Shown in pieces: positions 1 to 64,000 of a stretch of DNA of 64,000 nucleotides. The position numbers and the translations under genes are program-made. Below the pieces are notes generated by a model that had not been told where the DNA came from, searched no databases, and saw only the letters and a list, made by a program, of their open reading frames with translations. Source of the DNA: Chloroflexota bacterium (lineage in GTDB: Bacteria > Chloroflexota > Dehalococcoidia > UBA2979); assembly GCA_947472995.1 (NCBI GenBank), contig CANJBO010000001.1, forward strand, positions 62,001-126,000. Reading direction: 5' to 3'. Numbering within the stretch: position 1 is the stretch's first letter; each line of letters starts with the position of its first letter.

Positions 1-47
1 GGCGCTGAACAGGCGTCGAGGACGCCCACCGGAAAGGCTGGGGAACG

Positions 48-1103
48 ATGAGCCCCAGGCGATCCAACCCTCGGCCGGCGAAGCGGCAGACCTCGCGCGC
101 GCGGCGCCTCGGTGTCTCGTCGAAGCCGAAGACGGCTCCGGCGCGTCCGGAGGACATGCCGGACTACCTGCGCCGACTCGGCGTGACGCCGCGCAAGGCC
201 CTCGGCCAGCACTTCCTCATCGATGAGCTGATCCTCCACGACATCGCCGAGGCGGCTGCGCTCACCCCGGACGACGTGGTGCTGGAGATCGGCGCCGGTC
301 CGGGCGGGCTGACCGAAGAGCTGGCGAAGCGCGGCGCCACCGTCGTCGCCGTCGAGATCGATGAGGAGCTGGCCGGGCACACCCGCGCGCGCCTCGCTGC
401 ATACGACCGGCTGCACGTGCTGGCCGCCGACATCCTCGACTTCGCGCCGAGCGAGCTGCTCGAGGAAGCCGGCGTCGCGGCGCCGTACGTCGCGGTCGGC
501 AACCTGCCGTACTACATCACCCAGCCGATCGTCCGCCGGCTGCTGGAGTCCGAGCCCGCGCCGGGACGCATCGTCGTCCTCGTCCAGCGCGAGGTGGCCC
601 ACCGGATGGTCGGCGGGCCGGGGCGCGAGTCGCTGCTGTCGCTGTCGGTGAAGGTGTACGGCGTGCCGCGCCTGCTCTTCGACGTGCCGGCGACGGCGTT
701 CTGGCCCCCACCGAAGGTGCAGTCCGCGGTCGTCGAGATCACGCGCCTCGATCGCCCCGCCGTCGACTTTTCGCCCGAGGACCTCGCGGTGTTCTTCCAC
801 CTGCTGCGCGCCGGGTTCGCCCAGCCGCGCAAGCAGATCCACAACGTGTTCACGGAGGAGCTGGGACTGGAGCCGCAGCAGCTCGGCCGCGTGCTCGCCG
901 CCGCCGGGATCGACCGCACCTCGCGCGCGCAGCACCTCGACCTCGCGGACTGGGAGCGGCTGTACCACGCGTTCGTCGCCCACTACCCCGAAGCGATCGA
1001 GATGGACGGCCTGCCCGCGCTCGACGACGACGACGAGGACGGCGCGTGGGACGAGGACGACGCCCCCGATGTGCACGACGACGCCGATGACGCCGATGAC
1101 TAG
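48..1103 (+). CDS. rsmA: 16S rRNA (adenine1518/1519-N6)-dimethyltransferase RsmA (KsgA)
   Basis: It dimethylates two adjacent adenines in the 3'-terminal hairpin of 16S rRNA, using SAM, during 30S maturation. The family start region (KALGQHFLID) is at about residues 50-59, SAM motif I (LEIGAGPGGL) at about 79-88, and the catalytic NLPYYIT motif at 152-158. At 351 residues it is longer than the usual ~270. The first ~36 residues are Arg/Lys-rich, and the last ~28 are almost all Asp/Glu. An internal ATG at 156 would give a conventional N-terminus, so the basic extension may not be translated. ispE follows and overlaps it, a common pairing. Family assignment is very secure; the exact start is not. 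Confidence 0.95.
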   Translation: MSPRRSNPRPAKRQTSRARRLGVSSKPKTAPARPEDMPDYLRRLGVTPRKALGQHFLIDELILHDIAEAAALTPDDVVLEIGAGPGGLTEELAKRGATVVAVEIDEELAGHTRARLAAYDRLHVLAADILDFAPSELLEEAGVAAPYVAVGNLPYYITQPIVRRLLESEPAPGRIVVLVQREVAHRMVGGPGRESLLSLSVKVYGVPRLLFDVPATAFWPPPKVQSAVVEITRLDRPAVDFSPEDLAVFFHLLRAGFAQPRKQIHNVFTEELGLEPQQLGRVLAAAGIDRTSRAQHLDLADWERLYHAFVAHYPEAIEMDGLPALDDDDEDGAWDEDDAPDVHDDADDADD

Positions 1104-2031
1104 CGCCGAGGCTCCGACGGCGGTCCGGCTGATCGCACCCGCGAAGATCAACCTCGCGCTGGAGGTGCTGCACAAGCGCCCCGACGGCTACCACGAGATC
1201 GACACCGTCATGACGACGCTCGACCTCGCGGATCGCGTGACGATCGCGCAGCGGCCCGCCGGCGCCGGCCTCGAGGTCGTGCTCTCCGGACCGTACGCCG
1301 CGGGCATCGACGCCGAGGACGACCTCGCCGGGCGCGCCGCGCGACTGCTGGCCGAGGAGGCCGGGCGCACGCCGGACCTCCGCATCGAGATCGAGAAGCG
1401 CATCCCGTCGCCGGCCGGCCTCGGCGGCGGGTCGTCGGACGCCGCGGCGGTGCTGCGCGGGCTGAACGCGCTGTGGTCGCTGGACCTCGAGGCGGATGCG
1501 CTGGCGGACATCGCGGCGCGCATCGGCTCGGACGTCGCGTTCTTCACCGTCGGCGGCACGGCGCGCTGCACCGGGCGCGGCGACCGCGTCGAGGTGCTGC
1601 GCGACATGCGTCCGCTGCGGATGCTGATCCTCGTGCCGCCCGTGCCCGCGGGGGAGGCGAAGACGGCGCGGCGCTATGGCGCGCTGACACCGCAGGACTT
1701 CACGCACGGTCACGTCGCGCAGCGACTCGCGCACCGCATCGCGCGCAACGCGCCACCGCCGACCAACGACCTCGTGAACACCTTCGAACGCGTCATCGAG
1801 CGCACGCAGCCCGAGCTCGTCGCGCACTACGCTGCGTACAGCGCCGTCGGCGCGCCGAGGCTGCATCTCTGCGGCGCCGGCCCCGCCGTGTTCATGCTGG
1901 TGACGGAGGGCGCGAAGATCGCCGTGCTGCGGCGCGATTTCGGCACGACCGGCGCGACGGTGATCGAGGCACGCACGCTGCCTCGACCGGCCGCGACGAA
2001 GATCGAGCGCGTCGCTGCCGAGCCGGTCTGA
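1069..2031 (+). CDS. ispE: 4-diphosphocytidyl-2-C-methyl-D-erythritol kinase IspE
   Basis: This kinase phosphorylates CDP-methylerythritol in the MEP route to isoprenoids. A GHMP-kinase fold is visible: an N-terminal APAKINLAL segment at about residues 23-31, and the ATP-binding motif SPAGLGGGSSDAA at about 113-125. Length (320 residues) fits the family. Three in-frame ATGs (1069, 1087, 1096) all overlap the 3' end of rsmA, so translational coupling is likely. The 1087 or 1096 start would trim an unconserved leader and is equally plausible. Its presence indicates the MEP rather than the mevalonate pathway. Confidence 0.93.
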   Translation: MCTTTPMTPMTSAEAPTAVRLIAPAKINLALEVLHKRPDGYHEIDTVMTTLDLADRVTIAQRPAGAGLEVVLSGPYAAGIDAEDDLAGRAARLLAEEAGRTPDLRIEIEKRIPSPAGLGGGSSDAAAVLRGLNALWSLDLEADALADIAARIGSDVAFFTVGGTARCTGRGDRVEVLRDMRPLRMLILVPPVPAGEAKTARRYGALTPQDFTHGHVAQRLAHRIARNAPPPTNDLVNTFERVIERTQPELVAHYAAYSAVGAPRLHLCGAGPAVFMLVTEGAKIAVLRRDFGTTGATVIEARTLPRPAATKIERVAAEPV

Positions 2032-2042
2032 GCAGCGCAGGC

Positions 2043-2459
2043 GTGGACGAGCTGTTCCGGCCGGAGATCGCGCGTCCGCTCCTCGCGGGCTGGATCGCGG
2101 GGGCGATCGTCGGCCTCGTCGACACGGCGATCGTCGTGATCGCCGTCGCGCGGTCGCCGCGGTGGCCCGAGCAACTGGCGTACTTCCGCGTCAGCCTCCC
2201 CGCACTCACGATCGCGGCGGCGAACGGCATGCTGCTCGGGTGGACGCTGATCGGGCTGCTGCTCGGCGCGGTGTCGATGTTGGTGCCGATGCCGCGCTTC
2301 GCGATCGCCGTGTGCGCCGTGACGTTTGCCGTCGCCGGGCTGTACGCGTACGTCCGCGGCCTCGACGACCGTGGCGAGGCAGCCGTCGTGCTGTCGAGCC
2401 TCGCGCTGGCGACGCTCGCCTTCGCCGGCGTGCTGCCGGCGCTGGCGGCCTGGGACTGA
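2043..2459 (+). CDS. small integral membrane protein of unknown function
   Basis: No family is recognised. From a GTG start 11 bases after ispE the product is 138 residues, with about four hydrophobic segments (roughly residues 12-35, 50-75, 78-100 and 115-135) and few charges. It looks like a small four-helix inner-membrane protein. It is probably co-transcribed with rsmA-ispE because of the short gap. The reading frame extends upstream through ispE, but that part is a shadow, and GTG 2043 is the first sensible start. The lack of a competing frame and the regular hydrophobic pattern support a real gene. Confidence 0.6.
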   Translation: MDELFRPEIARPLLAGWIAGAIVGLVDTAIVVIAVARSPRWPEQLAYFRVSLPALTIAAANGMLLGWTLIGLLLGAVSMLVPMPRFAIAVCAVTFAVAGLYAYVRGLDDRGEAAVVLSSLALATLAFAGVLPALAAWD

Positions 2460-2537
2460 CGGGCGCTTCGAGGTAGGCAGGGGTACGCTCGCCTCGTGCA
2501 CATCGGAAGGCCCGTACACGCCTGAAGGGCGGCCGCG

Positions 2538-5387
2538 TTGCTGGATGCCTTCGTCTCGCTCGACCTCGAAACCACCGGGCTCAACATGGAGACCGACCAG
2601 ATCATCGAGGTCGGCGCGACGCGCTTCGATCGCTCCGGCGCGTTCGAGAACTTCTCGACGTTCGTCGACCCCGGCCGAGGCATCCCCCGCGAGGTGCGCG
2701 AGCTCACCGGCATCGCGGACGCCGACCTGAAGGGCGCCCCACGCTTCCTCGAAGTGCGCGACGCGCTGCGCGAGTTCATCGGCGACCGGGCGATCGTCGG
2801 CCAGAACATCGCGTTCGACCTCGCGTTCCTGCGCGCCGAGCAGATCCACCCGACGGGGCCGTCGCTCGACACGTGGGAGCTCGCGTCGGTGCTGTTGCCG
2901 ACGGCGTCGCGCCTCAACCTCGCGTCGCTCGCGGCGGCCGTCGGCGTGCACATGCCGGTCGCCCACCGCGCGCTCGCCGACGCCGAGGCAACGCGCGACA
3001 TCTTCCTCGCGCTCCTCGCGAAGCTCGAGACGCTCCCGCGCTCGTTGCTGCTGGAGTTGCGCGCATTCGCGGCGCGCGCCGACTGGGCGTTCGTCACGCT
3101 GATCGACGACGCGCTGGAGCACACCGGCGGCCTCGAGGCCCTCGACCCGTCGATGGGCGAGCAGGCGGCGCGCGTCATCGTGTCGGCGCTGCCGCTCCCG
3201 CCGACCCGCGTGCAGCTGCCGCCGCTCGTCCCGCGCGAGCCCTCGCTCCCCACGCTGCCCGAGGAGATCGACGCGCTGTTCACCTCGGCCGCCGCGCACG
3301 CCGACCTGCTGCCGGTCTACGAGCGCCGCCCTGGCCAGGAGACGATGGCGCAGGCCGTCGCGAAGCACCTCGGCCACGGGGGCACGCTCGCCGTCGAGGC
3401 GGGCACCGGCACCGGCAAGTCGCTGGCGTACCTGTTGCCCTCGCTCCTGCACGCGCTCCGCAACGACGACCGCGTCGTCGTCTCGACGAACACGCTCAAC
3501 CTGCAGGACCAGCTCGCCAACAAGGACCTCCCCGTCGCCGCCGCGCTCGTCGAGGAGTTCGCGGGCGTCGAGCCGGGCGCGCTCCGAGCGACGGTGCTGA
3601 AGGGGCGCGGCAACTACCTGTGCCTCGAGCGCTGGGCGCAGGTGCGCATGGACCCCTCGCCGCGCACGGAGCCGGAGGTGCGCCTGTTCGGGCGCGTCGC
3701 GGCGTGGCTGCCGCAGACCGAGACGGGCGACCTCGGCGAGCTGTACATGACCTCGCAGGAGCGGCCGGCATGGGACCAGCTCTCCGCCGAGGGCACCGAC
3801 TGTCTCCAGCGCCGCTGCGTCTACGTGCGCGACGGCTCGTGCTTCCTGCAGCGCGCGCGCACCCGGGCCGCCTCGGCGCACGTCATCGTCGTGAACCACT
3901 CGCTGCTGCTCGCGAACGCCGCGCGCGCCGACCAGGTGCTGCCGCCGTATCGCCACCTCGTGATCGACGAGGCGCACCGTCTCGAGGACGTCGCGACGCA
4001 GCACTACGGCGCGGCGTTCTCCGCGCGCGACGTGCGCGACCTCATCGACCGTCTCGGCCAGCTCGACCGGCACGGCGAGCCGGGGTTCGTGCGGCGCGTG
4101 CAGGGCATTGGACGCAACACGCCCGGCGGCGAGACGCTCGCGCTGTCGCCGCTCGCCGGCCTCGCACCGCTCGCGGACCGCCTCGAGATCGCCGTCAGCG
4201 GCGCGCGCGAGCTCGTCCGCCCACTCGCCGACGCGCTCCGCACGTTCGCGGACGAGTACGCCGAGGAGAGCGGCGGAACCGGGCCGCGACGCGAGATCTC
4301 GCTGACGGCGGCACGCCGCGCGCAGCCCGCGTGGGAAGAGGCGGCCGAGGCGGCGGTGCACCTCGACATGGCATTGCAGATCGTCGCGGAGCGCGTGGCG
4401 CAGGTCGGCGACGCCGCGGGCGCGCTGCCCGAGGGCACGAGCCCGCTCGCCGAGGCGCTGCGCATCGAGGCGGCGCACGCGGCGGAGTCGCTGCTGGCGG
4501 CGCGCGAGACGCTGCGACGCACCGCGCTCCAGCCGAAGCGCGACGACATCGCGTGGCTCGCGGTCGGGGAGGGGGACCAGCGGCTGCACCTCGCGCCGCT
4601 CGAGGTCGCCGACCGGCTGGAGCACGACCTGTACCGCGATCGCGCCTCCGTGCTGCTCACCAGCGCGACGCTCTCCGCCGCCGGATCGTTCGACTTCACG
4701 CTCGACCGCCTCGGCCTGCGCGAGGCCGACACGCTCGAGGTGCCGTCCCCGTTCGACTACCGGCGCGCCGTGCTGGCGCTGCTGATCGAGGATCTCCCCG
4801 AGCCGGGCATGCCCGGCTACGAGCGCGCCCTGCACCAGACGATCGCCGACGCCGCCCGCGCCGCCGACGGGCGCACGCTGGCGCTGTTCACCTCGCATGC
4901 GGCGGTGCGCGCCGCGGCCGGGGCGCTGCGCGATCTGCTCGCGCGCGACGACATCACCGTGCTCGCGCAGGGCCTCGACGGGTCACCGGCGCGATTGCTG
5001 CGCCTGCTCGTCGAGCGCCCGCGCACGATCCTGCTGGGCACGGCGGCGTTCTGGGAGGGCATCGACGTGCAGGGCGACGCGCTGTCGCAGATCCTGATCG
5101 CGCGCCTGCCGTTCCCCGTCCCGAACGATCCGATCTACGCCGGCCGCGCGGAGCAGTTCGAGGACCCGTTCGCGGAGTTCGCGGTGCCGCAGTCGGTGCT
5201 GCGCTTCCGCCAGGGCTTCGGGCGCCTGATCCGCGGCACCACCGATCGCGGCGTGTTCGCCGTCCTCGACAGCCGCATCGTGCGCCGCACGTACGGCGAG
5301 GTGTTCGTGGACGCGCTGCCGGACTGCGAGGTGCGCCGCCTGTACGCCGACGCCATCCCGCCCGTCATCACGGACTGGCTCGCGTGA
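2538..5387 (+). CDS. dinG: DinG-type ATP-dependent helicase with N-terminal DEDDh exonuclease domain
   Basis: A superfamily 2 (XPD-like) helicase fused to a DnaQ-like 3'-5' exonuclease, as in DinG of Firmicutes and Chloroflexota. The exonuclease ExoI motif (SLDLETTGLN) is at about residues 7-16. Walker A (EAGTGTGKS) is near 286 and the DEAH box (VIDEAHRLED) near 474. The last helicase motif (QGFGRLIRG) is near 891. Four cysteines at about 361, 420, 426 and 434, between Walker A and DEAH, fit the [4Fe-4S] domain of this family. The start is TTG. A TACGCT hexamer at 2484-2489 may be its -10 box. The GNAT gene overlaps its stop codon. Confidence 0.93.
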   Translation: MLDAFVSLDLETTGLNMETDQIIEVGATRFDRSGAFENFSTFVDPGRGIPREVRELTGIADADLKGAPRFLEVRDALREFIGDRAIVGQNIAFDLAFLRAEQIHPTGPSLDTWELASVLLPTASRLNLASLAAAVGVHMPVAHRALADAEATRDIFLALLAKLETLPRSLLLELRAFAARADWAFVTLIDDALEHTGGLEALDPSMGEQAARVIVSALPLPPTRVQLPPLVPREPSLPTLPEEIDALFTSAAAHADLLPVYERRPGQETMAQAVAKHLGHGGTLAVEAGTGTGKSLAYLLPSLLHALRNDDRVVVSTNTLNLQDQLANKDLPVAAALVEEFAGVEPGALRATVLKGRGNYLCLERWAQVRMDPSPRTEPEVRLFGRVAAWLPQTETGDLGELYMTSQERPAWDQLSAEGTDCLQRRCVYVRDGSCFLQRARTRAASAHVIVVNHSLLLANAARADQVLPPYRHLVIDEAHRLEDVATQHYGAAFSARDVRDLIDRLGQLDRHGEPGFVRRVQGIGRNTPGGETLALSPLAGLAPLADRLEIAVSGARELVRPLADALRTFADEYAEESGGTGPRREISLTAARRAQPAWEEAAEAAVHLDMALQIVAERVAQVGDAAGALPEGTSPLAEALRIEAAHAAESLLAARETLRRTALQPKRDDIAWLAVGEGDQRLHLAPLEVADRLEHDLYRDRASVLLTSATLSAAGSFDFTLDRLGLREADTLEVPSPFDYRRAVLALLIEDLPEPGMPGYERALHQTIADAARAADGRTLALFTSHAAVRAAAGALRDLLARDDITVLAQGLDGSPARLLRLLVERPRTILLGTAAFWEGIDVQGDALSQILIARLPFPVPNDPIYAGRAEQFEDPFAEFAVPQSVLRFRQGFGRLIRGTTDRGVFAVLDSRIVRRTYGEVFVDALPDCEVRRLYADAIPPVITDWLA

Positions 5388-5902
5388 CGAGCACGGAGAC
5401 GCGTGGCACGGGCACGCGGGGCGCGTGGACGCGCGGCCTCGGCATCTCGCTCGTGCGCACGGAGGCGTCGAGCATCCTCGAGGCCCCCGCGCTGGCGCGA
5501 GCGCTCGCGGACGGCATCGCGCACGGCTACGACGGCCCGCTGCACGAGTACCCGGACGATGCGGAGTGGTACGTGATCCGCGAAGCGCGCCCCGCCGGTG
5601 GAATCGATGTCGGTGTCGCCGTCCTCGTGCCGCGCTGGCCCGCACCGCACGAGGCCGCGCTGTTCGCTGTCGCGATCGCGCCGGAGCATCGCGGCCGCGC
5701 GACGGCGTCGAAGGCGCTCCTCGTCATCGAACGACGGCTGCGACGCGAGGGGATCGCACGCCTGCTCGCGCGCGTGCCGCGCACCAACGGCCGCGGCCTC
5801 TACTTCATGCTGCGCGTCGGCTACACGCCTGTCCCACCCTCGGACACCCCGCCCGGCGAGGACGGCGACGTCACGTGGTTCGCGCGCGGCGGGCGGAACT
5901 AA
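5384..5902 (+). CDS. GNAT-family N-acetyltransferase
   Basis: A 172-residue protein with the acetyl-CoA-binding signature of GNAT enzymes: a beta4-like strand followed by IAPEHRGRATASKALL near residues 92-107. The substrate cannot be told from the sequence. The GTG start overlaps the dinG stop as GTGA, so it is translationally coupled to dinG and probably the last gene of that transcript. A perfect hairpin follows directly. The reading frame runs far upstream through dinG, but that part is a shadow. Confidence 0.75.
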   Translation: MTSTETRGTGTRGAWTRGLGISLVRTEASSILEAPALARALADGIAHGYDGPLHEYPDDAEWYVIREARPAGGIDVGVAVLVPRWPAPHEAALFAVAIAPEHRGRATASKALLVIERRLRREGIARLLARVPRTNGRGLYFMLRVGYTPVPPSDTPPGEDGDVTWFARGGRN

Positions 5903-5903
5903 G

Positions 5904-5930
5904 AGCCCTCGACCTAACGCGCCGAGGGCT
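5904..5930. terminator. hairpin between convergent genes (bidirectional terminator candidate)
   Basis: An 8-bp perfect inverted repeat (AGCCCTCG / CGAGGGCT) with an 11-base loop lies between the stop codon of the GNAT gene and the convergent membrane-protein gene. Its right arm overlaps that gene's stop codon. There is no T tract on either side. Confidence 0.5.
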
Positions 5931-6207
5931 ACGCCTCGCGTTCGCTGCTCGCACGGCGGGCGCGCGCGCGGCGGCGCTCCTCCATCGTGCGGCGCACGAA
6001 CCGGCGGTAGGCGAGCGCGAAGCCGAGGGCGATGCCGGCGTACACCAGCAGCGAGAACAGGTCCTCGAACAGCGGCGGCAGCGCCCCCGCGACGAGCTTC
6101 GCGACGAGCGCGCCGAGGCAGAAGAAGAACACGGCGCCGAACGCCGGGCGCGCCGACCGCGTGGGCTGCTCGTCGATGCTCGCGTCGTCGAGGTGCGGCG
6201 CGGTCAT
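5929..6207 (-). CDS. small membrane protein, last gene of the tRNA nucleotidyltransferase operon
   Basis: This 92-residue protein is not recognised. It has two hydrophobic segments, at about residues 22-42 and 48-67, then a strongly basic tail (RRTMEERRRARARR). It therefore looks like a two-helix membrane protein with a cytoplasmic, positively charged end. The ATG overlaps the stop of the upstream zinc-finger gene in an ATGA junction, so it is translated from the same mRNA. Longer versions of this frame run into that gene and are not credible. Confidence 0.65.
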   Translation of the reverse strand: MTAPHLDDASIDEQPTRSARPAFGAVFFFCLGALVAKLVAGALPPLFEDLFSLLVYAGIALGFALAYRRFVRRTMEERRRARARRASSEREA

Positions 6208-6491
6208 GCACGCCAGCCCGGGCGTCGCTCGACGGCGTCGAGGCGCGCTTGCGCGGCGGTGGCCTCGACGATCTCGTCGTTCAGCGCGCCGATGCAGGGG
6301 GTGCAGTAGTACTCCACGCCGAACTCCATGCCGGGCACGCTGCCGAGCACCGCGTCGCCGCAGTCGATGCCCGCGCGGTTCGTCGGGTTGAGGTGGAAGC
6401 GCGTGCTGCAACGGAAGCACTGCTGAAGCAGCACCGGCGCGGCGTCGAGGCCGCAGATGCCGCAACGGCTCGCGAGGTCAGGCTCAGTCAT
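6204..6491 (-). CDS. small PHD/RING-like zinc-finger protein
   Basis: A 95-residue protein with eight putative metal ligands in the order C4-H-C3: Cys10/Cys13, Cys25/Cys28, His33, Cys44, Cys63/Cys66. The spacing of CxxC pairs and the CSTRFH segment resemble a cross-brace (PHD/RING-type) treble clef binding two zinc ions, though the His-to-Cys spacing is longer than in classical PHD fingers. The function is unknown. It sits between, and overlaps by ATGA junctions, the tRNA nucleotidyltransferase gene upstream and a small membrane protein downstream. The fold call is inference from cysteine spacing alone. Confidence 0.7.
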   Translation of the reverse strand: MTEPDLASRCGICGLDAAPVLLQQCFRCSTRFHLNPTNRAGIDCGDAVLGSVPGMEFGVEYYCTPCIGALNDEIVEATAAQARLDAVERRPGWRA

Positions 6492-7753
6492 GCGGGTGCG
6501 CCGTCCTCGATCATCCGGAGCGCCATCCGGCGCGCGTCGGCTGCGGTCTTCAGCGTGCCGAGGTAGCGCGCCCGGCGCAAGCCGTCGAGCGTCGCGCCAA
6601 GCCGCGGCCCGCGCGCGATACCGAGGCGCATCAGCGCTGCGGCGTCGATCGGCGCGCGCGTGCGCTCCCAGCGGGCGAGGGCGCGCTGCAGCGCCGGCTG
6701 CCGCCCCTCAGGTCGGGCGGCGTCGAGCCACCGCGCGGCGAGCAGCGCCGCCTCGGACGTGCCGGCGAGGCGCGTGAGCGTCTCGGGCGACGCGTCGGGA
6801 GCGTCGAGGAGCCCCGCGGCCTGCTCGACGGTGGTCGCGAGGGCGCGCGGGACGGCGAGCCGCGCGAGGATGCCACCACGGCCGTCGAGCGGGGCGAGTA
6901 GCAGCGCGAGCAGCACCTCGAACGGCAGGGGCTGCGGACGGCGGGCGAGGGCGCGCGCGGTCGCGGCGTCGAGGCGCAGCGCGGGGTGCGTGCCACGCAG
7001 CACCCCCCACGCCTCCGCGAGCGCAAGCGTGCGACCGGCGCGGCCGCGCGCAGCGGTCAGACGCAGCTCCGCCGCGATCCGCTCACCGGAGACCGTGTCC
7101 AGGTGCCGCGTGCCCTCCGCGATCAGCCGCGCAGCCGCCTCGTCCGGGACGAGGTCGCTGAGGGCGGCCGTGCGCGCGCCGCGCCAGAGCCGCGTGGCGT
7201 CATCGACGAACGACCGGTCGTGGAGCACACGCAACCGTCGCGCGGCGAGGTCGTCGAGGCCGCCCCACGGGGCGACGAAACGCTCGCCCGGGCCGTCGGT
7301 CAGACGGAGCGCCATCGCGTTCACGGTGAAGTCCCGGCGGGCCAGGTCGGCCTCGACGTCGTGCGTGAAGCGGACGGTGGGGAGGGCACCCGGAGCGACA
7401 TAACGTTCTGTACGCAGGCGGGCGAGGTCGAGGCGCGCGTCCTCGACGCGCACGGAGGCGGTGCCGAAGCGCGGCTCGGCCTCGAACTGCGCGCCGGAGC
7501 GCACGCGGGCGGGGAGGCGTGCGAGCAGACCCGCGACGAACGGGCGGGGATCGCCATCGATCGCGACGTCGAGGTCGCTCGGGGGGCGGCCGAGGGCGAG
7601 GTCGCGGACCGCGCCGCCGACGAGCCAGAGGGGGATACCGGTCGCGCGCGCCTCGGCGCGGGCGGCGTCGAGGAGTCTGCGCTGGGCGGTCGTCAACAGC
7701 GCCCGCAGCTGTGGAAGGCTAGGCCGCGTAAGCAGTTGAGCCTTTCTTGACAC
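6488..7753 (-). CDS. tRNA nucleotidyltransferase / poly(A) polymerase family protein
   Basis: A class II nucleotidyltransferase that adds CCA or A residues to RNA 3' ends. The signature LVGGAVRDLALG is at about residues 44-55, the catalytic DLD at 60-62, and the RRDFTVNAMAL motif near 155-165. It is 421 residues long, with no clear HD domain. The neck motif reads DATRLWRGAR rather than the usual DPxRxxRxxR. Specificity (CCA versus A-adding versus poly(A)) cannot be decided. The GTG start at 7753 was chosen because conservation begins close behind it. The start lies within the divergent rnc promoter region, and two small genes follow with ATGA overlaps. Confidence 0.85.
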   Translation of the reverse strand: MSRKAQLLTRPSLPQLRALLTTAQRRLLDAARAEARATGIPLWLVGGAVRDLALGRPPSDLDVAIDGDPRPFVAGLLARLPARVRSGAQFEAEPRFGTASVRVEDARLDLARLRTERYVAPGALPTVRFTHDVEADLARRDFTVNAMALRLTDGPGERFVAPWGGLDDLAARRLRVLHDRSFVDDATRLWRGARTAALSDLVPDEAAARLIAEGTRHLDTVSGERIAAELRLTAARGRAGRTLALAEAWGVLRGTHPALRLDAATARALARRPQPLPFEVLLALLLAPLDGRGGILARLAVPRALATTVEQAAGLLDAPDASPETLTRLAGTSEAALLAARWLDAARPEGRQPALQRALARWERTRAPIDAAALMRLGIARGPRLGATLDGLRRARYLGTLKTAADARRMALRMIEDGAPA

Positions 7754-7776
7754 CGTTGAGAGCGCTCCCCTACGAT
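7747..7776 (+). promoter_or_regulatory. sigma-70-type promoter for rnc-smc
   Basis: A consensus -35 box TTGACA (7747-7752) is followed after 18 bp by TACGAT (7771-7776). It sits ~97 bases before the chosen rnc start and next to the divergent nucleotidyltransferase start, giving a 5' UTR of about 90 bases. It also argues against the upstream TTG at 7747 as the rnc start, since that codon is part of the -35 box. Confidence 0.7.
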
Positions 7777-7872
7777 CCCTCGACCTGGCTGACTCTCCCC
7801 AAGTGTCATGCCGTCGGGCTGGGCAACGACATCGTACGCGCGGCGGGCGCATGCGATGAGAAAGGCTCAGGC

Positions 7873-8649
7873 GTGGTCGCTGTGTCCGCACAACCCGCCG
7901 CCGCATCAGGCTCGTTCGACCTCCCGGCGCTCGCCGAGCGCGTGGGTGTGACCTTCCATAACGTCGAGCTGCTGCGCGAGGCCCTGACGCACTCGTCCTA
8001 CGCCAACGAGCACCAGGACGACCCCACGCCCACGAACGAGCGCCTCGAGTTCCTCGGCGACGCCGCGCTCGGCCTCGTCGTCGCGCAGACGCTGTTCGCG
8101 CGCTTCCCGGAGGTGCAGGAGGGGCGGCTCACCGAGTGGCGCGCCCAGCTCGTTTGCGGCCCCACGCTCTCTCGCATCGCGGTGGACGAGCTCGACCTCG
8201 GACCGTGGCTGCGCCTCGGGCGGGGCGAGGAGAACACCGGCGGCCGCGAGCGCGAGGGCAACCTCGAACGCGCCTACGAGGCGATCATCGGTGCGATCTA
8301 CCTCGACCAGGGGCTGGAAGCGGTGCGCGGCTTCGTCACGCGCACGCTCCACGACGACCTCGAGGCGCTCACCCGCGACCCGGACATCCTGAACCCGAAG
8401 GGCGCGCTCCAGCAGATCGCGCAGGACCGCTTCGGCCGCCCCGAGTACGTGCTGCTGCGGGCGGACGGCCCGGAGCACGAGCGAGAGTTCGAGGTCGAGG
8501 TGCGGCTCGCGGGCGAGTCCCTGGGGCACGGCTCCGGATCCAGCAAACAGGAAGCGGAGAAGGCCGCAGCGCGCGAAGCGCTGCCGACCCTCCGCGCGCG
8601 CCTCGCCGAAGCGGCCGGTGGCGACCAGCAGCGTGAAAGCGGGGCATAG
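7873..8649 (+). CDS. rnc: ribonuclease III
   Basis: An endonuclease for double-stranded RNA, acting in rRNA processing and RNA turnover. The RNase III signature (NERLEFLGDAALG) lies near residues 56-68. The second acidic cluster (ERAYEAIIGAIYLDQG) lies near 137-152, and a C-terminal dsRNA-binding domain runs from NPKGALQQ to KQEAEKAAAREAL. GTG 7873 gives 258 residues, the usual size. It has a purine-rich RBS (GAGAAAGG at 7858-7865) seven bases upstream, and it lies downstream of a strong promoter. smc starts on the base after its stop codon. Confidence 0.93.
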   Translation: MVAVSAQPAAASGSFDLPALAERVGVTFHNVELLREALTHSSYANEHQDDPTPTNERLEFLGDAALGLVVAQTLFARFPEVQEGRLTEWRAQLVCGPTLSRIAVDELDLGPWLRLGRGEENTGGREREGNLERAYEAIIGAIYLDQGLEAVRGFVTRTLHDDLEALTRDPDILNPKGALQQIAQDRFGRPEYVLLRADGPEHEREFEVEVRLAGESLGHGSGSSKQEAEKAAAREALPTLRARLAEAAGGDQQRESGA

Positions 8650-11600
8650 GTGTACCTGAGGCGACTCGAGGTCCACGGCTTCAAGGCGTTCGCGGACCGG
8701 CAGCGGTTCGAGTTCGGGCCGGGCATGACCGTGATCGCGGGGCCGAACGGCTCCGGCAAGTCGAACGTCGCCGACGCGCTGCGCTGGGCGCTGGGCGAGC
8801 AGTCGTCGAAGCAGATCCGCGCCCGCAAGACCGAGGACGTGATCTTCTCCGGCTCCGAGAAGCGCCGTCAGATGGGCCTCGCCGAGGTCACGCTCTACCT
8901 CGACAACACGGACGGCTGGATGCCGATCGAGTTCACCGAGGTAGCCGTGACGCGCCGCGCGCACCGCTCCGGCGACAACGAGTACCTGATCAACAACCAG
9001 CAGGTGCGTCTTTCCGATGTCCTCGACCTCTTCCGCCGTGCGCAGGTCGGCCAGAACTCCTACGCGCACATGTCGCAGGGCCTCGTCGACGAGGTGCTGG
9101 CGCTGCGCCCGCAGGATCGCCGCGAGCTGATCGAGGAGGCCGCGGACGTCCGCCGCCACCGCCACCAGCTGACGCTGTCGGAGCGCCGCCTCGTGGAGAC
9201 GCGCGACAACCTCGGCCACGTGCGCATGCTGATCCGCGAGGTCGAGCCGCGCCTGCGCGCGCTCGCTCGCCAGTCGCGCCGCGCCGCGCGCTACCAGGAG
9301 CTCGCCGCCGACCTGTCGGACGCGCTGCAGGTGGTGCTCGAGGCCGAGCTGCGCGAGGCGCTGGAGGTGCAGACGGGCTCGCAGGCCGCGCACGACCAGC
9401 AGTCGCAGGCGTTCAACGCCGCGCGCACCGCGCTCCAGCAGACCGAGGCGCGCCTGAAGGACGTCGAGGCCACGCTCGCGACGCGCCGCACCGCGCTGGA
9501 GACGGCGCAGGCGCGCGAGCGCGAACTCGCCGAGGAAGGCCTGCGCCTGGAGCAGGCGGTCGCGCTCGCGGCGCAGCGGCTGGAGCTGCTCGCCGTGCGC
9601 CGCACGGAACTCGAGGCCTCGATCGCCGCCGAGGACATCCCCGCCGACGACGCGTCGGCGATCGACGCGACGATCGCGGAGTTCGACAGCGCGATGACCG
9701 CGGCGCAGACGGAGCTCGCCCGCCAGCGCGAGGCGCTGACCTCCGCCGACGAGGCGACGCGCACCGTGCTGCGCGACCTGAACGAGGTGGAGGCGCGCCG
9801 CGCGCGCCTCGAGATGGAGATCGAGGACGGCGAGCGCCGCATCCGCGAAGAGCAGGCCCGCGCCGAGGCCGACGCGCTCGCACGCGCACAGGCCGCCTCG
9901 CAGCGCGTCGATCTGCTGCGCATGACCGCCGAGCAGGACACGCTCGCCGAGGAGCACGCGCGCGCCGGTGCGCTGCTCGCGGACGCCGCGCGCCTCGCCC
10001 GCGAGCGGCGCGAGTCGGCCGAGCGTCGGCTCGAGGAAGAGGTGCGCGCGCACCAGGCCGCGACCGAGGCGCTGCGCGCCGCGCAGCAGCAGGTCACGCA
10101 GCTCGAGGAGCGCCAGACGCTGATCGAGATGCTGCGCGACTCGGTCCCCACCGGGAACGCCGGTGCTCAAGCCCTCGTCGAGGCCGGTCGCAAGGCCCCC
10201 GTCGACGGCGAGGAGCCGCTGACCGGCATCATCGACGCGGTGAGCCGCCTGATCCAGGTGCCGGCGGGCCTCGAGGTCGCGATCGAGTCGGCGCTCGCGG
10301 AGCACCTCTCGGCGGTCGTCGTGGAGCACCGCGAGGAGGCGTTCGCCGCGCTGGAGTACCTGCGCGAGCACGGCTCCGGCACCGTCACGGTGTACCCGCT
10401 CGACTCGCTGGAGCACCGCTACCCGCTCAACCTGTTCAACGAGCGCGGCGTCGTCGGCATCGCCGCGCGCCTCGTGCGCTGCGAGCAGCAGTACCGGCCG
10501 CTCGTGGACACGCTGCTCGGGCGCGTGATCATCGTGGAGGACCTCCGCGTCGCGGAGCAGATGGCGACGCGCGGCCTCGGCTCGGTCGTCACGCGCGACG
10601 GCACGCTGCTGCGGCCCGGCGGGTCGATGTACGGCGGCCGCTCCGGCGGCGCGACCGAGCAGTTCTCGCTCCAGCGCGAGCTGGAGGGCCTGCCCGCGCA
10701 GATCGAGGTAGCCCGGGCCGCCATCGAACCCGCGCAGGCGCGCGTGGAGCGCGCGACCGCGATCGTCGCGGACGCGCGCGGCGCCGTGACCGCCGCGCGC
10801 AAGGGCGTGGACGAGGCGGAGGAGCAGCGCCGCACCCACGAGGGCGCGCGCACGGTGATCGAGCGTCGTCAGGCGGAGCTCGCCTCCGAGCTGAAGGCGA
10901 TCGACCGCCGCCTCGAGGCCGCGCACGCGGACGCCGGTGCGGCCGGCGCCGAGTGGCGCACGCGCGTGGACGCCGCCCGCACCAGCATCGAAGAGGTGAC
11001 GCAGCGCATCGGCGCGCTCCGCGACCGCTCCGTCGCCGTCGGCGGCGAGCGAGACGCGGCGGCCGAGCAGGTCGCCCTCGCGACGCAGCGACACGCGGCC
11101 GTCGAGGCCGAGCGACGCTCGCTGATCGCGCAGCGTGACGAGCGCGTGGCCGCGCGCAAGGCGGCGATCGAGCGCCTCGACGGGCAGCGCGCGTCGCTGG
11201 CGGCGCTGCTGCGCGAGCAGGAGGACCTGGACCTCACGCTGCGCGACCGGCGCGAGCACCTGGCGAACAACCGCACGGCGCGCGCCGAGGCGCAGGCCGC
11301 CGTCGGCCCCGCGCACGCCGCGACCGCCGACCTCGCCGCCGAGGAGCGCGAGCTGGCGACGGCGCGCGGCGACGTGCAGCGTGCGCTGCTCGCGGCCGAG
11401 CGCGAGATGCTGGAGAGCGAGAACCGGCTGCGACAGGCGGCGGAGCGCGTGCAGCGCCTCCACGCCGAGGTCGTCGAGAACAACATGGTGATCGAGGAGG
11501 ACGGCACCGTCCGTCCCGAGACGCCGATCGTCCGCCCGCTCGCGGGGCTCGGCGACGGCGAGGGTGACCTCGACGACGAGGACAGCGAGCTCGCGGGCGT

Positions 11601-12312
11601 CGCGACGCCGATGCCGGTGCGCGGCGGGGCCGAGGTGGACGTGCCGGCGCTGCGCGCGCGCATCACGGAGGTGCGCGGGCAGATCCGCGCGCTGGGCCCG
11701 GTGAACGTGGACGCGCTGGAGGACCTCAGCGCGGAGCAGGAGCGTCACGACTTCCTCGTCAACCAGATCGCCGACCTCGAGGCTGCCGAGGTGGCGCTGC
11801 GCGAAGCGATCCGCGACCTGAAGCGGCTGATCCGCACGAAGTTCGTGGAGACGTTCCACGTCGTGAACGAGCGGTTCGGCGAGTACTTCCAGCGCTTCTT
11901 CGGCGGCGGGCAGGCGGAGCTCCGGCTCGTTGAGGCGGACGACGCGGACGAGGACTCGGAGGCGGGCGTCGACATCTTCGCCCAGCCCCCGGGCAAGCGG
12001 ATCAGCAACCTGACGGTGCTCTCCGGCGGCGAGCGGTCGATGACCTCGGTCGCGCTGCTGTTCGCGCTGCTGTCCGTGAACCCGGCCCCGGTCGTCGTCC
12101 TCGACGAGGTCGACGCGGCGCTGGACGAGGCGAACGTGAACCGCTTCGTGGACACGCTGCTCGAACTGCGCGAGCGCACGCAGTTCGTCGTCATCTCGCA
12201 CAACCGCCGCACCATCGAGGCGGCCGACGCGATCTACGGCGTGTCGATGGGCGACGATTCCGCCAGCCGCGTCCTCTCGCTGAAGCTGGCCCAGCTCCCG
12301 CAGTCGGCGTAG
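8650..12312 (+). CDS. smc: chromosome segregation protein SMC
   Basis: The condensin-like ATPase that organises and separates chromosomes with ScpA/ScpB. Walker A (GPNGSGKS) is at residues 31-38. Long heptad-rich coiled coils flank a hinge at about 525-680 with the typical GIIDAV and GGSMYGG segments. The C-terminal ABC signature LSGGERS is near 1124 and Walker B (VVVLDEVDAALDEAN) near 1146. At 1220 residues it has the normal length. The GTG start abuts the rnc stop with no spacer, so rnc and smc form one transcript. Downstream lies a hairpin-rich intergenic repeat before ftsY. Confidence 0.97.
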   Translation: MYLRRLEVHGFKAFADRQRFEFGPGMTVIAGPNGSGKSNVADALRWALGEQSSKQIRARKTEDVIFSGSEKRRQMGLAEVTLYLDNTDGWMPIEFTEVAVTRRAHRSGDNEYLINNQQVRLSDVLDLFRRAQVGQNSYAHMSQGLVDEVLALRPQDRRELIEEAADVRRHRHQLTLSERRLVETRDNLGHVRMLIREVEPRLRALARQSRRAARYQELAADLSDALQVVLEAELREALEVQTGSQAAHDQQSQAFNAARTALQQTEARLKDVEATLATRRTALETAQARERELAEEGLRLEQAVALAAQRLELLAVRRTELEASIAAEDIPADDASAIDATIAEFDSAMTAAQTELARQREALTSADEATRTVLRDLNEVEARRARLEMEIEDGERRIREEQARAEADALARAQAASQRVDLLRMTAEQDTLAEEHARAGALLADAARLARERRESAERRLEEEVRAHQAATEALRAAQQQVTQLEERQTLIEMLRDSVPTGNAGAQALVEAGRKAPVDGEEPLTGIIDAVSRLIQVPAGLEVAIESALAEHLSAVVVEHREEAFAALEYLREHGSGTVTVYPLDSLEHRYPLNLFNERGVVGIAARLVRCEQQYRPLVDTLLGRVIIVEDLRVAEQMATRGLGSVVTRDGTLLRPGGSMYGGRSGGATEQFSLQRELEGLPAQIEVARAAIEPAQARVERATAIVADARGAVTAARKGVDEAEEQRRTHEGARTVIERRQAELASELKAIDRRLEAAHADAGAAGAEWRTRVDAARTSIEEVTQRIGALRDRSVAVGGERDAAAEQVALATQRHAAVEAERRSLIAQRDERVAARKAAIERLDGQRASLAALLREQEDLDLTLRDRREHLANNRTARAEAQAAVGPAHAATADLAAEERELATARGDVQRALLAAEREMLESENRLRQAAERVQRLHAEVVENNMVIEEDGTVRPETPIVRPLAGLGDGEGDLDDEDSELAGVATPMPVRGGAEVDVPALRARITEVRGQIRALGPVNVDALEDLSAEQERHDFLVNQIADLEAAEVALREAIRDLKRLIRTKFVETFHVVNERFGEYFQRFFGGGQAELRLVEADDADEDSEAGVDIFAQPPGKRISNLTVLSGGERSMTSVALLFALLSVNPAPVVVLDEVDAALDEANVNRFVDTLLELRERTQFVVISHNRRTIEAADAIYGVSMGDDSASRVLSLKLAQLPQSA

Positions 12313-12379
12313 CGGCAGCCGTCGACCGCGCGGCCGTCGAGGAGCACGAGCTTCGACGAGGTGCTGTGCGAGGGCGCCC

Positions 12380-12596
12380 ATCCCCCTGCCCCCTTCCCTG
12401 CGCGGGAAGGGGGATGAGACTTGAAGGGCTTCGCCCTTCAAGGATCCCGGGAGGGGCCGAACCTCTCCCAAGAGGGCGCCGCCGCAGACTGTGGAGTCCG
12501 CCGGGAGTGTGAGGGGCGCAGCTCCTCACACCTCTTCCGAATTCTGAACCCCTCCCGCGCCGGGAGGGGCAGGGGTGGGCCGCCTCGCACAGCACC
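12380..12596. repeat. dispersed hairpin-array repeat, copy 1
   Basis: The 448-base gap between smc and ftsY contains no credible gene but holds a run of perfect hairpins: 12389-12413 (10-bp stem, CCCCCTTCCC), 12420-12442 (10-bp stem CTTGAAGGGC, 3-base loop), 12507-12531 (8-bp stem GTGTGAGG) and 12549-12569 (9-bp stem CCCCTCCCG, 3-base loop). The reverse complement matches the intergenic stretch at 32554-32742 in the same order, with a divergent middle. No transposase is nearby. The rest of the gap (12600-12760) holds a TACGAT hexamer (12719-12724) that may be the ftsY -10 box, and the RBS AGGAG at 12751. Confidence 0.75.
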
Positions 12597-12760
12597 TCGG
12601 CGGAACTCGAGGCAAACCGCCAGCAGCAGCGCCTCGAACAGATCGCGGTGCCGCTACGTTCTCCTCGCATGCGCCGCACGCACCCGCGAGGGACACTCGC
12701 AGCTGCCACGACGGCGGGTACGATGGATCGCAATGCAGGCGAGGTGAGCGAGGAGCTGGC

Positions 12761-13729
12761 GTGAGGCTGTTCGGCGGGCGCAGCAAGGAGAGCGAAGAGG
12801 CGACCGACCAGGCGCTGGAACGCACGCGGCGCTCGTTCTTCGGGCGTGTCGCCGGGCTCTTCGCCGGCTCCGACATCACGGACGACACGTGGGACCAGCT
12901 CGAGGAAGTGCTGATCGGCGCCGACGCCGGCGTGCAGACCGCCCTCGAGGTCCTCGACCGCGTGCGCGCCCGCGCGCCCCGCCGCTCCGAGGAGCTGCGC
13001 GCGATGCTCGCCGAGGAGCTGACCGCGATCCTCGAGGCCGCGAACGAGCCGCGCGGGCGGCTCTGGGGCCATCCCGAGGGCACGGCCGATCCCGACAAGC
13101 CATTCGTCGTCCTCGTCGTCGGGGTGAACGGCAGCGGCAAGACCACCGCGATCGGGCGCCTCGCGCACGCGTACCAGCAGGAGGGGCGGCGCGTGATGGC
13201 CGCCGCCGGCGACACGTTCCGCGCCGCCGCGATCGACCAGCTGCAGGAGTGGGGGCGACGCCTCGACTTCGACGTCGTCGCGCAGGGCCCCGGCGCCGAT
13301 CCCGCCGCCGTCGCCTACGACGCGATCGAGGCGGCCCGCGCGCGGGGCCACGACGTGGTGCTCATCGATACCGCCGGCCGCCTCCAGAACAAGCAGAACC
13401 TGATGGACGAACTGTCGAAGGTGCGCCGCGTCATCGAACGGCACGTCGAGCGCGGCCCGGACGAGGTGCTGCTGGTCCTCGACGCGTCGACGGGGCAGAA
13501 CGGGCTGTCGCAGGCGCGCGCGTTCGCGGAGTCGGCGCAGGTCACCAGCGTCATGCTCACCAAGCTCGACGGCACGGCGAAGGGCGGCATCGTCTTCGCG
13601 ATCGCGCGCGAGTTCGGGCTGCCGGTCCGCTTCGTCGGCACCGGCCAGCGCGAGGGCGACCTCGCCCCGTTCGACCCGCGCGGCTTCGTCGACTCGCTCC
13701 TCGGCGACCCCGCCGCGACCGAGGCCTGA
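12761..13729 (+). CDS. ftsY: signal recognition particle receptor FtsY
   Basis: The SRP-receptor GTPase that docks ribosome/SRP complexes at the membrane for co-translational insertion. In the NG domain, G1 (GVNGSGKTTAIGR) is at about residues 120-132, DTAGRLQNK near 202, and TKLDGTAKGG near 266. The N-terminal A region is short and charged, giving 322 residues in all. The GTG at 12761 has an AGGAG RBS at 12751-12755; the frame is open upstream into the hairpin repeat but has no conserved sequence there. The rnc-smc-ftsY order is common in Gram-positive bacteria and Chloroflexota. Confidence 0.95.
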   Translation: MRLFGGRSKESEEATDQALERTRRSFFGRVAGLFAGSDITDDTWDQLEEVLIGADAGVQTALEVLDRVRARAPRRSEELRAMLAEELTAILEAANEPRGRLWGHPEGTADPDKPFVVLVVGVNGSGKTTAIGRLAHAYQQEGRRVMAAAGDTFRAAAIDQLQEWGRRLDFDVVAQGPGADPAAVAYDAIEAARARGHDVVLIDTAGRLQNKQNLMDELSKVRRVIERHVERGPDEVLLVLDASTGQNGLSQARAFAESAQVTSVMLTKLDGTAKGGIVFAIAREFGLPVRFVGTGQREGDLAPFDPRGFVDSLLGDPAATEA

Positions 13730-13787
13730 GGCCGCCCGCCTCGATGCGCCCGCGCAGCGCGATCACGCGACCCTCGACGGCACGCGC

Positions 13788-16076
13788 ATGACGCCCGCGC
13801 TGCAGGTGATCGCCTGGTACGCCGTGCTCGCCGCGATCGGGCTGGCCATGATGCTGCCCGCCGCGCTGCTCTGCGATCGCCTGCACACGCGCGGCGTGCT
13901 GTACGCGCGCCCGCTCGCGATCACGACCGTCGCGATGGCGGCGTGGCTGCTGTCCTCGTTCGGGGTGCCGTACGGGACACCGCTCGTCATCGGCTGCACG
14001 CTCGCGCTGGTCGCGTGGAGCGCGAGCATCGCGTGGCGCCGGCCGGACGTGCTGCGCGAGGTCATCGCGCGGCGCGGGATCATCCTCGCCGGCGAGGCGC
14101 TGTGCCTCGTCGCGTTCACGCTCGTGCTGCTCGCGCGCATGCAGGCGCCGGACGCCAACGCCACCGAGAAGCCGATGGACATAATGGTGCTCACGGCAGT
14201 CCACCGCGCCGCGAGCATGCCGCCGCCGGACCCGTGGCTCTCCGGCGAGACGCTCTCCTACTACCACCTCGGCCACCTCGGGATGGACGTGCTCGGACGG
14301 CTGTCCGGGGCATCGCTCGGCATCGTGTTCAACCTCGCCACCGCCACCGCGGGCGCGCTCGCCGCGCTCGCCGTCGCGGGCGTCGCGATCGATGCGGTCG
14401 CCCTCGGCCGCCCGGGCGCGACGGTGCGCCGAGGCGCGCTGCTCGTCGCCGGCGGTGCGGCCGTCGCGATGCTGCTGCTCGTCACCCCGGTCGCGGGGAT
14501 CGCGAACATCGCCGCCGCGAACGGCCTCGGCGACCCGGCCGCGTGGGCCGCGCTCGGCGTCGAGGGCGTCCCGCCCCCCGAGATCGGCGCCGTCGGCGGC
14601 GTGCCCACGGCGTTCTGGTGGTGGTGGCCGACGACTCGCATCCTCCCCGGCACGATCAACGAGTTCCCCGCGTTCACGCTGCTCCTCGGCGACCCGCACG
14701 CGCACCTGCTCGCGCTGCCGCTCGACCTCGTGGCGGTCGCGCTCGCGCTCGCGATCTTCGAGGGCGGCGAGCCGCTGACGTGGCGCCGCTGGGCGATGCG
14801 GCCGGAACGGCTGCTGCTGACGGCGATCGTGTTCGCCGGGATCGTCATGACCAACACGTGGGACATCGCCATCACCGGCGGGCTGTGGGGCGCGGCGGCG
14901 ATCGTCGCGTTCCTGCGCACCGGCTGGTCACTCGCCCCAACGCTGATCGGCGTGTCGAGGTGGGCGGTCGCCCCGATCGGCCTCGCGCTCGCGCTGGCGT
15001 GGGGGTTCATCAACGCCCTCGACACCCCGTCGCTCGGGCTCGCGCTCGTGACCGGCGAGCACTCCGATCCCACGCGCTGGCTGCTCGTCTGGCTGCCACT
15101 GCTGCTCCTCGCGCTCGTCGCGATCGCCACGCTGCGCCCGGCCCTCGATCGGCGCGCGCTGGTGCCGGCGGCGGCGATCGCGGTGCTGTCGATCGCCTCG
15201 TGGCTCGGCGCGCTCCTCGGCCGCGGGCCGGCGAGCGAGCTGGTCGCGCGCGGCACGGGGTGGGTGGTGATCGGCGGGCTCGCGATCGCGATCACGCTGG
15301 CGATCGCCGCCGCGATCCACGCGGACGGGCGTGTCGACCGCGGCCTCGGCGCCGCGCTCGCGCTGCTCGGCGCGGCGCTGCTCGTGCTGCTGGCGCTGGA
15401 GCTGTTCCGCATCTCGGACGCCTTCCCGGGGCGCTTCAACACGGTCTTCAAGTTCGGCTTCAACGCCTGGGCGCTGCTGGCCGTCGCCGGGGGCGCGCTC
15501 GCCGGCCTCGCGTGGGAGCGCGGCCTTCCCGCGGGGCGTCGAGTGACCGCGGTCGCACTCCGCCTCGGCACGGCCGTCGCGGTCACGGCGGTGCTCGCGA
15601 CGGCGCTGTTCGTCCCCGCGATGGCCGCCAGCCGCGGCACCGAGGGCCAGCTGCCCGGCCTGGACGGGGTGATGCATCTGCAACGCGATGATCCCGGGCT
15701 CTATGCGACCATCGAGTGGGCGCGCGATCACCTCGACCCGGCGCACGACGTGGTGGCGCAGGCGGTCGCGGAGTCGTACACGGGCGGCAACCGGCTCGCG
15801 GCGGTCAGCGGCGTCCCGACGCTCCTCGGCTGGCCGAACCACGAGCGGCAGTGGCGCCGTCGCGTGCCCGAGGCGGACCGCCGCGCCGTGGTGGACGCGA
15901 TCTACAGCGAGGGCGCGGTCCCGGCGACGGCAGACCTCGCGCGTCGCTTCCGGGTAACGTATGTCTATATCGGACGCGAAGAGCGTGCCGCGTACGGCCC
16001 GGACGTGGCCGTGCGGTTCGCGGGCTGGCCGGTCGCGGTGGACGCGGACGGGGCGTTGCTGGTGAGGGTGCCATGA
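13788..16076 (+). CDS. DUF2298 (Chlor_Arch_YYY) polytopic membrane protein
   Basis: A 762-residue protein with many hydrophobic helices. It has the family's hallmark segments: GETLSYYHLGHLGMD near residue 152, and GTINEFPAF followed by LLGDPHAHLLALP near 288-312. The family is known mainly from Chloroflexota and Archaea. It resembles GT-C-type membrane glycosyltransferases, but no reaction is established, so a role in transferring sugars from or to lipid carriers is inference. The C-terminal ~130 residues form a soluble, probably extracytoplasmic region. It is the first gene of a four-gene coupled cassette; the next gene overlaps its stop codon in an ATGA junction. Confidence 0.85.
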   Translation: MTPALQVIAWYAVLAAIGLAMMLPAALLCDRLHTRGVLYARPLAITTVAMAAWLLSSFGVPYGTPLVIGCTLALVAWSASIAWRRPDVLREVIARRGIILAGEALCLVAFTLVLLARMQAPDANATEKPMDIMVLTAVHRAASMPPPDPWLSGETLSYYHLGHLGMDVLGRLSGASLGIVFNLATATAGALAALAVAGVAIDAVALGRPGATVRRGALLVAGGAAVAMLLLVTPVAGIANIAAANGLGDPAAWAALGVEGVPPPEIGAVGGVPTAFWWWWPTTRILPGTINEFPAFTLLLGDPHAHLLALPLDLVAVALALAIFEGGEPLTWRRWAMRPERLLLTAIVFAGIVMTNTWDIAITGGLWGAAAIVAFLRTGWSLAPTLIGVSRWAVAPIGLALALAWGFINALDTPSLGLALVTGEHSDPTRWLLVWLPLLLLALVAIATLRPALDRRALVPAAAIAVLSIASWLGALLGRGPASELVARGTGWVVIGGLAIAITLAIAAAIHADGRVDRGLGAALALLGAALLVLLALELFRISDAFPGRFNTVFKFGFNAWALLAVAGGALAGLAWERGLPAGRRVTAVALRLGTAVAVTAVLATALFVPAMAASRGTEGQLPGLDGVMHLQRDDPGLYATIEWARDHLDPAHDVVAQAVAESYTGGNRLAAVSGVPTLLGWPNHERQWRRRVPEADRRAVVDAIYSEGAVPATADLARRFRVTYVYIGREERAAYGPDVAVRFAGWPVAVDADGALLVRVP

Positions 16077-18082
16077 CCGAGTCCGCCGTCGATGCAGCGC
16101 AGGCCCGGGACGAGCGACGCTGGGCGCTCCTCGATCGCGTGCGCGCGATCGACCTCGTCGGGTGGACGCTGATCGGGCTGTTCGCGCTGTCGCTGGTGCT
16201 GCACCTGTGGAACGTGGGCGCGCGCGCCTCGCACCACGACGAGTCGCAGCACGACGCCTTCTCGTACTACTGGGCCTCCGGCGGCAGCTACGAGCACAAC
16301 CCGCTGCTGCACGGCCCGCTCCAGTTCCACGTGATCGCGTTCATCTTCAAGGTCTTCGGCGACACCGATTTCACCGCCCGCCTCTACCACGGCGTGATGG
16401 GGTCCGTGCTGATCCTCACGCCGCTGCTGCTACGCCGCTGGCTCGGCAACACCGGCACCGTCCTCACGGCGGTGTTCCTGTTGATCTCGCCGTCGCTCCT
16501 CTACTACTCGAGGTTCGCGCGCAACGAGCTGCCGGTCGCCGTGTTCACCGTGATGATGTTCGCGGGGGCGTGGCAGTACCGGCACGACCGACGCCTGCGC
16601 TGGCTGCTGGTGATGAGCGCCGGCTACGCGCTGCTGGTCGCCTCGAAGGAGACGTCGTACATCACGGCGGCCGTGCTGCTGCTGTACCTCAACGCCGCGC
16701 TCGCGCACGCGCTGTTCGAGAGCACGTACCACGACGGCGCACGCCCGACGCTGCGCGCGCGGCTCACGAACGCGGTGTGGCTCGTCCCGAGCGCGTGGGT
16801 GTTCGCAGCGCTCTGGACGCCGCTCGCATCCGTCCGCAGACGCCTCGGCTTCACCGAGCGCCCGCCCGAGGCGGATGCGCTGCTCGTGCTGGGGACGCTG
16901 GTGCTGCCGCTGCTCGCCGCGCTCTCGCGCATCCCGCTCCACAAGATGGGCGTGATCGCGAACAGCGCCGAGGAGAGTCGCATCGGGATCGTGGTCGTCA
17001 CGCTGCTGCTCATCGCCTCGGCGGTCGTCGGATGGCTGTGGCGTGGGGACTGGTGGATCGCCTGCGCCGCGATGTTCTTCGCGATCACGGTGCCGCTGTA
17101 CATGTCGATGGGCACGCACGTCGAGGGCGTGGGCGGGCTGTTCTGGAACTCGCTGTCGTACTGGCTGGACCAGCAGGGCGTCCGCCGCGGGACGCAGCCG
17201 TGGTTCTACTACCTGATGATGATCCCGCTGTACGAGATGCTGACGCTGCTGCCCGCCCTGATCGGCGGCGCCTGGCTGGCGCTACGCCGAGGCGATCACT
17301 TCGCATCGATGTGCCTCGGCTGGGCCGGGGGCACGTTCCTCGCGCTGTCGATCGCGGGCGAGAAGATGCCGTGGCTCATCGTGCACGTGGCGCTGCCGCT
17401 GGCGTTCCTCGCCGCGTACGTACTGGACCGCGCGCTGCCGGTCGCGTGGGGGCACCTGCGGGCCGGCACCGGGCCGGTGCTGGCGTGGGGCGCGGGCGGC
17501 CTCGCCGCCGCGGTCTTCGCGATCGCGCTGGTCGTCACCGTGCGCGCCGACATCGGCCTCAACGTGTGGCACCCGGACACGCCCGTCGAACCGCTGATCT
17601 ACGTGCAGAGCTCGCCCGAGATGCCCCCACTCGCTGCCGAGATCCAGCGGGCGATCGCACGCGGCGACGCGACCTCGATCCTGCTGGACGACACCGGCGA
17701 CTCGGGCGCGTGCGGCGCCGAGGCGTGCGGGATCACGTGGCCGTGGGCCTGGTACCTGCGGCACGAGGGCCTCGGCTACGCCGCGCCCGGGCAGGTCGCG
17801 AAGGGCGACGTGGACCCGCGCGCGATCGTGATCCGGCCGCGCGGCACGAACCCGCCACCGCCGGTCCTGCAGCAGCGGTCGAACGACGTCGTCGTCTACC
17901 GCCACCGCTGGTGGTTCCCGGAGGAGGGCTACCGCGACTTCACGTGGGCCGACCTCGGTCGCGGCCTCGTCACGGGGCGGCTGCTGAGCGAGTGGGCGCG
18001 GTTCGCGTGGGACCGCGGCGACCCCGGGCTCATCTCCTCGCTCGACGGCGAGGTCTACTTCCCGCCGCGACAGGCACGCTAG
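16073..18082 (+). CDS. Agl23-like flippase-associated membrane protein (TIGR03663 family, GT-C type)
   Basis: A 669-residue polytopic membrane protein. After the first helix it has an acidic motif (SHHDESQHDAFSYYW, about residues 57-71) followed by an aromatic loop (NPLLHGPLQFHVIAFIFK), as in GT-C glycosyltransferases that use polyprenyl-phosphate sugars. TIGR03663 proteins (Agl23) are annotated as associated with flippases in archaeal and Chloroflexota glycan loci. The ATG overlaps the DUF2298 stop (ATGA), and its own stop shares a base with the next gene's GTG. The donor sugar and acceptor are unknown. Substrate assignment is inference from family and neighbours. Confidence 0.82.
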   Translation: MTESAVDAAQARDERRWALLDRVRAIDLVGWTLIGLFALSLVLHLWNVGARASHHDESQHDAFSYYWASGGSYEHNPLLHGPLQFHVIAFIFKVFGDTDFTARLYHGVMGSVLILTPLLLRRWLGNTGTVLTAVFLLISPSLLYYSRFARNELPVAVFTVMMFAGAWQYRHDRRLRWLLVMSAGYALLVASKETSYITAAVLLLYLNAALAHALFESTYHDGARPTLRARLTNAVWLVPSAWVFAALWTPLASVRRRLGFTERPPEADALLVLGTLVLPLLAALSRIPLHKMGVIANSAEESRIGIVVVTLLLIASAVVGWLWRGDWWIACAAMFFAITVPLYMSMGTHVEGVGGLFWNSLSYWLDQQGVRRGTQPWFYYLMMIPLYEMLTLLPALIGGAWLALRRGDHFASMCLGWAGGTFLALSIAGEKMPWLIVHVALPLAFLAAYVLDRALPVAWGHLRAGTGPVLAWGAGGLAAAVFAIALVVTVRADIGLNVWHPDTPVEPLIYVQSSPEMPPLAAEIQRAIARGDATSILLDDTGDSGACGAEACGITWPWAWYLRHEGLGYAAPGQVAKGDVDPRAIVIRPRGTNPPPPVLQQRSNDVVVYRHRWWFPEEGYRDFTWADLGRGLVTGRLLSEWARFAWDRGDPGLISSLDGEVYFPPRQAR

Positions 18083-19104
18083 TGCGCTCGCTCCGGATCT
18101 GGGTCGGCACGGCGGTCAGCCTCGTCTTCCTCGTGCTGCTGCTGTGGCGCGTCGATCGCGATGAGCTGCTGCTCGCGCTGCGGCAGGTGGACGCGCGCTG
18201 GCTGCTGCTGGCGCTCGTGGTGTTCGGCCTGTCGATCTGGGTGCGCGTGCTGCGCTGGCGCACGATCCTCGCGCGGGTGATGCCGGTGCCGACCAGCGAC
18301 GCCGCCGAGCTGCTGATCATCGGCTGCGCGGCGAACAACATCCTCCCCGCGCGCACCGGCGAGATCGTGCGCGCGGTCCTGCTGCAACGCCGTCACGGCG
18401 GGTCGATGGTGACCGCGCTCGGCACGATCGTCGTCGAGCGCGTCTTCGACGGGCTGATCCTCGCGCTGATGCTGGCCGCATCGCTCGCGTTCCTCGGCGG
18501 CAACGCGCTGCTGCGGCAGGGCGCGCTGCTGGCGGCCGCCGGCTTCGGCGGCGTGGCGGCGGTGCTGGTCGCGCTCGCGCTCTGGCCGCGCGCCACGCGC
18601 GGGCTGATCGACGCGATCCTGTCGCGCTTCCCCGCCGCGATCGCGCCACGGCTGCGCGCGCTCAGCACGCGCTTCCTCGACGGGCTCGTCGCGCTGGGCA
18701 GCGCGCGCACGTGGGCGATCGTCGGCGCGGCGTCGCTGCTGACGTGGAGCCTCGAGGCCGCGACGTACGCGGTCGTCGGCACGGCGTTCGGGCTGCACCT
18801 GTCGCCGCTGATCTACTTCGCGATCTGCGGCGCCGCGAACCTCACGGTCGCGATCCCCAGCACGTCCGGCGCGATCGGCCCGTACGAGTACCTGGTGGTC
18901 GTGGTGATGACGGCGTTCGTCCCGGGAGTGACGGAGTCGGCCGCGACGGCGTACGCGATCGCGCTGCACCTGTTCGTGCTGCTGCCGGTCACGCTGATCG
19001 GCGTGCTGCTGCTCTGGCGGCGCGACCTCGGCTTCGGCGACCTCGCGCGGGCGGGGAGCGTCGAGGCCCCTCAACCGGCAACCAACACGGGAGCGGCACG
19101 GTGA
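18082..19104 (+). CDS. flippase-like / lysylphosphatidylglycerol synthase TM-region family membrane protein
   Basis: A 340-residue protein with seven to eight predicted helices. It carries the family's conserved loops (NNILPARTGEIVRA near residues 89-102, ERVFDGL near 120) and a late GAIGPYEY motif. This family is often called flippase-like or LPG-synthase TM, after the membrane half of MprF. It has no soluble acyltransferase domain, so MprF activity is not expected. Its position in a coupled cassette with DUF2298 and Agl23-like proteins suggests movement or handling of a lipid-linked sugar. The GTG start overlaps the previous stop by one base, and the next gene overlaps as GTGA. Confidence 0.82.
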   Translation: MRSLRIWVGTAVSLVFLVLLLWRVDRDELLLALRQVDARWLLLALVVFGLSIWVRVLRWRTILARVMPVPTSDAAELLIIGCAANNILPARTGEIVRAVLLQRRHGGSMVTALGTIVVERVFDGLILALMLAASLAFLGGNALLRQGALLAAAGFGGVAAVLVALALWPRATRGLIDAILSRFPAAIAPRLRALSTRFLDGLVALGSARTWAIVGAASLLTWSLEAATYAVVGTAFGLHLSPLIYFAICGAANLTVAIPSTSGAIGPYEYLVVVVMTAFVPGVTESAATAYAIALHLFVLLPVTLIGVLLLWRRDLGFGDLARAGSVEAPQPATNTGAAR

Positions 19105-20477
19105 ACGTAATCGTGATCGGGGCGGGCGTCGCGGGCCTCGCCGCCGCGTTCGAGCTGGCGAAGCACGGGCACGAGGTCGCGGTGTACGAGGCGAGCGACC
19201 GCCCCGGCGGCCAGGTCCGCACGTTCGAGGTCGGCGGCGGGCGCGTGGAGATCTTCTACCACCACCTGTTCCGCTCGGACACGACGATCGTCGACCTGAT
19301 CGACGAGCTGGGGCTCGGCGCCGACCTCGACTGGATCGACTCGAACGTCGGGCTGCACGCGGGGGGCAAGAACTACCCGTTCGTCGGGCCGGTCGACCTG
19401 CTGCGCTTCGACCGCGTCTCGCTGATCACGCGCGTGCGCCTCGGCCTCGGCGCGCTGTACCTGCGGCGCTACAAGCACTGGCGCAACTTCGAGGGCAAGC
19501 GCGCCGCCGAGTGGATCAAGCGCTGGGTCGGCCGCGAGGGCTACGACGCCGTGTGGGGCCCGCTGCTGCGCGCGAAGTTCCGTGCGCACGCGGAGAACGT
19601 CTCGCTCGTCTGGTTCTGGGGCAAGCTGCACCTGCGCTTCGCGTCGCGGCAAGGCGGCGGGCTCCTCGGCGGGCTGTTCGCGAAGGAGCAGCTCGGCTAC
19701 CTGCGCGGCTCGTTCGGGCGGCTGATCGATGCGCTGGTCGCGGCGATCGAGGCGCGCGGCGGCACGATCAACGTGCAATCCCCCGTCGAGCGCATCCTGA
19801 TCGAGGACGGTCGCGCCACCGGCATCCGCCTGCGCGACGGGCGCGAGCTGTCGGCGGACGTCGTACTCGCAACCGTGCCGTCGGAGTGGTTCGCGCGCAT
19901 GGTGCCCGACCTCGCCGAACGCGACGCGGGCTACGCCTCGATGCTCACCGCCGTGCAGTACCAGTGGGCGACGGTGCTGCTGCTGCACCTCGACCGGCCG
20001 CTGTCGCCGATCTACTGGCTGACGATGACGGAGGACGACTGCCCGTTCGTCGTCGCGGTGGAGCAGACGAACTTCCGGCCGCCCTCGGACTACGGCGGGG
20101 CGCACCTCCTGTACCTCTCGAACTACGTCGACCCCGGCGATCCGACCACCGAGCAGACGGCCGACCAGGTCTTCGATCGCTACGAGCCGTACCTGCGCCG
20201 CATCAACCCGGCATTCGACCGGTCGTGGGTGCAGGAGAAGTGGCTGTTCACCGACCGTGCCGGCCAGCCGGTGGTGCATGCGGACTACCACGAGACGATC
20301 CCACCGCACCGCACGCCGGTCGCCGGCCTCTACCTGGCGAACACGACCCAGATCTACCCGGAGGACCGCGGCCAGAACTACTCCATCCGCATGGGCCAGC
20401 GCGTCGCGCGCCTGCTGGAGATGGACGCCGATCGCCCAGCCACCGCCGCCCCGGACGAGGCGCCCGCCGCGCCCTAG
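19101..20477 (+). CDS. FAD-dependent oxidoreductase (amine oxidase / protoporphyrinogen oxidase-like)
   Basis: A 458-residue flavoprotein with an N-terminal dinucleotide-binding motif (VIGAGVAGLAAAFELAKHG, residues 4-22), the following acidic Tyr-Glu (YEASDRPGGQV), and a C-terminal FAD-contact segment (GLYLANTTQIYPEDRGQN). The fold is that of phytoene desaturases, protoporphyrinogen oxidases and UDP-galactopyranose-mutase-like enzymes. The substrate is unknown. Coupling (GTGA) to three membrane proteins for lipid-linked sugar handling favours a polyprenoid or sugar-nucleotide substrate over haem or carotenoids, for which no neighbouring genes are present. The last ~20 residues are Ala/Pro-rich. 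Confidence 0.82.
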   Translation: MNVIVIGAGVAGLAAAFELAKHGHEVAVYEASDRPGGQVRTFEVGGGRVEIFYHHLFRSDTTIVDLIDELGLGADLDWIDSNVGLHAGGKNYPFVGPVDLLRFDRVSLITRVRLGLGALYLRRYKHWRNFEGKRAAEWIKRWVGREGYDAVWGPLLRAKFRAHAENVSLVWFWGKLHLRFASRQGGGLLGGLFAKEQLGYLRGSFGRLIDALVAAIEARGGTINVQSPVERILIEDGRATGIRLRDGRELSADVVLATVPSEWFARMVPDLAERDAGYASMLTAVQYQWATVLLLHLDRPLSPIYWLTMTEDDCPFVVAVEQTNFRPPSDYGGAHLLYLSNYVDPGDPTTEQTADQVFDRYEPYLRRINPAFDRSWVQEKWLFTDRAGQPVVHADYHETIPPHRTPVAGLYLANTTQIYPEDRGQNYSIRMGQRVARLLEMDADRPATAAPDEAPAAP

Positions 20478-20513
20478 ACCAGCTACGATGCCGCCGCAGT
20501 CGAGGAGCCACAG

Positions 20514-20894
20514 ATGCCGGACCCCAGCAAGCCGTACGTGGTGAAGCCGCAGGACGCCGGGAGCACGGCCCAGACGCCCGGCATGGTGCGCATCCCCGGC
20601 GTGACCGCCGACTCCACGGGCGCCTCGAGGATCTGGCTGGGCACGGTGACCGTCGCGCCGCACCAGAAGAGCCTGCCGCACCACCACGGCGAGGCCGAGA
20701 CGGCCGTCTACGTGCTGCGCGGCCACCTCCGCGTCCTCTTCGGCGAGGGCTACGCCGAGTCGGTCGAGGCCGGGCCCAACGAGTTCCTCTACGTGCCGCC
20801 CTTCATCCACCACATCGAGGAGAACCCCTACGACGAGGAGTACGAGGGCGTCCTCGCACGGTCGCCCGACAACATCGTCGTGAACGTCGAGTAG
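20514..20894 (+). CDS. small cupin-domain protein
   Basis: A single-domain cupin of 126 residues. Motif 1 is seen as PHHHGEAETAVYVLRG (His/His/Glu metal ligands, about residues 58-73), and motif 2 as NEFLYVPPFIHHIEEN, supplying a further His. Such proteins bind a metal and act as isomerases, dioxygenases or sensors of small molecules; no specific activity can be assigned. A GAGGAG-type RBS (in GTCGAGGAGC) precedes the ATG. A TACGAT hexamer at 20484-20489 could be its own -10 box, so it need not belong to the preceding cassette. Confidence 0.8.
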   Translation: MPDPSKPYVVKPQDAGSTAQTPGMVRIPGVTADSTGASRIWLGTVTVAPHQKSLPHHHGEAETAVYVLRGHLRVLFGEGYAESVEAGPNEFLYVPPFIHHIEENPYDEEYEGVLARSPDNIVVNVE

Positions 20895-20918
20895 CCTCGG
20901 GCCCCGCGGCGGCACGCC

Positions 20919-20947
20919 TTGAGCGCCCTCCGGGGCGCCCGTATAGT
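20919..20947 (+). promoter_or_regulatory. promoter of the nuoE/nuoF-like pair with an inverted repeat in the spacer
   Basis: TTGAGC (20919-20924) and TATAGT (20942-20947) are separated by exactly 17 bp and lie 37 bases before the nuoE-like ATG. The spacer holds a perfect inverted repeat (GCGCCC-TCCG-GGGCGC, 20923-20938). This could be an operator or, read as RNA, the end of the cupin transcript. Confidence 0.65.
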
Positions 20948-20983
20948 TGAGCGAAGCCGCCGCGCACGCGTGAAGGGCGATCG

Positions 20984-21517
20984 ATGCCGCTCGAGACCGA
21001 GTCCCGCGCACAGATCCGGGCCCTCATCGCGGACCTCCGCCCCGACCACGGCGATCTGCTCGCCGCGCTCCACCGCGTGCAGCACGAGTACGGCTTCCTC
21101 TCCCGCGAGGCGATGGAGGTCGTCGGCGAGCAGCTGCACCTCTTCGCCGCGCAGGTCTTCGGTGCGGCCTCCTACTACGAGGAGTTCCGCTTCGACCCGC
21201 CCGCCGCCGTGGACATCCGCTGGTGCTCCGGCCCCGCCTGCCGCGCCCGCAACGGCGGCGGCATCCGCGACGCGATGCTTGCCACCCTCGCCGTGCCGAT
21301 GGACGGGCAGACGGCCGATGGACGCGTCGGCATCCGCCTCGGGCAGTGCATCGGGACGTGCGAGCTGGCCCCGCAGATCTGGATCGAGGAGCGCGCGACC
21401 CACACGAACGAGGTCGTCGGGAACCTGAACGCCGCGCAGGCCGTCCGCCTCGCGCGCGCCCTCCGCGACGGCGCGACGGCTCGCGAGGTTCTTGGACAGG
21501 ACGTCCTCCGTGGTTAG
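20984..21517 (+). CDS. NuoE-like [2Fe-2S] thioredoxin-fold subunit
   Basis: A 177-residue homologue of the 24-kDa subunit of complex I and of the small diaphorase subunit of NAD-linked hydrogenases and formate dehydrogenases. The N-terminal helical part (HRVQHEYGFLSREAMEVVG) precedes the thioredoxin-like domain. The four expected [2Fe-2S] cysteines are present as CSGPAC (about residues 82-87) and CIGTC (about 122-126). It passes electrons between the FMN/NADH site of its partner and an acceptor subunit. A promoter lies just upstream, and the nuoF-like gene begins inside its 3' end. No other complex I, hydrogenase or formate dehydrogenase gene is in the window. Confidence 0.9.
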   Translation: MPLETESRAQIRALIADLRPDHGDLLAALHRVQHEYGFLSREAMEVVGEQLHLFAAQVFGAASYYEEFRFDPPAAVDIRWCSGPACRARNGGGIRDAMLATLAVPMDGQTADGRVGIRLGQCIGTCELAPQIWIEERATHTNEVVGNLNAAQAVRLARALRDGATAREVLGQDVLRG

Positions 21518-23432
21518 CGCGAACCCCACCGGCTCCCCCCTCGAACGGTACGAGGCGATGACCGCCGCCGCCGCGCCCGTGTACGCCGCGTGGCGCACCC
21601 CGGAGCGCCCGCGCATCGACGTCGCCATCGACACCTCGTCACTCGCCAACGGCGCCCGCGCCACGCGCGACGCGATCACGGCGGTGGTCGCCCAGACCAA
21701 CGCCGCGGTCGACCTCGGCCAGAACCACGGGTACGGGATGCAGTGGCTCCAGCCGCTCGTCACGGTCACCTTCCCCGACGGCGCGTCGGTCGTGTACGGC
21801 CCCATCACCGCCGCCGAGGCCACGACGATCGTCGACATCGCCACGGGACGCGTCCCCGCGACCTCGACGCTCGCGGTCGGCACGATCGCGGGCGAGCGCG
21901 CGGGCATCCCGAGTCTGCGCGAGCACCCGTTCTTCGCGCTGGAGCCCGCGACCGGGCGACGCCTGATCCACCGGCTCGGCTTCACCGACCCCGAGAACAT
22001 GCAGCACTACCTCGCGACCGGCGGCTACCACGCCGCGGCGCGCATGCTGGACCGCCACCAGTCGCCGGCGCAGGTGCGGCAGGAGCTCATCGACTCCGCC
22101 CTCGGCGGGCGGGGCGGCGGCAACTTCCCGGCGGGCACGAAGTGGAACTTCCTCGCCACCGCGCCGGGCGACGAGCACTACGTCATCTGCAACGCCGACG
22201 AGGGCGACCCGGGCGCGTGGGTGAACCGCGTGATCATGGAGGGCGACCCGCACCTGCTGGTCGAGGGCCTCCTCATCGCCGCATACGCCACGGGCTCACG
22301 CGGCGGCTTCATCTACATCCGCGACGAGTACCCGCTGGCGATCGCACGCATGGAGCAGGCCGTCCGCGAGGCGGAGGCGGCCGGGCTGCTGGGCGATGGC
22401 ATCCTCGGCACGGGCGTGAACCTCGAGCTGCGCGTGATCCGCGGCGCCGGCGCGTACGTCTGCGGCGAGGAGACCGGGCTCATCTCCTCGATCCAGGACT
22501 CGCGCGGGATGCCGCGCGTGAAGCCGCCGTTCCCGGCGGGCTCCGGCGTGTTCTTCAAGCCGTCCAACGTGAACAACGTGGAGACCTACGCCAACGCGCC
22601 GATGGTCATCGAGCACGGCGCCCAGTGGTACATCGAGTACGGCACGGAGCGCATGCGCGGCACGCGCCTGTTCTCGTTTTCCGGCGACATCCAGCGCGTC
22701 GGCTTCATGGAGGTCCCGTTCGGCGTCCCGCTGGCCGGGGTGATCGATGCCTGCGGCGGCATGCTGCCGGGCCAGCAGCTGAAGGCGATCCAGTCGGGCG
22801 GCCCGCTCGGCTCGATGCTCCCGGCGCGCGAGGTGCCCAACCTGTCGATGGAGAACGCGCCGTTCTCCGCGCTCGACGCGCTGATGGGCGGCGGCGGGAT
22901 CGTGTTCCTCGGCGACCAGGTCTGCACGATCCACATGGCGGAGATGTTCGCGCAGTTCGTGGAGGAGGAGTCGTGCGGCCGCTGCACGACCTGCCACGGC
23001 GGCAACCAGCGCCAGACCGAGATCATCCGCCGCACGATCGCCGGCGACGGCCGCCGCGAGGACCGTCACAACCTCGCGCTGGTCGACCGCACGCTGCAGT
23101 TCTCGAACTGCGTGCACGGCCAGTTCAGCCCGAAGATCGTCCGCAACACGCTGCGCTTCTTCTCCGACGAGTACGAGCGCCACTCCTCCGGCCGCACCTG
23201 CGACGCGCTGGAGTGCGAGGGCCTGATCCAGTTCCGCGTGACGAACCAGCGCGACCCCCAGCTCGCCGAGGCGCAGGCGATCTGCCCGACCGCGGCGATC
23301 GTCGGCGCGCCGGGCAACCGCAGCGTGAACGACGCGCTGTGCATCCGCTGCGGCGCCTGCACGGACGTCGCGCCGAACGCCCTCGTCCGCGAGGCGAAGC
23401 CCGCCACCCCGCGCATCCTCGCGCTCAGCTAG
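21510..23432 (+). CDS. NuoF-like NADH-binding FMN/[4Fe-4S] subunit with a reduced C-terminal ferredoxin domain
   Basis: A 640-residue diaphorase subunit. It has an N-terminal region of ~150 residues without cysteines. The FMN/NADH motifs follow: GGRGGGNFPAG near residue 196, CNADEGDPGAW near 227, and GAGAYVCGEETGL near 315. The N3-type cluster motif ESCGRCTTC is near 487, with its fourth Cys in SNCVHGQ. The C-terminal domain matches the two-cluster ferredoxin of HndC-like proteins. It keeps only ICPTAAI (near 590) and CIRCGACTDVAP (near 610), enough for one cluster. GTG 21510 overlaps the nuoE stop. The partner catalytic subunit is unknown. Confidence 0.88.
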   Translation: MVSANPTGSPLERYEAMTAAAAPVYAAWRTPERPRIDVAIDTSSLANGARATRDAITAVVAQTNAAVDLGQNHGYGMQWLQPLVTVTFPDGASVVYGPITAAEATTIVDIATGRVPATSTLAVGTIAGERAGIPSLREHPFFALEPATGRRLIHRLGFTDPENMQHYLATGGYHAAARMLDRHQSPAQVRQELIDSALGGRGGGNFPAGTKWNFLATAPGDEHYVICNADEGDPGAWVNRVIMEGDPHLLVEGLLIAAYATGSRGGFIYIRDEYPLAIARMEQAVREAEAAGLLGDGILGTGVNLELRVIRGAGAYVCGEETGLISSIQDSRGMPRVKPPFPAGSGVFFKPSNVNNVETYANAPMVIEHGAQWYIEYGTERMRGTRLFSFSGDIQRVGFMEVPFGVPLAGVIDACGGMLPGQQLKAIQSGGPLGSMLPAREVPNLSMENAPFSALDALMGGGGIVFLGDQVCTIHMAEMFAQFVEEESCGRCTTCHGGNQRQTEIIRRTIAGDGRREDRHNLALVDRTLQFSNCVHGQFSPKIVRNTLRFFSDEYERHSSGRTCDALECEGLIQFRVTNQRDPQLAEAQAICPTAAIVGAPGNRSVNDALCIRCGACTDVAPNALVREAKPATPRILALS

Positions 23433-23442
23433 CACACGTTCA

Positions 23443-23457
23443 CGGGGACGCTCCCCG
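23443..23457 (+). terminator. short hairpin after the nuoF-like gene
   Basis: A perfect 6-bp stem (CGGGGA / TCCCCG) with a 3-base loop lies 11 bases after the nuoF-like stop. It is not followed by a T tract. A weak terminator or stabilising hairpin is possible. Confidence 0.35.
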
Positions 23458-23485
23458 CATCGGCACGACCGAAACGAGCATCCCG

Positions 23486-25606
23486 GTGACGCAGCACGCC
23501 TTCCGGCCGGCCAGGGCAGTCCTCCCCGCGATCTCGACGATGATCGCCGCCGTGGCGCTCGCGCTCACGCTGCTCCTCGTGCCGCCGCCGCACGCCGAGG
23601 CCGCCGCGATGGTGGTGACGACGAACGCCGACAACGTGACGATCGACGCGCAGTGCTCGCTGCGCGAGGCGATGACGAACGCCGGCGACAACGCCGCGAC
23701 GAACGTCGACTGTCCTGCGGGTGGGGCGACGGGCGACACGATCACCTTCGCCGTCGGTCTCGCGGGACAGACGATCACGCTGGTCTCGGAACTCCCGGAC
23801 GTGAACCGCCGGATCGGTGATTCCGTGACGATCGACGGCACCGGGCGAAACGTCACGATCAGCGGAGGCTCGACCGTCGGGATCCTGACAGTCAACGGCG
23901 CCGGCATCGGAGGCGCCACCGCCGAGTTGCGGGGGCTGACGATCCGTGACGGTCGAGGAGTGAACGCCGGCGCGATCGACAACCCGGACGGCGCGCTGAC
24001 GCTCGTCGACACCACGTTCATTAACAACACCCTGGGCGTCGGCACGACCGGCGGCGCCATCCGCTCACTTGGCGTGGCGAGCCTGACGGTCCGGAACAGC
24101 ACGTTCACGGGGAACGCCGCGCTCTCCGGTGGCGCGGGTGGCGCGATCGTGATCACGGGCGGCACCGCAACGATCACCAACAGCACGTTCAGCGGAAACA
24201 CGAGTCCGAACGGGATCGGCGGCGCCATCGCCGTGGTCAATAGCACGGTCGACATCGTGAACTCGACGATCTCCGGGAACAACGCCAACGACGGAGGCGG
24301 ACTGTTCCAGGGGTCCGGAACCGTCACGCTGTCGAACACGATCGTCGCGAACAACACCACCTTCGGCATCAATCCCGACTGCTCCGGCACCGTGACGAAC
24401 AACAACGTCAACCTGATCGAGAGCCTCATCGGCTGCACCGTCAACGGCACCGGGACCACGCTCAACGTCGACCCGGCGCTCGCCGCGCTCGCGAGCAACG
24501 GCGGGCCGGTGCAGACCTTCGCGCTCAACGTCGGCAGTCCCGCGCTCGGCGCGGGGAATGCGGGCGTGCGCTCGGCGCTGGCGGGTGGCGCCCTCGATGC
24601 GCGCGGCATCGCGCGGCCGCAGGGCACCGGCTGCGACCTCGGCGCGTACGAGGCGCTCCAGCTGTCGGTCGCGCCGGTCTCGCAGGCGGAGGGCAACGGC
24701 GCCACCGTGTTCAACGTCCCGGTGACGCTGTCGCAGGCGCTCCCCGCCGGGTTCCCGAGCGTGACCGTGCAGTACGACACCTCGAACGGGACGGCGATCG
24801 CACCGGCGGACTACACGGCGGTCGTCGCCGGGACCGTCACGTTCACCGCAGGCGGATCGGCGACGGTGAACGCCACAGTGCCGGTGATCGGCAACACCGC
24901 CATCGGCGCCCCGAAGACATTTACGGTGACGCTGAGCAACGCCGTCCGCGCGGTGCTCGGCACCAGCAGCGCGATCGGCACGATCACGGACGACGACGTG
25001 CTGGAAGTGCCACCCGCCGAGGCGCCCCAGCCGTACATCGAGGCGCCCGCGAGCAGCACGGCGACCGCCGGCGCGCCGTTCACCCTCAGCCCGCGCGCGG
25101 GCGACGGTGCCGGGCCGTACCGCTGGTCGGTGATCGGTGGGGCGCTGCCGCCGGGCCTCGCGATCGACGCAGCCACCGGCGCGATCGGCGGGACGGCCAC
25201 GACACCCGGCACGTACACCGCGACGCTCCGCGCGCTCGACAGCCTCGGCATCAACGCCGACCTCGTCGTGACGATCATGGTCGGGGCGGGCGTGGGCACG
25301 CCGCCGACCTCGCCGCCTGCGGCCTTGCCGTTGCCGACCCCGCCCGCGTCCATGCCCACCGGGACGTTCGCCGTGACGCCGATCTTCAACGGCAGCGGGA
25401 TCGCCTCGGCGGTGTTCGCGGGCGGCACGAGCGCGCAGATCGAGGCGGCCGTGCTCGCCGCCGGCGGCAGCGGCGCGTGGGTACAGGACGCGCGAGGCGT
25501 GTTCCACCTGCTCGTCGCCGGCAGCCCCGCGTTCCTGCAGGCACCGTTCCTCGAGGCGTTCCCGGGCGGCCTCGCCGGGCCGGTGGCGGTGTTCGTGATC
25601 CGCTAG
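23486..25606 (+). CDS. secreted CSLREA / parallel beta-helix surface protein with Calx-beta, Ig-like and shared C-terminal modules
   Basis: A 706-residue exported protein of unknown function. From a GTG start it has a signal peptide (hydrophobic residues ~20-33, cleavage near HAEAAA). A CSLREA motif is at 57-62. A Ser/Thr/Asn-rich repeat region (GNTSPNGIGGAI, SNTIVANNT) is typical of a right-handed beta-helix and runs to ~375. A Calx-beta-like domain with SNGTAIAPADY and ending in GTITDDD follows, then a He_PIG-type Ig domain (LPPGLAIDAATGAIGGT). The final ~80 residues (from 25361) match the ends of two other secreted proteins here. It probably binds or decorates the cell surface. Confidence 0.82.
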   Translation: MTQHAFRPARAVLPAISTMIAAVALALTLLLVPPPHAEAAAMVVTTNADNVTIDAQCSLREAMTNAGDNAATNVDCPAGGATGDTITFAVGLAGQTITLVSELPDVNRRIGDSVTIDGTGRNVTISGGSTVGILTVNGAGIGGATAELRGLTIRDGRGVNAGAIDNPDGALTLVDTTFINNTLGVGTTGGAIRSLGVASLTVRNSTFTGNAALSGGAGGAIVITGGTATITNSTFSGNTSPNGIGGAIAVVNSTVDIVNSTISGNNANDGGGLFQGSGTVTLSNTIVANNTTFGINPDCSGTVTNNNVNLIESLIGCTVNGTGTTLNVDPALAALASNGGPVQTFALNVGSPALGAGNAGVRSALAGGALDARGIARPQGTGCDLGAYEALQLSVAPVSQAEGNGATVFNVPVTLSQALPAGFPSVTVQYDTSNGTAIAPADYTAVVAGTVTFTAGGSATVNATVPVIGNTAIGAPKTFTVTLSNAVRAVLGTSSAIGTITDDDVLEVPPAEAPQPYIEAPASSTATAGAPFTLSPRAGDGAGPYRWSVIGGALPPGLAIDAATGAIGGTATTPGTYTATLRALDSLGINADLVVTIMVGAGVGTPPTSPPAALPLPTPPASMPTGTFAVTPIFNGSGIASAVFAGGTSAQIEAAVLAAGGSGAWVQDARGVFHLLVAGSPAFLQAPFLEAFPGGLAGPVAVFVIR

Positions 25607-25647
25607 TCCCTGGCAGCCTAGCTCCGGCGGCCCTAGTCTCCGGCAGC
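25603..25647. repeat. three 15-bp tandem repeats at the junction of two convergent genes
   Basis: Units at 25603-25617, 25618-25632 and 25633-25647 each begin with CTAG and follow CTAGTCYCYGGCAGC, the middle unit being slightly diverged. The first unit holds the stop codon of the beta-helix gene, and the third holds the stop codon of the convergent CHAP gene. Confidence 0.55.
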
Positions 25648-26262
25648 TCGGTGCTCGATCTCGGCGTCGCGCCGCTGCGGGTAGATGTAGCCAATGAACC
25701 CGTGACCGAGGCGCGAGCGCACCTCCGCCCACGTCAGCGTCGCCCATGACTCGCGCCCCCACATGGAGGTGCGGTAGCGCGACCAGCCGGCGCAGCCGTA
25801 GCCGCCCCAGTTCATCTCGCTCACGGTGATGCCGCTCTCGCTCACCGCCTCGACGTAGGCGACGTGGCCGGCGTTCGTGTCCCAGACGGCGATCGCGCCC
25901 GGGCGCGCGGCACGGATGTCGGCGCTAACGACCCAGCCGGCCGCCGATGCGTGGTCGTACCAGGTCACCGCGTTGCCGCGCCAGTTCACGCCGGGATCGG
26001 GCGCGACCGTGTCAAAGCGGCGCGCCGCGTGCGTCGTGCACTGGCCGCCGGAGCCCTCGCGCGTGGAGGCAAAGCCCTTGTGCGGGCGCGTGTCACGGCC
26101 GTCGGGGGGACAGTCGCCGGCGGTCTGTGCCTCGACGCGCGACGGCGCGAGCAGCGCGACGGGCGCGGCGACGCCGGCCGCTGCGAGCAGGCCGAGGAAC
26201 GCGCGACGATCGGCGCGGGGAGCCGCTCCGGGGGCCAGCGAGCGGGCGAGGTGGTCGGACAC
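25633..26262 (-). CDS. exported CHAP-domain protein (putative peptidoglycan amidase/endopeptidase)
   Basis: A 209-residue protein with an N-terminal twin-arginine signal (RRAFLGLLAAAGVAAPVALLAP, about residues 19-40). A CHAP domain follows: nucleophile Cys in GGQCTTHAARRF, catalytic His in AGHVAYVEAV, and a late polar SEMNWGGYGC segment. CHAP enzymes cleave peptidoglycan peptides or act as amidases, which fits a cell-wall role. GTG 26262 was chosen because GGAG lies five bases upstream; an in-frame GTG at 26268 overlaps that RBS. The Tat signal implies export after folding. Confidence 0.8.
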   Translation of the reverse strand: MSDHLARSLAPGAAPRADRRAFLGLLAAAGVAAPVALLAPSRVEAQTAGDCPPDGRDTRPHKGFASTREGSGGQCTTHAARRFDTVAPDPGVNWRGNAVTWYDHASAAGWVVSADIRAARPGAIAVWDTNAGHVAYVEAVSESGITVSEMNWGGYGCAGWSRYRTSMWGRESWATLTWAEVRSRLGHGFIGYIYPQRRDAEIEHRAAGD

Positions 26263-26363
26263 GGGCACTCCTGCACCAGCGTGCGTCGCGACTCGCACGA
26301 CCCGCGCACGATACCGCATCGGCTGCGCACGGTCGTTCGCATCCACGCCCTGCCGGCGGCGGC

Positions 26364-26392
26364 TTGGCCGGCCCGGTCGAGGCGGGTAGACT
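26364..26392 (+). promoter_or_regulatory. promoter of mutS
   Basis: TTGGCC (26364-26369) and TAGACT (26387-26392) are separated by 17 bp. Transcription would begin near 26400, about 40 bases before the proposed CTG start of mutS. That start region contains no ATG, GTG or TTG in frame. Confidence 0.6.
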
Positions 26393-26437
26393 GAAGGGGT
26401 CGGCCACCCCGCGTCTCCCCGCGGAAGCAGCAGCACC

Positions 26438-29089
26438 CTGGCCACCCCCGCGCGGCAGCAGTACCTCGACCTCAAGGCCCAGCACCCGGACGCGCTCCTG
26501 CTCGTGCGGATGGGCGACTTCTACGAGACGTTCGACGAGGACGCGGAGACCGCCGCGCGGATCCTCGGCATCGTGCTGACCTCGCGGCCGATGGGCGGCG
26601 AGGAGCGCATCCCGCTCGCCGGCATCCCGTACCACCAGCTGGACCGCTACCTGGACCAGCTGGTCGCGGCGGGGCAGCGCGTGGCGATCGCCGACCAGAC
26701 CAGCCTGCCGCCATCGCGGGGCGGCGCGCCGGGCCTCGTGGAGCGGCGGATCACGCGCGTCGTCACCCCGGGCACCGTCGACCGCGGCGAGCTGCTGAGC
26801 GAGCGCGGCAACAACTGGCTCGCCGCCGTCGTGCGCGCGGCCGGCACGGCGATCCCCGGCCGCGACGGCGAGCGGTGGGGCCTCGCGGCGTGCGACGTCA
26901 CGACCGGCGAGATCGAGCTGCAGGTCGTCCCGGCGGACGCGCTGCCGGGCGAGTGGGCGCGCCTCCAGCCGCGCGAGGTGCTCCTGCCCGAGGACGCCGC
27001 CGCGCCGCCGCTGCCGGAGGGCACGCTGCGCACCGAGCGCCCCGCCCGCGACTTCCGCCCCGACCGCGCCCGCGAGGCGCTGGCGGAGCGGCTCGGCGTC
27101 GCCGGCCTCGACGGCTACGGGCTCGAAGGGTTCGAGGCGGCCGTCGGGGCGGCGGGGGCGCTCGTCGGGTACCTCGCGTCCACGTGGCCGCAGGCGCTGA
27201 GCCACCTGCGCGCGCCGCGCGCCGTGCGCTCCGCGGAGGTGGTGTACCTGGACCCGCAGACGCGCCGCAGCCTCGAGATCTTCGTCGCGGGGCGGCCGGG
27301 CGGGGTGCCGGGCGAGGGATCGCTCGTCGAGACGATCGACCGCACCCAGACGGCGATGGGCGCGCGGCTGCTGCGCCAGCGGCTCGGCCAGCCGCTGCGC
27401 CAGGCGGCCGCCGCGGAGGCGCGCCTCGACGAGGTGCAGGCGTTCGCCGACGCCCCCCGGCCGCGCGAGGCGCTGCGCGGCGCGCTGCGCAGCCTGCCGG
27501 ACGTCGAGCGGCTGCTCGGCCGCGTGCGCGCGGGGACGGCCGGCGCGCGCCACCTCGTGCAGCTGCGCCGCGCGATCGAGGCGCTGCCGTCGGTCCGCGC
27601 CCGCGCCGCCGAGGCCGGCGAAGTCGCCGCGCGGATGGCGACCGGGCTCGCGGGCGCGGAGGAGGCGGCGGCGGCGATCGCCGCGGCGATCACGGACGAC
27701 CCGCCGGCCGAGGTCGGCGGTGCCGCGGGCACGGCCAGCGGCGGCAGCGGCGAGACGGTGCGCGCGAGCTTCGACGTCGAGATCGACCGGCTGCGGGCGC
27801 TGGCGACCGGCGCGCGCGGCGCGCTCGCCGACCTCGAGGCGCGCGAGCGCGAACGCAGCGGGATCGCCTCGCTGAAGGTCGGCTACCACCGCGTGTTCGG
27901 CTACTACCTCGAATGCCCGCGCTCGCAGGCGGAGCGCGCGCCGGCCGACTACGAGCCGCGCCAGACGCTCGCCAACCAGCAGCGCTTCCGCTTCGCGCCG
28001 CTCGCCGCGCTGGAGACGGAGATCCTCGGCGCGAAGGACGCGCTGCTCGAGGCTGAGCGGGCGATCGTGGAGCGCGTGCGCGCGCAGACCGCCGTCGCCG
28101 GCGTGGCGATCGAGCGCGCCGCCGACGCCGTCGCGCGCCTCGACGTCGCGTCCGCGCTGGCCTCGGTCGCCGCCGACCACGGCTACGTGCGGCCCGCGCT
28201 CGCCGAGTCGGGCGCGATCGAGATCGAGGACGGCCGCCACCCGGTCGTCGAGGGCCGCCTGCCGAGCGGCGCGTTCGTCCCGAACGACGTGCACCTCGGT
28301 GGCTCGGGGGGCACCGGGCACGCCGACGTGATCGTGCTCACCGGGCCGAACATGGCCGGCAAGTCCACCTACCTGCGGCAGACGGCGCTGATCGTGCTGC
28401 TCGCACAGTGCGGGTCGTTCGTCCCCGCGGCGCGCGCGCGGATCGCGATGGTCGACCGCATCTTCTCGCGCGTCGGCGCCCAGGACGACATCGCGGCCGG
28501 GCAGTCGACGTTCATGGTGGAGATGCTGGAGACGGCGACGATCCTGCACAACGCGACGCAGCGGTCGCTGGTGATCCTGGACGAAGTGGGCCGGGGGACC
28601 TCGACGTACGACGGGCTGGCGATCGCGCGGGCGATCGTGGAGCACCTGCACCACCGGCCGGGCGGCTCGCCGCGCACGCTGTTCGCGACGCACTACCACG
28701 AGCTGACCGCGCTCGCCGGGACGCTGCCGCGCGTCGCCAATCGCAGCGTCGCCGTCCGCGAGGAGGGCCACGAGGTGGTGTTCCTGCACCGCATCGTCGA
28801 CGGCGGCGCGGACCGCTCCTACGGGGTGCACGTCGCCGCGCTCGCGGGGCTGCCGGCCTCCGTGGTGGCGCGGGCGCGCGAGTTGCTGACGGAGCTCGAG
28901 GCGACCCCGGACGCGCCGGGCGTGGCACGACGGGCCTCGGCGCAGCTGCCGCTGCTGGCGGCGCCCGAGGAGGCGCTGCTGCGCGAGCTCGCCGAGACCG
29001 AGCCCGACGGGCTCACGCCGCTCGCGGCGTTGCAGCGGCTGTACGAGCTGCGCAGCGCGGCGCGGCGCCGACTCGCGATCGAGGGCTAG
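26438..29089 (+). CDS. mutS: DNA mismatch repair protein MutS (probable CTG start)
   Basis: MutS recognises mismatches and recruits MutL. Domain I begins with QQYLDLKAQHPDALLL and the mismatch-wedge motif RMGDFYE. The ATPase has Walker A (GPNMAGKST) near residue 635, Walker B (LVILDEVGRGTSTYDG) near 714, and the THYHEL switch near 752. The conserved N-terminus starts upstream of the first standard start codon in frame (GTG 26504), and an in-frame TAG at 26387 closes the frame. CTG 26438 gives 883 residues and a normal N-terminus. GTG 26504 would lose ~22 conserved residues but keep the Phe-x-Glu wedge. An indel in the sequence is an alternative explanation. Confidence 0.93.
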   Translation: MATPARQQYLDLKAQHPDALLLVRMGDFYETFDEDAETAARILGIVLTSRPMGGEERIPLAGIPYHQLDRYLDQLVAAGQRVAIADQTSLPPSRGGAPGLVERRITRVVTPGTVDRGELLSERGNNWLAAVVRAAGTAIPGRDGERWGLAACDVTTGEIELQVVPADALPGEWARLQPREVLLPEDAAAPPLPEGTLRTERPARDFRPDRAREALAERLGVAGLDGYGLEGFEAAVGAAGALVGYLASTWPQALSHLRAPRAVRSAEVVYLDPQTRRSLEIFVAGRPGGVPGEGSLVETIDRTQTAMGARLLRQRLGQPLRQAAAAEARLDEVQAFADAPRPREALRGALRSLPDVERLLGRVRAGTAGARHLVQLRRAIEALPSVRARAAEAGEVAARMATGLAGAEEAAAAIAAAITDDPPAEVGGAAGTASGGSGETVRASFDVEIDRLRALATGARGALADLEARERERSGIASLKVGYHRVFGYYLECPRSQAERAPADYEPRQTLANQQRFRFAPLAALETEILGAKDALLEAERAIVERVRAQTAVAGVAIERAADAVARLDVASALASVAADHGYVRPALAESGAIEIEDGRHPVVEGRLPSGAFVPNDVHLGGSGGTGHADVIVLTGPNMAGKSTYLRQTALIVLLAQCGSFVPAARARIAMVDRIFSRVGAQDDIAAGQSTFMVEMLETATILHNATQRSLVILDEVGRGTSTYDGLAIARAIVEHLHHRPGGSPRTLFATHYHELTALAGTLPRVANRSVAVREEGHEVVFLHRIVDGGADRSYGVHVAALAGLPASVVARARELLTELEATPDAPGVARRASAQLPLLAAPEEALLRELAETEPDGLTPLAALQRLYELRSAARRRLAIEG

Positions 29090-29131
29090 GTGGGCGGGAA
29101 GCGCCTCTACGAGCGCGTGCCGGCGAGCCGT

Positions 29132-30652
29132 TCAGCGGACGGGGACGCCGTCCGGGCCGGAAGGGAACGCGCTGCTCGCGCGACTCGTGCCCGGGGCATC
29201 GGCGCTGTAGATCGTGCGCTCGACGGCCGCGCCGATGTCGAGCAGGCCGGGGTCGCTCGGCAGCGTGCCGGGCTGACGCGTCTCGATGATCAGCGATCGG
29301 ATCATCTGCGGCGAGAGCTCGCGGTGCTGCGCGCGCAGCAGCGCGACGGCGCCGGCGACGATCGGCGTGGCGAACGAGGAGCCGCTGGACGACGCGTACG
29401 GGCCGTCGAGGCACACCCAGCCGCGCAGGCCGCACGCCGCCTCGGGCACCGCGCTCACGACGCCGAACCCCGGCGCCATGATGTCGACGTTGCCGAAGTT
29501 CGTGAAGTCCGCGAGCGACGCGTAGTCGACGCCGTTCGCCGTGGGGACGCCGCTCGCGGCCACGGAGATCACGCCCGCGTAGGCGGCGGGATAGGTGATC
29601 GAGCGCTGCGACTCGTTGCCGGCGGAGGCGACGATCAGCGCGCCGCGCGTCTGCGCCTCCTGCACCGCCTCGCGCAGGACGAGCGAGTCGGTGGTCGCGC
29701 CGAAGGAGACGTTGATCACCTGCGCGCCCATGCGCGCGGCGTAGCGGATGCCCGTCGCGGCGTCCGAGATGCGGCCGGTGGCGGTGCAGTCGAGCACCTT
29801 CACTGGCAGGATGCGCGCGTCCCAGGCGATCCCGGTGACGCCGATCGCGTTGTTGCCGGCAGCGGCGGCGAGGCCGGCGACGAACGTGCCGTGGCCCTCG
29901 TCGTCCTGCGTGCGCCAGTTCGGCGGGGCCATCGTGTAGCCGCAGCTCGGGTCGGCGGTGGCGAGGCTCACGAAGTTGCACCCGACGATGTCCGCGACGC
30001 AGCCGTTGCCGTCCGCGTCATCGGTGGAGAGCGGCGTCTCCGCCGCGTTGTAGAAGAGCCGGTCGCGGATGTCGGGATGATCCCAGCCGGCGCCGCTGTC
30101 GATGATCGCGATCACGATGTCGGAGCCGCCGGTCGTGCGGTCCCACGCGCGTGCGGCGTGGATCACGTCCAGGTACCGCGCCTGCTGCGGGCCGTAGAGC
30201 GGGTCGTTCGCGGTGCGCGAGGCACGCACCACTGCGTCGGCCTCGATGCTGCGCGCCGGGACGCGCTGCGCGATCGAGGCGGCGAGCGCGGCAGCATCGG
30301 TGCCGGCCGCGACGCGCACAATGGCGAACGCATCGCCGCCGGCGTCCGCGACGACGTCGAAGCCGTGCGCGAGCAGCGCGCGGCGCAGATCCTCGGCGGT
30401 CATCGTGGCAAGGGGGGCGATCAGCACGCGGTCGGCGGCGGGCGCGATCGCGGCGACCGAGGCGCGCGCGACGATCATCGCGGGGTCCGCGGGCGCGGGC
30501 GGCGTGACGCGCGTCCACACGAGGGCGACGGCGATGGCACCGATCCCCGCGAGGGCAGCAAGACGGACCCAGAAGTGTTCCAGAAGACCGATCCCGTCGC
30601 GCCCTGTTCGGTGACCACAACAGTATGCAGTGGCGGATCGCCGAGCAACCAC
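29132..30652 (-). CDS. subtilisin-family serine protease (S8), membrane-anchored or secreted
   Basis: A 506-residue subtilase. A hydrophobic segment at about residues 29-47 serves as signal or anchor. The following ~100 residues look like an inhibitor-type propeptide (EDLRRALLAHGFDVVADAGG). The catalytic triad is Asp185 (IIDSGAG), His254 (DEGHGTFVAG) and Ser426 (GSSFATP), with oxyanion Asn346 (SAGNES). The substrate is unknown. It lies antisense between mutS and mutL. The only standard start is GTG 30652, leaving just 14 bases to the proposed mutL start. A CTG codon ahead of LEHFWVRL is another possible start. Confidence 0.88.
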   Translation of the reverse strand: MVARRSATAYCCGHRTGRDGIGLLEHFWVRLAALAGIGAIAVALVWTRVTPPAPADPAMIVARASVAAIAPAADRVLIAPLATMTAEDLRRALLAHGFDVVADAGGDAFAIVRVAAGTDAAALAASIAQRVPARSIEADAVVRASRTANDPLYGPQQARYLDVIHAARAWDRTTGGSDIVIAIIDSGAGWDHPDIRDRLFYNAAETPLSTDDADGNGCVADIVGCNFVSLATADPSCGYTMAPPNWRTQDDEGHGTFVAGLAAAAGNNAIGVTGIAWDARILPVKVLDCTATGRISDAATGIRYAARMGAQVINVSFGATTDSLVLREAVQEAQTRGALIVASAGNESQRSITYPAAYAGVISVAASGVPTANGVDYASLADFTNFGNVDIMAPGFGVVSAVPEAACGLRGWVCLDGPYASSSGSSFATPIVAGAVALLRAQHRELSPQMIRSLIIETRQPGTLPSDPGLLDIGAAVERTIYSADAPGTSRASSAFPSGPDGVPVR

Positions 30653-30666
30653 GATACGGCCTCCCG

Positions 30667-32496
30667 ATGAACGCCGCCGAGCGCCCGCGCATCGTGGTGC
30701 TGACGCCGGAGGTCGCCGCGCGCATCGCCGCCGGCGAGGTGATCGAGCGCCCCGCGAGCGTGGTGAAGGAGCTGGTCGAGAACTCCCTCGACGCGGGCGC
30801 CTCGCACATCGAGGTCGAGATCGGGGGCGGCGGGGTCGACCGCATCCGCGTGCGCGACGACGGCCACGGCGTGCCGCCGGAGCAGGTCGCCGACGCCTTC
30901 GAGCGCCACGCCACCTCGAAGCTGCGGAGCGAGCACGACCTGTTCACGGTGCGCACGCTCGGGTTCCGCGGCGAGGCGCTGGCCTCGATCGCAGCGGCCG
31001 CGGACGTCGACTTCACCTCGCGCACGGCGGGCGCCGATGCCGCCGCCGTCGCACGCGTGCGCGACGGGCGGCTCGAGCGGCTCGGGAGCGCCGCGGCCGC
31101 GCCCGGCACGACCGTCGACGCGCGCGACCTGTTCGCCGCGCTGCCGGCGCGGCGGCGCTTCCTGCACTCCGCTCGCGCCGAGGTGCGCGCGGTGACGGAC
31201 GTGCTGTCCGCGCTGGCGCTCGCGTACCCGGAGGTCGCGTTCCGCCTCGTCGCCGACGGGCGGGTGGCGCTCGCGACGCCGGGGACGGGCGACCCCCGCG
31301 ACGCGCTGGCGGCGGTGCACGGCGCGGACACGGCCGCGAACCTGGTCGCGGTGACGGCCGCCCGCGCCGACGCGGAGACCGGCGCGTCGGTCGAGGTCGC
31401 CGGACTGGCGGGGCCGCCCTCGCTGCACCGGGGCAGCCGCGCCTACCTGCACCTGGTCGCGAACGGGCGCACGATCGGGTCGCGCACGCTGGCCTACGCG
31501 ATCGAGCAGGCGTACGCGGGGCTGATCCCGGCGGGAAGGCACCCGGTGGCGCTGGTGCGGATCACCGTGCCGCCGGACCAGGTCGACGTGAACGTGCACC
31601 CGACGAAGGCCGAGGTGCGCTTCCGCCACGAGCGCCTCGTCTTCGCCGCGGTGGCCGACGCGGTGCGTGCCGCGCTCGCCGGGTCGGGCGTGCCGCTGGC
31701 GCCGCTGCCACTCGGCGCGATGCCCTCGGCGCTCGGGAGCGACGCGTTCGTGCGCGAGGCACCGCTCGACGGCCACCGCGTGATCAGCGGCGCGCGCGCG
31801 GCGTCGATGATCGCGCCGGCGCACCTGACGGACCCCGCAGGCGGCGCGGTCGCCGAGGGTGCGGCCCCGGTGCTCGCCGGATCGGCGCGGGACGAGCCCA
31901 CGCAGGGCGGGCTCACGATCGGCGACCGGCTGCCGCTGCTCCGCGCGCTCGGGCAGGTGGACCTCGCGTACCTCGTCGCTGAGGCGCCCGACGGGCTGTA
32001 CCTGGTGGACCAGCACGCCGCACACGAGCGCGTGCTGTACGAGGAGTTGCTGGCCGCGCGACGCAGCGGCCGGGCGGCATCGCAGCCGCTGCTGGGCGCG
32101 GTCGTGACGCCGCTGTCCGCATCGCAGGCAGCGCTCGCGATCGCCGAGGCCGAGGCGCTCGCCGACCTCGGCTGGACGATCGAGCCGACGGACGGGGCGG
32201 CGGTGATCCTGCGCGCGGTGCCGGCGGCGCTCGCGGGGCGGGACGCGCCCGGCGCGCTGCGCGACCACCTCGACCGGATGGACGCCGAGGAGCGCCTCAC
32301 CGGGCCGGACCGGGCCGCGGCCTCGCTGGCGTGCCGGGCGGCGGTGATGGCGGGCGATCGCCTCGACGCGGAACAGCAGCGGGCGCTGCTGCGTCAGCTC
32401 GAGGCCTGCGAGACGCCGCACACGTGCCCGCACGGCCGCCCGACGATGCTCCACCTGAGCCGCGCTGCGCTCGACCGCTCGTTCGGCCGCCGCTAG
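30667..32496 (+). CDS. mutL: DNA mismatch repair protein MutL (endonuclease type)
   Basis: MutL couples mismatch recognition by MutS to strand incision. The GHKL ATPase has ELVENSLDAG near residue 37, DDGHG near 59, and GFRGEALASIAAAA near 98. The C-terminal domain carries the metal-dependent nicking motif DQHAAHERVLYEE (DQHAx2Ex4E) near 448, plus ACRAAVMAGD and CPHGRPT. This protein should therefore be a latent endonuclease, as expected where MutH is absent. ATG 30667 gives the usual N-terminus (609 residues); an upstream ATG at 30625 would overlap the divergent protease. Confidence 0.95.
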   Translation: MNAAERPRIVVLTPEVAARIAAGEVIERPASVVKELVENSLDAGASHIEVEIGGGGVDRIRVRDDGHGVPPEQVADAFERHATSKLRSEHDLFTVRTLGFRGEALASIAAAADVDFTSRTAGADAAAVARVRDGRLERLGSAAAAPGTTVDARDLFAALPARRRFLHSARAEVRAVTDVLSALALAYPEVAFRLVADGRVALATPGTGDPRDALAAVHGADTAANLVAVTAARADAETGASVEVAGLAGPPSLHRGSRAYLHLVANGRTIGSRTLAYAIEQAYAGLIPAGRHPVALVRITVPPDQVDVNVHPTKAEVRFRHERLVFAAVADAVRAALAGSGVPLAPLPLGAMPSALGSDAFVREAPLDGHRVISGARAASMIAPAHLTDPAGGAVAEGAAPVLAGSARDEPTQGGLTIGDRLPLLRALGQVDLAYLVAEAPDGLYLVDQHAAHERVLYEELLAARRSGRAASQPLLGAVVTPLSASQAALAIAEAEALADLGWTIEPTDGAAVILRAVPAALAGRDAPGALRDHLDRMDAEERLTGPDRAAASLACRAAVMAGDRLDAEQQRALLRQLEACETPHTCPHGRPTMLHLSRAALDRSFGRR

Positions 32497-32553
32497 GACG
32501 AGGCCTGCGGACGACCCGCGTGATCCAGCGCGAGTTCCATCGAGGCGGCGTGG

Positions 32554-32742
32554 GGCGGCCCACCCCTGCCCCTCCCGGCGCGGGAGGGTTCAGAACCAGA
32601 AGATGTTGTGAGGAGCTGCGCCCTCACACTCCCGGCGGACTGTCAGTCTGGGAGCGGGGGTGGGCGGGGAGTCCGTCGAGGCGCGAACGTTCCCGACCGG
32701 GGCTGCTTGAAGGCCCGAGCCCTCCAAGTCTCATCCCTCCCC
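32554..32742. repeat. dispersed hairpin-array repeat, copy 2 (inverted relative to copy 1)
   Basis: This stretch fills most of the 261-base gap between mutL and the convergent methyltransferase gene. It aligns with the reverse complement of 12380-12596. Shared blocks are GCGGCCCACCCCTGCC, the CCCTCCCG-GCG-CGGGAGGG hairpin (32570-32588), the TGTGAGG/CCTCACA hairpin (32607-32628) with ACTCCCGGCGGACT after it, and CTTGAAGG...AAGTCTCATCCC (32706-32736). The centre (about 32646-32700) differs from copy 1. No gene is seen in it. Confidence 0.75.
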
Positions 32743-32757
32743 GCGGACGACCGAGCG

Positions 32758-33645
32758 CTAGCCGAACAGCAGGCGGGCGGCCTCGACATAAGCGGGGGGC
32801 GCAGCGCTCGGAGCGCGGTCCTCGCGGCTCGCGTTCGCGACGTCGAGCAGCCATGCGTCCTCGACGCCGTCGGGCGCACGATCGCCGAGCGCGACACCCA
32901 CGGCGCGCATCGTCGCCTCGTCCTCGACGGGGAGCACGAGCGCGCGCGCGCCGGCGCCGATCGCCGCGGCGGCGTACGCCGCGCGCAGGGTCGAGGTCAG
33001 CGCGCTCGCCGTCCCGTAGCCGACGTTGCCGACCGCCACCAGCGGCTCCGCGTGGTCGACGAGCCGCCAGCCGCGCAACGTCGCGAGCGATCGCGCGCAG
33101 CGTGCCGGGTCGGTGAGCGCCGGGTACCCGAGCGCATCGAGGTAGACCGGCCCGGTGATGCCCTCGGCGCGGGCGCGCTCCGTGGCGCGCAGGCCGGCGT
33201 ATGCGACGTACTCGGCGTCCGCGATCGCGCCGGGCGCGTCCGCGTGGCGCGCCGAGATCACGACGCCCGCACCCAGCGGCGCGGCGGCGCGCAGCACGGC
33301 GGGCGCGTCCGTATCGAACGCCCCCATCATGTCCACCGCGACCGAGTTCGCCACCAGCGGCCCGCCCACGCCGTCGCGTCCGCACGCCTCGAGGCTCTCG
33401 GCGATCAGCTGCGCGTTCGAGGCGTCGACGAGCAGGGGCAGCGCGGGGAACGCCTCGCGCAGCACGCGCACGCACCACGCCACGTCGCGCACGTCGGCGC
33501 GAATGCCGGTGTTGATGTCGATCGCCGCGGCACCGGCATCGACCTGCGCCTGCGCGCGGGCGAGCAGCGTCGAGGCATCCTCGGCGCGCACGGCGTCGAA
33601 CAGCGCGGCACGGCTGAGCTCCAGCGACTGGCCGATGAGGAGCAT
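32758..33645 (-). CDS. pterin-binding (MeTr / dihydropteroate-synthase-like) methyltransferase-family protein
   Basis: A 295-residue TIM-barrel-type protein resembling methyltetrahydrofolate:corrinoid methyltransferases. The IDINTGIR segment (about residues 38-45), PLLVDASN (about 70-77) and LVANSVAVDMMG correspond to the pterin-binding strands of that family. Members move a methyl group from CH3-H4folate to a corrinoid protein; no corrinoid protein or acetyl-CoA synthase gene is nearby. It starts three bases after the class V aminotransferase stop codon, so the two are probably one transcript. The true substrate is unproven; a MetH-like or demethylase role is also possible. Confidence 0.75.
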   Translation of the reverse strand: MLLIGQSLELSRAALFDAVRAEDASTLLARAQAQVDAGAAAIDINTGIRADVRDVAWCVRVLREAFPALPLLVDASNAQLIAESLEACGRDGVGGPLVANSVAVDMMGAFDTDAPAVLRAAAPLGAGVVISARHADAPGAIADAEYVAYAGLRATERARAEGITGPVYLDALGYPALTDPARCARSLATLRGWRLVDHAEPLVAVGNVGYGTASALTSTLRAAYAAAAIGAGARALVLPVEDEATMRAVGVALGDRAPDGVEDAWLLDVANASREDRAPSAAPPAYVEAARLLFG

Positions 33646-33648
33646 GCG

Positions 33649-34878
33649 CTAGGCCTCCGGGCCGGTCGCGACGCGGTACTGCTCCGGCACGCCGCCCGCC
33701 GCGGCGACGCTCGCGACGAGCTCGGCCATCCGATCGACCTCCGCCTCGGTGTTGTAGACATGCAGCGACAGCCGCACCGAGCCCACCTGGCGGACGGAGC
33801 GGCAGACCACTTTCGCCTCCCCCTGGAGGTAGGCGGCGACGTGCGCGGGGTCGAGGCCCGGCAGCGCGAAGAAGAACAGGCCGCTGCGCGTCGCCTCGGT
33901 GCGGCCGCCGGTCAGCTCGACGCCCGGGATCGCGCCGAACTGCTGCTCGGCGTAGCGCGTGAGATCACGCACGCGATCCCACACCGCCTGCGGCCCGGAC
34001 TCGAGGTACTGCTCGACGGCGACCAGCGTCCCCGCGACCACCGGCGTCGAGTTCGTCGACACCTCGAACTTCGTCACGTCGTCCCGCTTCGCCTCGAAGT
34101 GACCTTCGAAGTCGTACGACGCCGCCGCGCGCCCGCTGACCTTCACGGGGTCGAGGTCGGCGATGCGGTCGCGGCGCACGTACAGCATGCCGAGCCCCTC
34201 CGGGCCGCACAGCCACTTGTGCGCGGGGATGGCGTAGGCGTCCACGCCCAGCGCGTGCGCGTCGATCGGGATGTGCCCGCCGGTCTGGGCGCCGTCGACG
34301 ACCACCGTTGCGCCGCGCGCGTGCGCGAGGCGGGTGATCTCGGCGAGGGGCAGCGCCTGCCCGGTGGCGTACGAGATCTCGGAGAGAATCACGAGCTTCG
34401 TCGTGTCGTTGATCGCCTGGTCGAAGCGCTCGACGATCTCGCCCGAGCCGTTGCCGTGCTCGATCGGGACGATCGTCAGCTCCGTGCCGTACCGCCGTCG
34501 CGTCCAGTACGCGGGGATCATCCCGCCGCCGTGCTCGATGTTGGTCGTCACCACGCCGTCGCCCGGCTTCAGCGCGATGCCGTTGACGCCGATGTTCACG
34601 CCCTCGGTCGTGTTGCCGGTGATCGCGATCTCCTCGACGTCCGCGCCCATCATCTGCGCGGTCGCCGCGCGCAGGCGCCTCGCCAGGTCGGCGCGCTCGT
34701 CCATGACCGGCTTCGTCGTCGGGCCGTGCAGCTCTTCGAAGTCGATGCGCTGCTTCATCGCGTCGCCGACGGCGGTGGTGCGCGCACCGCAGAAGCCGGC
34801 GTTGACGTAGATGTAGTCCCGCGTGACCGGCGTCGACGCGCGCACCGCTGCCCACCGCGCCGCGTGATCGGTTGTCAT
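33649..34878 (-). CDS. class V aminotransferase-fold PLP enzyme
   Basis: A 409-residue fold-type I PLP enzyme. The cofactor-binding aspartate lies in VVDGAQTGGHIPID, and the Schiff-base lysine in IPAHKWLCGPEGLGMLYV (near residue 226). A family motif TGNTTEGVN binds the phosphate. The group includes cysteine desulfurases, isopenicillin-N epimerase-like and selenocysteine-lyase-like proteins. The usual catalytic Cys loop of group I desulfurases is not apparent, so the reaction is open. It is the first gene of a leftward pair with the pterin-binding protein. There is a GAGG-containing RBS region (complement of cctcgacctcc) just upstream of the ATG. Confidence 0.82.
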   Translation of the reverse strand: MTTDHAARWAAVRASTPVTRDYIYVNAGFCGARTTAVGDAMKQRIDFEELHGPTTKPVMDERADLARRLRAATAQMMGADVEEIAITGNTTEGVNIGVNGIALKPGDGVVTTNIEHGGGMIPAYWTRRRYGTELTIVPIEHGNGSGEIVERFDQAINDTTKLVILSEISYATGQALPLAEITRLAHARGATVVVDGAQTGGHIPIDAHALGVDAYAIPAHKWLCGPEGLGMLYVRRDRIADLDPVKVSGRAAASYDFEGHFEAKRDDVTKFEVSTNSTPVVAGTLVAVEQYLESGPQAVWDRVRDLTRYAEQQFGAIPGVELTGGRTEATRSGLFFFALPGLDPAHVAAYLQGEAKVVCRSVRQVGSVRLSLHVYNTEAEVDRMAELVASVAAAGGVPEQYRVATGPEA

Positions 34879-35041
34879 ACCTCGACCTCCCGCCAGATCC
34901 CTCGTGGCGGCATGCTAACCCGGCGACGTGAACTCGGTGTTGCAACGCCGCACCGAGGCGCACCGGACGCTGCTGCACAGGAGCGGCCGCCGGGCTACGC
35001 TGGCCGCCAGTCGTCACGCGCGAGTCGTCGAGGAGCACGTC

Positions 35042-35848
35042 ATGGTCGAGCAGTCGGTGAGCCGCGGGACGGGGTGGCAGCCCGGGCAGTACGCCCGCTA
35101 CCAGGACGAGCGCAGCCTGCCGTTCTACGACCTCGCCGGGATGGTGCAGCCGGAGCCGGGGATGCGCATCGCCGACCTCGGCTGCGGCACCGGCGAGCTG
35201 ACCGCGTGGCTGCACGCGCAGCTCGAGGCGAGCGAGACGGTGGGCATCGACTCCTCGCCGACGATGCTCGCCGAGTCGGGGAAGCACACGCTCCCCGGCA
35301 TGCGCTACGAGCAGATCGACATCCTCGACGCCGCCACGAAGTACCACGAGGCGTTCGACCTCGTCTTCTCGAACGCGGCGCTCCAGTGGATCCTCGGGCA
35401 CGACACGCTGTTCCCGAAGATCGCCGCGATGGTGAAGCCGGGCGGCCAGCTCGCCGTGCAGATCCCCGCGAACGGGTGGCACATCGGCCACCAGCTGCCG
35501 GCGATCATCGCGCGGCAGGAGCCGTTCGCGAGCGCCCTCGGTGGGTGGACGCGCGAGGACCCGGTGCGCGAGCCGGAGTTCTACATGGACATGCTGTACG
35601 CGCAGCTCGGCTTCCGCCCGCAGCGCGTCCGCACGGAGTTCTACACGTTCGAGATGGAGTCGCCGCGCGGCATCGTCGAGTGGGTGAAGGGCTCGGTGCT
35701 CAGCTCCTACCGCGAGCACCTGCCGGCCGACCTCTACCCGCGCTACCTCGAGGAGTACGAGCGCCAGCTGCTGGAGGCGATGGGCGACACCGGCCCGTTC
35801 CTCTACCCCTTCAAGCGCATCCTCTTCTGGGGCCGCAAGCCGCTGTAG
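35042..35848 (+). CDS. class I SAM-dependent methyltransferase (trans-aconitate 2-methyltransferase-like)
   Basis: A 268-residue methyltransferase. SAM motif I is IADLGCGTGELT near residues 43-54, the acidic loop VGIDSSPTM near 67, and motif IV FDLVFSNAALQWI near 107. The FSNAALQW segment and overall length resemble trans-aconitate methyltransferase (Tam); the substrate remains uncertain. ATG 35042 was chosen over the frame's upstream part because GAGGAG precedes it and the preceding residues are not conserved. The next transcript begins immediately after with a riboswitch. Confidence 0.8.
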   Translation: MVEQSVSRGTGWQPGQYARYQDERSLPFYDLAGMVQPEPGMRIADLGCGTGELTAWLHAQLEASETVGIDSSPTMLAESGKHTLPGMRYEQIDILDAATKYHEAFDLVFSNAALQWILGHDTLFPKIAAMVKPGGQLAVQIPANGWHIGHQLPAIIARQEPFASALGGWTREDPVREPEFYMDMLYAQLGFRPQRVRTEFYTFEMESPRGIVEWVKGSVLSSYREHLPADLYPRYLEEYERQLLEAMGDTGPFLYPFKRILFWGRKPL

Positions 35849-35857
35849 CTCACGCCG

Positions 35858-35886
35858 TTGCGTGGCCTGTCGCCACCTCCTAGGCT
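35858..35886 (+). promoter_or_regulatory. promoter of the cobalamin-riboswitch transcript
   Basis: TTGCGT (35858-35863) and TAGGCT (35881-35886), with a 17-bp spacer, lie ten bases after the methyltransferase stop. A start near 35893 would place the riboswitch at the very 5' end of the mRNA. Confidence 0.6.
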
Positions 35887-35892
35887 CGCAAT

Positions 35893-36040
35893 GTACTTGT
35901 CCGCGAAGTCGGTGCGATTCCGACGCTGTCCCGCAACTGTGATCGACGCGCAGGCGTCGTAAGCCAGGTCGCAGGCCCGGTGCACACAAGCACTCCCACC
36001 CGCGTGGAAACGGGTGAGCGCTAGTCCGGCATCGCCGGCC
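35893..36040 (+). ncRNA. cobalamin (B12) riboswitch
   Basis: The aptamer core is recognisable. A GTCGG...CCGAC stem (35908-35924) encloses GGTGCGATT. The diagnostic CCCGCAACTGTGA (35930-35942) follows, then a variable GACG/CGTC stem (35945-35958) and a B12-box-like AAGCCAGGTCGCAGGCC (35961-35977). Downstream hairpins CACCCG/CGGGTG (35997-36016) and CCGGC-ATC-GCCGG (36026-36038) could form the peripheral or expression platform. CCCTCGCGAGGG (36053-36064) and paired CCCGGG boxes (36073-36089) lie just before the RBS GGAAGG (36097-36102) of the exported protein gene, consistent with translational control. The boundaries are approximate. Confidence 0.85.
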
Positions 36041-36109
36041 TCGTGCCTCACGCCCTCGCGAGGGTTGCTGCACCCGGGAACCACCCGGGCGCATGCGGAA
36101 GGCACACAC

Positions 36110-37390
36110 GTGGCTCAACGGCACCCGGCCGACGCACGGCCCGGATCACGCACACGCGCCGGGGCACGCGCGCTCCTCGTCCTCGCGACGACGCTCGGGC
36201 TGCTCGGCGCTCCACCGGTGATGCCGGCGCACGCCGCCGCGCCTCACGCGATCAGCGTCTCCGTGCAGCCGCGCGGCACCACGTGCACGGAGACCGTGGC
36301 GAAGGGGCCGAACGGCATCACCGCCGTCCCCGCCGACCTGGCGATCCCGATCACGCTCTGCGCGCACGTCGAGGACATCACGACGCGCACCGACCAGGCC
36401 AACGTCCCAGTGGAGTTCCGCGTCACGCTCGGCACCGTCGGTGCATCGGGCACGTCGACGTACTCCGGGATCGTGTTCTCGAGCGCGGCGGGGATCAGCC
36501 AGGTCTCCTACCGCGGCAACGGGAGGAGCACCGGCACCGACACGATCCTCGCCACGTACGAGGGCGGCGCGGCGCTCGCGATGACGACGATCGAGGTGAC
36601 CCCGCCGACACGCGGCCGCGTCGCCTCGCGCATCGTGGCGATGGAGCCGCCGGTGCGCGCGCTCGCGGCGAGCAACACACAGCCGGGGATGCGCTATGCG
36701 AGCCCGGCCCCCGGCGTGCCGATCGCGGTGCAGGTGCAGGACTCGGCCGAGCGCGGCGTCGACGAGCAGATCCTGATCGTCCGCGCGGAGGGCGGCATCG
36801 TGGCCGCGAACCCCGGTCTCGCGCAGGACGCGGCCGTCCTCTGCGCCACGGCACGCGAGCAGGTGCTCGTCGTGACCTCGAACGGCACGAACCTCCTCTA
36901 CGCGGGCGGGCCGCCGGCGCCCGGCGCGGTGAACTTCACGCTCTGCGCCAACGGCGAGGCGCCGCCGGGCGGCATCCTCCTGACGATCGAGAGCGCCAAC
37001 GGTGCGCTGCCCCCGGCGACGATCGCGCTGCGACAGGCGGGCGCGCCGGCGGCGCTGTCCGTCGAGGCGACCGGGAGCGAGGTCCGCGCGCGCGTGACCG
37101 ACGCCGCCGGGAACCCGGTCGCGGACGGCACCCCGGTCCGCTTCCTCGTCCCGCCGGCGCTCGGCGTGGTGTCCTCGACGTGCGTGGCCTCGAGAAACGG
37201 CGCGGCGTCCGTGGTGGCGAGCCTCGTCGAGGACGCCACGCTGCTCGTGGTCGCCGACTACAACGCGACGGGGGCGGCGGCGACCTGCGGCGCGGTCGGC
37301 ACGGAGCAGATCGCGGCGACGCTGCGGCTCTGGGCGGCTACTCCAGCAGCCACCGGCGCCGACGGCGGTGCGGACGATCCGTATAGGTGA
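36110..37390 (+). CDS. exported protein with Ig-like repeats, under cobalamin riboswitch control
   Basis: A 426-residue protein with a signal peptide (ARALLVLATTLGLLGAPPVMPAHA, residues ~18-41). Several beta-rich segments resemble bacterial Ig-like or invasin-type repeats: the DQANVPVEFRVTLGTVG and GNPVADGTPVRFLVPPALG phrases recall Big_1-type domains. Paired cysteines recur in each segment. No enzyme motif or lipobox is seen. GTG 36110 has GGAAGG seven bases upstream. Riboswitch control suggests a job in B12 or corrinoid capture, but no transport or binding family could be identified. Its 3' end overlaps the convergent LOG gene by 53 bases. Confidence 0.75.
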   Translation: MAQRHPADARPGSRTRAGARALLVLATTLGLLGAPPVMPAHAAAPHAISVSVQPRGTTCTETVAKGPNGITAVPADLAIPITLCAHVEDITTRTDQANVPVEFRVTLGTVGASGTSTYSGIVFSSAAGISQVSYRGNGRSTGTDTILATYEGGAALAMTTIEVTPPTRGRVASRIVAMEPPVRALAASNTQPGMRYASPAPGVPIAVQVQDSAERGVDEQILIVRAEGGIVAANPGLAQDAAVLCATAREQVLVVTSNGTNLLYAGGPPAPGAVNFTLCANGEAPPGGILLTIESANGALPPATIALRQAGAPAALSVEATGSEVRARVTDAAGNPVADGTPVRFLVPPALGVVSSTCVASRNGAASVVASLVEDATLLVVADYNATGAAATCGAVGTEQIAATLRLWAATPAATGADGGADDPYR

Positions 37391-38111
37391 GGCCGAAGCG
37401 TCCCAGCGCCGCCTCGCGGATCACGCGCACGGCCTCCTCGGTGGAGTCGGTGAGCGTCAGCCGATCGAGGTCCTCCTGGCGGATCTTGCCGTCCGCGAGC
37501 AGCGAGCGGTGCAGGAAGTCCATGAACGGCGCCCAGAACTCCGTGCCCATCAGCACGATCGGGAAGTCGCGGATCTTGCCCGTCTGGATCAGCGTCGCCG
37601 TCTCGAACACCTCGTCGAGGGTGCCGAAGCCGCCCGGCAGCACGACGAACGCGTACGAGTACTTCACGAGCATGACCTTGCGCACGAAGAAGTAGTGGAA
37701 CTGCACCCAGAGGTCGACGTACGGGTTCGGTGACAGCTCGTTCGGCAGGTCGATGTTGCAACCGACGCTCATGCCGCCAGCCTCGCGCGCCCCGCGGTTC
37801 GCCGCCTCCATCACGCCCGGCCCGCCGCCCGTCATCACGGTGAACCCCGCTCGCGCGAGGCTCGCGCCGATGCTGCGGCCGAGGGCGTAGTGCGGGTGCG
37901 TCTCCGGCACGCGCGCGGAGCCGAACACGGTGACGCACGGCCCGACGAAGTGCAGCTTGCGGAAGCCGCGCAGGAACTCCCACGCGATGCGCACGATCCG
38001 CAGCAGCTCCCACCACCGCTCGTGCGGCCCCTCCAGGAACTTGCGCTCGGAGTCGTTCGGCTCGGCGGCCTGCGGCTGCCACTCGGACGGCGATGCGTCC
38101 TGCTGCGTCAC
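37338..38111 (-). CDS. LOG-family (TIGR00730) Rossmann-fold protein, putative nucleoside-monophosphate phosphoribohydrolase
   Basis: A 257-residue protein with the two hallmarks of the LOG/lysine-decarboxylase-like family: GGGPGVMEAANRGA near residue 111 and PGGFGTLDEVFE near 180. Family members hydrolyse cytokinin or other nucleoside monophosphates to base and ribose 5-phosphate; some are uncharacterised housekeeping proteins. The extra ~60-residue N-terminal region is typical of longer bacterial members. The GTG start overlaps the stop of the upstream kinase-like gene (GTGA), so the pair is coupled. Confidence 0.85.
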   Translation of the reverse strand: MTQQDASPSEWQPQAAEPNDSERKFLEGPHERWWELLRIVRIAWEFLRGFRKLHFVGPCVTVFGSARVPETHPHYALGRSIGASLARAGFTVMTGGGPGVMEAANRGAREAGGMSVGCNIDLPNELSPNPYVDLWVQFHYFFVRKVMLVKYSYAFVVLPGGFGTLDEVFETATLIQTGKIRDFPIVLMGTEFWAPFMDFLHRSLLADGKIRQEDLDRLTLTDSTEEAVRVIREAALGRFGLTYTDRPHRRRRRWLLE

Positions 38112-39145
38112 GAGGAGTGTTCGACCGGGGCGAGGCGCGCGGCGGTGCGGATCACCTGCCGCAGGTCGGTCTCGTGCGACTCGATCGCCATCGTCTCCTC
38201 GACGGTGTCGAGGGCGGTCGCGTCGATGGCGCCGGCCGCGTGCGCCTCCGCGATCGCACGCGCGGAGCGGCGCAGCATGATCGCCGCCATCAGCACCGGC
38301 ACCAGGTCCGCCTCCTGCTCGCGCAGCGGCGGCTCCGCGTGCGCGGAGTAGCCGGCGACCCAGCGGATGATCCGCCACCCGATGCTCCGCGCGTCCACAA
38401 GCAGGCTCGTCGCGATGTCCACGGCGCGGACATCGACGCGCGCATCGTCGAAGCCGAGCATGCCCGTGACGCTGTCGCCCGCGGCGTCATCGGCGTCGAA
38501 CAGCACGTGCTCCGCGAGGCAGGCGCCCCAGAGCGGCACCGCCGGCAGGTCGACGTAGCCGAATGCCTCGAGCTGCTCCTCGATGCGCGCGCGCAGCACG
38601 GCGAGCGCGTTGGCGCGGCGGCCGTCCACCGCCTGCACGCGTGCCAGCAGCGCCTCGAACGAGGACAGCCCGTACGGCTGGACCACCGCGTCGAAGTCGT
38701 CGATGCGCACGGCGCGCTCGCGCGGGGGCGGGCGGTCCCACGTCGCGAGGTCGGCGTGGACGAGCGAGAGCAGCGCCCCGCGGCGCTGGAGGTAGATCGA
38801 CTCGTCGGGCGGCACCGCCCCGGGCAGCACCGGGGACAGCGACCAGCGCGCGCCGAGCGCCTCGACGAGCGTCTCGCCCTCGGGCGTGGCGAGGGGCACG
38901 GCGACCGGCCACGACCGCTCGTCGAGGAACCGCCGGAGGTCGTGCTCGTAGCGGATCGCCTCCACCGGCTGCGCCTCGTCGTAGCGCCGGAGGATGAGCG
39001 CCTGGTCGAGCGGGAGCGGGGCGCCCTCGACGCGCCAGCGGTCGCCGGCGGGCACGTCCAGCCGCGTCACGCGCGCGGCGTCGAGGCCCCACGCGGCCAG
39101 CACGGCGCGCAGATCGCTCGGACCGGGAACGCTCGAGGACGTCAT
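38108..39145 (-). CDS. degenerate aminoglycoside-phosphotransferase-like (kinase-fold) protein
   Basis: A 345-residue protein that aligns by eye with APH/choline-kinase-like folds: an N-terminal lobe with ALILRRYDEAQPVEAIRYEH, then a long helical C lobe. The catalytic loop, normally HGDLHxxNVLxD, reads WGACLAEHVLFD. The metal-binding Asp of the later IDFxDA motif reads LGFDDA. Both catalytic aspartates therefore look lost, suggesting a pseudokinase or ligand-binding protein. It is coupled to the LOG gene downstream. The fold assignment is inference. Confidence 0.6.
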   Translation of the reverse strand: MTSSSVPGPSDLRAVLAAWGLDAARVTRLDVPAGDRWRVEGAPLPLDQALILRRYDEAQPVEAIRYEHDLRRFLDERSWPVAVPLATPEGETLVEALGARWSLSPVLPGAVPPDESIYLQRRGALLSLVHADLATWDRPPPRERAVRIDDFDAVVQPYGLSSFEALLARVQAVDGRRANALAVLRARIEEQLEAFGYVDLPAVPLWGACLAEHVLFDADDAAGDSVTGMLGFDDARVDVRAVDIATSLLVDARSIGWRIIRWVAGYSAHAEPPLREQEADLVPVLMAAIMLRRSARAIAEAHAAGAIDATALDTVEETMAIESHETDLRQVIRTAARLAPVEHSS

Positions 39146-39270
39146 GGCACTCCTTGATCGAAGGGTACCGCGCGAGCCGGCGAACGCCGAGCGGCCACGG
39201 CCCCCGCCGCGCCGGGTGCGCTATCGTCCGTCGAGCGACGAGTCACGCACGAGCAGTCGAGGAGCGACCG

Positions 39271-40269
39271 ATGCAGGCGATGCGAATCACGACCGGCGGC
39301 GGCGTCGAGGGCATCGCGCGCCTCGATCTGCCCGACCCGCGCCCCGCGCCCGGCGAGGTGCTGATCCGCGTGCGCGCCACCTCCCTGAACTACCGCGACC
39401 TGATGATCGCGCGCCTCTCGCGCGACGAGGTGATCCCGCTGTCGGACGGGGCCGGCGAGGTGGTCGCCGTGGGAGATGCCGTGACGCGCTTCGCGGTCGG
39501 CGACCGCGTGACCGGCTGCTTCTTCCCGAACTGGACAGACGGCGCGGTGCAGCCCGCGTACACCCGCGACGCGCTCGGCGGGGGCGGGACGAACGGCATG
39601 CTCGCGGAGCTCGTCGCGCTGCCGGAGCGCGGCGTCGTCGCCACGCCGGCGCACCTCAGCGACGAGGAGGCCGCGACGCTCCCCTGCGCCGCGCTCACCG
39701 CGTGGGCCGCGATCTTCGAGGAGGCGCGACTGCTGCCGGGACAGACCGTGCTGCTGCTCGGCACCGGCGGCGTCTCGATCGCCGGGCTGCAGCTGGCTCA
39801 CATGGCCGGCCTGCGCACGATCGTCACGTCCAGCAGCGACGAGAAGCTCCAGCGCGCGCGCGACCTCGGCGCCGACGAGGTGATCAACTACCGCACGCGG
39901 CCGGACTGGGACCGCGCGGTGCTCGACCTCACGGGCGGGCGCGGCGCGGACCTCGTGCTCGAGGTGGGCGGGGAGGGCACGTTCGCGCTGTCGAACGCCT
40001 GCACGCGCGTCGGCGGGTCGATCGTGATCATCGGCGGGCTGGCGCGCGACGAGGCGCCGGCCGCCGGCGTGCCCCTGGTCGCGCGTCACGTGCACGCCAC
40101 GCGCATCTACGTCGGCAGCCGTCGCATGTTCGAGGACATGAACGCCGCGCTGTCGCTGCGCGCGATCCGCCCGGTCGTCGACCGCGTCTTCCCGTTCGCC
40201 GAGACGATCGAGGCCTACCGGCACCTCGAGGGGCAGTCGCACTTCGGGAAGATCGTGATCACGCTGTAG
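39271..40269 (+). CDS. medium-chain dehydrogenase/reductase, quinone-oxidoreductase-like
   Basis: A 332-residue MDR protein. It has a GroES-like N-terminal domain (RATSLNYRDLMIA, GDRVTGCFFP) and a Rossmann domain with LLLGTGGVSIAGLQLAHMAG. It has the quinone-reductase-type phrase GADEVINYRT. The structural and catalytic zinc cysteines of alcohol dehydrogenases are absent, so a zinc-free NADPH-dependent quinone or enone reductase is likely. ATG 39271 follows a GAGGAG RBS (in AGTCGAGGAGC, about 39255-39265). A TATCGT hexamer at 39222-39227 may be its -10 box. It is divergent from the kinase-like/LOG pair. Confidence 0.85.
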   Translation: MQAMRITTGGGVEGIARLDLPDPRPAPGEVLIRVRATSLNYRDLMIARLSRDEVIPLSDGAGEVVAVGDAVTRFAVGDRVTGCFFPNWTDGAVQPAYTRDALGGGGTNGMLAELVALPERGVVATPAHLSDEEAATLPCAALTAWAAIFEEARLLPGQTVLLLGTGGVSIAGLQLAHMAGLRTIVTSSSDEKLQRARDLGADEVINYRTRPDWDRAVLDLTGGRGADLVLEVGGEGTFALSNACTRVGGSIVIIGGLARDEAPAAGVPLVARHVHATRIYVGSRRMFEDMNAALSLRAIRPVVDRVFPFAETIEAYRHLEGQSHFGKIVITL

Positions 40270-40295
40270 CCCTCCGCGTCTCGCGCGCTAGGGCT
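40268..40295. terminator. hairpin spanning the stop codons of two convergent genes
   Basis: AGCCCT (40268-40273) pairs with AGGGCT (40290-40295), joining the stop codon regions of the MDR gene and the convergent copper-protein gene. The arrangement mirrors that at 5904-5930. No T tract is present. Confidence 0.4.
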
Positions 40296-42549
40296 GGCCG
40301 GGCCGCTTCAGCGTCCGCAGGTAGTTCACCAGGTGCCACATCTGCTCCTCGGTCAGCGTGCCCTTGAAGGCGGGCATCGCGCTGCCGGGGAAACCACCCT
40401 CGATGAAGCCGAACAGGTCGCCGTCGCTGTGCAGCGGGACGTGCAGCGGCAGCACGGCCGGCGGCGGGTTGAGGCCCGCCGCCGCGGGGCCGTCGCCGAG
40501 ACCGAGGGGGCCGTGGCAGGCCGCGCAGTGCTGCGCGAACAGCGCGCGGCCGAGCGCGATCGACTCGTCGGAGGACAGCACCGGGTTCGCGCGCGACGAC
40601 GCGGGCGTCGAGGCGCCGTCGCGCAGGTGGCCGACGCCGTAGACCAGCACGATCGCCATGACGACCAGCGCCGTGCCGGTCCAGTTCGCGACCTGCCGCG
40701 TGCGCGTGCCCTTCCATGACACCTCGGCGACCACGAGCAGCAGCAGCGCGAGCAGGCCGACCTGCCACCCGGCGGCGAGCAGCGCCGTGCTCTGCGCGGG
40801 GAGCGCGAGGCCCGTGACGCCGGCCGGCGCGATCGGCAGCCGCACGGCGCCCTGTGTGTCGAACAGCCCGCCGCCGCTCACCGCGACGTCGAACTGCCAC
40901 GTGCCCTGCAGGCTGAGCACTACGCCATCCGCGACGTACGCCCCCGACGCGTCGCGTTGCAGCGCGACCTCCGTCGAACCGAGATCGGCGCCCGTGTACG
41001 TCATCCGCAGCCCGACGCTGCTCGCGCCGTCGGCGAGCGGGCGGCCGCGGTCCGTGACGCGGACCTCGAGGCGGTTCGCGCCGAGGCTCGCCGGCGACAC
41101 GGCGACCTCGATGCGCACGGCGCCGGAGGTCGCCTCGGCGCGCTGCCCGCCGTTGCCGAAGGCCTCGCGTGCCGGTTGCAGGCTCGTCAGGAAGCCGGCG
41201 GCGAGCAACGCGCCCAGCACGAGCATGACCTCGACCGCGACGGTGACGCCGAGCAGCGTCGAGGCAGAGCGCGTGGCGCTCGCCGTGCGCGTCGCATCGC
41301 GCTGCGATTCACGCTGGGGTTCGCGCAGGCGGCGCGTGATCCACAGCAGGTTCACCGCCGCGACGAGGATCAGCGCGAGGTACGCGACGACCTTCGCGAT
41401 CACGGCCCAGCCGTACGGCGTCGCCAGCGCGGCCCACGCCGCGACGTGCAGCCACGAGGCGTACAGCCCGGTGATCAGCAGCACGCCGGTCGCGAGCATC
41501 GCGTGCGGCGAGAAGCGCCCGGTCACGGCGCCGAGGAACGCGCGCCGCGGCGGCGGCTCGAGCGCGCTCGACGCGCGCACGACCACCAGCAGCGCGACGA
41601 GCCCGCCGAGCCACACGCCCGCGGCGAGCGTGTGCAGCAGGTCGTTCGCGACGGCCGTGACCTCCAGGTCGCGCAGCCCGGCGGCGTGGCTGGCGAACGC
41701 GAACGTGCTCACCGCGCCCGCCAGCAGCGCCAGCGTGGCGATGCGGCCTCGATGTGACGCGCCCGCACGCCACCACGCGAGGGCGGCGAGGCCCGCGAGC
41801 AGCGCGCGCAGCAGCCACATCTGCCCCCAGCGGCTGTCGACGAGCAGCGCGCCGATCGAGGAGTCGCCCCACTGGAGCGCCAGGTGCGCGAGCGACGCGA
41901 CGGCGAACAGCGCGAGCGCCGCGCCCGTCACGCGCCGGTCGAGCTCGACGGTCCCGCGGAGATCGCGGCGCGCGCGCACGGGGGCGAGCACGACGAGCGC
42001 GAACCACTCGACGCCGAGCGCGACGAGGAGTCCCGCGAACGCCGCCCAGCGCACGAACGGATCGAGCGGGGACACGCCGCTGACGGCGGCCGACGACGCC
42101 GTGCTCGCGACCGCGCCGCCGGCGTGCACGCCGACCGTGAACGCGTACGTGCCGCGCAGCGGGTGCCCGTCGGCCGTCGAGGTGTTCCGCCACGCGACGG
42201 TGTACGTGCCGTCGGGGAGCGGTGGCAGGCCGACCGTCATCAGCGCGGAGTCGGCGAGGTCGATGCGACTGTCGCCAAGGTCGACGCGCCGGCCCGTGAC
42301 GTCGAGGACCTCGAGCGCGGAGCCGCCGGCGAGCAGCGGCTCGGTGAACCACGCGCGCACGATGCGCGGCGCGGTGGGCAGCGTGCTGTTCGGCGCCGGC
42401 TCCGCGCGGTCGAGGTTCGCGTGCGCTTGCGCGATCCCGGACGCCGCGAGCAGTGCGACGAGCACCAGCGCGCCGGCGATCAGCAGCGCGACGGCCGCGC
42501 GCGCGGAACGTCGGCGCGTGACAGCGGGGCGGGGAGAGATGGCGAACAT
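40288..42549 (-). CDS. CopC-CopD-cytochrome c fusion, putative copper uptake/handling membrane protein
   Basis: A ~753-residue three-part protein. After a signal peptide ending AQA, the mature chain begins HANLDRAEPAPNS. Together with TADGHPLRGTYAF ~100 residues later, this gives the His/Asp/His copper-binding set of CopC. About eight helices of a CopD domain follow (to ~residue 420), then an exported beta-rich segment and one more helix. Last comes a class I cytochrome c with CAACHG near residue 670 and axial-Met candidate AMPAFKG. It is the last gene of a leftward group with an exported protein, a His-rich protein and a TauE/SafE permease. ATG 42549 was preferred; GTG 42606 is also possible. 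Confidence 0.85.
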   Translation of the reverse strand: MFAISPRPAVTRRRSARAAVALLIAGALVLVALLAASGIAQAHANLDRAEPAPNSTLPTAPRIVRAWFTEPLLAGGSALEVLDVTGRRVDLGDSRIDLADSALMTVGLPPLPDGTYTVAWRNTSTADGHPLRGTYAFTVGVHAGGAVASTASSAAVSGVSPLDPFVRWAAFAGLLVALGVEWFALVVLAPVRARRDLRGTVELDRRVTGAALALFAVASLAHLALQWGDSSIGALLVDSRWGQMWLLRALLAGLAALAWWRAGASHRGRIATLALLAGAVSTFAFASHAAGLRDLEVTAVANDLLHTLAAGVWLGGLVALLVVVRASSALEPPPRRAFLGAVTGRFSPHAMLATGVLLITGLYASWLHVAAWAALATPYGWAVIAKVVAYLALILVAAVNLLWITRRLREPQRESQRDATRTASATRSASTLLGVTVAVEVMLVLGALLAAGFLTSLQPAREAFGNGGQRAEATSGAVRIEVAVSPASLGANRLEVRVTDRGRPLADGASSVGLRMTYTGADLGSTEVALQRDASGAYVADGVVLSLQGTWQFDVAVSGGGLFDTQGAVRLPIAPAGVTGLALPAQSTALLAAGWQVGLLALLLLVVAEVSWKGTRTRQVANWTGTALVVMAIVLVYGVGHLRDGASTPASSRANPVLSSDESIALGRALFAQHCAACHGPLGLGDGPAAAGLNPPPAVLPLHVPLHSDGDLFGFIEGGFPGSAMPAFKGTLTEEQMWHLVNYLRTLKRPGQP

Positions 42550-42607
42550 CGGGTGGCGCGGTCGCACGCGGGACGAGGCGGGACCGCCCGCCTCGTCCCA
42601 TCGCACG

Positions 42608-43264
42608 TTAGGCGCGCCGGCTCCGCACGGCGGCAGCGCCGCCCGCCGCGAGACCCGCCGCGCCGAGCGCGATGCCGGCGATCGCCAGCGTGCGCGCCGA
42701 GCGCGCCGCGTCGTTCGCCGCCTGCGCCTCGTCCCGTGCCGCCTCGAGGGCGCCCTGCAGCTCGCGCGGCTGCGCCGCCGCCACCGGGAACTGCAGCTCC
42801 GTCACCGGCTCCACGTTGCCGAACGTGCCGGGGCCGGAGACGAACGTCGCGTCGATCGCCGTGCCCTCGATCGTCCCGTAGATGCGGAAGCGGACCTGGC
42901 CGGTGAGCGTCGGGATCACATCGGCCGTATAGCGGCCGGGCATGCCGAAGAGCGCCCGCACCGGGTACGTGCGCGTCCCGCCGCTCTGCACGTGGGTGAT
43001 GTCCCACTTCAACGTCTTCTCGGCGCCCTCCACGTTCGCGCCCGCCTTCGTGATCCGCAGGTCGAGGCCGTTCTTCTCGCCCTCGAGCGCCGGCTCCACG
43101 AAGAACCCGACGACGAGGTCGTAGCCACTCACTGTGCGCCGCTCGTGCGCGAGCGCGCTCGACGGGCCGACCCACGACACCGCAAGCAGGGCGAGCGCCA
43201 CCGCCGCGAGCACACGTACAGACACGATCATCCGGGGCATCGGAATGTTCCGAGGCATGAGCAT
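42608..43264 (-). CDS. exported, C-terminally membrane-anchored protein of the copper group
   Basis: A 218-residue protein not assigned to a family. It has a signal peptide (about residues 16-39, cleavage near SSALA-H) and a beta-rich extracytoplasmic domain beginning HERRTVSGYDLVVGFFVEPA. A short Ala/Gln/Glu-rich helical stalk follows, then one C-terminal helix (LAIAGIALGAAGLAAGG) and a basic end. The mature N-terminus starts with His, as in the neighbouring CopC domain, so a copper-binding role is plausible but unproven. It ends one base before an alternative GTG start of the CopC-CopD gene. Confidence 0.7.
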   Translation of the reverse strand: MLMPRNIPMPRMIVSVRVLAAVALALLAVSWVGPSSALAHERRTVSGYDLVVGFFVEPALEGEKNGLDLRITKAGANVEGAEKTLKWDITHVQSGGTRTYPVRALFGMPGRYTADVIPTLTGQVRFRIYGTIEGTAIDATFVSGPGTFGNVEPVTELQFPVAAAQPRELQGALEAARDEAQAANDAARSARTLAIAGIALGAAGLAAGGAAAVRSRRA

Positions 43265-43322
43265 CCTCCATCCAAGAACAGGACATAACGAGATGCGACG
43301 ACCTGCAGCCGCCGCGGAACGG

Positions 43323-43742
43323 TCAGCCCTGCGGGGGAGGCACCGGCGGAGACGGCAGCCGCCCCGACCACGCGACGCGCGGCGCCGCGATCGCGCGCGT
43401 CAGCCACGCGACGGCGAGGAGCAGCAGCGCCGAGGCGGGCAGCGCGAACACGGACGCCGTGTCCGAGGCACCGGCATCGCCGCCGGCGGTGAACACGATG
43501 CCCGCGTCGCTGACGCTCGAGGCGGGGTGCGCGGCGGGCGCGTGGTCCCACGGGTGGGCATGCTCGTGCGGCGCGCCGCCGAGGAACAGGTGGCCGTGCG
43601 CGGGGAGCCACGCGAGCGCGTCCGGCCCGGCGATCGGTGCGACGGAGGGTGCGAGCAGCGCCAGCGCGGCGAGCAGCGCCAGCAACCGGGGCGCTCGGCC
43701 TCGGTCCAGTCGCAGCAGGAAGTGGGGCGCGCTGGGCATCAC
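43323..43742 (-). CDS. small His-rich membrane-associated protein (putative metal-binding)
   Basis: A 139-residue protein. It has an N-terminal hydrophobic segment (LLALLAALALLAPSVAPIAG). A histidine-rich loop follows (AHGHLFLGGAPHEHAHPWDH, about residues 48-67, then APAAHP), and a second hydrophobic helix near 103-117. The His cluster between two helices suggests extracytoplasmic binding of copper or another metal, in keeping with the CopC-CopD neighbour. No family is recognised. It lies between the TauE/SafE gene and the exported copper-group protein on the same strand. Confidence 0.65.
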   Translation of the reverse strand: MMPSAPHFLLRLDRGRAPRLLALLAALALLAPSVAPIAGPDALAWLPAHGHLFLGGAPHEHAHPWDHAPAAHPASSVSDAGIVFTAGGDAGASDTASVFALPASALLLLAVAWLTRAIAAPRVAWSGRLPSPPVPPPQG

Positions 43743-43781
43743 GCGACGATGGTAGCGCCGCGACGCGCGGCCGGCACGGTG

Positions 43782-44582
43782 CTAGGTGATGAGCAGCCAG
43801 CCGCCCATGATCAGGCCCCACCCGACGATGATCCCGCGCAGCAGGTTCGCGTTCAGGCGCCGCGCGACCGAGACCCCGCCGTACCCGCCGAGGATCGCGC
43901 CCACGGCCATCACCGCGGCCGGCACCCACTCGACCTGCCCGGACACCGCGAACACCACGACGGCGGTGAAGTTGATCAGCAGCGCGAGCACGCCCTTCAC
44001 GGCGTTCGAGTGCTGGAGGTCGTCCGGGGCGAGGATGCTGATCGCCGCGAGCATCAGGATGCCGATCCCCGCGCCGAAGTACCCCCCGTACACCCCCACC
44101 AGGAACATCACGACGTACATGCCCAGCGGCATCCTCGTCGCGTGCTCCGAGGCAAGGCCGTGTCGCACGGCGAGCTTCGACAGCCGCGCGTTCGCCGCCA
44201 GCACCAGGCTCGCGAAGATGATCAGGAACGGCACCACCGCGTCGAACACGCGGTCCGAGGAGACGCGGAGCAGGAGCGCCCCGACCAGCGCGCCGGCAAC
44301 GCTCGGCACGCTCAGGCGCTGGAGGCGGGGGATGCGCGCGGAGATCTCGCTGCGATATGCGAGCGAGCCGCCGACGGTGCCGGGCCAGATGGCGACGGTG
44401 CTCGTCATGTTCGCCACGCGCGCGGTCAGGCCGGCGGCCAGCAACGACGGGAAGGTGATCAGCGTCCCGCCGCCAGCGACGGCGTTCACGGCCCCCGCGA
44501 CGGCGGCGGCGACCCCCAGGCCCAGCAGCGAAAGCAGATCCACGTCGCGTCCTGTCCACGTCACGTCTCGGGATTCGGCCAT
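43782..44582 (-). CDS. TauE/SafE (TSUP) family permease
   Basis: A 266-residue membrane protein with about eight helices. It carries the family's two conserved repeats: GAVNAVAGGGTLITFPSLLAAG near residues 31-52 and GGYFGAGIGILMLAA near 160-174. TSUP proteins export sulfite, sulfonates or related anions; specificity cannot be read from sequence. The ATG at 44582 lies only a few bases after a promoter-like pair (44586-44614), which would place it upstream of the transcript start. The in-frame GTG at 44543 (VDLLSLLGLG) is therefore a good alternative start. Confidence 0.85.
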   Translation of the reverse strand: MAESRDVTWTGRDVDLLSLLGLGVAAAVAGAVNAVAGGGTLITFPSLLAAGLTARVANMTSTVAIWPGTVGGSLAYRSEISARIPRLQRLSVPSVAGALVGALLLRVSSDRVFDAVVPFLIIFASLVLAANARLSKLAVRHGLASEHATRMPLGMYVVMFLVGVYGGYFGAGIGILMLAAISILAPDDLQHSNAVKGVLALLINFTAVVVFAVSGQVEWVPAAVMAVGAILGGYGGVSVARRLNANLLRGIIVGWGLIMGGWLLIT

Positions 44583-44585
44583 TCA

Positions 44586-44614
44586 ATCACAGGTCGGGCC
44601 GCGGGAGACCGCAA
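44586..44614 (-). promoter_or_regulatory. candidate promoter of the TauE/SafE gene and copper group
   Basis: On the minus strand TTGCGG (44614-44609) and TGTGAT (44591-44586) have a 17-bp spacer. If used, transcription begins near 44579, downstream of the ATG at 44582, favouring the GTG start at 44543. Confidence 0.4.
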
Positions 44615-44635
44615 ACCTGTATTTCCTCCACGTTA

Positions 44636-44663
44636 TTGAGACGCATCGGCCCAGTCGTAGGAC
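44636..44663 (+). promoter_or_regulatory. candidate promoter of the RND efflux operon
   Basis: TTGAGA (44636-44641) and TAGGAC (44658-44663) with a 16-bp spacer lie 44 bases before the adaptor's GTG start. Confidence 0.4.
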
Positions 44664-44706
44664 ACTATGAAGACACCAGCACGACGCTGGAGGTCGGGAG
44701 GCGCGC

Positions 44707-46470
44707 GTGACCGGGTTCGACTCAGCGGGGAACGACGGCACGGGCCGGGTGAGCGCGCCGCGCAGCCGCCTCGGCTGGTGGCTGGCCGCGATCCTCGGCG
44801 CGGCGGCCGTCATCGGCGGCGGGTTCTACTACATGAGCCGCTCGACCGGCACCGGTCCCGCGGCGAGCCAGGTGGGCACGACCGTCCCGGTGCAGGTCAC
44901 GCAGGCGAAGACCGGCCCGATCCGCACCGTGCTGACGTACTCCGGCGCGATCCAGCCCGCGCAGCAGGTGAACATCGCCCCGCGCATCTCCGGCCAGCTC
45001 GCCTCGATCAACGTCGAGGTCGGCTCGGCGGTGGGCGCGGGCCAGACGCTCGCGACGCTCGACCCCGGGACGCTGCCGTCGCAGCTGCTGCAGACCCAGG
45101 CCGCGCTCCAGTCCGCGCAGGCGCGGCTCGACCTGATGCTCGCGGGCCCGCGGGCCGCGGACGTCGCCGCCGCCGAGGCGGCCGTCGTCGCGGCGGAGGC
45201 CCGGCTGCGCCAGATCCTCAACCCCTCGGCGTCCGACCTCTCGGCGGCGGAGTCCACGCTGACCATCGCGCAGACCGCGCTGACGGGCGCGAAGGTGAGC
45301 GCCGCCACGACGAAGAACTCGCTGCTCACGGCGCTCAGCTCGTTCTGCAACGTCTACAACGCGGTGGTCGTGAAGTGCGACACCGCCGTCCCCATCCCTG
45401 CCGAGGACATCGGGAAGCTGCAGGAGCACATCCGGACGAACTCGCTCTACGCGACCACCCCGGGCGGCACGACCGGCACCGCGCTGATCACCGCGAACAA
45501 CGCCTACCTCGGCTCGCTCAACAGCATCGCGAGCGCCGAGGTCGCGCTCGTCGCGGCGCAGGACCGCTACTCGCTGGTGCGCAACCCCTCACCCTCGGAC
45601 GTCGCCGCGCAGCAGTCAGTCGTCGCGACGGCGCGCGCGAACCTCGACAACCGGAAGCTGCCGTACACGGACGCCGACATCGCCGGCGCGCGTGCCACCG
45701 TGGCCGCCGCCCAGGCGGGCGTCGCCGCCGCGCGCACCAGCGTGGAGCAGACCTCGATCATCGCGCCGTTCAGCGGCCTCGTCGCGCAGCGTCTGCTCGA
45801 GGTCGGCGCGACGGTCTCGCCGCAGGCGCCCGTCTTCACGATCATCGCGCAGGGCGTCGAGAGCCACATCACGGTCGATGAGGCGCGCATCGGCCTGGTC
45901 CGCCCGAACATGGAGGCTGAGGTCTCCGTGCCCGCCTTCCCCGGCCGCACGTTCAAGGGCCGCGTCGCGACGATCGCCCCGATCGGCGACGCGCGCGCGC
46001 ACACCTTCGACGTGAAGGTCGTCGCCGAGGATCCGCGGAACGAGCTGCGGCCCGGCATGTTCGCCGAGGTCAACGTGATCGCCGCCACCAAGCCGAACGC
46101 GATCCTCGTGCCGACCTCCTCGATCGTCACGCAGGGGCCGACCGCGCGGGTGTTCATCGTGGTCAACGGCAAGGCGGCCGCGAAGACCGTGAAGCTCGGC
46201 ATCGCCGACGCCACCAGCACCGAGATCACCGAGGGCATCGCCGCCGGCGACCAGGTGGTCACGGTCGGGCAGAATGTGCTACGTGACGGGCAGGCCGTCC
46301 AGATCGCCACCCCGGCACCGGGCGGGGGCGGCGGCGCGGGTGGTGCCGGCGGGGGCACGCGCCCGGCCGGCGCGACCGGTGCCACTGGCGCCTCGGGCGC
46401 GACGGGGGCCACCGGAGCGAGCGGGGCTGCGGGCAGCCCGACCCCGACGAGAGCGACCGGGACGCCGTAG
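44707..46470 (+). CDS. RND efflux periplasmic adaptor (HlyD/AcrA family) with collagen-like tail
   Basis: A 587-residue membrane-fusion protein. It has one N-terminal helix (about residues 21-38), a split lipoyl domain (ISGQLASINVEVGSAVGAGQTLATLDPG and IIAPFSGLVAQRLLEVGATV), a long coiled-coil hairpin (about 115-330), and beta-barrel and membrane-proximal domains. The last ~40 residues include eight Gly-X-Y triplets (GATGATGASGATGATGAS), a collagen-like pattern uncommon in adaptors. It links the inner-membrane pump to the outside. The pump gene follows after 22 bases. No outer-membrane factor gene is in the window. Confidence 0.9.
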   Translation: MTGFDSAGNDGTGRVSAPRSRLGWWLAAILGAAAVIGGGFYYMSRSTGTGPAASQVGTTVPVQVTQAKTGPIRTVLTYSGAIQPAQQVNIAPRISGQLASINVEVGSAVGAGQTLATLDPGTLPSQLLQTQAALQSAQARLDLMLAGPRAADVAAAEAAVVAAEARLRQILNPSASDLSAAESTLTIAQTALTGAKVSAATTKNSLLTALSSFCNVYNAVVVKCDTAVPIPAEDIGKLQEHIRTNSLYATTPGGTTGTALITANNAYLGSLNSIASAEVALVAAQDRYSLVRNPSPSDVAAQQSVVATARANLDNRKLPYTDADIAGARATVAAAQAGVAAARTSVEQTSIIAPFSGLVAQRLLEVGATVSPQAPVFTIIAQGVESHITVDEARIGLVRPNMEAEVSVPAFPGRTFKGRVATIAPIGDARAHTFDVKVVAEDPRNELRPGMFAEVNVIAATKPNAILVPTSSIVTQGPTARVFIVVNGKAAAKTVKLGIADATSTEITEGIAAGDQVVTVGQNVLRDGQAVQIATPAPGGGGGAGGAGGGTRPAGATGATGASGATGATGASGAAGSPTPTRATGTP

Positions 46471-46492
46471 GCCGAACGGGGAGGGACCGACC

Positions 46493-49400
46493 GTGGGACT
46501 GACGCGACTCGCCATCGAACGACCGCTGACAGTACTCATGGTGATCCTGGGCGTGGTGCTGATGGGCGCCATCTCCTACACCCACCTCCGCGTCGACCGC
46601 CTCCCACCGATCGAGACGCCGTTCCTCGGCATCAACACCCAGTACTCGCAGGCGTCCGCGCAGGACGTCGAGCAGCTCGTCACGCAGCCGATCGAGAACG
46701 CCGTCTCGGGCCTGCCGGGCGTGAGCTCGGTCTCCTCGACCTCGAGCGAAGGACGCTCGTCCGTCTCCATCCAGTTCGCGAACGGCACGAACATCGACGC
46801 GGCAGCGCTGGACGTCGGGCGGCGCCTCGCATCGGTCCGCCGCCAGCTCCCCGCGGACGTCACCGACCCGGCGATCTTCAAGGCCGACCCGAACGCGAGC
46901 CCGATCCTCAACATCGCGCTCAGCGGCGCATCGCTCGAGCAGCTGTTCGACCTCGCGAACCGCAGCCTCCAACCGGCGCTCCAGTCCGTGCCCGGCGTCG
47001 CGAGCGTCTCGATCTCGGGCGGCCTCCAGCGCGAGATCCAGGTGCAGGTCGACTACACGAAGCTCGCCGGCTACGGCGTGACGATCCAGCAGATCTCCAG
47101 CGCGCTGACCGCCGCGAACGTCACCTCGCCGATCGGCTCGCTGGATCAGGGCACGAAGACGCTGAACATGCGCGCCGTCGGCGCGATCAACGCCGTGCAG
47201 GGCCTTGAGCAGCTCGTCGTGCAGCAGACCGCGACCGGCGGGCCGGTGCTGCTCCGTGATGTCTCGACGATCGTCGAGACGAACAAGCAGCAGAACCAGA
47301 TCCAGCGCATGAACGGCGCCGACGCCGTCGGCCTCACCGTCGTGAAGCAGTCCGACGCGAACGAGCTGCAGGTCTCCACCGACGTGAAGGCAAAGCTCGA
47401 GCAGCTGAGCACGCTGCTGCCGGACGGCACGCAGCTCCAGATCACCAACGACAACTCGGTGTTCACGCGCGCCTCGTTGGACTCGATCCAGCGCGACCTG
47501 ATCCTCGCGGTGGTCCTCGTCGGCGTCGTGATGCTGCTGTTCCTGCACCAGTGGCGCAACACCGTGATCGTGCTGCTCGCCATCCCCACCGTGCTGATCA
47601 GCACGTTCCTCTTCATGTACGCGCTGGGCTTCACGCTGAACATCATGACGATGATGGCGCTGGCCCTGATGATCGGCATCCTCGTCGACGACTCGATCGT
47701 CGTGCTGGAGAACATCCACCGTCACCTCGAGCTGGGCGAGAACCCGATCCGCGCCGCGCTGAACGGCCGCAGCGAGATCGGCCTCGCGGCGATCGCGATC
47801 ACGCTGGCGGACGTCATCGTCTACGCGCCGATCGCCTTCGTCTCGGGCACCGTCGGCCAGCTGTTCCGCCAGTACGGCCTCACGATCGTGGTCGCCACGC
47901 TGCTCTCGTTGCTGATCTCGTTCACGCTGACGCCGATGGTCGCCTCGCGCTGGATGAAGCACGACCCGAAGCCCCCGAAGGGCCTGATGGCGCGCTTCGG
48001 CGTGTGGTGGGACGCGCAGTTCGATCGCCTCGGTGCGCTCGTCGCGCGCTCCGTGCCGCTGATGATCCGCGGGCGCTGGCTCGTCACCGGGCTCGCGGCG
48101 GCGATGCTCGGCGTCTGCGCGCTACTCATCTCCGCGGGCGCGCTCGGCACCGAGTACGCCCCGCAGGAGGACGACGGCAACCTCCGCGTCGGCCTCAACA
48201 TGCCGACCGGCACCTCGCTCGCCACGACCGACCAGGCCGTGCGCCAGCTCGAGGATGGCCTGCGCCAGATCCCCGAGGTGCACAACATCTTCACCTCGGT
48301 CAGCGGCAACGGCGGCAACGGCAACCTTGCCGTCGAGATCGGCCCGAAGCACGACCGCAACCGCTCCGCCTCCGAGATCGCGGAGGAGATCCGCACGCTG
48401 GGCCGCACGATCCCCGGCGCGCAGGTGTCCGCCTCCATCAACAGCCCGCTGGGCGGCGGCGGCGCGACCAACGCCGTCAGCCTCCAGATCAGCGGCCCCG
48501 AGCTCGACACGCTGACCCAGATCGCCGCCGAGGTGCAGGCGATCGGCACCAGCGTCCCCGGCCTGAGCGCGCTCCAGAGCAACGCGCTGCAAGCCTCGCC
48601 GGAGCTGCACGTCCAGCTGGACCGCGCGCGCATGGCGCAACTCGGCGTGACCTCGCAGTCGGTCGCCGGGATCCTCCGCACCAGCCTCACCGGCAGCACG
48701 GTCACGGCGCTGCGCCGCCCCGGCGAGCCGCAGGAGGACATCACGATCATCGGCGCCGCGAAGAACCGGGCGAGCCTCACCGACCTGCTCGCGGTGCCCG
48801 TCAGCGCCGGCACCGCGACGAGCGGCCCCGTGACACTCGGCCAGATCGCGACGGTGGTGCCGGGCAGCGGCCCGGTGCAGATCCAGCGCACCGACCGCAA
48901 CCGCACCCTGACGCTGCGCGGCAACGCCAGCGGCCGCCCGCTCGGCCCCGTGTCCGCCGACATGAAGGCGGCGATCGCGAAGATGGACCTGCCCCCCGGC
49001 TACTCGGTGAGCCTCGGCGGGCAGTCGAGGCAGCTCGACACGGCGCTCGCGTCGCTGTCGCAGGCGCTCGTGCTGGCCGTCATCCTGGAGTACATGCTGC
49101 TGGTCGCGCTGTACCAGTCGTGGTTCTACCCGCTGGTGCGCATGATGGCGGTCCCGCTCGGCCTCGTCGGCGCGCTGGTCGCGCTGATCGTGACGGGCAA
49201 CACGCTCAACATCTTCTCGATCATCGGCCTCGTGATGGCGGAAGGCCTCGTCGCGAAGACGAGCATCCTGCTCATCGACTACACCAACACGCTCCGCGCC
49301 GAGGGCGTGTCGCGCACGCAAGCGCTCGCCGAGGCCGCGCGCACCCGCCTGCGCCCGATCCTGATGACCTCCGCGACGATGATCTTCGGCATGTTCCCGC

Positions 49401-49711
49401 TCGCGTTGAAACTGGAGCAGGGCGCCGAGTCGCGCGCGCCGATCGCCGTCGTCGTGATCGGTGCGCTGATCTCCTCGACCGTGCTCACGCTGATCGTCGT
49501 GCCCGGGCTCTACACGCTGTTCGACGACCTCGCGGTGTGGTTTGGCAACCTCGGCGGCGCGCGCACGCAGCCACCCGGCGGCGCGCCGATCGAGGGCCGC
49601 GTCGCCCCGCTCATTCACGAGGAGGGCGCGCAGGACGCGAGCCCGGCCGGTGCGGGCGCCGTCGTCGGCACGGTCGCCAGCTCCGCGACGGGCCCGGCCG
49701 CCGGCTCCTAG
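46493..49711 (+). CDS. RND-family efflux pump (AcrB/MexB-like)
   Basis: A 1072-residue resistance-nodulation-division transporter with the usual two halves, each with a large external loop and six helices. The proton-relay aspartate pair is in GILVDDSIVVLENIHRH near residue 396. The second-half conserved GLVxxxSILLIDYTN segment is near 915. The start is GTG, just after the adaptor gene. Such pumps export drugs, metals or lipids using proton influx. The second external loop holds the short Gly/Asn-rich GNGGNGN. The C-terminal ~60 residues are soluble and unconserved. The substrate is unknown. Confidence 0.93.
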   Translation: MGLTRLAIERPLTVLMVILGVVLMGAISYTHLRVDRLPPIETPFLGINTQYSQASAQDVEQLVTQPIENAVSGLPGVSSVSSTSSEGRSSVSIQFANGTNIDAAALDVGRRLASVRRQLPADVTDPAIFKADPNASPILNIALSGASLEQLFDLANRSLQPALQSVPGVASVSISGGLQREIQVQVDYTKLAGYGVTIQQISSALTAANVTSPIGSLDQGTKTLNMRAVGAINAVQGLEQLVVQQTATGGPVLLRDVSTIVETNKQQNQIQRMNGADAVGLTVVKQSDANELQVSTDVKAKLEQLSTLLPDGTQLQITNDNSVFTRASLDSIQRDLILAVVLVGVVMLLFLHQWRNTVIVLLAIPTVLISTFLFMYALGFTLNIMTMMALALMIGILVDDSIVVLENIHRHLELGENPIRAALNGRSEIGLAAIAITLADVIVYAPIAFVSGTVGQLFRQYGLTIVVATLLSLLISFTLTPMVASRWMKHDPKPPKGLMARFGVWWDAQFDRLGALVARSVPLMIRGRWLVTGLAAAMLGVCALLISAGALGTEYAPQEDDGNLRVGLNMPTGTSLATTDQAVRQLEDGLRQIPEVHNIFTSVSGNGGNGNLAVEIGPKHDRNRSASEIAEEIRTLGRTIPGAQVSASINSPLGGGGATNAVSLQISGPELDTLTQIAAEVQAIGTSVPGLSALQSNALQASPELHVQLDRARMAQLGVTSQSVAGILRTSLTGSTVTALRRPGEPQEDITIIGAAKNRASLTDLLAVPVSAGTATSGPVTLGQIATVVPGSGPVQIQRTDRNRTLTLRGNASGRPLGPVSADMKAAIAKMDLPPGYSVSLGGQSRQLDTALASLSQALVLAVILEYMLLVALYQSWFYPLVRMMAVPLGLVGALVALIVTGNTLNIFSIIGLVMAEGLVAKTSILLIDYTNTLRAEGVSRTQALAEAARTRLRPILMTSATMIFGMFPLALKLEQGAESRAPIAVVVIGALISSTVLTLIVVPGLYTLFDDLAVWFGNLGGARTQPPGGAPIEGRVAPLIHEEGAQDASPAGAGAVVGTVASSATGPAAGS

Positions 49712-49816
49712 CGCACGATCTTCCCGCGGGCGCGACGGATCCAATCCGGGGTCCCCGCACGTACCCCCGTAGGACGCCCGCACGGGCTTCCCGCGCGTGC
49801 GTGTAAGGAGCGATCT

Positions 49817-50848
49817 ATGGCCGAGGCCCCCGCCGAGCTCGGGACATTCGAGCGATACCTCGTCAACGAGTTCTACGACGACTACAAGGAGGGCACGCTG
49901 CCGCGGCGCGCGTTCTTCCGCCGCGTCGCCTACATCACCGGCGGCATGGCCGCCGCGGCCTCCACCCTCGCCGCGATGGGCTGCTCCGGCCCCGACCTGC
50001 CGGACCCGAAGGCCTCGATCCCCGCGGCGACGCCGACGGCGGCGCCCCCGAAGGCCACCCCGACGGCGACGCCGGCCGGCACCACCGTCCCGGTCCCGAA
50101 CGCGAAGAGCCCGCTCTCCGTCCCGGACGGCGACCCGGCCGTCCGAGGCCGTGACGTCACCTTCCCCTCCGGCTCCGCGCAGGGCGGCGGCTACCTCGCG
50201 CTGCCCGCGGCGAGCTCCACGACGAAGCGCGCGGCGATCCTCATCTGCCACGAGAACGCCGGCCTGACGCCGCATGTCCGGGACGTCGCGCGCCGCTTCG
50301 CGAAGGAGGGCTACGCCGCGCTGGCCCTCGACCTCCTCGCGCGCGAGGGCGGCACCGACAAGAACGAGCGCGACCGCATCCCGGGCCTGCTCACCGGCGC
50401 CGGCATCGACCGCCACGTCGCGGACTTCGCCGCCGCGCGCACCTACCTCGGCACCGTCGAGGGCGTGGACAACACGCGCGTCGGCATGACCGGCTACTGC
50501 TTCGGCGGCGGCGTCTCGTGGGCCGCGGCGACGAAGATCCCCGAGCTGAAGGCGGTCGTCCCGTTCTACGGCCCCGCGCCGGCCGACCTCACGACACTGT
50601 CCGGGATCAAGGCGGCTGCGTTCGGCGTGTACGCGGCGAATGATGCTCGGATCACCGATGGACAGGGCGGCGGCACGAGCCAGGCGGCCCTCGACGCCGC
50701 GCTGACGACGGCGAAGGTCACTCACCAGATGAAGGTCTACCCCGGCGTGGGCCACGCGTTCCACAACGACACCGGCATGGCCTACAACGAGGCGCAGGCG
50801 ACACAGGCGTGGAAGGACACGCTCGCCTGGTTCACCAAGTACGTGTAG
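49817..50848 (+). CDS. dienelactone hydrolase family protein, probable Tat-exported lipoprotein
   Basis: A 343-residue alpha/beta hydrolase. The nucleophile Cys lies in TGYCFGGG, the acid in AANDARIT, and the His in GVGHAFHN, as in dienelactone hydrolases. The N-terminus has an unusual ~28-residue leader (YLVNEFYDDYKEG), then RRAFFRRVAYITGGM and a lipobox-like LAAMGC. A Pro/Thr/Ala linker follows, so it is probably exported folded and lipid-anchored. Similar long-leader DLH proteins are known in Actinobacteria and Chloroflexota. TAGGAC at 49770 may be a -10 box, and TAAGGAG lies before the ATG. The substrate is unknown. Confidence 0.88.
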   Translation: MAEAPAELGTFERYLVNEFYDDYKEGTLPRRAFFRRVAYITGGMAAAASTLAAMGCSGPDLPDPKASIPAATPTAAPPKATPTATPAGTTVPVPNAKSPLSVPDGDPAVRGRDVTFPSGSAQGGGYLALPAASSTTKRAAILICHENAGLTPHVRDVARRFAKEGYAALALDLLAREGGTDKNERDRIPGLLTGAGIDRHVADFAAARTYLGTVEGVDNTRVGMTGYCFGGGVSWAAATKIPELKAVVPFYGPAPADLTTLSGIKAAAFGVYAANDARITDGQGGGTSQAALDAALTTAKVTHQMKVYPGVGHAFHNDTGMAYNEAQATQAWKDTLAWFTKYV

Positions 50849-50876
50849 CTGATCGAACCGGGCGTGGGCGCGCGGG

Positions 50877-51617
50877 CTAGCTCGTGCGCCACGCCCGCGG
50901 CGACTCGCGCGTCGGGGGGCGCATGCCGGCGAGCAGCCGCCCCCGCAGCACCAGCGCCACCGCCGCACCGACGAGGAAGCCCGCGACGTGCGCCTCCCAC
51001 GCGACGCCCGGCGTCGCCACGGTGAACTGCCCGACGAACCACAGCCCGAGGAAGATCAGCGCCGGCAACGGGATGATCCCGAGGAACCAGAGCGCGAGCA
51101 CCCACCCCTTCGGGAACAGCACGAGGTACGCGCCCAGCACGCCGGCGATCGCGCCGGACGCGCCGATCAGCGGCTCGACGCTGTCGGGGTGCAGGAACGC
51201 GAACCCCAGCGTCGCCCCGATCCCCGCGACCAGGTACAGCAACGCGTAGCCGAGGTGCCCGAACGCCTCCTCGATGTTGTCGCCGAAGATCCAGAGGAAC
51301 CACATGTTGCCGAGCAGGTGGACCAGCCCGCCGTGCAGGAACATCGACGTAAAGATCGACAGCGGGATCACCTTCGAGGGGAAGACCGACGCGCCGTTCT
51401 GCGGCGCGCACTGGCCGATGTCGAGCGCGATGTCCGTGACCGGCACCAGCGACGTGATCTCGCACGCGACGGCGGCCTGCCGGTAGAGGAAGACGATCTC
51501 GGCGTTCTGATCCGTGTGCGGCTGCCAGATCGCGAACACGAGGATGTTCACGACGATCAGCGCGATCGTCAGGTAGGCGGTGCCCCGGGACGGGTTGAGA
51601 TCGCGGAGCGGGAACAC
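50877..51617 (-). CDS. rhomboid-family intramembrane serine protease
   Basis: A 246-residue polytopic protein. It has the rhomboid signature elements HGGLVHLLGNMWFLWIFG (residues 95-112), nucleophile Ser154 in GASGAIAG, and catalytic His210 in WEAHVAGFLVG, within about six to seven helices. The extended loop with paired cysteines (about residues 52-70) between helices 1 and 2 is typical of longer bacterial rhomboids. It cleaves transmembrane substrates inside the membrane; the target is unknown. The start is GTG. It lies 12 bases downstream of cysH, so the two may be one leftward transcript. Confidence 0.9.
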   Translation of the reverse strand: MFPLRDLNPSRGTAYLTIALIVVNILVFAIWQPHTDQNAEIVFLYRQAAVACEITSLVPVTDIALDIGQCAPQNGASVFPSKVIPLSIFTSMFLHGGLVHLLGNMWFLWIFGDNIEEAFGHLGYALLYLVAGIGATLGFAFLHPDSVEPLIGASGAIAGVLGAYLVLFPKGWVLALWFLGIIPLPALIFLGLWFVGQFTVATPGVAWEAHVAGFLVGAAVALVLRGRLLAGMRPPTRESPRAWRTS

Positions 51618-51629
51618 GCGGCGGGCGGG

Positions 51630-52370
51630 CTAGGACTCAGCCTGCCCGAGGTTGATGATGTGCAGCCCGCACTCGCGCTTCGTCGCCTCTTCCCACCACC
51701 AGCGGCCCTCGCGCTCGTGCTCGCCGGGGTTCGTGGCGCGCGTGCACGGCTCGCAGCCGATCGAGCGGAAGCCGATGTCGTGCAGCGGGTTGTAGGGCAC
51801 CTCGTGCTCGCGGATGTACTGCCAGACCTTCGCCGACGACCAGTTGGCGAGCGGGTTGAACTTCACCAGCTCGTGCTCGGGTGTCGAGAAGGCCGAGTCG
51901 ACCTGCACGACCGGGATGTCGGCGCGCGTGCCCGGACTCTGGTCCTTGCGCTGCCCCGTGACGTACGCACGGAACCCCGCCAGGGCGCGCTTCAACGGCT
52001 CCACCTTGCGGATGCCGCAGCACTCGGTGTGGCCGTCCTCGTAGAACGAGAAGTAGCCCTTCGTCGTCACCAGCTCCTCGAGGGCCGCCGCGTCGGGCGT
52101 CATCGTCTCGATCGTGACGTCGTAGCGCTTCCGGACGTCCTCCAGGAAGCGGTAGGTCTGCGCGTGGAGCCGCCCGGTATCGAGGGTGAAGACGCGGAAC
52201 GGCAGTCCCGTGCGCGAGGCCATGTCCAGCAGGACCACGTCCTCCGCGCCGCTGAACGAGATGCCGAGGTCGGCCCCGTACTCCTGCTGCGCCCGCTTGA
52301 TGATGTCGGCCGGGTGCAGCTTCGCCAGCTCCACCGCCAGGTCGTCGATCTGCCGCGTGTCGAGGACCAT
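51630..52370 (-). CDS. cysH: phosphoadenylyl/adenylyl-sulfate reductase CysH
   Basis: A 246-residue thioredoxin-dependent reductase that makes sulfite from APS (or PAPS) in sulfate assimilation. The nucleotide-binding [13 protein letters not shown] is at about residues 38-50. It has both cysteine pairs of the iron-sulfur type (Cys117/Cys118 in ECCGIRK, Cys206/Cys209 in CEPCTR), so APS is the likelier substrate. The catalytic Cys234 is in KRECGLH at the C-terminus. No other sulfur-assimilation gene is adjacent; the TauE/SafE permease 7 kb away may or may not be related. Confidence 0.92.
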
Positions 52371-52561
52371 CGCCCGCTCCGTTCGTTCGTCCGTCCATCA
52401 TACCGGACGGGCCTCGCCCGCCTCGCGGCGTGTGCCTCGGACGTGCCGCCGGCGGGCGCCGGTAGGGTACCCTGTGTGGGCGGCCCGGACCGGGCGCGCC
52501 CATCCACCGAACGCGCCCCCTGACGAACGGCGGGCGCGGCGGCGTTCAGGCGAGGCGGCAC

Positions 52562-52762
52562 ATGGCCCGGAAGCAGAACTACTCCTACCTCAAGTTCCAG
52601 CGCGATTCCTCGAAGGCCGCCAAGCGCGAGGCCAAGCGCGAGGAGCGCATCGCCCGCGGCGAGGACCCGGACGCGCCCGAGGCCGCGGACGACGCCCCCG
52701 AGGACCTCGATGCGATCCTCGACGCGCTGGTGCCGGGCGGCCGTCCGGCCGACGACGAGTAG
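52562..52762 (+). CDS. small highly charged protein of unknown function
   Basis: A 66-residue protein with a basic N-terminal half (RKQNYSYLKFQRDSSKAAKR, then repeated KRE) and an acidic C-terminal half (EDPDAPEAADDAPEDLDAIL). It contains no cysteine or hydrophobic helix. The fold is unknown; it may bind nucleic acid or a protein partner. A GGCGAGGCGG sequence precedes the ATG. The upstream 190 bases, shared with divergent cysH, contain a perfect palindrome AGGGTACCCT (52464-52473). No homology is recognised, but the codon bias and RBS support a gene. Confidence 0.55.
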   Translation: MARKQNYSYLKFQRDSSKAAKREAKREERIARGEDPDAPEAADDAPEDLDAILDALVPGGRPADDE

Positions 52763-52831
52763 CCGCGCCGCCACGGCCCTGATCTCCTCGACGCCGGCCG
52801 CCGCGACTCCGACCGCACCGGCCCACCGCGC

Positions 52832-53725
52832 GTGACCGCGCTCACTCACGCCGCCACCGCCGCCGAGCGCCGGGCACTGCCGATCACGGTGATCGGCACC
52901 GGACGCCTCGGCGCCGCGCTCGCGGGGGCGCTGGCCGTCGCGGGCTACACCGACCTCACGCTCGCCTCGCGCGACCCCGCCCGCGCCGCCGACGTCGCGG
53001 CCGCCCTCGGCGTCCACGCCCGGACGACCGCCGAGGCCGTCGAGCGCGCGGCGCTGGTGTTCCTCGCCGTGCCCGACGGGGCGATCGAGGACGTGGCGAG
53101 CAGCCTCGCGTGGCGCGCGGGGCAGGGCGTCGTACACACCAGCGGGGCGCGCGGCCTCGACGCCCTCGCGGACGCGACCGTGCACGGCGCGCTCGCCGGG
53201 TGCCTGCACCCGCTCCAGACGTTCCCCGCGACCGGCACGCCGAGCGCGTCCGCCGCCGCCGCGCTGTTCGCGGGCATCGTCTGCGGCGTCGAGGCGGCAC
53301 CGCCGCTGGACGGGCTGCTGACGGCGCTCGTGGAGGACCTGGGGGCACGCACGGTGCGCCTCGACGGCGTCGACCGCGCGCGCTACCACGCAGCGGCAGT
53401 GCTCGTGAGCAACGACGTCGTCGCGCTGATGGCGGCCGCGACGCGGACGTGGACGGCCGCGGGCCTCGAGGCGGGGGCGGCGCAGGCAGCGCTCGCCCCG
53501 CTGATGCGCGCGGCGGCCGCGAACGCGACGAGCCTGCCGCTGGCGCAGGCGCTCACCGGGCCGATCGCGCGCGGCGACCACGCCACGGTGGCGCGGCACG
53601 TCGCAGCGCTCGCGGGCGAGCCGGGGCTGCTGGAGATCTATCGGGCGCTGGGACGGGAGCTACTGCGCCTCGACCTCGGTCACTCGCCGGCGGTGCGAGC
53701 CGCGCTGGAGGACACCCTGCGGTGA
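52832..53725 (+). CDS. Rossmann-fold / DUF2520 domain oxidoreductase-like protein
   Basis: A 297-residue protein with an N-terminal NAD(P)-binding motif (TVIGTGRLGAALAGAL, about residues 18-33). This is followed by a DUF2520-type helical domain that includes HPLQTFPATG and RYHAAAVLVSND. The architecture resembles proline-biosynthetic and ketopantoate reductases. DUF2520 proteins are annotated as putative oxidoreductases, often near panC/panD, which are not here. The start is GTG. Its 3' end overlaps the convergent histidine kinase by 46 bases. Confidence 0.85.
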   Translation: MTALTHAATAAERRALPITVIGTGRLGAALAGALAVAGYTDLTLASRDPARAADVAAALGVHARTTAEAVERAALVFLAVPDGAIEDVASSLAWRAGQGVVHTSGARGLDALADATVHGALAGCLHPLQTFPATGTPSASAAAALFAGIVCGVEAAPPLDGLLTALVEDLGARTVRLDGVDRARYHAAAVLVSNDVVALMAAATRTWTAAGLEAGAAQAALAPLMRAAAANATSLPLAQALTGPIARGDHATVARHVAALAGEPGLLEIYRALGRELLRLDLGHSPAVRAALEDTLR

Positions 53726-55287
53726 CGCGCGTCGACCGTCGGCAACACCAGCGTGAACGTCGCGCCGGCGCCCGGCTCGCTGGCGGCGACCAGCATCCCG
53801 CCGACCTCCTCGGCCAGCTCGCGCGATGAGTACAGGCCGACGCCGAGGCCGCCCTTGATGCGGCCCTCGCCGCGGTAGAAGCGCTCGAAGAGACGCGGCA
53901 GGTTGTGAGGCGCGATGCCGGGGCCGTCGTCGTGCACGGCGATACGCACGCGCTCGTCCACGACGTCGATGCGCACCTCGACGTGTGCCGACTCGCCGGC
54001 GTAGCGCGCGGCGTTCTCCAGCAGGTTGTCGAGGACCCCGGCGACCTTCGCGCGATCCGTGTCCAGCTCCACCGGGACGTCGGGCAGCACCTCGCCGATC
54101 GTCATGCGCGGGTGACGCTCGCGCGCCGCAAGCGTCTGCCGCCGCACGCACTCGCCGAGGTCGACGCGCTCGACGCGGTGCACGGTGAGGCCGAGGTGCA
54201 TCTCCGCGAAGGCGAGCCAGCGGTCGATGATCGCGTCGAGCTTGAACGCCTCGACGGTGAGGGCGTCGACGAGCTCGACGTTTGACTCCTCGGCGCCGGA
54301 GCGCCGCAACCGCCGCGCGAGGTGCTGGCCGAGGCCGATCACGCTCGTCAGCGGCGTCCGCAGCTCGTGCGAGGTCATCGCGACAGTGTCGCGGTGCAGC
54401 TCCTGCGCCTCCTTCTCGCGGATCGCCATCGACAGGCAGTTCGCGAACGCCTGCGCAAACAGCAGCTCGTCGTCCGAGAACTCGCGCGGCACGAGCGAGT
54501 GCGCCGAGATCAGCCCCCACGGCCCGCGCGCGCTGCGCACGCCGCACGCGATCGAGGTGCGGACGCCCGCCCGGATCAGCTGCGCGGGGATGCGCATCCG
54601 CGTCTCGGTCGCGGTGTCCTCGATGACCACCGGGACGACCCCGCCCATCACGAAATCGACATAAGAATCGGAACGACGGCCGGGCGCCTCGGCCCACTCG
54701 GGGGCGTCGCCACGACTGGCGAGGCGGGTCATCTCGTCGGTGCCCGGCTCGACCTTCAGTACCTGCACCAGCGGCATGTCGAGTGCGCGTGAGAGCGTCA
54801 GCACGGCCTCTTCGAGCACGGCGTCGAGCGTCGCCGCGTCGTCCATTGCGTACTGCGCGAAGTCGGCGAGGGCCCCTCGACGGTAGGCGTCGGCCTTCGC
54901 CTCCGCGGCGGCGCGGTGCGACTCGATCACGTCGGTCACGTCGTTCACGACGAGGCCGACGCCGGTGATCGCGCCGTCGGCGTCGCGCACGGGGAACCAC
55001 TGCGCGTTCCACGCCTCGATCGCGGGGGTTGCGGCCTCGGCACCGCGGAGCGCACGCGTCACGGTCTCGCCGGCGAGGACCGCCGCGAACACCGGGCGGA
55101 TCTGGGGCGCGATCTGCGGCAGGACCTCCTCGACCGTCCGGCCGAGGTGCGCCTCGACGGGCAGGTGGTTCATCGCCGCGAGGGCCTCGTTGACGAAGAC
55201 GTAGCGACCGTCGAGGTCGAAGTACGCGACCGCCGCGCCGAGGCGAGACGTCAGCGCGGCGAAGAAGTCTGGGAGGTCGGCCCGCAT
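53680..55287 (-). CDS. PAS-GAF sensor histidine kinase
   Basis: A 535-residue soluble kinase. It has an N-terminal PAS domain (AVAYFDLDGRYVFVNEALA, about residues 17-35), a GAF-like domain (about 140-290), the HisKA phospho-acceptor motif SHELRTPLTSVIG with His near 306, and an HATPase domain (DNLLENAARYAG, DDGPGI, GGLGVGLYSS). No transmembrane segment is seen, so it senses a cytoplasmic signal. No response regulator is adjacent. ATG 55287 begins right at the PAS domain. A TATATT six bases upstream suggests a leaderless mRNA. The frame is open to 55464, but that part is not conserved. Confidence 0.9.
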   Translation of the reverse strand: MRADLPDFFAALTSRLGAAVAYFDLDGRYVFVNEALAAMNHLPVEAHLGRTVEEVLPQIAPQIRPVFAAVLAGETVTRALRGAEAATPAIEAWNAQWFPVRDADGAITGVGLVVNDVTDVIESHRAAAEAKADAYRRGALADFAQYAMDDAATLDAVLEEAVLTLSRALDMPLVQVLKVEPGTDEMTRLASRGDAPEWAEAPGRRSDSYVDFVMGGVVPVVIEDTATETRMRIPAQLIRAGVRTSIACGVRSARGPWGLISAHSLVPREFSDDELLFAQAFANCLSMAIREKEAQELHRDTVAMTSHELRTPLTSVIGLGQHLARRLRRSGAEESNVELVDALTVEAFKLDAIIDRWLAFAEMHLGLTVHRVERVDLGECVRRQTLAARERHPRMTIGEVLPDVPVELDTDRAKVAGVLDNLLENAARYAGESAHVEVRIDVVDERVRIAVHDDGPGIAPHNLPRLFERFYRGEGRIKGGLGVGLYSSRELAEEVGGMLVAASEPGAGATFTLVLPTVDARHRRVSSSAARTAGE

Positions 55288-55494
55288 ATCCCGAATATAC
55301 GGGCCGTCTTGCGGGCGGAGTACGGGCGCGTCGTCGCCCACGACCGATCGCAATACAAGTGCAAGCAGCGTGCGATGCGCCTCGATCAAGCGCGCGGGCG
55401 GAGTCGCCTCGCGCGGCGCGCATCCTGTACGCTCGTCGCACATGACCAGCCGATGCGCTGACACCAGTCCCGAGGATCACCGGCGGCCGCTGCG

Positions 55495-56844
55495 ATGAGC
55501 GTCGCGATCGGCATCCTCGCGCTGCTCATCATCATCTGTGCGCTCTACGTCGCGGCGGAGTTCGCCAGCGTCGCCTCCCGCGTCACGCGCACCCGCCAGG
55601 CCGCCGAGGCGGGCAGCAACGCCGCGCGCTGGATGCTGACGATCCTGCAGGACCCCGGCGCGCTCGACCGCTACATCGCCGCCTGCCAGATCGGGATCAC
55701 CGTCACCAGCCTGCTGATCGGCGCGCTCGGCCAGTCCTCGATCACCCCCGTGCTCGCCTCGGCGCTCCACTCGCTGGCCGGGGTGAACGAGGCGACCGCG
55801 CTCGGCATCGCGACCGTGACCACGCTGCTGGTGCTCACCGCCGCGCAGATGGTGTTGGGCGAGCTCGTCCCGAAGTCCCTCGCGCTCCAGTTCCCGACGC
55901 AGGTGGCGATCTACACCTCCGGACCAATGCGCGTGTCCATGTGGCTCTACCGGCCGCTGACGGCCTTCCTGAACAACAGCGGCATCGTCGTGCTGCGCAT
56001 CCTCGGCACGCCCGCCGGGGGGCACCGCCACATCCACTCGTCGCAGGAGATCTCGTTCCTGATCGCGGAGAGCCGCGTCGGCGGGCAGCTGTCCGCGCAG
56101 GAGCAGGACCGCCTCGACCGTGCGCTCCGACTGTCCGAGCTGCCCGTGCGGCGGCTGATGGTGCCGCGACGCGACATCGTGGGCGTCGAGGCGGGCGCGA
56201 CCCTGCTCGAGGTGCAACGCACGCTCGTGGAGTCCGCGTTCACGCGCCTCCCGGTGTACGAGGGCACGACCGACCGCATCATCGGCCTGCTGCGCGCGAA
56301 GGAGGTCGCGAGCCACATCGCCTCCGGCGTCTCCGAGGGGGGCGCGCTGCTCGCCCGCGACGTGATGCGCCCGATCGCACAGGTGCCGGAGTCGATCCGC
56401 GCCGAGCGCCTGGTCGCCGAACTGCGCCGGCAGCACTCCGAGCAGGCGGTCGTGGTGGACGAGCATGGGGGGGTCTCCGGCCTCGTCACGCTGGAGGACC
56501 TGCTGGTCGAGATCCTCGGCGGGGCGGAGAAGCCCGCCAGCCCCGGCGAGGTCGTCCCGGAGCGCCTCCCGGACGGCCGCGTGCGGCTGCCGGGCCGGAT
56601 GCGCGTCGACGAGGCGCGCGACTGGCTGGGCGTGCTGTGGGAGGGCGAGAGCGACACGCTCGGCGGCATCGTGTCGGAGCGCCTCGGCCACCTCGCCGAG
56701 CCCGGCGACCGGGCGGTGATCGACGGCGTGGCGATCGAGGTGGAGAGCGTCGAGCAGCTGGCCGTGCGCGCGCTCATCGCGACCCCGCACGAGGCCTTCG
56801 TCGGCGCGCGCGAATCGGGACGTGAGGAGGCCACCGATGAGTGA
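55495..56844 (+). CDS. CNNM/CorC (HlyC/CorC) family protein, first of a pair
   Basis: A 449-residue membrane protein. The DUF21/CNNM transmembrane domain (about residues 1-190, with AAEFASVASR and ELVPKSLALQFPTQVA) is followed by two CBS domains (LPVYEGTTDRIIGLL, VVVDEHGGVSGLVTLEDLL) and a CorC_HlyC transporter-associated domain. These proteins are linked to Mg2+/Co2+ efflux or homeostasis, with CBS domains sensing adenine nucleotides. The second paralogue begins inside its 3' end. TACGCT at 55428-55433 may be the -10 box. Confidence 0.9.
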   Translation: MSVAIGILALLIIICALYVAAEFASVASRVTRTRQAAEAGSNAARWMLTILQDPGALDRYIAACQIGITVTSLLIGALGQSSITPVLASALHSLAGVNEATALGIATVTTLLVLTAAQMVLGELVPKSLALQFPTQVAIYTSGPMRVSMWLYRPLTAFLNNSGIVVLRILGTPAGGHRHIHSSQEISFLIAESRVGGQLSAQEQDRLDRALRLSELPVRRLMVPRRDIVGVEAGATLLEVQRTLVESAFTRLPVYEGTTDRIIGLLRAKEVASHIASGVSEGGALLARDVMRPIAQVPESIRAERLVAELRRQHSEQAVVVDEHGGVSGLVTLEDLLVEILGGAEKPASPGEVVPERLPDGRVRLPGRMRVDEARDWLGVLWEGESDTLGGIVSERLGHLAEPGDRAVIDGVAIEVESVEQLAVRALIATPHEAFVGARESGREEATDE

Positions 56845-58156
56845 GCTCGTCACGCCGGCGATCGTGATCGCGGTCCTCGTGCTGCTGAACGGGCTGTTCG
56901 TCGCCGCGGAGTTCGGCATCGTCACCGCGCCCCGCGCGGCGATCGAGCGGCGCGCGGCCACGGGGAACCGCACGGCCGCCGCCGTCGCGCACATCATGCG
57001 CGACCCGCAGGCGCAGGACCGCTTCATCGCCACGGCGCAGCTCGGCGTGACGTTCGCGTCGCTCGGCCTCGGCATGTACGGCGAGCACGCCCTCGCCACG
57101 TGGATCGCGCACCGCCTCGAGGGCACGACGATCCTCCCCGCGTGGCTCGCCGCGCACACGATCGCGACCGTCGCGGCGGTGTCGATCCTGACGTACCTCC
57201 ACGTCGTGATCGGCGAGATGGCACCGAAGTCGCTCGCCCTCCAGTACGCCGAGGCGACGGCGATGCGCGTGACCCCGCCGATGATCCTCGTGCGGCGGCT
57301 GATGTTCCCGCTGGTCGTCGCGTTGAACGCGCTGGGCGCGGGCGTGCTGCGAATCCTCGGCATCGACCGCTCGCAGGGCAGCCAGGAGCGCTTCTACTCC
57401 GCCGAGGAGCTCGAGTTCGTCGTCGAGGAGAGCCTGGAGGGCGGGTTGATCCACCGCGGCTCCGGCCGCGTGCTGCGCGAGCTGTTCGACCTGACCGAGC
57501 TGACCGCGGAGGACGTGATGGTGCCACGCGTGCAGGTGGACGGTGTGCCGGTCGGCGCCTCGCCCGAGGCGATCGCGACGCTGCTCCGCACGACCCCGCA
57601 CAGCCGCTACCCCGTGTACCGCGAGCACCTGGACGACATCATCGGCGTCGTGCACGTGCGCGACCTCGCGGCGCTCGTGATCGACGGCGCATCGCTGCGC
57701 GGCTCCGTGGTGCACGGCACGCCGTTCGTCCCGTCCTCGACGCCGCTGGAGACGGTGGTGACGCGCATGCGCGACCAGCACGTGCAGTTCGCGGTCGTGC
57801 TGGACGAGCACGGCGGCACGGCCGGCATCATCACCCCGGACGACGTGAGCATGGAGCTGCTCGGCCGCGTCGACGAGTCCGGCACGCCGGGCGAGATGTT
57901 CGAGGATGCCAGCGGGCGGCTGCGCGTCGCCGGGACCGTGCGCCTCGACGAGCTGGGCGAGCGCCTGCGCCGCGCGATCACGCACGAGGACATCGAGACG
58001 GTGAGCGGCATCGTGCTCGCGCTGCTGGAGCGCCCGCCGCGCGTGGGCGATGTCGTGACCTACGAGCGCATCGTGATGCAGGTCACGCGCATCGACGGTC
58101 GAGGCGTGGCGCAGGTCGTGGTGCTCTCCGCGCCGCTCGAGGGCGAGGACGAGTAG
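56837..58156 (+). CDS. CNNM/CorC (HlyC/CorC) family protein, second of a pair
   Basis: A 439-residue paralogue of the preceding gene with the same layout: DUF21 membrane domain (AAEFGIVTAPRAAIERR, EMAPKSLALQYAE), a CBS pair (YPVYREHLDDIIGVVHV, VVLDEHGGTAGIITPDDV) and a CorC_HlyC domain (LERPPRVGDVVTYE). ATG 56837 has GGAGG six bases upstream and overlaps the previous stop by 8 bases, so both are co-expressed. Tandem CNNM paralogues may form heterodimers (inference). The transcript ends at a perfect hairpin just after the stop. Confidence 0.9.
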   Translation: MSELVTPAIVIAVLVLLNGLFVAAEFGIVTAPRAAIERRAATGNRTAAAVAHIMRDPQAQDRFIATAQLGVTFASLGLGMYGEHALATWIAHRLEGTTILPAWLAAHTIATVAAVSILTYLHVVIGEMAPKSLALQYAEATAMRVTPPMILVRRLMFPLVVALNALGAGVLRILGIDRSQGSQERFYSAEELEFVVEESLEGGLIHRGSGRVLRELFDLTELTAEDVMVPRVQVDGVPVGASPEAIATLLRTTPHSRYPVYREHLDDIIGVVHVRDLAALVIDGASLRGSVVHGTPFVPSSTPLETVVTRMRDQHVQFAVVLDEHGGTAGIITPDDVSMELLGRVDESGTPGEMFEDASGRLRVAGTVRLDELGERLRRAITHEDIETVSGIVLALLERPPRVGDVVTYERIVMQVTRIDGRGVAQVVVLSAPLEGEDE

Positions 58157-58172
58157 CGAGGCGTGTGCCTCG
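58157..58172. terminator. hairpin between convergent genes
   Basis: A perfect 6-bp stem with a 4-base loop (CGAGGC-GTGT-GCCTCG) directly follows the CorC stop and lies 6 bases from the stop of the convergent secreted protein. No T tract is present. Confidence 0.45.
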
Positions 58173-58178
58173 ACGGTG

Positions 58179-59348
58179 CTAGGTCGCGCTGCCGATCAAC
58201 GTCACGGCCACGGGGCCGCCAAACGGGACCGCGAACCGGGCACGGAACGCGTCCGCCATGAAGCTCGGGCCACCGACGATCAGCAGCTGGAACCCGCCGT
58301 CGGCGTCCTGCACCCACACGCCGGTCGCGCGCGCGTCGGTCGACGCCGTGATCAGCTGGTCGGCCGTCCCACCGAGGAACACCACGGACGCCTGCCCGTT
58401 CGTCGCGCCGAACACCGGCGGCGCCGCGAACGCGCCTCGAGGCGGCGTCACGACGACGGGCGCGGCAGCCGGGGCAGCGGGCGGCGGGGTGTAGCCCGAG
58501 GCGGCAACGCTGCCGGAGCCGGGCGCGAGGTACTCGGCGGCGACCCACCCGGTCTGCGCCCCGGAGGAGACCTGCACCCACCGGTAGCCGTCCGAGCTCG
58601 TGCCGAGCTGCGTCACGGTCACGGTCGACCCGGTCGGCAGGCAGCCGACCACCGACCCGCCGAGGCCGCCGGTGCTGCGCATGCGGAGGCAGTCGCCGTC
58701 CGCTGCGATCGTCACGCGCGCGCCGACCGCGGGAAGCGTGCCGGTCGCGCCGAAGGTCGGGGTCGTCACGACGGGCGGGGCCTGCACCGGCGGCGTCTGC
58801 CCGGGCGGCACGGGGTTCGGATTCCCGGCGGCGTCGGTGAAGCGGTAGACCCGCACCACGAGCCCGGGGTAGCGCGCCACCAGCTCGGCCGGCTTGTACT
58901 GGTCACGGACCCGGACGATGCCGTCGTAGTTCGAGTTCGAGTCGATCACGCGGAACACGCCGCTGCCGAGGTTGTCGATCACGATCGCGGTGTGGAGGCC
59001 GGGGTAGTCGGCGTTCGCGACGGTGATCGCGGGGTTCGCGATCTGGATGATGTCGCCGTCGCGCGCGGTCATCAGGGGCACCTCGACGCCGCCGGCCTGG
59101 AGGTAGCCGAGGTTGTAGTCGTAACCGATGGTGCGGTTCACCGCGGCCTGCACGACGGTCTTCACCCACGGGAAGCACTCGCCGCGCTGCTGGCTGAGCG
59201 ACGCGAGCGCCGTGCGCACGATCGGTCCGTAGTTCGCCGCGACGACGTTCGAGTCGGCACTCGCCGGTGCCGGCCGCACGAGCGTGAGCGCCAGCACTGC
59301 CAGCAGCACCGGTACCGCGATCATGCGCATCGTCGTGCGTCGAGTCAT
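58179..59348 (-). CDS. secreted CHAP-like/SH3 protein with the shared C-terminal module
   Basis: A 389-residue exported protein. It has a signal peptide (MIAVPVLLAVLALTLVRPAPASA). A CHAP-like domain follows, with GECFPWVKTVVQAAVN (Cys) and GLHTAIVIDNL (His). An SH3b-like domain has CLRMRSTGGLGG and WVQVSSGAQTGWVAAEYL. A Pro/Ala linker leads to an ~85-residue terminal module found also in two other secreted proteins here. It is probably a wall-acting amidase or binding protein. ATG 59348 was chosen because a promoter-like pair lies at 59359-59387; upstream in-frame starts (59360, 59396) fall inside it. Confidence 0.82.
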   Translation of the reverse strand: MTRRTTMRMIAVPVLLAVLALTLVRPAPASADSNVVAANYGPIVRTALASLSQQRGECFPWVKTVVQAAVNRTIGYDYNLGYLQAGGVEVPLMTARDGDIIQIANPAITVANADYPGLHTAIVIDNLGSGVFRVIDSNSNYDGIVRVRDQYKPAELVARYPGLVVRVYRFTDAAGNPNPVPPGQTPPVQAPPVVTTPTFGATGTLPAVGARVTIAADGDCLRMRSTGGLGGSVVGCLPTGSTVTVTQLGTSSDGYRWVQVSSGAQTGWVAAEYLAPGSGSVAASGYTPPPAAPAAAPVVVTPPRGAFAAPPVFGATNGQASVVFLGGTADQLITASTDARATGVWVQDADGGFQLLIVGGPSFMADAFRARFAVPFGGPVAVTLIGSAT

Positions 59349-59358
59349 TCTTCGTCCC

Positions 59359-59387
59359 ATCACAGCTATCGAGGTTACCTGTGACAA
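59359..59387 (-). promoter_or_regulatory. candidate promoter of the CHAP-like/SH3 gene
   Basis: On the minus strand TTGTCA (59387-59382) and TGTGAT (59364-59359) have a 17-bp spacer. Transcription would start about 5-7 bases before ATG 59348, giving a very short leader. Confidence 0.45.
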
Positions 59388-59652
59388 CGCGTGCACGCAC
59401 CATCACGTTGCCCTCGCAGCGGTTACAAAATGGGACTCGCATCGCCCACGGTACGAGTGATCGAACCTGCAACACGATGCGGCAGCGACGACCTCGTTGA
59501 CGCGTTGTTCGATGACTGCGGACACCTGTATGCCTAATCCACGCGTATGCAGACACGATCGAAGTACGAGATTGCGCGGTGATCGTGGTACACGGACGCA
59601 TGGACGAGATCACGCACCCGTGAACCGTGGCGGCGCGTCGATCAGGGTGTGT
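59388..59652. other. intergenic region, noticeably less GC-rich
   Basis: This stretch between two leftward genes has fewer G/C runs than the rest of the window. It has no convincing reading frame. No tRNA cloverleaf, hairpin array or repeat shared with other regions was seen. It may hold upstream control sites for the CHAP-like gene or the 3' untranslated end of the aldo/keto reductase. Confidence 0.4.
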
Positions 59653-60474
59653 TCAGTCCTCGAACGTCTGCACGGCGGCCTCGAGGGCGCGCATCTCGAC
59701 GTCGGTCATCGGCGTGAACTGCGCGAGCGTGTCGAGGTTCTCGACGACGCGCGAGGGGTAGCGCGCGCCCGGGATCGCGACCGAAACCCCGGGGTGCGAG
59801 AGCACGTAGCGCAGCAGATTTGCCGGGGTCACGAGCCCCGCCTCGCCACGCGCGACGCGTCCGCGCATCACGCTGGTCCGCCCCGATCCACCGAGGGGGC
59901 GCATCACAATCACGCCGATGTCGCGCGCGTGCGCCTCCGCGATCAGCGCGGCCGTCTCCGTGTGGAACGCCGAGTAGTCGATCATGATCGTGTCGAACGC
60001 CTCGGACTCGACGAGCAAGCGCAGCACCTCGAGGTCGTGCGTCGAGACGCCGATGTGCCGCACGAGGCCGCGCGCCCGCGCGATCTCCAGGCCGGCCCGC
60101 GCGCCGTCCTCGCCCATCACGTGGTGCCACTTCTCCACGCTCGACACGTCGTGCAACTGGTAGAGGTCGATCAACTCGACGCCCAGCACGCTCAGCGAGC
60201 GGTCCACGTCGCGCTGCGCGCCGTCGGCGGTGTGGCTGAAGGTCTTCGTGGCGATGTGGAAGCCCGCGCGGCCGCGCTCGCGGATCACCTGGCCAAGCAG
60301 GAACTCGCTCCCCGCGTACTCGCGCGCCGTGTCCACGAGGTTCATCCCCGCGTCGATCGCGGTGTGGAGGGTCGCGGCGCCCTCGTCGGAGTGCGGGGTG
60401 TCCATCGCCCCCAGCCCGACCGGGACCACCTCGATCCCGGTGCGGCCGAGGCGGCGGGTCGGCAGGTCGGTCAC
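59653..60474 (-). CDS. aldo/keto reductase family oxidoreductase
   Basis: A 273-residue NADPH-dependent TIM-barrel reductase. The catalytic tetrad is visible: Asp48 (NLVDTARE), Tyr53 (REYAGSE), Lys77 (IATKTF) and His108 (LYQLHDV). The start motif LPTRRLGRTGIEVVPVGLG is typical. The frame continues upstream antisense to the secreted protease, but GTG 60474, with GGGGG upstream, gives the normal start. The substrate is unknown. It separates two genes for secreted proteins that share a C-terminal module, with no obvious functional link. Confidence 0.88.
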   Translation of the reverse strand: MTDLPTRRLGRTGIEVVPVGLGAMDTPHSDEGAATLHTAIDAGMNLVDTAREYAGSEFLLGQVIRERGRAGFHIATKTFSHTADGAQRDVDRSLSVLGVELIDLYQLHDVSSVEKWHHVMGEDGARAGLEIARARGLVRHIGVSTHDLEVLRLLVESEAFDTIMIDYSAFHTETAALIAEAHARDIGVIVMRPLGGSGRTSVMRGRVARGEAGLVTPANLLRYVLSHPGVSVAIPGARYPSRVVENLDTLAQFTPMTDVEMRALEAAVQTFED

Positions 60475-60631
60475 GGCGGCCCCCGTCCAGCAAGCACGCG
60501 GCGCCCGCAGCGCGCAGGGCGACAACGCGGTAACTTGTGTCGACGCGAAGCGTCTCAGGGACGCCCCGGTGCTGTCGAGGCCGTCCCACCGGCCCATCGC
60601 AGCCCGGCCAGCCGGACGAGGGAGCGAGACG

Positions 60632-63298
60632 GTGCGGATGCGGCCCGGCGGGAACGTCCTCAGCATCCTCGTCACGTTCGGACTCGCGCTGTGCGGTCTC
60701 CTCGGCGCGCCGCGTGCCGCGCACGCACAGACGCCCACCAGCAGCGCGAGCGCGGTGTTCGCGCGCGTCGCGCCCTCGGTGCCGGTGATCGAGACGCCCG
60801 ACGGCCACGGCACGGGCTTCCTCATCGATCCGACCCACGTGATGACGGACGCGCACGTGATCGGGAACCTCGACACGGTGAGCGTGCGGTTCCCGGACGG
60901 CGCGACGTTCACTGCGAAGGTGGTCGTGCGCGATCGCCTGATCGACATGGCCGTGCTCGAGATCTCGACGCCGCGTGTCGTCACCACAAACGTCGCGCCG
61001 CCCCCCACCGAGATCGGCGCTGACCTGTACGTCCTCGGGTACCCCGGCCGGACGAGCAGCTCGAAGCAGCCCATCTTCAGCCGCGGGCTGCTGTCGCAGG
61101 TGCTGGCGTGGGACGACGCGCCGATGACGTACCTCCGCACCGACGCGAGCGGCGAGCCCGGCGTCAGCGGCGGACCGATCCTCGATGCGAGCGGCAACGT
61201 GGTCGGCGTCGTGCAGTTCCGCTCGTCGCAGGGGGGCTACCTCATCGGCGCCGCCGCCGCCGACATGCTGTCGCGCGCGCAGCGCTTCATGCGCGGCGAG
61301 AGCGTCGACGGCCTCGCGAGCCGCCCGCTGACCGGCACCGTCGGCCTCACCTTCGACATCGATCTCCGCGGCGGCGCGGAGCCCGAGGAGTCGTTCTTCG
61401 TCACACCGACCTCGGACGTGCTGGCGCGGCTCACGCTCGACTCGACGAGGTTCACCGGCACCGTCTCGATGACGGTGATCGAGGCGGGCGGCGACTGGAT
61501 CGCCAGCGGCGCGCTGAGCGGGACGAAGCGGACCGTCCCGGTCGCCGCGCCGTTGAAGGCCGGCAAGACCTACTGGATCAACGTGTCGTCGGACAACCCC
61601 GCACGGCTGAGCCTCAGGTCGAGCACGCCGATCGCGCGGTTCCTCGACGGCGACGACGTGCGCACGAGCGGCGGCCGCCACGTCGGGATGATGGACCACC
61701 CGAGCGACGTCGACTGCCGCCCGGTCACGCTGCGCGCGGGGCAGGTGATCACGGCGCGCGCCGAGTCGGTCGCGTTCGACCCGCTGCTCTACGTCGTCTC
61801 GCCCGGCGGCGTCGTGATGGCGGCCGAGGTCGAGAACATCGACGGCATCCGCGGCAGCAATGCGCGCGTGACGACGACGACCTCCTCCGACGGCGACTTC
61901 GTCGTCTGCGTCGGCGAGGCCGTGCCCTCGCCCGTCACCGGCGCCTACGTCCTGACCGTCGAGGCGAGCCCGGCGCCGCCCGTCGCCTCGAACACCGGTG
62001 GGTTCACCCTGAGCACCGCGCGACTCGCCCTCCCGCGCACGAACAACGCGACGGTCGCCCTCCGCGACGGCCGCATCATGGTGATCGGCGGCCTCGACGC
62101 GACGGGCCGGCGCCTCGACACCGCCGAGGTCTACGACCCCGCGACCGGCGCGGTGTCGACGGTGAGCGCACGCGACGTGGTCGCGCGACGCGATGTCACG
62201 GCCACGCTGCTGAAGGACGGGCGCGTGCTGGTGATCGGCGGCGTCTCCGAGGCCGGCGTCTCCGCAGTCGCCTCCGTTTACGACCCCACCGATGGCACGT
62301 GGATCACCGTCGGCTCGCTCGGCGAGGCGCGCGTGGGCGGCGAGGCGATCCTGCTCGACGACGGGCGCGTGCTCGTCGTCACCGGCTTCGGCAAGCTCGC
62401 CCCGCTCGCGACGGCCGAGCTGTTCGACCCGCGCACCGGTCAGTTCGCCCCGACCGGATCGATGGCCAGCGCGCGCAGCAGCCTCATCGCCTCGCGGCTC
62501 CTCGACGGTCGCGTGCTGATCGCGGGTGGGTTCGACGCGGAGAGCAACATCCTCGACACCGCGGAGATCTACGACCCGAAGAGCGGACGCTTCCGCGAGA
62601 CCGGCCGGCTGGCGCAGGCGCGGTACAACCACCACTCCACCACGCTGCCCAACGGCCGCGTGCTGATCACCGGCGGCGCGTCGAAGGACGGCGACCTCGG
62701 CGACGCGGAGCTGTACGACCCCGCGACCGGCGCGTTCAGCACCACCGGATCGATGCGCTTCCCGCGGCAAGCGCACTCGGCGCACCTGCTGCCCGACGGC
62801 CGTGTCCTGATCGCCAGCGGCATCTACCGCCTCGGCCCCGAGCGCGAGATCGTCGTGGAAGTCGGTGCGACCGAGGTCTACGACCCGGCGACCGGTCGCT
62901 TCGCGCTCGCCGGCGGCATGCGCGTGCCGCGCCAGCAGTCCGGGGCATCGCTCCCCGACGGCACCACCGTCTTCCTCGGCGGCACGACGGAGGTCGCGGC
63001 ACTCGACTCGATCGAGGTGTTCCGGCCGGGCGTCGCAGCGGCCGCGGGGAACGGCACGTTCCTCGCCGCGCCGGTGTTCAGCACGAGCGGGATCGCGCTG
63101 ACGATCTTCGGCGGCGGCAGCGTCGACCAGCTCGTCGCCACCGCGCGCACGGCGGGCGCCGAGGGCGTCTGGGTGCAGGACGGCGCCGGCATGCTGCGGC
63201 TGCTGATCGTCAACGGCCCCGCGTTCCTGGGCGACGTCTTCCGCAGTGCGTTCGCCGAGGGCCTGCGCGCCTCGACCCCCGTCACGCTCACGCGCTAG
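60632..63298 (+). CDS. secreted trypsin-like protease / Kelch-propeller protein with the shared C-terminal module
   Basis: An 888-residue exported protein. A signal peptide (NVLSILVTFGLALCGLLGAPRAAHA) is followed by a trypsin/DegP-like protease with His75 (TDAHVIG), Asp105 (LIDMAVLE) and Ser179 (GVSGGPILD). A PPC-like beta domain occupies about residues 225-340, with a further beta segment to ~450. About six or seven Kelch-type repeats (DGRVLVIGG, TAEVYDPATG) form a likely propeller at about 455-800. The last ~80 residues (from 63053) match two other secreted proteins here. GTG 60632 has GAGGGAG upstream. The propeller may present or bind the protease's substrate. Confidence 0.85.
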   Translation: MRMRPGGNVLSILVTFGLALCGLLGAPRAAHAQTPTSSASAVFARVAPSVPVIETPDGHGTGFLIDPTHVMTDAHVIGNLDTVSVRFPDGATFTAKVVVRDRLIDMAVLEISTPRVVTTNVAPPPTEIGADLYVLGYPGRTSSSKQPIFSRGLLSQVLAWDDAPMTYLRTDASGEPGVSGGPILDASGNVVGVVQFRSSQGGYLIGAAAADMLSRAQRFMRGESVDGLASRPLTGTVGLTFDIDLRGGAEPEESFFVTPTSDVLARLTLDSTRFTGTVSMTVIEAGGDWIASGALSGTKRTVPVAAPLKAGKTYWINVSSDNPARLSLRSSTPIARFLDGDDVRTSGGRHVGMMDHPSDVDCRPVTLRAGQVITARAESVAFDPLLYVVSPGGVVMAAEVENIDGIRGSNARVTTTTSSDGDFVVCVGEAVPSPVTGAYVLTVEASPAPPVASNTGGFTLSTARLALPRTNNATVALRDGRIMVIGGLDATGRRLDTAEVYDPATGAVSTVSARDVVARRDVTATLLKDGRVLVIGGVSEAGVSAVASVYDPTDGTWITVGSLGEARVGGEAILLDDGRVLVVTGFGKLAPLATAELFDPRTGQFAPTGSMASARSSLIASRLLDGRVLIAGGFDAESNILDTAEIYDPKSGRFRETGRLAQARYNHHSTTLPNGRVLITGGASKDGDLGDAELYDPATGAFSTTGSMRFPRQAHSAHLLPDGRVLIASGIYRLGPEREIVVEVGATEVYDPATGRFALAGGMRVPRQQSGASLPDGTTVFLGGTTEVAALDSIEVFRPGVAAAAGNGTFLAAPVFSTSGIALTIFGGGSVDQLVATARTAGAEGVWVQDGAGMLRLLIVNGPAFLGDVFRSAFAEGLRASTPVTLTR

Positions 63299-63305
63299 GA
63301 GCGCC

Positions 63306-64000
63306 ATGCAGATCGCAGTGCTGACCGGCGACGGCATCGGACCGGAGATCGTGGACGCGACGATCGAGGTGCTGCGCGCCGCCGACCGCGCGCACGGCCT
63401 CGACCTCACGTTCGAGCAGCACGCGATCGGGTTCGCGACGCTCGACACGCGCGGCACCACGCTGCCGGAGGCGGTCGTCGATGCCGCGCGAGCGAGCGAC
63501 GGGATCATCCTCGGGCCGGTCTCGCACCAGGACTACCCGCCGCGCGCGGAGGGCGGGCGCAACCCCTCCGGCGACCTGCGGATCGCGCTCGACCTCTGGG
63601 CGAACATCCGCCCGGCGCGGTCGCGCACCGGCATCCCGCACTACGGCCGGACGCCGATGGACCTCGTCATCGTGCGCGAGAACACCGAGGGCTTCTACGC
63701 CGACCGCAACATGTTCCAGGGCATCGGCGAGTTCATGCCGACGCCCGACATGGCGCTCTCGATCCGCAAGATCACGGCGCGCGCCTGCGAGCGGATCGCG
63801 CGCGCGGCGTTCGATCTCGCAGAGACGCGCCACCGCCACGTGACGGCCGTGCACAAGTCGAACGTGCTGCACGTGACGGAGGGCCTGTTCCTCGGCGAGG
63901 TGCGCAAGGTCGCCGCGCTGCACCCGGACGTGACGTACGACGAGCAGCTCGTCGACTCGATGGCCGCGCTGCTCGTGCGCGACGCGGAGCGGTACGACGT
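63306..64000 (+). CDS. isocitrate/isopropylmalate dehydrogenase family protein (partial, runs off the window)
   Basis: The first 231 residues of a decarboxylating beta-hydroxyacid dehydrogenase. The family start IAVLTGDGIGPEI, the substrate loop NIRPARSRTG, the VRENTEGFYAD motif near residue 123, and the AVHKSNVLHVTEG motif near 181 (with the catalytic Lys) are present. The NTEGFY form suggests an isocitrate, homoisocitrate or tartrate dehydrogenase-like enzyme rather than LeuB, but the 3' half is missing. It starts seven bases after the secreted protease's stop codon, with AGGAG overlapping that stop. Confidence 0.88.
   Translation, partial: MQIAVLTGDGIGPEIVDATIEVLRAADRAHGLDLTFEQHAIGFATLDTRGTTLPEAVVDAARASDGIILGPVSHQDYPPRAEGGRNPSGDLRIALDLWANIRPARSRTGIPHYGRTPMDLVIVRENTEGFYADRNMFQGIGEFMPTPDMALSIRKITARACERIARAAFDLAETRHRHVTAVHKSNVLHVTEGLFLGEVRKVAALHPDVTYDEQLVDSMAALLVRDAERYD

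Follow-up and report, generated by a model that had tools for sequence, protein, structure and literature searches.

Three exported proteins encoded in a 64,000-nucleotide stretch of a Chloroflexota genome (contig CANJBO010000001.1; hereafter the window) end in similar tails on otherwise unrelated bodies, which raises the question of what this tail is and what it does for the proteins that carry it. The first copy (63053..63295, plus strand, stop codon 63296-63298) is the last part of a secreted protein with Trypsin_2 and Kelch domains, whose gene (60632..63298, plus strand) is counted from its probable start, at a Sec-type signal peptide, and has an ortholog with a matching tail in a congener (L066, L172). 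The second copy (58182..58436, minus strand, stop codon 58179-58181) closes a secreted SH3_3 protein encoded at 58179..59396 on the minus strand, with an alternative ATG start near 59360. The third (25361..25603, plus strand, stop codon 25604-25606) ends a secreted beta-helix-like/Calx-beta/He_PIG protein; its gene is taken as 23486..25606 on the plus strand from a probable signal-peptide start, and the open frame extends further upstream of 23486, where it looks non-coding. The initial annotation had placed the tails at 63053-63298, 25361-25606 and 58179-58437. Translation agrees with it for both plus-strand tails, and the minus-strand copy exists as well, but the interval given for it lies one base out of frame.

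That annotation also described a tail common to three signal-peptide proteins whose remaining parts are unrelated, and this was borne out. The three tails align end to end over about 81 columns, 24 of which are invariant, with 43-48% identity to the first copy; a signal-peptide-like start is present in all three carriers; and Pfam finds different domains in the rest of each (Trypsin_2 and Kelch, Calx-beta and He_PIG, or SH3_3). The motif pattern it proposed is a fair description of the consensus at genus level (F-x-GG-[TS]-x2-Q-[IL], WVQD, LL-[IV], P-[AS]-F), while neither Pfam nor PDB sequences back its "CHAP-like" label for the minus-strand protein. This second carrier consists of a signal peptide, an uncharacterised Cys/His-containing domain, SH3_3, a Pro/Ala linker and the tail domain. 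Its N-terminal part matched neither Pfam, up to E=5, nor any PDB sequence; by eye, a GECxxWV ... HTAIV pattern resembles NlpC/CHAP amidases, and this part may be a divergent hydrolase.

The window copies belong to a large family within their own genome (1.78 Mb, 73% complete). With the copy at 58182 as query, a search of this genome picked up both remaining copies of the window (E=5e-17 and 1e-13) and 17 more; a 20-sequence profile raised the count to 22 copies, of which 20 scored E about 1e-25 or better. Copies within one genome are about 43% identical on average. Conservation across 121 copies is strongest at G13, V18, GG21-22, L27, W/Y40, G46, P56, F58, F63, F67 and G70, and aromatic residues are conserved at F/W/Y19, W/Y40, F/W/Y48, F58 and F/W63. 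The claim that no named domain has this pattern stood up to Pfam, NCBIfam, PHROGs and PDB-sequence searches, none of which gave a usable match: scans of Pfam-A, NCBIfam and PHROGs with single copies and with 20-23 copies produced no hit better than E 0.03-0.05, with each such hit confined to a single member, and the domain profile, searched against PDB sequences, gave no credible match. Matches to PRD1_P5_C, choice_anch_M and an antibody light chain were weak, partial or limited to one member and were set aside.

Direct reading of 20 copies suggested a compact alpha/beta domain whose final strand ends in -TLxR in most, and structure prediction gave a consistent picture. AlphaFold2 models of two different copies, built from an 8-sequence alignment, reached pLDDT values of 96.3 and 96.7 and pTM values of 0.85-0.86, with strands at domain residues 14-19, 38-42, 48-52 and 75-80 and helices at 24-33 and 57-66. 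The module is thus confidently predicted to be a compact, independently folding domain of about 75-80 residues with the order beta-alpha-beta-beta-alpha-beta. A Foldseek search of the PDB yielded nothing at E<=0.001 (best 0.13-0.29), with TM-scores of at most 0.45 among the hits listed, and a viral structure library held no significant neighbour (best 0.12). Foldseek scores for small domains are poor, so that a new fold is a possibility raised by the models and not a result.

The domain occurs in three families of one class and is used heavily in one genus. A broad profile (A6) detects it in 37 of the 44 genomes of the host's own family and in 15 of its 17 genera, and congener genomes hold 6-31 copies each. 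A draw across the class gave matches in 48 of 393 genomes, all within the three families f1, f29 and f22, and a phylum-wide draw gave 3 matching genomes among 400; scoring in draws of this size was limited to about 13-14 candidates per genome, and weak matches may be missed. A genome-contig search with a narrow alignment returned 5 loci. Viral scans contained neither this form nor the related form described below, and plasmids contained no copy. One copy 62% identical to the window form (L064, JAUSDY010000071.1) lies in a MAG labelled Acidobacteriota; it is the single copy in a 5.4-Mb assembly, on a 9-kb contig, and is probably a misbinned contig or a transfer.

We examined the carriers using the copies of the own genome, those of one congener (G001) and about 28 copies from other genera. 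When one simple signal-peptide rule was applied to carriers and control open reading frames (ORFs) alike, a signal-peptide-like start was present in 60 of the 68 domain ORFs with intact 5' ends (about 88%) versus 44 of 304 controls (14%), and in most of the remaining 8 a signal-peptide-like segment could be seen by eye. Judged by their sequences, the carriers would thus be exported, as a class of surface-retention modules requires. Pfam partners in the own genome are, besides the Trypsin_2 + Kelch and Calx-beta + He_PIG of the window, GSDH, TIG repeats (2 proteins), matrixin (2), SH3_3 (2), M23 with PKD, RCC1, a cadherin-like domain, CAP, and S11 with SH3_3; several further carriers in this genome matched no Pfam domain. 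A GH10 enzyme is a carrier outside it. All identified partners are extracellular in type, and those related to the wall are SH3_3, M23 and the D-Ala-D-Ala carboxypeptidase S11. Linkers rich in Pro, Ala and Thr often join the domain to its carrier, and small exported proteins of about 115-160 aa consist of little beyond it.

Position within the carrier is less uniform than the window suggests. In the own genome 16 copies end at most one residue from the stop codon and one is cut by a contig end, four follow directly after the signal peptide (in the GSDH protein, the CAP protein and two small proteins), and one lies between SH3_3 and peptidase S11. In G001, 18 of 25 copies end at the stop, and over the two genomes of the genus 34 of 46 end within one residue of it. 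Copies in related genera are mostly internal or N-terminal, and tandem pairs are common at the ends of long repeat proteins. A strict sorting tag at the extreme C-terminus, as a reading of these tails, was rejected on the four copies that follow a signal peptide, the internal one and the many internal copies of other genera. The C-terminal tag of the initial annotation therefore survives in part: an unnamed, lineage-restricted domain of exported proteins is upheld, but strict C-terminality is not, since N-terminal and internal copies exist. Among the observations it had named as counting against a tag, internal positions were indeed found; an established family was not, and the carriers are almost always exported. 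That the domain serves the cell surface remains plausible.

Several carriers deserve description in their own right. The order SH3_3, domain, S11 recurs in other genera, where exported D-Ala-D-Ala carboxypeptidases (L038, L057, L061, L187) carry the domain ahead of the catalytic part, mostly after SH3_3; this arrangement, found in several genera of the family, may be an ancestral context of the domain. A group of exported proteins from G010 and G018 (L048-L051, L053), with open frames of about 500-2700 aa, combines propeller-like repeats and a cadherin-like domain with two tandem copies at the C-terminal end that share a conserved leading Cys.

The domain was compared with its carriers in 13 ortholog pairs, reciprocal best between the own genome and G001, with bodies taken without the domain. 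In 12 of them the domain shows higher conservation than the body, and in 12 the copy closest to it in the other genome belongs to the ortholog. Since the domain outconserves the body and tracks the ortholog, it is kept by selection; it is old in its carriers and more strongly constrained than those carriers. That a single tail had recently been shuffled among genes was rejected, as copies follow their carriers between species.

A weak match (L071 in G390) led us to a second domain, here called GWNL, with the pattern PGxNLxxWPG...VYxWDxxTxxWxRYIPGxPAFVN...GxxYW. It has no Pfam or NCBIfam entry, and its form was found in 17 of 201 genomes of the phylum. GWNL copies (L071, L086-L089, L092-L121) are widespread and often stand in tandem at the ends of large exported Chloroflexota proteins. 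Like the window form, they are exported and often C-terminal and tandem (CAP-linker-GWNL in L071; tandem pairs in L088, L097, L098 and L110), and they keep the same motif order, namely a hydrophobic strand, a helix, V[WY]xxD, [FW]xxYIxGxPxFVN, a helix and a strand; the window form differs in lacking the "GWN" start and the "GYW" end strand. When profiles of 121 window-type and 37 GWNL-type copies were compared, the two aligned end to end with motif order kept and scored above all 150 column-shuffled controls (local 23.7 versus a maximum of 19.5; global 19.2 versus 14.5). By hhalign the two profiles gave P values of 1e-4 to 1e-3 at a low probability of 39-56% (39% local and 7% global in the 121-versus-37 run), and a genus-only window profile gave no support. 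Some sequences bridge the two: L071 and both domains of L090 score on both profiles, and both forms occur in family f22. The L090 protein (G000:C11, about 30.1-30.5 kb) is an exported protein of 442 aa with a signal peptide, SH3_3, two divergent domains and about 100 further residues; by their sequences these two domains appear to be intermediates that bridge the forms. We consider a common origin of the two domains likely on this evidence, and the window domain is probably a divergent branch of GWNL. This relation gives it no name, because GWNL itself has no Pfam or NCBIfam entry.

What, then, might such a domain do? Our preferred reading, to which we give an even chance, is that it is a non-covalent retention module that holds secreted proteins at the cell surface, with the ligand inferred. 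After Sec export the domain would fold outside the cell and bind an envelope ligand common to all carriers, be it peptidoglycan, another wall polymer or an S-layer, and would thereby keep enzymes and repeat proteins surface-bound on a monoderm cell, which lacks an outer membrane to hold them. We favour retention because of the high copy number, the unrelated partners, the free position, the tandem use, the association with wall enzymes, the selection on the domain and the probably monoderm envelope. Peptidoglycan-bearing orders of Dehalococcoidia have been described as monoderm, and Tepidiforma has peptidoglycan and an S-layer (PMC10284905); for exactly this lineage we infer the monoderm envelope, as we do the ligand and the retention role. 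Genes for PBP transpeptidases (PF00905) are present in all 44 family genomes, and for want of discrimination wall genes were dropped as a predictor of the domain. Wall genes without a copy of the domain occur in genera g5 and g9 of the same family, so such a wall does not generally require it.

Against retention, many carriers have no wall-related part, a pattern that would fit binding of an external ligand or docking between proteins as well. The domain could be a carbohydrate- or substrate-binding module that brings secreted enzymes to extracellular polymers such as algal or plant polysaccharide or particles, and not to the cell's own envelope. The GH10 glycosidase, glucose/sorbosone dehydrogenase, matrixins and trypsin-like proteases among the carriers would suit this role, as would the conserved aromatic positions, which are usual in sugar binding; its presence on D-Ala-D-Ala carboxypeptidases, M23 proteins and pure repeat proteins, in tandem at the ends of long ones, and the lack of a match to any Pfam CBM family speak the other way, and we regard this role as rather unlikely. 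Alternatively, copies might associate, with one another or with a single surface scaffold, into a multi-enzyme or S-layer-like complex at the surface. Such self-assembly would account for the very large number of copies in a genome, all sharing a fold, and for tandem pairs, and the small proteins that are nearly all domain could be its partners, but the copies of one genome are only about 43% identical on average and no split into two types, receptor and ligand, is evident; we think it unlikely.

The remaining alternatives fare worse. A C-terminal sorting or secretion signal like LPXTG, PEP-CTERM or the type IX CTDs, which a transpeptidase or translocon would read and might cleave, would explain why paralogous copies sit on unrelated carriers and why so many in the genus (34 of 46) stop within a residue of the end. 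The proteins already bear a full Sec signal, however, and the domain has a compact predicted fold without short motif, hydrophobic segment or basic tail; its N-terminal, internal and tandem copies point to a portable extracellular domain instead of a cleavable signal. This explanation is highly improbable, and cleavage in particular is nearly excluded. Terminal placement and compactness might also fit a stabilising cap or protease shield that binds no ligand and aids folding or survival of secreted proteins, yet its conservation, higher than that of the body in 12 of the 13 pairs of orthologs, and the conserved loop glycines and aromatics suggest a specific surface and not a generic cap; we regard this role as improbable too. 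Returning to non-covalent retention, we put forward tentatively a broader version of it: a new fold family that serves as a general docking module for the exported proteome of peptidoglycan-bearing relatives of Dehalococcoides, with one envelope ligand and 20-30 clients per 2-Mb genome, derived from a wider undescribed Chloroflexota GWNL superfamily.

To our knowledge, little has been described of the way in which monoderm Chloroflexota retain enzymes and adhesins at the cell surface. With one domain shared by more than 20 exported proteins in a genome, many "hypothetical secreted proteins" across three families can be annotated, and uncultured lineages gain a defined set of surface proteins together with a testable ligand. 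As the predicted fold has no significant neighbour among solved structures, an experimental structure would be of interest in its own right.

As a kind, portable surface-binding domains are familiar; what is new here is an unnamed family with an unmatched predicted fold. The LPXTG, PEP-CTERM and type IX CTD tails likewise put paralogous tails on unrelated exported proteins, but the window domain also occurs at N-terminal and internal positions and has no transmembrane segment or basic tail. A parallel in build is SPOR (PF05036), a small module on secreted wall proteins that is alike in length and in its beta-alpha-beta-beta-alpha-beta order of elements. This order recalls both SPOR and ferredoxin-like folds, although neither stood out among the Foldseek hits listed; with both domain models Foldseek gave no significant match, and no SPOR entry was among those hits. 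Identity with SPOR was rejected, as the tails have no Pfam match and PF05036 is absent from the own genome while it was found in six control genomes. SPOR binds denuded peptidoglycan glycan (PMC6895207). In mode of use the domain is probably like SLH, LysM, SH3_3, CWB2, GW and other surface-retention modules: no Pfam or NCBIfam model matches it, but it co-occurs with SH3_3 in several carriers and, like them, would act as a portable anchor, non-covalent and free to stand at either end of an exported protein.
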